IMG/VR virus record: IMGVR_UViG_3300047384_000209
Location: 1-21,178 of that record
Direction: 5' to 3' (one strand)
From: a virus
Length of the DNA: 21,178 nt
This document shows, in pieces, positions 1-21,178 of this stretch. The notes beneath the pieces were generated by a model. It was not told where the DNA came from. It saw only the letters and a program-made list of their open reading frames with translations, and ran no database searches. How positions within the stretch are numbered: the stretch's first letter is position 1; each line of letters opens with the position of its first letter. A program made the translations under genes and the position numbers.

Positions 1-1086
1 GGTATACAATATCGTGTTGTCTTTGGTGATATTATACGAGGTGGTCGTATTATAAGATGAAAAGGTTGCGGTATGATTCGTGCCTGTAAAAGTGCTCGAT
101 GAACTTACAAAGTCTCTTAATGCAACACCGTCTGATCCCGAAACCCTAAACAGTTTTACATGATAAGGACCACTTTCATCTGTTGTTGCCTGAAAACTTA
201 TTGATTGTCCGGTGCCCTCAGTTAGAGACGTTACATTGGAAAACTGTAAAGATCCAGAAGAACTTTCATCTTGTTGACCTGATCCTGAAGAGGATGCTTC
301 CAACCTTGCCGCAAAGAGAGCATTTAGATTTCTGAAGTTAGAATATATTTCAGACCCAGTCCTACCATAATTTCTAAGAACAGAATCGTAATAGTATGAT
401 GCATTTGTACCTAAACTTAAACCGAATAAATCCGTTGAAGGATTGCCTTCGAAATTAGAAGAATTAGATGTTAAAGACCACTCTAAATTTACATAAGCAC
501 CATTACTATGATATATTATTGGATCTCCAAATACTGTCCAATCATCACTTGGTGGTAGGTATTCTTCAATGTGAAAAACTTCATTTGAGGTTAATGCTCT
601 GGAATCAAATCCGATTGCTCCACTTGATGTTTTTATCTGGAGACCATATTCGTCATTGTTTAAATTAGATGCATTATCAAGAATACCATCGACGTGACGT
701 ACTACAAAGTAATCTAAATCAACGTTCCAGTCTGCGGTGACGTAGGTATTGTTTTGGTATCCACCAGGCGCAAATCCTCTGCCTTTGAATCGAATAATGT
801 TTTCTAATGCGTCTGAAAAAGAGGATTCTAGGAAAAAGATTTCTGGACTGTAAACAGTAACGTCACCGTAAATACTATTTACGTTTTGTGAGGTATAACT
901 ACCTCCACCCACAGCAGTCGGAGATTTTACAAATATAAAATCAAAATCACTGAGAGGATAATCTAAGGTAACATAGGAAGCACGATCATGCTGAGTTACT
1001 CGATAGTTAATCAGATCGAGTGAGGAGTCGGCAATAGTAAAATTATCACCGTTTGCATTTCCTTGTATCTTTAGGCCATAAGGCAT
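1..1086 (-). CDS. YG-family tail fibre/adhesin protein, partial (3' end beyond window)
   Basis: Open frame of 362 codons from the ATG at 1086 to the left edge with no stop, so the C-terminus is missing. I read this frame by hand. It begins MPYGLKIQGNANGDNF, the same start as its three neighbours upstream in transcription. A second copy of the signature lies inside at residues 146-159 (EYGLQIKTSSGAIG), so it carries at least two 'YG' modules. Residues about 263-282 form a Ser/Gly/Gln-rich linker. After it comes a beta-rich segment (from about residue 283, 'VTSLTEGTGQSISFQATTD') resembling an Ig/fibronectin-like sandwich. The ATG overlaps the TAA of the preceding gene by one base (TAATG), so translation is probably coupled. 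Seen: modules, linker and overlap. Inferred: a distal host-recognition or decorating tail protein. The exact function is not recognised. Confidence 0.8.
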   Translation of the reverse strand, partial: MPYGLKIQGNANGDNFTIADSSLDLINYRVTQHDRASYVTLDYPLSDFDFIFVKSPTAVGGGSYTSQNVNSIYGDVTVYSPEIFFLESSFSDALENIIRFKGRGFAPGGYQNNTYVTADWNVDLDYFVVRHVDGILDNASNLNNDEYGLQIKTSSGAIGFDSRALTSNEVFHIEEYLPPSDDWTVFGDPIIYHSNGAYVNLEWSLTSNSSNFEGNPSTDLFGLSLGTNASYYYDSVLRNYGRTGSEIYSNFRNLNALFAARLEASSSGSGQQDESSSGSLQFSNVTSLTEGTGQSISFQATTDESGPYHVKLFRVSGSDGVALRDFVSSSSTFTGTNHTATFSSYNTTTSYNITKDNTILYT

Positions 1087-1412
1087 TATCCGATCCTTAT
1101 TGCCATCATATCAATTGTCAAAAGAACCGCAGTATCTGCAGGTCTCTCCAGTAGGTCATATAGATTGACTCTAAAAAACCCTGAGTGTCGTGTTATCCAA
1201 ACTCGCACCATTCGATCTGAAGTGGGTTTTCGCACAAAGGTTATAATAACTTTATCCGGATCGTCTGCGTCCGGACAGGGGAAATCTTCTGAGGCGTAAG
1301 GTCCTGGTCCAAGGAGACGAGACTCTCTCACTTGGATATTGCTGGTTCTTATGCTGTCTGAGAATACGACCGTCTGCCCATCTGGACCGTATAATTGGAT
1401 ACCATAACTCAT
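1086..1412 (-). CDS. Small YG-family tail protein (108 aa)
   Basis: A 108-residue protein starting MSYGIQLYGPDGQTVVFSD, the third 'M.YG' member in transcription order. It is essentially one module: the YG start, a turn with Gly-Pro-Asp-Gly, a 'V.FSD' strand and a predicted all-beta body ending RPADTAVLLTIDMMAIRIG. No signal peptide or membrane segment is seen. A purine-rich Shine-Dalgarno tract (AGGGGGAA) lies just upstream of the ATG in the 8-base gap after the chaperone gene. Its stop overlaps the next start by one base. Short YG-type proteins occur beside tail fibres in marine phages as far as I recall, possibly the family Pfam calls DUF6453; I could not check that. Inferred role: virion surface or fibre-tip component. 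Confidence 0.8.
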   Translation of the reverse strand: MSYGIQLYGPDGQTVVFSDSIRTSNIQVRESRLLGPGPYASEDFPCPDADDPDKVIITFVRKPTSDRMVRVWITRHSGFFRVNLYDLLERPADTAVLLTIDMMAIRIG

Positions 1413-1420
1413 GGTTCCCC

Positions 1421-1879
1421 CTATGGTTTAGGTGGCCAAACAACTGACTCCAAACTTTCAACTCCATCTAGGTTCTCTGTAATGTCACGTAGTGCTTGTC
1501 GGTACTCTGCCCATTCGGTACGAGTTCCGTCACTCATTCCATTGTCGTCCATTCGAGTCCAGTCAGAAGATGCTAATAACGCATTTCTTTTTGTTCTAAG
1601 ATCTGACATGAATCTTTGAGAGTCAAATTCCCAACCTTGCAGAGTCCAATTATAATACCCACCTTCTGGTCTGGGTGGTTTGTCTTGCCAAGATTCTAAT
1701 TCAAAATCCCAATATTTTTCATTCACGTGATCAACAGAAGGTTCATCGGAAATATTTCGAACGATACTATCACCATTCATATCACCATCGACGATATTAT
1801 CGTGAACAGATCTGCTTAGTTTTTGTGTAAACCTCACTTCACCCGTTTCTGGGTTTATGTATGCGTAACTTTTGCTCAT
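1421..1879 (-). CDS. Phage tail assembly chaperone (Phage_tail_APC-like, 152 aa)
   Basis: The C-terminal half carries the hallmark of the tail/fibre assembly chaperone family (Phage_tail_APC): RTKRNALLASSDWT at residues 95-108, EWAEYRQALRDI at 122-133 and a terminal VVWPPKP. Proteins of this kind assist folding or assembly of fibre and tail proteins and are usually absent from the finished particle. The N-terminal part (1-90, 'SYAYINPETGEVRF') has a Trp-rich stretch and is not recognised. I place the start at the internal ATG (1879). It forms the ATGA overlap with the preceding gene's TGA and has AGGAAA about 9 bases upstream. The longer reading from 1924 would overlap the previous gene by 49 bases with an atypical N-terminus. 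It sits between YG-family genes, so those proteins or the long fibre upstream are its likely clients. Confidence 0.9.
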   Translation of the reverse strand: MSKSYAYINPETGEVRFTQKLSRSVHDNIVDGDMNGDSIVRNISDEPSVDHVNEKYWDFELESWQDKPPRPEGGYYNWTLQGWEFDSQRFMSDLRTKRNALLASSDWTRMDDNGMSDGTRTEWAEYRQALRDITENLDGVESLESVVWPPKP

Positions 1880-2598
1880 GAGATAAATTTTCCTATTATA
1901 TAATTTGATTGGTAATGAGACCAAAATTCTATTCTTTGAGTTCCGTCATAATGAAATAATGCATAAGATGCTATGTTGTCTACTTGGACACCACCATCAA
2001 TTCCACCTATTACTGGACCTATGTATATCTCATAACTCATAAACGACATGGTGTTTGCCATTACAAAATAATCGTTGATGTCATCCCCAGCTGGTATATA
2101 ATATGTAGATAACTTTATGGGATCAGTTACTATAGTATTTGTTGGTGCTGTTACATTCCCGACAGCAACGATTTCCATATTATTATCGAGTTCACTACTG
2201 AATATTACACCGTTTCCCGTTTCATCATATATCTCTAACCCATATCCACTCGTTGCTTTTGTTAAACCATAAGATTTTAAAAGTTTATAGTTATAACTAG
2301 CAGGGGTTTTATGTAAGGGAAATGGGTTTGTGGAACCAAATTCTTTTTCATTCCAATCAATACTGCCAGCAAAATCTTCAAGTGTAATCAAAGGTTTTTC
2401 TATAAACGCACTCCATGTACCAGAGGTTTTTCCTCTAGGTTGTATCATAACTATATCACCGTTTGTTTCAACAGTGTTAGGTGGAGGATACGAAACACCA
2501 CTACTAGCAATTCCACTATGAGTTATTAGAAGATTTGGATATTTATCATCTATTATCACATGATCGTCTGAATTTTTTATTTCAATTCCGTATGACAT
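1876..2598 (-). CDS. Two-module YG-family tail protein (240 aa)
   Basis: It starts MSYGIEIKNSDDHVIIDD and repeats the signature at residues 117-134 (SGYGLEIYDETGNGVIFS), so it looks like two fused YG modules with about 100 residues between signatures. Each signature is followed by Val/Ile-rich strands, consistent with a beta-sandwich. No catalytic motif, signal peptide or membrane helix is visible. The ATG lies one base after the TGA of the 98-residue gene, and its own TGA overlaps the chaperone ATG (ATGA). Base composition is noticeably AT-richer than the DUF4815 or gp8 genes, which may indicate recent exchange. Inferred: receptor-binding or fibre-tip accessory protein. The function is not established from the sequence. 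Confidence 0.82.
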   Translation of the reverse strand: MSYGIEIKNSDDHVIIDDKYPNLLITHSGIASSGVSYPPPNTVETNGDIVMIQPRGKTSGTWSAFIEKPLITLEDFAGSIDWNEKEFGSTNPFPLHKTPASYNYKLLKSYGLTKATSGYGLEIYDETGNGVIFSSELDNNMEIVAVGNVTAPTNTIVTDPIKLSTYYIPAGDDINDYFVMANTMSFMSYEIYIGPVIGGIDGGVQVDNIASYALFHYDGTQRIEFWSHYQSNYIIGKFIS

Positions 2599-2599
2599 A

Positions 2600-2896
2600 T
2601 CACCCAGACCTCAGTACGAGATATCGAAATGTATGAGGTTCTGAACTATTACTGTTAGACAGAGTAATTTGATCAGTTCCCTTAACATATTTTCCAAATA
2701 AAAATGCCGTATTTTGATCTGCCTTAAAAAGAAAAACACTCCACTGATCAGTATTCCTCATACCAGGGATACTAATAACTTGAGAACCATCTGCAGGGAG
2801 AGTTATAATGTCTGAAGCAATCAAAGCAACAAGATCACTATTTGCTCCAACCAATAAAGTCTCATTGTCATTATATATCTCTAAACCATAATCCAT
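2600..2896 (-). CDS. Single-module YG-family tail protein (98 aa)
   Basis: A 98-residue protein beginning MDYGLEIYNDNETLLVG and ending PHTFRYLVLRSG. It is the shortest and probably the minimal form of the YG module: signature, a hydrophobic strand pair around 'LVALIASDIITL', 'SQVISIPGM' and a final beta strand. The ATG overlaps the TAA of the 1057-residue fibre gene by one base (TAATG), which suggests translational coupling to that fibre. The start is fixed by this overlap and by the YG signature standing at residues 3-4 as in its paralogues. The family is not firmly identified; the call rests on similarity to the three neighbours and on context. Confidence 0.8.
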   Translation of the reverse strand: MDYGLEIYNDNETLLVGANSDLVALIASDIITLPADGSQVISIPGMRNTDQWSVFLFKADQNTAFLFGKYVKGTDQITLSNSNSSEPHTFRYLVLRSG

Positions 2897-5800
2897 TATA
2901 GTTTACCTAGTTTGACTCTCAGAACTCCTGCCCCACTATCACTAGCAGAGTATACTTCTATTTTTTCTGAAGTCATTACAATACGTTCCCCTTGGGCATT
3001 GGTATTAACATCAATATCATTCCAATTTGGGTTCACCGTGAGGCCTTGTATCTGGACCTTAGTCGCATCGATCGTTCCCGTTTGAATATAACTACCATCA
3101 ATTATGGTGTTACCGGATTCGTCTTGGGTCAATGCACCTTCACTGTTGGTGAACGTTACAACACCATCAAACGAGTAGTTTGCGAATGCTGGACTGAACT
3201 GTAGTGCATTATTAGCAACGGTTGCCTCTCCGGTTCCAGTTCCACCGGACATTTCTTCCATTGCTTGCCATCGAACTGCCCATAGGTTACCACTAATGTC
3301 TGCATCCCCTTGACGATAATATGGAGTCTCACTCCACTTTGGATTTAATCCAGAGAATCCACCATTGGGGTTACCTCCACCAAAGAATATGTATTTTGCA
3401 GAATAAGTAGTAGTCCCGTCTGCACCCATAACAGGTGTATCGGCGGGAGCATTAACACTTACCCCTTGGAAATACAAATACCCACTTGATTGTCTTGGAG
3501 TAGCAGATCCACTCGGATCTGGACTAACACCATCTGTCGATACAATGACGGCAGTAGACCAAGACAGAGAAGCATCTTCTCCAACCAGTCCTCTATTAGT
3601 AGCAGTAGCACGACACATCCACAATGCATCACCGTCCTCATTAGACGGTTGCATTGATTCGGACCATCCAATATTCGCAGAATCTAAATCAATGTTTGTA
3701 GGTGAACTAGAAACCTCAATACGATCGTTGGTGAAACTGTACAGTAGAGTACTAGGTGGTGCTGGTACTGGACTAGAGTCTGCTGGTGCTCTTGTATAAA
3801 TCTGTGCGGAGAATGTCGAGTAACCATCTTCACCGTTGTTATGATCTAGGTATGGGTCTGACCACGTACTGCCCACATCAACATCATCGTCTCCATCGAT
3901 CGCAAAGGTCTGCTCTACTGCCCAGATCTTACCTTCACCATCTGGGATTTCTGCAACAGTGTCGTACCAGCCATCTGGTGGGATTAATGAGTTCGCAGGA
4001 ATAGTTAGTTGAGTCTCACCATCTGGTAGTGTTATGTTTGCCGCATTTGCTTGTGCTTCAGTTTTTGTTTTAGCAGTCGAAGCAAAATTAACCATACCAC
4101 CCGTCGGACTCGTTGGTCCATTTGCAGCGGTAGATCTTTGAACAATAACTGCTCTGAACGTGGATCGACCATCACGACCTGCACCACCTGCAGTAGTTTC
4201 ATCTGGTGAAGACCAAGCAATATCGTCATCGATGATTACAGGATCTGGATCACCTTCCTTGCTTGGTTTGGTTGATGCAACACCCGAAGACACGAATAGT
4301 TTATGGTCTGCCGATGGTTGATCTGGTATTGTTCTTGACCAACCACTAGGCACTAATAAAGTCGAATCACTGAAGTCGAAATTGCCATCAGTCGGTGTAT
4401 CTGGAGTAGGATTTGCGTCTGTAGGCACATGCCATTGGTATACATTTATCTGTAAGAAACTATACCCGTCTTGTGAGTCGGTTGCAAAGTTTAGGATTCT
4501 TTTTGGTGCACTAAACGTCAATGTATTGTCAACACCAATAGCACCAACTATACTAGCAGTAGTTGTAGTCTCCCACAAGTCCATTCTGTTGGTTAGGTCT
4601 AACGGTGGTATCTCTTCGTACCAATCTGGTGCACCTTGAATTTTTCCACCTTCTTTAACAAATCCATCGTTCGTGAAACTATAAACGACATTGTTATTGT
4701 CATCGATTGCTGTAGGTGTACTGTTGCTTCTGGTGTATAAAGATTTTTTGTACGTCGATATGCTTTGCTGAATGCCTAAAGTAGGAGTGCTCCATCCATC
4801 ATCCGGAACATAACTCGTACCAGTATCTCCTAGTGTGCTGAATACGTATGTAGATGACCATAGATCACCTTCACCATCTGGGATGCCTGCGTACCATACT
4901 CCTTGAGTACCACTTACATCTGGTAATGGTCCCAATGCAGCAGGATTACCATTTGCGTCTGTAGGACCAAATACTTCAGTACCAAAATTAAAGTAACCAC
5001 CATCTGGTTTATATGGTCGATCCAAATCTTCTCCTGCAACATAATCTGCTGGACGTGGTACCTTTCGATACACTACCTTTTGGAATAGAGACTTACCAGG
5101 GTCACCGTTCAGTCCGGTTGACGTTTTAATAGGTTGACCCCAATCGATGGTAGTATCGATGGTTTCACCATCTGCCAAACCATTTGTCGTTGCGATACCC
5201 GATGCAACGTATAGATCACCCGCCTGTGTTTCGACCGAAGGTGGGACAGAATACCAACCAGTAGGTACAACGAATACGTCTGCCGCAGTAGGGTCAAAAT
5301 TGAATGATCCACCGGAAGGTTTTACTACGGTTTCATCGGTATCAAATCGACGGTATACGGTTAACTGAGCATATAACTCACCATTGTTTTGATCTACAAT
5401 ACCGGAAGATAGTTCTGCTGGGACTGACCAATCTTCTGCTTCGATAACATTGGTATTGGCATTGTCGTCAACAAAAGTATAGTTACTGATCCAAAGTTTA
5501 GCACTGCCCGATGGAACTTCTTCTGTCCAAGTCTTATCCAACGGACTTGCATCTGCTTTTGTGGTTGGTACAGTTAGGGTGCCAGTGTCGAAATCAAACG
5601 TACCTCCATGAGGAGTGTCTGGTTGAGTCGAACTTCTGGTATAGATTGTAGCAGGGAATGGTGTTCTGGATGGACCTGAACCACCATCACCTAATTCGTC
5701 GTATCGAGCAAGACGTACCCACTCATTACCATGAGAGAAATATGCGGCACCGTTATCATGGGTATGCGCAAACATACCGTGATAAGTAGCAGGATCAATT

Positions 5801-6069
5801 TTATCCAGTTCTGTCTTATTTGGAAAGTGATTGCTGTATAGAATCTTACCTGTACCGATATCAAGATCATTATCTTTCAGTGCATCACGTATCTGCTGTA
5901 TAGTGAGACCACCACCGGAGTGTTGCTGAATAAGAGCAATGACTTCTTCTTGAGATAGTCCAGCAGAATCTTCTACAAAGTGAAAGTTTTCGTTGATCTT
6001 ATCGATAGCCTCATTGATCTTATCTGCTAAGTCAATGGTCTGAAGACTGTTAATATCATCGTGTGCCAT
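2896..6069 (-). CDS. Large modular tail fibre protein with about eight ~100-aa repeats (1057 aa)
   Basis: The N-terminus carries an INEAIDKINENF helix (18-29) like the 'K(I/V)N.NF' segment at the start of many marine phage tail proteins. Next is a domain at about 75-125 with TYHGMFAHTHDNGAAYFSHG, common in cyanophage fibre-like proteins. From about 137 to 966 I count eight diverged modules of about 95-115 residues, with the pattern 'Y.R....P..P.GG.F.F......VP.GW....P.....LW.S......D...DWS.P'. The last 91 residues (967-1057) begin FDGVVTFTNSEG, contain IDGSYIQTGTIDATKV and end LRVKLGKL, recalling the C-terminal region of lambda gpJ-like central fibres. The start lies 14 bases inside the upstream gene, and the stop overlaps the next ATG. 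Role: an extended fibre shaft with a host-facing or oligomerising end, by inference. No chaperone-like autocleavage motif is seen. Confidence 0.88.
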   Translation of the reverse strand: MAHDDINSLQTIDLADKINEAIDKINENFHFVEDSAGLSQEEVIALIQQHSGGGLTIQQIRDALKDNDLDIGTGKILYSNHFPNKTELDKIDPATYHGMFAHTHDNGAAYFSHGNEWVRLARYDELGDGGSGPSRTPFPATIYTRSSTQPDTPHGGTFDFDTGTLTVPTTKADASPLDKTWTEEVPSGSAKLWISNYTFVDDNANTNVIEAEDWSVPAELSSGIVDQNNGELYAQLTVYRRFDTDETVVKPSGGSFNFDPTAADVFVVPTGWYSVPPSVETQAGDLYVASGIATTNGLADGETIDTTIDWGQPIKTSTGLNGDPGKSLFQKVVYRKVPRPADYVAGEDLDRPYKPDGGYFNFGTEVFGPTDANGNPAALGPLPDVSGTQGVWYAGIPDGEGDLWSSTYVFSTLGDTGTSYVPDDGWSTPTLGIQQSISTYKKSLYTRSNSTPTAIDDNNNVVYSFTNDGFVKEGGKIQGAPDWYEEIPPLDLTNRMDLWETTTTASIVGAIGVDNTLTFSAPKRILNFATDSQDGYSFLQINVYQWHVPTDANPTPDTPTDGNFDFSDSTLLVPSGWSRTIPDQPSADHKLFVSSGVASTKPSKEGDPDPVIIDDDIAWSSPDETTAGGAGRDGRSTFRAVIVQRSTAANGPTSPTGGMVNFASTAKTKTEAQANAANITLPDGETQLTIPANSLIPPDGWYDTVAEIPDGEGKIWAVEQTFAIDGDDDVDVGSTWSDPYLDHNNGEDGYSTFSAQIYTRAPADSSPVPAPPSTLLYSFTNDRIEVSSSPTNIDLDSANIGWSESMQPSNEDGDALWMCRATATNRGLVGEDASLSWSTAVIVSTDGVSPDPSGSATPRQSSGYLYFQGVSVNAPADTPVMGADGTTTYSAKYIFFGGGNPNGGFSGLNPKWSETPYYRQGDADISGNLWAVRWQAMEEMSGGTGTGEATVANNALQFSPAFANYSFDGVVTFTNSEGALTQDESGNTIIDGSYIQTGTIDATKVQIQGLTVNPNWNDIDVNTNAQGERIVMTSEKIEVYSASDSGAGVLRVKLGKL
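2899..3171 (-). other. Shared FDGVVTFTN...LGKL C-terminal region (1057-aa fibre copy)
   Basis: The last 91 residues begin FDGVVTFTNSEGALTQ, include DGSYIQTGTIDATKV and end VLRVKLGKL. They correspond to the last 92 residues of the 671-residue protein. The '(I/E).(D/N)G..I.(T/A)' segment followed by a '(R)V.LGKL' strand is like the extreme C-terminal part of lambda gpJ-type fibres, which I state from memory. Confidence 0.7.
3172..5661 (-). repeat. Eight diverged protein modules within the 1057-aa fibre
   Basis: The translated modules start at about residues 137, 233, 329, 441, 538, 638, 753 and 856. Recurrent anchors are an opening 'Y.R/Y.Q' strand, 'P.GG.F.F', 'VP.GW' or 'GW/DWYEEIP', 'LW/LY.(A/S)S' and a closing 'W(S/G).P'. 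Conservation is at protein level; no long identical DNA repeats were noticed, so the array is old. Modules D and H depart most from the pattern, and their boundaries are approximate. Confidence 0.7.
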
Positions 6070-6295
6070 TATTATCCTCTACTAAACGAAAGAGTAAACT
6101 CTTTATCTCATCAATGTCTTGTTTCAGGTTACTCACCTCTTCAGTCAATGATTCAATTTTGTGCTTTTCTCTCTGCCTTGTCTCTTTTAGTTTCCTTGCT
6201 TGTACAATCTCGTTCTTATTCGTGTTCAAGATTGTGCCTGTTTTCTTGTCCCGTACTAGGTTATTATGTCCCTGTACCTTTTGGTATTGTTCCAT
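6056..6295 (-). CDS. Small conserved coiled-coil protein (79 aa)
   Basis: It starts MEQYQKVQGHNNLVRDKKTG, and the segment GHNNLVRDKKTGTILNTN (9-26) followed by a charged helix matches a family I recall from T4-like marine phages, where it stays a hypothetical protein. Residues about 34-72 (EKHKIESLTEEVSNLK then DIDEIKSLLFRL) have the heptad pattern of a coiled coil. No membrane segment or Cys is seen. The stop is 14 bases inside the 1057-residue fibre gene, and the start is 3 bases after the tandem TAA TAG ending the DUF4815-type gene. Shine-Dalgarno complementarity is weak, so it probably relies on coupling. A role as assembly factor or small virion protein is possible but unproven. Confidence 0.82.
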   Translation of the reverse strand: MEQYQKVQGHNNLVRDKKTGTILNTNKNEIVQARKLKETRQREKHKIESLTEEVSNLKQDIDEIKSLLFRLVEDNNGTR

Positions 6296-6298
6296 CTA

Positions 6299-9200
6299 TT
6301 ACACCAAAGCAATTGCTCGTAGATCTCGTATTGTAGGAGACTTCGATGAATTGCTTGAAGTCATAACAACCTTTACTTGGAATGCGGAGAAGGTTTCATC
6401 AACTGCATTTTCAATAACGTATTCATAGTCACGATAAATCGACCGATTGCTATCCGATATTGGATATGTTTCACGATTCATTGCAATCCATTCTGCTGTA
6501 TTTAGTCCTTCTTCAGTAAGGGATCTCTTGATGTATACCTCGAACTCTGATTCGATAGGACGGTTTGCCGCAAAGATAACCTTCAGACCATCCGACGGAT
6601 TCTCTAAAACAACCGGAACGGTTACGTGCTGTGCCGCATCTACCTTATCGATAACATTCTCAAGTGCAAGTACCGATGCTCTCTGCATGTCGATGACTGG
6701 TGATACACTGTCGTCGTTGGTGCTTAGTGAGATGTTCAGTGTCAGTGTGCGACTACCTGATTCGTTTTCGTCAGATCGAACAATCATTGGTTGGTCGTTT
6801 AAGTTCAGATCATTTAGGGTAACTGCAGATGTGACCACTGAAGAAGACTGACCAATTGGATTGCGACGATTCTGCCCATAAGACTGACCTGTCTGTGTCG
6901 ATATAGACGAAGTGATAGATGTTGCTGTCGGTGCGAGGAATTGCACTAGTGGAGTAAACTCATCGTACATTACTTGTTGAGAAGCCTTGATGTTATTACC
7001 ACCACCTGTACCTGTTGCTGTTGCTGATACAGTTGTATCAATACTGTAACCTTGCCACGTTGGGTTCTTCACAACAAACGTACCGTTGATGTTTGCTGGT
7101 AGAATACCACTTAGACTATTAGTGAGTCCACTGATAGTGACACTGTCACCTGCAGAGAAACCATGTCCTTCATGGTGGATCTTAATGTCTGACGAACCAG
7201 AAGTGGTCTCGATAGGATTATTTCCTAGAGTCACCTTCGGTAATGTTGTATTAGTTAGTTTGACTGTTACATCATTACTCGTATTAAACTTGGCACGATA
7301 TAAATTGAACATTAGATCCTTAGTTTGATCTGGTGTCCATGTAGATCCGTTCTGTGACAAGAACAAAGACCCTAGTGTTGGTTGCTTGGCAACCTTAGCA
7401 TCTGTCGAACCAAGAACAAAGTCATATGTCTCTGCGACATATACATTGTAGTCTATTGATTCAGCAAGCAGTACTATAGCATACTCTTCACCAGAAGTCA
7501 AATAAACTGGTTCATCGAACTCGATTGATGTTGGTGCCTCAAGTACACTACTCATCTGCTCTGGATCGGATGGTAGGTTAATATCTGCTGGATCAGTGAA
7601 CTTCACAGAGCCTGGTAGGATACGACCTGTTGGAATGCCATTTTCCACTGGACGGATTTGCACTTGCATTGGAATTGTGCTATCCTTAGTCTTTACGTAT
7701 ACGTCGACTTTCGATAAGAACACTCCGTTCGGGTATTCTACACGATCAACACGGAATGTCTGTGCTAAAGGATCTTCATCTTCTATTATAGTAGTGATGA
7801 CTCGGGTTGAACGAATAGTGCGTTGAATTGTCTCGATTGTACCCACTGAAGTATAACTTGAACGACTAGACGTGACGGAGTTGTCGTCATCATTCTTTGA
7901 GATGTCTAGTAGTTTGAATTCTTGCGTACCCGTACGGAACTGAATCTCAGACGTGTTAGGAATAAAGAAGTTACCCGTTAGTTCACCCTTCGCATCTGTC
8001 ACAAGATCAGTTGATCCACGTGGGTGACTTGTTGCGTCGGAGAATTCACTGCCTACCTCAGTTGGATTGTCAGAGAATTGAGTGAATGGTTCTTGACGTA
8101 CCCACTCCGATACTGACTTGTTTCCAAAATAAGGGAACATACGAGTGTTTGGCCGCAGACCCTTGACAGAGAATGAGACCTCACGAGATCGCATGAACGG
8201 AATGATTTCAATATCGACAACACGTTGTCCTACAAACTCTTGAATGGTACGAGTTGTTGTCGTTGTTACTATGCGTCCACGTTCACGTGCACGTTCTGAC
8301 GATAGGTCGAGTGTCTGACGTCGTACAGTTGTCTGTATGATGTCTGGTAGACTACGACTCTCTACCCACTCATCGGAAGCCGGTGACAGTACCATATATC
8401 CTGTTTGAGTAATCACTGCAAATGGATTGATGTTCAGTGCCGATGTTGCCAACTTCTGCTCAATCAGTGTCTCGTGTTCGAATGGTAGAGTAACCAAATC
8501 ACCTTTTTTTAGATCAAACTGAGTAGGGTCTAGTTGTAGTCGTACCGACTGTTCACGGAATGATGGTTTTAGTTCACCTGCAAATGTCTCGATCGATGCA
8601 CGATAATCATCTGCAAAAACGTCAGAAAAACTAAATCCACTGAAGTTGTCCGCAATGAATCCGGTCTTGGTTCTTGGTAAACCAGCATCGTCAAGTACCA
8701 GAATCGAGTTAGTGTCTTGCTCAAGTAGACTAAGTGTAGTTAATTCGAACAGAGTGTCGACACGTTCTTCGAGTGCCGCAATGTCTTTCATTGTGAATCG
8801 TTTGTTCGGAATGTAGTTGACTCGCACATCGTCACGTGAGAATGTATATGCACCAATCTCTACGTTATAAAGTGGTAGAGTACCTGCTGGAAGAATTGGT
8901 GCCTTTGGTGTTGATGACGGTTGACCCTGAATCAACGTAACTTCACCGATACCGATTGTATTCTCACCTGTGACAATGTTTGCCACAAGAGTATCAATTC
9001 TTGGACGGTGATACTGTAGGTTTTCGATAGTTATCGCAGAATTATTTTGAGGCAATGTAAGTGAACTAAATCCAGCATCAGAAGTTTTGGTTGGACGGAA
9101 GTCCAGTACACTACTTAGCTGTACTGTCTTACCTGACGCAGTCGTATACGAAGGTACCTCATTATATGCAACCAGAGAGTTGTCACTGTTCTTATATGAA

Positions 9201-11350
9201 CTTGCCGCAAAGAACACTCCGTCTGTTGAGTGGACATAGTGAGTGAAGGTTACGGAGATGTTGGTCACATCTTCTGGTAAACTTGATGTTGCTGTTCGTT
9301 GAATAGAAACAAAGTCATAGAAGTTGTCACTCTGACCACCATTCATGCTGTACATGAAGGTAGCATCTTGAACCTCTTCGTCTGTCGTATAAGAGACAGA
9401 CTTTAGTTCTACACCATCAACCTGATCTAGTTGATAGTACTTACCGTCATCAACAGTTACTTGCTTAACCGCAAAGAATTCTCTATCATTGTTTGGTTGA
9501 GAGTTTACAGAGTCGTATGGTCCTACGATATAGACCTCACCGTTCCATTCGATGGATGCTCCTTCAGACAGATCATACCAGTACCAATCATCCGGAGTTC
9601 TTTTCTGTATAGTGCCGTCCAAGTAGAACAACCAACGATCACGATCTTCGTTATAAAAGAAGTAGTTGTTGGTTACACCATTCGGTACATAAGCAGGAGA
9701 TAATGTAGTCTCCGTACGAGTGCCCACAGATAGATCAACTGTAGTTTCTGTCAGTACCTTTGTCTTGATACGTTGACCGTCGAGAGGTGCATATCGAACT
9801 AGAGTGTAAGAACCACTCAATCCACTGTATGTACCATCTGAAGTGGTCACGTCTAAAATACCACTATCGTCTGATAGTATCCACTGACCAAATTCACTGC
9901 CTGTTCGGTTGATCTGACCATTAGTATCTGCAGTGACGTTCTCGATAATACGAGCAGTGTAACTAACCTCTTGAATGCTGTCCTGTACTGGAGTAGGTTC
10001 TGCTAAAGGAAACAGTAGGTTGCTGTTTGTTGTCTCTTGCAGTGCGGCCGTCTTAATATCAATATCAACATCTGTACCTACTAATTTGGTTGCGGCACTA
10101 AATGCTTTGTTAGTAAGCATCTGCACGTCAAATAGATATGCACGGAAACCTGAACCGTAACGATCGACACCTCTTAGTGTCGCAGAACCTAAAGTACCAT
10201 CATCACCTACGACATCAACAGATACCATTGTGGTTGCACCACTAAAGGTGGATGTATCTTCAATCTCTACCCAACTACCGACACCACCAATGATGGACTC
10301 AGTGTTTGCTTCTGCTGGATCTCGTGCTTTAACGATATCGACGTTAGATCGACCGACCTCTAGTCGGTATCCATCGACGTATGCAACACCCTCAGACACA
10401 TCTAAACTTAAATTGTCACCGTCTTCTTCGACGACGACTTTGAATTCTTGTGCGACGTAATCACCCGACTCTTCTTTGGTGCGTACCGCAAGCAGATCGT
10501 TGATTACATTGTATGCGTCCGTGGTCTTTACTTCACGTGTGATCTTACCGTTAACAATACGGCAAACCCATACAAAGTTATCTGTAGACCCTTCCTCTGG
10601 ACGAATACTTGGAGTTAGTTTGATTTTGTATCGATGTGCGCCTGGTGACGTACGGTTAGGTACATCTCCTTGGTTGTCATACAAGTTAGGGTCTTCACCC
10701 TCTGTGACAATAGACTCTTCGATCAAGAAACCTAGATCGACCGTAGGAGTAGAACTGTACTTGTCAAGAAATACCTGCGACTGTTCAACGTGAACGAAGT
10801 GCCCCTGAACAAAGAATTCACCTTCTGCGAAGTAAGCACGTGTGCCACGACCAGCTGGTTCGATGCCGTTCTCTGGTTGAGCAACAACCATGCCCGATAC
10901 ACCACCGTTTAGATAGGTGATGACATCTCCTTTCTTGACACGAGCAGGTTCTTCTGTGTTAGTAGATGCTAACGTATCGGTGTATCGAATGTATAAAGTA
11001 GTTGGGTCACCATTCTCTGCTGATACGACCTCAGTTACGACAAAGTTTAAACCTTCTTGGTTTGTGAAGGTGACTTCTGTGACATTGCTAGGCACAACAC
11101 TTGAATCAGACAGACGAATGTACTCTAACGAATTATCGATAGTCGACCCGCCTGGTTTAACTAGAGCACCTTCACGGAATATGTTACGACCGAAACGAGC
11201 AATCTCCTCTTGGATGATTGTCTGTGCTTCGTTTAGTTCTCTTGCCTGTAGTGCACGACCTGAGTTAAATAGAACACGATAATAGTTATCACCGTCCTCA
11301 TAAAAATCACGGTATGTTTCTCTAAAGGTTTTACTTGTAAAATCTGACAT
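6299..11350 (-). CDS. Giant DUF4815-type baseplate/tail structural protein (1683 aa)
   Basis: The N-terminus (TFRETYRDFYEDGDNYYRV, then ALQARELNEAQTIIQEEIARF around 34-54) and VAYVDGYRLEVG near 323-333 are hallmarks of the DUF4815 structural family. Further conserved blocks are VLDFRPTKT (~749), RFTMKDIAALEERVDTL (~852), VVDIEIIPFMRSREV (~1045) with LRPNTRMFPYFG (~1066), DPLAQTFRVD (~1194) and the terminus FQVKVVMTSSNSSK...IRDLRAIALV. Large proteins like this are abundant virion components of T4-like marine phages. A DUF4815 assignment beyond the N-terminal half is less certain. I chose the ATG at 11350 over a GTG one codon earlier, because AGGA lies six bases before that ATG and overlaps the gp8 stop. 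It follows gp8 directly, where T4 carries genes 9 and 10, so a peripheral baseplate or fibre-attachment role is plausible. Confidence 0.9.
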   Translation of the reverse strand: MSDFTSKTFRETYRDFYEDGDNYYRVLFNSGRALQARELNEAQTIIQEEIARFGRNIFREGALVKPGGSTIDNSLEYIRLSDSSVVPSNVTEVTFTNQEGLNFVVTEVVSAENGDPTTLYIRYTDTLASTNTEEPARVKKGDVITYLNGGVSGMVVAQPENGIEPAGRGTRAYFAEGEFFVQGHFVHVEQSQVFLDKYSSTPTVDLGFLIEESIVTEGEDPNLYDNQGDVPNRTSPGAHRYKIKLTPSIRPEEGSTDNFVWVCRIVNGKITREVKTTDAYNVINDLLAVRTKEESGDYVAQEFKVVVEEDGDNLSLDVSEGVAYVDGYRLEVGRSNVDIVKARDPAEANTESIIGGVGSWVEIEDTSTFSGATTMVSVDVVGDDGTLGSATLRGVDRYGSGFRAYLFDVQMLTNKAFSAATKLVGTDVDIDIKTAALQETTNSNLLFPLAEPTPVQDSIQEVSYTARIIENVTADTNGQINRTGSEFGQWILSDDSGILDVTTSDGTYSGLSGSYTLVRYAPLDGQRIKTKVLTETTVDLSVGTRTETTLSPAYVPNGVTNNYFFYNEDRDRWLFYLDGTIQKRTPDDWYWYDLSEGASIEWNGEVYIVGPYDSVNSQPNNDREFFAVKQVTVDDGKYYQLDQVDGVELKSVSYTTDEEVQDATFMYSMNGGQSDNFYDFVSIQRTATSSLPEDVTNISVTFTHYVHSTDGVFFAASSYKNSDNSLVAYNEVPSYTTASGKTVQLSSVLDFRPTKTSDAGFSSLTLPQNNSAITIENLQYHRPRIDTLVANIVTGENTIGIGEVTLIQGQPSSTPKAPILPAGTLPLYNVEIGAYTFSRDDVRVNYIPNKRFTMKDIAALEERVDTLFELTTLSLLEQDTNSILVLDDAGLPRTKTGFIADNFSGFSFSDVFADDYRASIETFAGELKPSFREQSVRLQLDPTQFDLKKGDLVTLPFEHETLIEQKLATSALNINPFAVITQTGYMVLSPASDEWVESRSLPDIIQTTVRRQTLDLSSERARERGRIVTTTTTRTIQEFVGQRVVDIEIIPFMRSREVSFSVKGLRPNTRMFPYFGNKSVSEWVRQEPFTQFSDNPTEVGSEFSDATSHPRGSTDLVTDAKGELTGNFFIPNTSEIQFRTGTQEFKLLDISKNDDDNSVTSSRSSYTSVGTIETIQRTIRSTRVITTIIEDEDPLAQTFRVDRVEYPNGVFLSKVDVYVKTKDSTIPMQVQIRPVENGIPTGRILPGSVKFTDPADINLPSDPEQMSSVLEAPTSIEFDEPVYLTSGEEYAIVLLAESIDYNVYVAETYDFVLGSTDAKVAKQPTLGSLFLSQNGSTWTPDQTKDLMFNLYRAKFNTSNDVTVKLTNTTLPKVTLGNNPIETTSGSSDIKIHHEGHGFSAGDSVTISGLTNSLSGILPANINGTFVVKNPTWQGYSIDTTVSATATGTGGGNNIKASQQVMYDEFTPLVQFLAPTATSITSSISTQTGQSYGQNRRNPIGQSSSVVTSAVTLNDLNLNDQPMIVRSDENESGSRTLTLNISLSTNDDSVSPVIDMQRASVLALENVIDKVDAAQHVTVPVVLENPSDGLKVIFAANRPIESEFEVYIKRSLTEEGLNTAEWIAMNRETYPISDSNRSIYRDYEYVIENAVDETFSAFQVKVVMTSSNSSKSPTIRDLRAIALV

Positions 11351-11358
11351 CACCTATC

Positions 11359-12708
11359 CTATATTGTAATGACAACTTTAATGTCTTCCTGCTGCTCGGC
11401 ATCCCTACGAATACGGGAACGGTTCTCGATGTAAAGTACATCACCACTGTGTCTATCTATTTCATACTTATCAGTAAATACAGAGAAAGAAGACGACGTT
11501 GTTCCGTCAGTAACGGCCTCATTTGAATCGAAAGGTATAAATCCAGTTGATTCGTTTTGGTGATAGAACACGAACTCATCAACAGACTCATTAACGTATG
11601 CACGTGCACCACTGTTTTCTTGATAGATTACGTCTCCAGACTTATAAGGAGATGAACTACTTAGAGTCAGTGATGACATGACCTTACCGGACACTTGAGT
11701 ATATGGTTGACCTTCTGGAGTCAGTGGGTTCTTGATAACACCGATCTGTCGAAATGTGTTTTCAACGATGAAGGTGTTGCCTTCTCGACCGTCTGGTTTG
11801 ATGTTCAGTAGCACTGAACTTGTTTTTAAATCATCTACTGGATCAGCACCTAGTCCTGACGGTGGAGTGATCACGGCACGAACAACACACGGTTCGGTGT
11901 TAGCACCTTCAATCTTAAAGGTTGCTTCTGTGTATCCTGCACCGAAGTCAATCATGCGGACACCGACGACAGATCCGTTATATACGATCACTTCTGCCGT
12001 AGCTGTAGTTGTACCATCACCTTTGACTTCAATTGTAGTGCTTTCTTGTGTATATCCAGCACCACCCGATATAACCTCACCACGAAGAATCTCACCACCG
12101 ACTGCGGCATTCATTACGTTCAATTGTAGATCTTCGATCCCGTCTGCGTTACACTTAGAGGTAGGTCCGGTTAGACCCACTGGGATGTGGTTGGTTGATA
12201 GGTATTGATAGATGTTCTGTGGTGTCAGTGCAAATAGGAACTTCCAAACGTAGTTGTCTGCTGTCCTAAACGGTTTCTTGTAGTCAACGTTTAGTTCGCA
12301 GTAGTTTGGTTCGACTGTCGATGGGATCGTTTGACCATCGTATCGAGTTCCTTGCTCAAGGCATAGATATACCTCTTTCGCACTGTTCATCACGAAAAAG
12401 TTTGTTGCTTCGTCTGCATCGACGTTATCTGACCATGCGTCATAGATATCATTCGCATTCCAGTTAACTCGGGGTGCGACAAAGATTGCACCTTCAACCT
12501 TCTTAATAGACTGAAGGTTGTGTCTGAATTCTCGTTCTTCGAATGAACCATCAATAGGAGTATACGGATGATCCACGTCATCCCCCGACGTTGGGAATAC
12601 ATCTGACTTACCAATGCCGATGTAATACTCATTACTAGAGTTGATGACATCCTCAAGAAATTGTCGAGCCAGAGTTCGACTCAATGTTTGTCTGACTATT
12701 GCTGGCAT
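11359..12708 (-). CDS. gp8: Baseplate wedge subunit, gp8-like (449 aa)
   Basis: A homologue of T4 gp8, one of the wedge proteins that make up the contractile baseplate. Diagnostic segments are WNANDIYDAWSD (83-94), NFFVMNSAKEVYLCLEQG (103-120), VEPNYCEL (132-139) and DNYVWKFLFALTPQNIYQYL (151-170) followed by HIPVG, matching the 'YVMN..YKVYICLDNG...GYVWKYLF...P.DI' pattern of the family. A mid-protein segment (about 212-266) holds two GAGYT repeats (217-221 and 257-261) typical of marine T4-like structural proteins. The C-terminus (SGDVLYIENRSRIRRDAEQQEDIKVVI, shown in parts at 421-447) is also conserved in those phages. At 449 residues it is longer than T4 gp8 (334). TAGGA lies about 7 bases before the ATG. 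It sits in the second-largest gap context, with a candidate late promoter just upstream. Confidence 0.92.
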   Translation of the reverse strand: MPAIVRQTLSRTLARQFLEDVINSSNEYYIGIGKSDVFPTSGDDVDHPYTPIDGSFEEREFRHNLQSIKKVEGAIFVAPRVNWNANDIYDAWSDNVDADEATNFFVMNSAKEVYLCLEQGTRYDGQTIPSTVEPNYCELNVDYKKPFRTADNYVWKFLFALTPQNIYQYLSTNHIPVGLTGPTSKCNADGIEDLQLNVMNAAVGGEILRGEVISGGAGYTQESTTIEVKGDGTTTATAEVIVYNGSVVGVRMIDFGAGYTEATFKIEGANTEPCVVRAVITPPSGLGADPVDDLKTSSVLLNIKPDGREGNTFIVENTFRQIGVIKNPLTPEGQPYTQVSGKVMSSLTLSSSSPYKSGDVIYQENSGARAYVNESVDEFVFYHQNESTGFIPFDSNEAVTDGTTSSSFSVFTDKYEIDRHSGDVLYIENRSRIRRDAEQQEDIKVVITI

Positions 12709-12732
12709 TATGGGTTCCTATTAAAAAGTCCT

Positions 12733-12740
12733 AACTTATA
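12733..12740 (-). promoter_or_regulatory. Degenerate late promoter-like box before gp8
   Basis: Within the 45-base gap ahead of gp8 the minus strand reads TATATATAAGTTAG. Aligned as TATAAGTT it matches six of eight positions of TATAAATA. It is placed 25 bases upstream of the gp8 ATG, a spacing like that of the perfect box upstream of the 258-residue gene. An AT-rich gap can produce such a match by chance, so this is only a candidate. Confidence 0.3.
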
Positions 12741-12758
12741 TATAGTTGATTCACTATA
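12741..12758. repeat. Short inverted repeat in the gap before gp8
   Basis: TATAGT and ACTATA form a perfect six-base stem around a six-base loop. It spans the TAG stop of the 671-residue gene. The stem is all A/T except for one base pair and is not directly followed by a T tract; a TTTTT run comes 13 bases later after a weaker four-base stem (AAGT-TAGG-ACTT, 12726-12737). It could be a weak terminator or an RNA-processing hairpin ahead of gp8. Confidence 0.35.
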
Positions 12759-14769
12759 CTGCAGGTAATTTACCAAGAATTACTCTTGGATTTCCACTTG
12801 AATCGTTAATTGTTATGGTATCGGGATCTAATACCATCGATGATAGATCATTTTCGACATCACTGGTACTGTTCTGCACTGCACCTAAACTTAGTGAATT
12901 AGCACTAATACGACCACCGTTAATCTCAGTTGATCCACCCAAAGCATAGACAGTACGGTTATTATCTGTGTTCCCGTCCGATAGAATTACATCTGAGTCA
13001 CCACTATTGGTAAATGTTACGATGCCGTCAAATGATACAACCTTCTGTGCTTGAGTGCCAAAATCTTCCGTTGTTGGTGCAACACCAGAGGTATCGATGA
13101 AAACAAGATCAGAAAAATACCATGTTGTTGAAGTGGTGTTTGCGTTGATAGTTGGGGCATCCATCGACCATCCATTAGGTGGTGCGACACTTAGACCATT
13201 CCAAGTTAGTGTTGCTTTTGCTGGGGCTTCTCCTGCAGTTGCGGTTTCAGAATACATCCTGATACTATAATATCTAGGTGGTGGATCTGGTTGATCTGGT
13301 TGATCTGGTTGATCGGGTGCATCTGCGACGAATTGCACATATGTAACAGTATCGGCAAGAAGAGTATTTGGAAGGTGACTGTCCTGAGTTGGTTTAGGTG
13401 CTGTCCACTCATAGAAGGTAACAAACTTCTTCGTTCCCAAAGTCAGTGAAATCTGATTCATAGCACTTGGATTTTGAACCGAAGAATATACAGGGACTAC
13501 ACCTTGTGCTGGTGGTGCGTTCGGAGTCTCTCCTACGAACTTAACCCATGTTAAACCGCTCCTCAAGTTAGAGAGATTAGAGTTCGGTTTGTTCTCTATG
13601 CCGTTCCATTCGTAGTACAATACATATTCCTGACCAGTCTGTCGAACAGTATTTTTACCATCACCACTAGAATCATTTGCATAGATTACTGTGACACCTT
13701 CTGAAGTACCCGCATCCCCGTCCGTGATGGTAAGGTCTGTTTCTCCGTTTTCGTCAGTAATTGTAACCGTAGTCACTCCGGTATTTTCGTCATACTCCAC
13801 AGCCGTTATGGTTGGAGACACAGCATTTTCTCCACCAACACCAACAATCTGTGCATCACCAAACTCAGCACCATTGATAAGGTCTGTATCTCCACGTCCA
13901 ACGGCAGACCCCTGAATGATCCAAAGGTATTCTCCGTTTGTGATTGACGGAGCACTCTGAGTCCATCCTTTAAAATCAGCACCGGATTCTGCAGTCAACA
14001 AACCAGTAGAAAAAGTGTGCTTGAAACTACCCGTCGGGTCTGCTGGAGCACTTGACGCATCACTGTTTTTGTTGTATAGTTGTACAACTGCAGTGTTGTA
14101 TCCGTCTAGTCCTGTTCCTGATAGAAGAGTAGGGGCACTGAACTCATCACCATAGATTACATCTGTGCCACTCGTGTTTGAAGCAGTTGCTTGCTTGACC
14201 CAAATATATTGGCCTGGTACGATTGCAGGTAGGTCTTGAGACCATCCATCTAAATCACCCGTAACTTGACCAACTGTAGTCGGAGAAAGTGTACCAGTTT
14301 CAAAGTCATAACTAAATGGTCCCGTCGGTACTTTAGTTGGAGCATTGACTGCCCCATTTGCCGCAGTACCTTTAGGTCTGAATATGAAGACCGTCGCAAC
14401 ATTCGTTGCTGGATCTGGTTGTGTCGGTTGAAAACCAACACGTGAAAGAACAACAGGACCGTTCCAATCATCTTGATTAAACGTTGCGGTAGATCCTACT
14501 GGTCCTTCTAATGTGATCGACACCATCCACAATGCTTCCGAAAAGGTAAGATTGTCGGGACTGGTCGACCAGTTAGTAAAAGCAGTGGAGACACTGGCAG
14601 TCAGTACTCCACTTAAAAAGTCGTATTCAAAGTTCCCCTGTGGTACAGTTGGTTCACTAGCATCTGCACTAGTCTTATAAAAGTACTGCAGTGTTACTCG
14701 TGACGTGCCGTCTTGTAGATCTACAAGAGTGACAAAGTCAGAAGCATATCGTGTCCATAATACCGACAT
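12754..14769 (-). CDS. Modular tail fibre/adhesin-like protein (671 aa)
   Basis: It has three full copies (about 24-112, 122-225, 226-315) and a shorter fourth (about 500-579) of the module that also builds the 1057-residue fibre: 'P.G.F.YDF.TG.L.......GW....P....G.Y.W........D.......FS.P'. Between them lies SPTITAVEYDENTGVTTVTI (318-337), and then an internal duplication of about 60 residues (357-417 and 422-485), each half containing 'YEW' and ending 'F V..(T/A)P'. A DQP linker (485-495) follows. The last 92 residues start FDGIVTFTNSGD, include EINGGRISANSL and end NPRVILGKLPAV, matching the C-terminus of the 1057-residue fibre in length and motifs. A GAGGG Shine-Dalgarno tract lies upstream in a 17-base gap. 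Inferred: a fibre or baseplate-tip protein with a central-fibre (gpJ-like) C-terminal region. Confidence 0.87.
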   Translation of the reverse strand: MSVLWTRYASDFVTLVDLQDGTSRVTLQYFYKTSADASEPTVPQGNFEYDFLSGVLTASVSTAFTNWSTSPDNLTFSEALWMVSITLEGPVGSTATFNQDDWNGPVVLSRVGFQPTQPDPATNVATVFIFRPKGTAANGAVNAPTKVPTGPFSYDFETGTLSPTTVGQVTGDLDGWSQDLPAIVPGQYIWVKQATASNTSGTDVIYGDEFSAPTLLSGTGLDGYNTAVVQLYNKNSDASSAPADPTGSFKHTFSTGLLTAESGADFKGWTQSAPSITNGEYLWIIQGSAVGRGDTDLINGAEFGDAQIVGVGGENAVSPTITAVEYDENTGVTTVTITDENGETDLTITDGDAGTSEGVTVIYANDSSGDGKNTVRQTGQEYVLYYEWNGIENKPNSNLSNLRSGLTWVKFVGETPNAPPAQGVVPVYSSVQNPSAMNQISLTLGTKKFVTFYEWTAPKPTQDSHLPNTLLADTVTYVQFVADAPDQPDQPDQPDPPPRYYSIRMYSETATAGEAPAKATLTWNGLSVAPPNGWSMDAPTINANTTSTTWYFSDLVFIDTSGVAPTTEDFGTQAQKVVSFDGIVTFTNSGDSDVILSDGNTDNNRTVYALGGSTEINGGRISANSLSLGAVQNSTSDVENDLSSMVLDPDTITINDSSGNPRVILGKLPAV
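12757..13032 (-). other. Shared FDGIVTFTN...LGKL C-terminal region (671-aa protein copy)
   Basis: Residues 580-671 begin FDGIVTFTNSGDSDVI, include EINGGRISANSLSLGA and end NPRVILGKLPAV. It pairs with the C-terminus of the 1057-residue fibre 10 kb away. In both proteins it directly follows a copy of the repeated beta module. Confidence 0.7.
13284..13310 (-). repeat. 9-bp triplicate encoding a DQP linker
   Basis: Three identical tandem copies of a nine-base unit (GATCTGGTT on the plus strand) followed by a partial, mutated fourth. They encode Asp-Gln-Pro repeats at residues about 486-494 of the 671-residue protein, just before its last beta module. Exact identity suggests recent expansion. Confidence 0.9.
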
Positions 14770-14786
14770 GGGGAACCCTCAAATAA

Positions 14787-15953
14787 TTAAGACGTTGACT
14801 TAGTTACAGTAACATCACAACGGATGCTGATTGGTGCAGACGTGTCTGGAACAACTTCTGGTCCTGCAGTAATTGCCGCAAAGTTGTTGTTATTACCATC
14901 GGCAACAACACCACCAGAAAGTACTACAGTTGGATCATTTACTGCAGCGACTCGTACCTGAGAACCATCTCCGTATTCCCAACTGTACTTGATCTCGAAA
15001 CCACCGACACCATCGGTAAGCACGTTGTCACCTTCACCCGTTGCGTCTGTAACAACCGCAGTTAGTGTTACTGGATCACCTGAGTTGTTACGGAATGTGG
15101 TTGGTCCACTTGGAATGATATCTACCTTGATAGCACCACGACCAGCAAGCAGTTTAGCAACACTTACTACGTCTTGACCCTGATCACCAGCAACCTTCAT
15201 AGTGTATGAGAATGCATCGTTTCCTACGTTAGTCGGAGCAATCTTGATCTGAGATCCTGTTGTCCAACCTTCGGTAGGAAGTGAGGTTGTTACGAAAGTA
15301 TCTGACTGAGATAGTCGATATCCAGCAATTTGTCCTGAACCAGTACCTACAGTTGCGGCACTGAATGCTCCACCGTTTGTTTTGGTAGTGATTGCAACGT
15401 TAGTGGCAGTACCAGTAACAATGAACTCGACGATTACATCGTCTTGATCAGATGCCAATACACCGTCTGCGTCTGCAAGGAATGTGTGGTCTGACTGGAT
15501 AAGATTGATGACCGTACTGTCCGCACCGTCACGTACAATAGTAACACTTAGTTCTAGGTCGATAGTGCCTGTGAACTTACCTGTGTTATATGCAACAGTA
15601 ACGATCACTGTACCACTACGCTTATACTCTTGGGCATCTGGTGCCACAATCGCATCACATGTGATAGTGCCGTCTGCACCTTCTACGAAAGTGAAACCTG
15701 TTGCTTGTTGGATGTCTTGAATAACAAACTCACCGTCACCCGCAGTTGCGTTTCCTGAGTATGCTAGTTCTGTTCCTCCAACGTATGCTTGCACGTTAGT
15801 TTGAAAATCTGTACGTGCAGCGTCTCCAACTTGACCTGTAGGACTACTGATAAAAGTATGGTTCGCATTGGTCAAGAAAGCAGATACCGCACTTTGACCG
15901 TCGATTACGTCGGTTAAGGTAACGGCCGCCGTGGCAGTTCTTACGATTGCCAT
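14787..15953 (-). CDS. Three-domain beta-rich tail protein, Ig-like (388 aa)
   Basis: Two tandem, related domains can be read from aligned openings: DGQSAVSAFLTNANHTFISS (18-37) and DGADSTVINLIQSDHTFLAD (142-161). Each is about 125 residues and rich in Thr/Val strands. A third domain (about 276-388, TTFRNNSGDPVTLTAVVTD, then YSWEYGDGSQ) looks Ig-like and resembles the C-terminal domain of the 258-residue neighbour upstream. Such repeats are common in lambda gpJ-like central fibres and in virion decorations. There is no enzyme motif or signal peptide. The ATG lies two bases after the preceding TAA, and AAGAGG stands upstream. Inferred: a structural adhesin component acting with its neighbours. 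The precise position in the particle is unknown. Confidence 0.85.
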   Translation of the reverse strand: MAIVRTATAAVTLTDVIDGQSAVSAFLTNANHTFISSPTGQVGDAARTDFQTNVQAYVGGTELAYSGNATAGDGEFVIQDIQQATGFTFVEGADGTITCDAIVAPDAQEYKRSGTVIVTVAYNTGKFTGTIDLELSVTIVRDGADSTVINLIQSDHTFLADADGVLASDQDDVIVEFIVTGTATNVAITTKTNGGAFSAATVGTGSGQIAGYRLSQSDTFVTTSLPTEGWTTGSQIKIAPTNVGNDAFSYTMKVAGDQGQDVVSVAKLLAGRGAIKVDIIPSGPTTFRNNSGDPVTLTAVVTDATGEGDNVLTDGVGGFEIKYSWEYGDGSQVRVAAVNDPTVVLSGGVVADGNNNNFAAITAGPEVVPDTSAPISIRCDVTVTKSTS

Positions 15954-15955
15954 GA

Positions 15956-16732
15956 TTAACCCTCTTCTTTATCGTTAATAGTTAATTGAATTGGCAGTGT
16001 CCCAGAATTAGGAACTGCCTTTGCTTCGATGAAAATAGACTTCAGTTCACCATTACTAAACTCTTGCGCAGTTGATTCAGCCGGTATGCCAAACCCAATT
16101 GGACAAGTGCCGTCGTCTCCTACAGTAACAATAGTTCCGTCTATATGTGACACGTAACGTGTCGTCTTATTAATGCACACAGATTTACCACCCGATGTCC
16201 ATTGATAACCATAATCACCGTATTGGTTTTCATCAATACCCAACCCGTTGATTGAAATACGTGCTTGCAATTCGGTTTCACCCGAATCGTTTAAAAATAC
16301 TGTTCCGTTCACTGCTGTGATTGCGACGTTAAGATCCTCGTATCCACGATCGTAGATAAGTGCTGGAGCAGTCCACTCTTCTGGTAGAATAGTCTTTTGA
16401 CTAACACCATCTGCCTTTGGTACAGAAGTCTGAATCAGAAAGACGTATCTTCCTTCTGTTGGAATGCTTAACTTCCATCCCTGTAGAGTTGGATCTTCTG
16501 GCATCGTAATGTCGTTACCAGAAAAATCATAAATTGTAGGCAAAGAAATATCTTCCGACTCTGGCAGAGTCGGGTCATTAAATGCTTTGTAAAGTTCTAC
16601 TCTCAGACCACCATTAGCAGAAAGACGATACAGTTCTTCGAAGTTATCGTTAACCTTCTCTGCTGTTGTTCGAAGTGTATCACCAGTTCCGTCGTTACCT
16701 GCACCACCAGTGTTAATAATTTGTCTTGGCAT
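15956..16732 (-). CDS. Tail protein with NDGTGDTLR N-terminus, repeat module and Ig-like domain (258 aa)
   Basis: It starts MPRQIINTGGAGNDGTGDTL and continues TTAEKVNDNFEELYRL. This is a widespread N-terminal attachment segment of tail and fibre proteins in marine myoviruses ('NDGTGD.LR.A..K.N.NF.ELY'). Residues about 44-130 are one copy of the fibre module shared with the 671- and 1057-residue proteins (YDFSGNDITMPEDPTLQGW, then EEWTAPALIYDRG). Residues about 133-253 form an Ig-like domain (VNGTVFLNDSGETELQARIS, then YGYQWTSGGKSVCINKT) similar to the third domain of the next gene. A perfect TATAAATA box lies 28 bases upstream of the ATG, with a GAGAG Shine-Dalgarno tract between. Inferred: an adaptor anchoring fibre components to the baseplate. 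Confidence 0.87.
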   Translation of the reverse strand: MPRQIINTGGAGNDGTGDTLRTTAEKVNDNFEELYRLSANGGLRVELYKAFNDPTLPESEDISLPTIYDFSGNDITMPEDPTLQGWKLSIPTEGRYVFLIQTSVPKADGVSQKTILPEEWTAPALIYDRGYEDLNVAITAVNGTVFLNDSGETELQARISINGLGIDENQYGDYGYQWTSGGKSVCINKTTRYVSHIDGTIVTVGDDGTCPIGFGIPAESTAQEFSNGELKSIFIEAKAVPNSGTLPIQLTINDKEEG

Positions 16733-16759
16733 GAAAATTTTCTCTCAATTCAATGTCAG

Positions 16760-16767
16760 TATTTATA
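16760..16767 (-). promoter_or_regulatory. Perfect T4-type late promoter box TATAAATA
   Basis: The minus strand reads CAGGTATAAATACTGACATT here, an exact match to the T4 late promoter -10 element recognised by the gp55-type sigma factor. It overlaps the last codons of the 722-residue gene (stop at 16763-16765) and ends 27 bases before the ATG of the 258-residue gene, leaving a short leader with a GAGAG ribosome-binding tract. It sits at one of the few gaps longer than 20 bases in the window. No -35 element is expected for this promoter class. Confidence 0.65.
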
Positions 16768-18931
16768 CCTGATCTACCTCTGGATTTTGACCAGGAGGAG
16801 TATCTGGTTCTGTCGGTTCTGTAGACCCATCATCTGGTTCCGTCGGTCCTGTAGACCCACCCGCAATCTTAATAGGAATGACTTTGCTGAATGTGACGTT
16901 CACATTGTCAAACCAAGAAGATACCGTAACCGACAGATCCTCTCCTCCAGTGACGGCACCTATGTTGGCAACATAGACTAACTCCGGTATTGTATTTTGT
17001 GTCCCGTCTTCACGAAGGTCAATATAAACCGTACCTAATGGATTTTCTTGCAAACTCTTATCTACCCATCCGTCACCAAACTCTAGCACCAACTGTTGCC
17101 CTGCAAGAGAACTACCCATAATTAAAAACTCAACACTCTCTGTTGATGGATCGAGTACTAATTCTTCGTCAGTAAATCCTTGCTGATTACTAGGGTATGG
17201 TATATTAGGTTTCGCAATGTGAAGGGCAAAGTGAGTAAATGCATCATCCGGATACTCATTAGCTGCACCTGGTGACATGCTAATCACAACGTTTGGATCT
17301 GTAAGATCTGTGCTAGGGTTAGCAATTCCAGAAAGATTAACGTCGGCAGTAATTGTGTGCTCAGACGTTGATACCTTTGATAAACCCTTCACCCTAGATT
17401 TAAATACGACCGTGGTCTCTAATGGTATTGACGGATCTGAATCAAGGTTAGTTTCTTCGACCGTACACTTAAACGACACTACTCCACTGCTTGTAATTGT
17501 TTCTCGTGTGTCATTCAGTAGAACCGAAATGTTAGAGTTACTCTCACTGCTGTTGGATTCTAAATCAAAGAACAGTTCATAACTTTCACCAGCACCAACT
17601 GAACCATCTAACCATCTACCTGACGACAGTGTTCCAATACCATCACTATCTGACGATTTGACTGCGTAGGTTCCGTTGGGTGAATACTCAACGGTAACAC
17701 TGGTTCTTCGTACCAACTGGGTCATCCACGAACCAAGATTACCTGTGCCAGCAGTGTTTACAATAAGTTTACGACGACCACTTTCAGTTGCAACAGTTAA
17801 CGGGTCCGGCCAGATACCTGTTGGATATTCGGTTGGTTCGGTCGATGTAAATGGTAGATACATCTTAGGTTGTCTATCTGGAGAAACAAAACTACTTGTG
17901 CTAGGATACTCTATGAACGAGTCTGGAGAGTTGATGAAATCATAGTATAGATTACCATCTACAAAATATGATGATCCATTTAACTGTCCACCAGAAAACG
18001 ATTTTGGTACTATAACAGGTTCAGACCATGATCCTGCTACGTATTCATACACTTCAGTTTTATACCCATCCGAAACAATTAACTGATCGGTACTTGCAGT
18101 GATGACTGGATATGGAACAGATCCTATCACTGTACCTGATTCTGGACCGAACCCTTCAGGAACTGTTATAGGATAATTGCCTCCAAACACATCACTTCTT
18201 TCTTTTATTAGTTGTTTAGTTGTTCCATCACCGACAAAAACATCAAAGGAATGTTCCGACTCAACCATCACACCGCCACCTAGATTAGACAATCCGGCGT
18301 TGATCATAGTTTCTACATCGTGAACCCAAACTGTAGGAACATACGTATCATTCTCGTAAGAACTGTACTGAGTGTTGATAAGTTTTTGTTTACCGTCTAC
18401 AGTAACGACTTGCAGATTTTCTGCACTAAACTGATATCTCGGTATGTCTGTTGTAATAATGAAAGAAATGTTAGTGTAAGTATGTGAAATTCCATACGCG
18501 TTAACATCATCATATTCAAGGTTATCTAAATTATCTAAATCTAGAAAGGCATAGGATCTTCCGTAGTGGTACCAAGAATTGTTTTTCCAATTTCTGGTAT
18601 ACCCAGCTGGGAAAACTATCCACCGATCATCGATAACAAAAACATCAGATTCGTTATCGACACTTTCAGTGGTAGTAGCGCCTGCTATAAATCTATATGT
18701 TGCCCAGTTTTCAATGTTTGATAAATATTGTAATTCCTTTATCAGATTCCAACTGGTGTCATATATTGTTATTTTAGCGCCATACGGTAATTCATTCTCC
18801 AACTGTGCTTCTGCTACGAAGTGTCCCTTCAGAGAATTGAATACAATGTTTCTTGTAGGAGTGGATACTACCTGAGATCCGAACAAACTTCTGGCATACA
18901 TGCCATCTACTGCATAGGTTCCATCTGCCAT
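16763..18931 (-). CDS. Large fibre/adhesin-like protein with Pro-Thr-Glu tail (722 aa)
   Basis: I do not recognise a named family for the whole protein. The N-terminus (MADGTYAVDGMYARSLFGSQ) is followed by a beta-rich region with a 'KTEVYEYVAGSWSEPVI' strand-turn unit (291-307) reminiscent of propeller blades. Residues about 409-480 (SVTVEYSPNGTYAV, GRWLDG, ESYELFFDLES) resemble the small beta domain with 'W...YE' found in phage fibres. Two further beta domains appear at about 480-690. The last 30 residues are a Gly/Ser/Thr/Pro/Glu tail formed by a ten-residue duplication (692-701 and 702-711). A strong AAGGAG precedes the ATG, which lies two bases after the upstream stop. Low-complexity ends and domain mosaic suggest a variable host-contact or decorating fibre. 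The role is inferred from context only. Confidence 0.83.
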   Translation of the reverse strand: MADGTYAVDGMYARSLFGSQVVSTPTRNIVFNSLKGHFVAEAQLENELPYGAKITIYDTSWNLIKELQYLSNIENWATYRFIAGATTTESVDNESDVFVIDDRWIVFPAGYTRNWKNNSWYHYGRSYAFLDLDNLDNLEYDDVNAYGISHTYTNISFIITTDIPRYQFSAENLQVVTVDGKQKLINTQYSSYENDTYVPTVWVHDVETMINAGLSNLGGGVMVESEHSFDVFVGDGTTKQLIKERSDVFGGNYPITVPEGFGPESGTVIGSVPYPVITASTDQLIVSDGYKTEVYEYVAGSWSEPVIVPKSFSGGQLNGSSYFVDGNLYYDFINSPDSFIEYPSTSSFVSPDRQPKMYLPFTSTEPTEYPTGIWPDPLTVATESGRRKLIVNTAGTGNLGSWMTQLVRRTSVTVEYSPNGTYAVKSSDSDGIGTLSSGRWLDGSVGAGESYELFFDLESNSSESNSNISVLLNDTRETITSSGVVSFKCTVEETNLDSDPSIPLETTVVFKSRVKGLSKVSTSEHTITADVNLSGIANPSTDLTDPNVVISMSPGAANEYPDDAFTHFALHIAKPNIPYPSNQQGFTDEELVLDPSTESVEFLIMGSSLAGQQLVLEFGDGWVDKSLQENPLGTVYIDLREDGTQNTIPELVYVANIGAVTGGEDLSVTVSSWFDNVNVTFSKVIPIKIAGGSTGPTEPDDGSTEPTEPDTPPGQNPEVDQV
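16802..16861 (-). repeat. 30-bp tandem duplication at the end of the 722-aa fibre gene
   Basis: Two adjacent 30-base copies (16802-16831 and 16832-16861) differ at three positions, all T/C. They encode the ten-residue repeat GSTGPTEPDD / GSTEPTEPDT near the C-terminus. The duplication is in frame and lies about 35 bases before the late promoter box. Confidence 0.85.
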
Positions 18932-18933
18932 GA

Positions 18934-19908
18934 TTATTCTCCTTGCCTTATAATGCTATAGTATTTTGATAGATCGTCAGTCCCGTAGACCCCACGTTCT
19001 TCACCTCGTAGATAAACTCTTCCGTCCGTTCCAATAACTTGAGTCGGCACTTCTCCGGTAGAGATCTCTTCACTGTATACAATGGTATCGTTCCATGTTA
19101 GTAGAAGAGATACAGGTGCATCAACATTTTCAATATACTCTGACCACTCGTATCTCGGACTCGACCCTGACCAATGTGGTTGGTTATCTGGAAGATCCGG
19201 TACAGGTTCTCCGACATATGGTACAAAATTATACCCACCGTTAACCAACTTGATCGGGTTAAGTAGGAAATACGTTAGTGCTTTTATCTTACCTTGACGA
19301 CCCGAATAAGCATTCAGTGCATCGGCAAGATCATATTGTTGTGCGATATCATATAGTGCTGTCACCGACAACGTCTCGATTGCTAGATCTTTTAGCAGTT
19401 TAATATTCTCAAACGGATACGCATATAGGGCACCGTACGCAACAGTTCCGTCGGACATCGTAGTTTCTTCTTTAGTGTTGAAGACAACATGCGTATCGGT
19501 TATCGATACCAATTTTTCTGGAGTGTCACCATTTGCGGATGTGTAGAATGTGAAACTAGGAGAGTGTTCTTGTGACCAGTCTTGATATAATACGTTATCC
19601 TCTAACGGTGAGTTTACGATAGACTCGAAATATAGATTATCACCAACGATGACATTCTCATCAATCGGATCTGTAGGTTCGAGAGGTTCTGGTTCTGCCT
19701 CTGGTTCCGGTTCCGGTTCTGGTTCCGGCTCTGGTTCAGGTTCTGGTTCAGGTTCAGGTTCAGGTTCTGGAGTTGGGGTTACACTACCGACTTCCTCACG
19801 GATGAAGTATAAGGTGTCCTCATCCTTTTCGGATAGAGCATCGTACTGCTCCTGTGTGCCGATCCAAACCTCGACTGCCTCACCTGTATTCTTGTCTATA
19901 ATACTCAT
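18934..19908 (-). CDS. Tail-associated protein with Pro-Glu repeat linker (324 aa)
   Basis: The N-terminal 36 residues (VEVWIGTQEQYDALSEKDED, then TLYFI) match a short 'IWVGTQ..YDAL..KD.DTLYFI' domain found at the start of many phage tail or adhesin proteins. Next is a Thr-Pro then Pro-Glu repeat at residues about 47-73, an extended, highly acidic rod. The C-terminal body (about 80-324) is unrecognised. It includes a possible helical stretch (LSVTALYDIAQQYDLADALN, roughly 180-200) and ends with IGTDGRVYLRGEERGVYG. The ATG forms a four-base ATGA overlap with the preceding stop, so translation is probably coupled. Inferred: a virion protein that holds a head-binding domain and a distal domain apart through a stiff, charged linker. 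The encoding DNA is a hexanucleotide-like repeat. Confidence 0.85.
   Translation of the reverse strand: MSIIDKNTGEAVEVWIGTQEQYDALSEKDEDTLYFIREEVGSVTPTPEPEPEPEPEPEPEPEPEPEPEPEAEPEPLEPTDPIDENVIVGDNLYFESIVNSPLEDNVLYQDWSQEHSPSFTFYTSANGDTPEKLVSITDTHVVFNTKEETTMSDGTVAYGALYAYPFENIKLLKDLAIETLSVTALYDIAQQYDLADALNAYSGRQGKIKALTYFLLNPIKLVNGGYNFVPYVGEPVPDLPDNQPHWSGSSPRYEWSEYIENVDAPVSLLLTWNDTIVYSEEISTGEVPTQVIGTDGRVYLRGEERGVYGTDDLSKYYSIIRQGE
19690..19770 (-). repeat. Hexanucleotide-type repeat encoding the Pro-Glu linker
   Basis: About thirteen near-copies of a six-base unit (GAACCN on the coding strand, two codons each) encode the alternating Pro-Glu rod at residues 47-73 of the 324-residue protein. Third positions vary between A, C, T and G, so the copies are not perfect, but the unit is in frame and gain or loss would change only linker length. 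One copy reads Ala in place of Pro near the end (EAEPEP). Confidence 0.9.
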
Positions 19909-21005
19909 TGTTCATTTCCCACGATTACTTGATCGCCGACATATTCGATAGATGATATCTCAACACCACCTAGTTTGATTCCTTCGATTACCAGATCACC
20001 ATAGAATACGGTGTAGTCTGCTACACTGTACACTTCAGGGTTGCCTTCTGGCATCGGTTGCATTCTGCCTGGTGACGGTGGAACTAGAGAAACGTCAATC
20101 GTAACCTCTGTTTCCTGTGCATCCATGAATTCGATATCGTCACCCATATGTAGGTCTGTGGCATCCATGCGAGGTGCTGCAGGTGATGCCCAGTACGCAA
20201 GGGTGTCGTAGATATCTTCGATTCGTTGCAGTGACATGTTTTTATAACGACCCAGAGTTTCTGCAGAACTCAAGATGAATGTCTCATCGACAGGATCGGT
20301 TTCACGCATTGTCAGTAATGCGTACATCGGTTTGATCTTGTTTTCCGCCTCACTCTCTAAGAACAGATAAGGGGTCTCTAGTGGATCTGTCTGCTTCCCT
20401 GACTCGGTATCGATATCAGCAAGACCCAGTGTAGAGACTTCCGTGGCAAGATAGAATCCCGCAGGGTGGACAAACTTCTTGTAGAACTCTTTGAAGTCTG
20501 ACGTTGACATTCCCACCTTTAATAGTACAGAGAATACTTGAAATCTACGATCGTCTGTGATAAACTTAACAGACTCTGGTCCTATCTGTGAGTCGGCCTC
20601 ACCGATTTTGAATATGTACTGCTTCGGATAGACGACCTCGACATCTTGATGGAAGAATGCCTTGAAGAACTGCTCGACCGACATCTGTGTACCCTTGGCA
20701 CGGTAGAAGTTGGCAAGTAGTTTGGTTGATAGTCGTGCGGTTGCTTCATCCGGAAACGCAGAGGTATCGATGCCGTTACCGATACCACGTAGCAATAGAT
20801 CAAGTGCGTCTAATGTTGTTGTGCTAATGTCACGAATACTGAAGAGGTCTTGGATCTTTGCTTCGAATGATCCTGAAGGATCCTCTTTAGTATATTCATA
20901 GTAGTTCTCCAAGAACTCGATGAGTTTCGGATAGTCGGACTGGTAGAACTCTGGTAGTACACCAGAGATTTCACTACTATGAAATCGAACCTTAGCACGT
21001 GCCAT
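19905..21005 (-). CDS. Baseplate-type structural protein (366 aa)
   Basis: It starts MARAKVRFHSSEISGVLPEF and continues YQSDYPKLIEFLENYYEY (21-38). It then has KLLANFYRAKGTQMSVEQFFKAFF (95-118; parts shown), followed by VVYPKQYIFKIGE (124-136). The 'FY..KGT..S....F.(A/I)FF' segment recurs in large baseplate/tail structural proteins of marine T4-like phages. The C-terminal half (from about 190) is less distinctive, though 'PRMDATDLHMGDDIEFMDAQ' is notable near 285. The start overlaps the TAA of the upstream gene by one base (TAATG). It occupies the position between a possible gp6 and gp8 where T4 has gp7, so a wedge-associated role is plausible. I do not have enough similarity to name it gp7. 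Confidence 0.85.
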   Translation of the reverse strand: MARAKVRFHSSEISGVLPEFYQSDYPKLIEFLENYYEYTKEDPSGSFEAKIQDLFSIRDISTTTLDALDLLLRGIGNGIDTSAFPDEATARLSTKLLANFYRAKGTQMSVEQFFKAFFHQDVEVVYPKQYIFKIGEADSQIGPESVKFITDDRRFQVFSVLLKVGMSTSDFKEFYKKFVHPAGFYLATEVSTLGLADIDTESGKQTDPLETPYLFLESEAENKIKPMYALLTMRETDPVDETFILSSAETLGRYKNMSLQRIEDIYDTLAYWASPAAPRMDATDLHMGDDIEFMDAQETEVTIDVSLVPPSPGRMQPMPEGNPEVYSVADYTVFYGDLVIEGIKLGGVEISSIEYVGDQVIVGNEQ

Positions 21006-21178
21006 TATAATAGAACTCCGATAGTATCGGATTCGACGTTAGCTGTTACGGATGATCCTATAGGATCTAATCGTAGGATATAGTTGCGCAGTGGTTTGAT
21101 CGTGCTTTGGTTAGCAGGTACTGCGTTTACTCTCAACGTATCCGATGTTCCTTCTTCGATACGAAGACCTCGAAGGTT
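21005..21178 (-). CDS. C-terminal fragment of a baseplate gene, possibly gp6 (57 aa visible)
   Basis: From the right edge the minus strand is open for 57 codons (NLRGLRIEEGTSDTLRVNAV, then PLRNYILRLDPIG, ending SDTIGVLL) to a TAA that overlaps the next ATG by one base. The N-terminus lies outside the window. The length seen is too short to identify. The position just before wedge-type genes fits the end of gp6 in the T4 order 6-7-8, which is an inference from synteny and not from recognised motifs. Confidence 0.65.
   Translation of the reverse strand, partial: NLRGLRIEEGTSDTLRVNAVPANQSTIKPLRNYILRLDPIGSSVTANVESDTIGVLL

Follow-up and report, generated by a model that had tools for sequence, protein, structure and literature searches.

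The window analyzed here is the whole 21,178-bp virus record IMGVR_UViG_3300047384_000209 (positions 1–21,178), which carries T4-like phage baseplate and fibre genes on the minus strand, the strand of every window gene and domain located below. The landmarks of the cluster were a gp8-type wedge protein, a DUF4815 protein, a baseplate wedge protein and a gp9/10-type N terminus. The gene for the gp8-type baseplate wedge protein (11359–12708) was assigned by profile matches, that for the DUF4815 protein (6299–11353) by Pfam, and a third gene (14787–15953) encodes a 388-aa protein with an Ig-like type of domain. Phage C48C1 (Kyanoviridae) was found to have the identical order of gp9-type gene, gp8, DUF4815 and fibre gene. 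Further along the window, a 324-aa protein (18934–19908) begins with a Phage_tail_C N-terminal motif that is followed by a long PEPEPE tract.

The subject of the study is a small β-rich module of ~95 residues (about 85–115), with an almost invariant Trp and the consensus P.GG.Y.F...L....GW....P....LW.....A........I....WS.P, copies of which were assigned to three genes of the cluster, termed A, B and C. Gene A (2896–6069; 1057 aa, A1057) encodes a fibre-like protein with a baseplate-type N-terminal region, an array of eight modules and a C terminus of the tip attachment protein J type. The N-terminal region (5680–6069), recognizable by the motifs DKINENF ... YHGMFAH.H, is common to many marine phage fibre genes that do not carry the module. 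The modules then follow one another, nearly linker-free, over some 840 residues (3145–5658 in all). A1 (5380–5658) was assigned by the A-set and distant HMMs described below, and HMMs also placed A2 (5095–5379), A3 (4759–5094), A4 (4465–4758), A5 (4168–4464), A6 (3823–4167) and A7 (3502–3822), while the divergent last copy, A8 (3145–3489), was assigned by hhalign. The C-terminal domain of A (2899–3174) resembles the end of the central straight fibre of protein J and is homologous, by sequence comparison, to the C-terminal domain of B; using the 'A6' profile, this A/B C terminus matched PDB 9ze4 (tip attachment protein J, central straight fibre domain) with E = 1.4e-5.

Gene B (12754–14769; 671 aa, B671) has three N-terminal modules, other repeat domains, a weak fourth module and a J-type C terminus. 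Modules B1 (14431–14706), B2 (14101–14400) and B3 (13822–14100) together span 13822–14706, and B1 and B3 were assigned by HMMs. They are followed by a linker (13282–13821) in which a different repeat occurs twice (..YYEW..KFVG / ..FYEW..QFVA), as read from the sequence, then by B4 (13006–13281) and by the homologue of the A C-terminal domain (12757–13032). The YYEW...KFVG repeat was present in two copies in the window and in relatives G002 and G003, and in four copies between B3 and B4 in relative G001; the comparison took in gene B of L029. A 9-nt tandem tract at 13279–13321 encodes DQPDQPDQP directly before B4.

Gene C (15956–16732; 258 aa, C258) combines a T4 gp9/10-like N terminus (16610–16732; PF07880, 7e-8; phrog_677, 5.5e-12) with a single module, C1 (16334–16615), assigned by HMMs, and an uncharacterised C terminus. 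The gp9/10 N terminus is a feature shared with the T4 baseplate–fibre connector gp9, but only residues 1–41 match and the remainder consists of one module and an unmatched domain. The full-length gp9 architecture is absent from C258, the match ending at residue 41 of 258.

The relationship between the modules of the three genes was studied with profile HMMs. An earlier note, based on the letters of the window alone, had proposed one repeat module distributed over three fibre genes in about eight, three to four and one copies. The proposed copies were cut out, eight from A, four from B and one from C, and used in jackknife HMMs. The A-only HMM matched B671 at E = 7.2e-15, where three individual copies reached about 1e-4 or below, and the B1–B3 HMM matched A1057 at 1.5e-9 and C258 at 4.3e-5; the other window proteins gave only noise-level scores with these HMMs. 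In a control with 1000 shuffles per target, the A-only HMM scored 45.6 bits on B671 against a shuffled maximum of 7.8, and the B1–B3 HMM scored 27.8 bits on A1057 and 13.5 bits on C258 (shuffled maxima 14.1 and 7.5, respectively). C258 was not recovered by the A-only HMM, its 2.0 bits lying under the shuffled maximum, and gene C is thus joined to A and B via B and via modules from outside the window.

A distant HMM was prepared from 238 modules of unrelated phages, with sequence of the window lineage excluded; since a gut-phage match to B671 served as the seed of this set and the profile used for cleaning it included window modules, its independence is one of sequence and is incomplete in selection. 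The distant HMM recovered A1–A7 (iE 2e-14 to 6e-4), B1–B3 (4e-11 to 1e-19) and C1 (9e-10), together with B4 at a weak 7e-4. It gave zero matches to the DUF4815, gp8 and 388-aa proteins, and the earlier observation that the gp8 and DUF4815-type genes lack the module was therefore confirmed. A8 was missed by the distant HMM. In profile–profile comparison with hhalign, A8 was related to A1–A7 with a probability of 93.5% and to the distant set with 84%, and it is credible as a divergent eighth copy. The corresponding values for B4 were only 35–37%, and its assignment as a module copy is doubtful. The proposed numbers of copies consequently agree with the seven, four and one found by the distant HMM, with A8 added by hhalign and B4 weak.

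An alternative to common descent is convergent composition, whereby short aromatic, Pro and Gly patterns would recur in β-rich phage proteins without homology. The low pairwise identity, only about 20–40% within A, would be in keeping with such convergence, but the HMM scores far exceed those of the 1000 shuffles and the modules are recovered independently by the profile from distant phages. Pure compositional similarity was ruled out by the shuffle control, and convergence is regarded as extremely improbable. The cross-gene comparisons show the modules of A, B and C, at the level of sequence, to be homologous and members of one family.

The predicted fold was explored with AlphaFold2 models of A1–A2 and of C258. 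The A1–A2 model had a mean pLDDT of 83, and strands were predicted at residues 6–13, 24–26, 31–33, 58–65, 73–75 and 85–88 of the first module. In the C258 model, the module part reached pLDDT 80–93 with an A1-like strand order and the remainder was poorly modelled. Both models matched tip attachment protein J A0A6J5KN60 (5e-10 for A1–A2 and 4e-5 for C258), the Siphoviridae tail protein A0A8S5LN68 (5e-9 and 1e-4) and the predicted viral protein A0A5Q2W7H3 (8e-6 and 3e-5). The shared strand order and top viral matches agree with a common fold in genes A and C, an agreement that is only partly independent as the two structure jobs had alignment rows in common. Among PDB structures, no fold match for the predicted module was found by Foldseek (none with E < 0.26) or with a VIA Z above 2.4.

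The module HMM matched bacteriophage T5 pb4 at about residues 503–548, marginally (E = 0.05) in a PDB-wide search and at 1e-6 to 3e-4 in a search space of only three T5 proteins. Residues 484–547 of pb4 comprise a linker and the first decoration domain of the spike, the numbers in the published legend being partly inconsistent (PMC10038345). Going by this sequence match, the nearest solved relative of the module is probably the decoration domain of the T5 fibre pb4. Likeness to protein J is seen in the A and B C-terminal domain, which matches the J central straight fibre (9ze4), and in the module models, which match predicted J proteins; the match of the module HMM to pb4 is weak. Unlike J and pb4, however, A and B sit in a T4-like baseplate cluster and the N-terminal region of A differs; moreover, pb4 has one decoration between spike strands, whereas A has a string of eight modules. 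Strings of FNIII or Ig-like domains in phage tails are similar in that small β domains are strung between tail base and spike, and FNIII domains are present in T5 pb3/pb4 (PMC10038345). The module differs from these in lacking an FN3 or Ig family match, FN3 being absent from Pfam scans of A, B, C and relatives, and its PDB comparison gave no clear fold match.

The history of the array was followed in orthologous A genes, which were collected via their N terminus. This gave 71 N-terminal matches without any module and a smaller group with the array. Trees of the array-bearing group placed the modules in position-specific clades, with those of A, B and C in separate groups. Across several phages, the best match in another phage occupied the same array position for 65 of 66 modules, and for all 66 a match in another phage was better than any within the same protein. 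The exception was module 7 of L138 (L138:5989–9327), which lies nearest to the position-4 modules of other phages and, judged by its sequence, is likely to represent a module replacement, either within or between arrays. The set of eight was found in nearly every complete relative, even where identity between A genes is down to about 40%, and identity among the A modules of the window is about 20–41%.

Copy number is able to change, though rarely, as relative G003 has five modules and is missing A5–A7. In the tree, A5 is the sister of A2, indicating an old duplication. A late gain of A5 was considered and rejected; since A2 modules from every phage, including G003, group together beside A5, a loss of A5–A7 in G003 is the simplest account. 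At the DNA level, gene A holds only two short repeat pairs (30–36 nt, 80–81%), which argues against any recent duplication. The A array is, by these sequence comparisons, an old and near-fixed set of eight. It resembles the BACON tandem repeats of crAss-like tail proteins, where the cluster 1 domains form one clade per position and keep a stable order (PMC6949934), in being a tail-protein array of tandem domains with position-specific clades. Unlike BACON, the module is a different sequence family that is not confined to gut phages, and no match to the BACON model was obtained in Pfam scans of A, B, C and relatives. Two irregular A genes were also observed. That of L135 is split into two overlapping frames (L135:5992–6735 and 6698–9280; 247 and 860 aa), by a sequencing error, a frameshift or a disruption of the gene, and in that of G003 (L035:9634–12615) the J-like strand region is followed by > 200 C-terminal residues of quite another kind.

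The module was also traced beyond the window lineage. The first distant relatives were found in Vibrio phage D456-type phages, which have a 2662-aa protein with five to six copies, and in a human faecal phage contig, and the module was absent from the fibre proteins of C48C1 and from the cyanophage fibre regions compared. With all 26 module types in one profile, divergence was too great for pattern searching of both collections, and the closer gut-phage modules were used successfully instead. Scans with these gut modules returned 77 viral loci and 10 bacterial-genome loci, the latter including Prevotella, Novosphingobium, Massilia, Sphingorhabdus, Aquabacterium and Thermaurantiacus. In viral contigs and prophages a single tail protein had 1–11 copies and collagen-like linkers were frequent, and a combined profile gave about 450 copies in 131 proteins, an upper figure because some loci overlap. 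The crAss-like cr52_1 was matched weakly by tblastn (E = 0.6), and a structure search and the 'it' profile likewise pointed to it. There is no model for the module in Pfam or NCBIfam, PHROG 23593 overlaps it in part, and no description was found in the open-access literature. The module is a phage tail domain that is widespread but has yet to be catalogued; a family model is missing, and a proper one would allow annotation of many 'hypothetical' fibre genes as well as of tail proteins in prophages.

Recent tandem duplication was evident in other module-carrying phages, with pairs up to 97–100% identical, and in the Novosphingobium locus L042 module pairs alternate at 92–97% identity. The earlier note had suggested a lego-like fibre shaft, growing by duplication and spreading by recombination, with copy number setting fibre length. 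On this view the modules would be interchangeable length units, gained and lost in tandem and copied between the three genes. Such a shaft would account for the different copy numbers of the genes, the five modules of G003, the near-identical tandem copies in other phages and the affinity of L138 module 7 to position 4. However, the eight positions are kept across phages whose A genes have diverged to about 40% identity, the A, B and C modules fall into separate position-specific groups, and the window shows no recent duplicates, identity within A being 20–41%. Expansion by duplication is therefore not supported for the window lineage, with its fixed eight and position clades; recent duplication stood for other phages, where near-identical pairs occur. 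As these phages expand the module by recent duplication, the lego idea suits them better than the window phage, for which it is thought unlikely.

The exchange of modules in fibres is a familiar theme. Comparison of the window with G003 showed the stretch from the wedge protein through DUF4815 to be 69–98% identical (gp8 95%, DUF4815 92%), gene A 41%, and the genes beyond A 41–58% or without a match. This collapse of identity from gene A onwards indicates that the A end of the cluster was replaced or is evolving far faster. The drop in identity to G003 (L035) is sharp, with DUF4815 at 92% and gene A at 41%, and it falls at window 6069–6299, where the fibre cassette starts and a border of recombination is likely.

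A smaller exchange was apparent in gene B, where tree, identity and codon comparisons set module B2 apart. B2 (B residues 121–218) was about 60% identical to every relative, with flanking values of 87–92% for B1 and 87–93% for B3, and the edges of the divergence coincide with module borders. At unchanged residues, codon identity between the window and relative G1 was 46% in B2 and 88–89% in B1/B3 (Fisher p = 1.4e-9). Among themselves, G1–G3 were 85–87% identical in B2, and a milder synonymous dip was present there too. A burst of mutation in B2 could in principle give such a pattern, but the synonymous divergence and the borders at module edges speak against it, and a donor allele apparently imported as a single module explains the sequences best. 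Further partner switches were seen in the B4 region and in the last 50 residues of B. G001 and L131 carry an inserted Ig-like domain between A7 and A8, and this domain is related to the 388-aa protein of the window (25% over 216 aa, E = 1e-7, for L131). Recombination, as put forward before, is supported: modules and whole domains behave as its units, as in the apparent replacement of B2 and the insertion between A7 and A8. No sign was seen that modules had lately passed from one of the three genes to another.

Given the module homology, the position locking, the module-sized exchange in B and the J-type C terminus that emerge from these comparisons, we consider it probable that A and B are J-ended fibres docked at the baseplate by their N termini, and that an old, locked array changes mainly by recombination of whole units. 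The module is used in three baseplate-region proteins, with eight in A, three in B and one in the gp9-like C. As A and B carry the J central-fibre C-terminal domain, they are most likely trimeric fibres, of which the N terminus would dock on the baseplate, the modules would form arms or a shaft bearing surface-binding or spacer patches, and the J-type spike would close the end. The A array would have arisen through duplication well before the sampled phages diverged, each position evolving on its own ever since, the probable reason being that neighbours and contacts differ from module to module. Current change would then consist mainly of recombination between relatives, in which modules, domains or the A cassette are swapped in their entirety, altering surface properties and keeping the architecture.

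Alternatively, the modules could serve chiefly as decoration domains, binding carbohydrates or surfaces and raising avidity, instead of forming a structural shaft, a reading that deserves serious weight while falling somewhat short of an even chance. The probable kinship to pb4 484–547, a decoration domain plus linker on a separate spike, would favour it (PMC10038345), surface patches would fit both the position-specific divergence and the allele exchange, and the BACON arrays of crAssphage have been suggested to bind hosts (PMC6949934). However, a carbohydrate-binding family or fold match was not found, and the nearly linker-free run of modules in A suits a shaft as well. A more speculative and only tentative reading is that the surface is coded by position: the eight modules would keep their order since each recognises or touches a different thing, and single modules would be swapped between relatives as cassettes, at their borders, with the architecture unchanged. 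A T4-like phage would in that case change one contact at a time. Exchange of fibre modules is already known. So are position-locked tandem arrays in phage tails, from BACON (PMC6949934); what is added here is a widespread module family, common in phage tails, uncatalogued in Pfam and NCBIfam and partially covered by PHROG, together with a clear case of single-module exchange. Locked arrays here, recently duplicated arrays elsewhere and an exchange with sharp borders offer a clean natural case for the question of spacers or binding patches.

Downstream of gene A, at window 1–1086, lies the window's copy of a giant repeat protein, which the contig end cuts before the repeat part is reached. The giant proteins at this place in relatives are 1110 to 1467 aa or more and consist mostly of degenerate 'YTGNYSRDFTGNYARTRVSAYTR' repeats (L036:1808–6370; L034:8458–12807 and 13422–16751; L035:1–3845 and 4404–8807).
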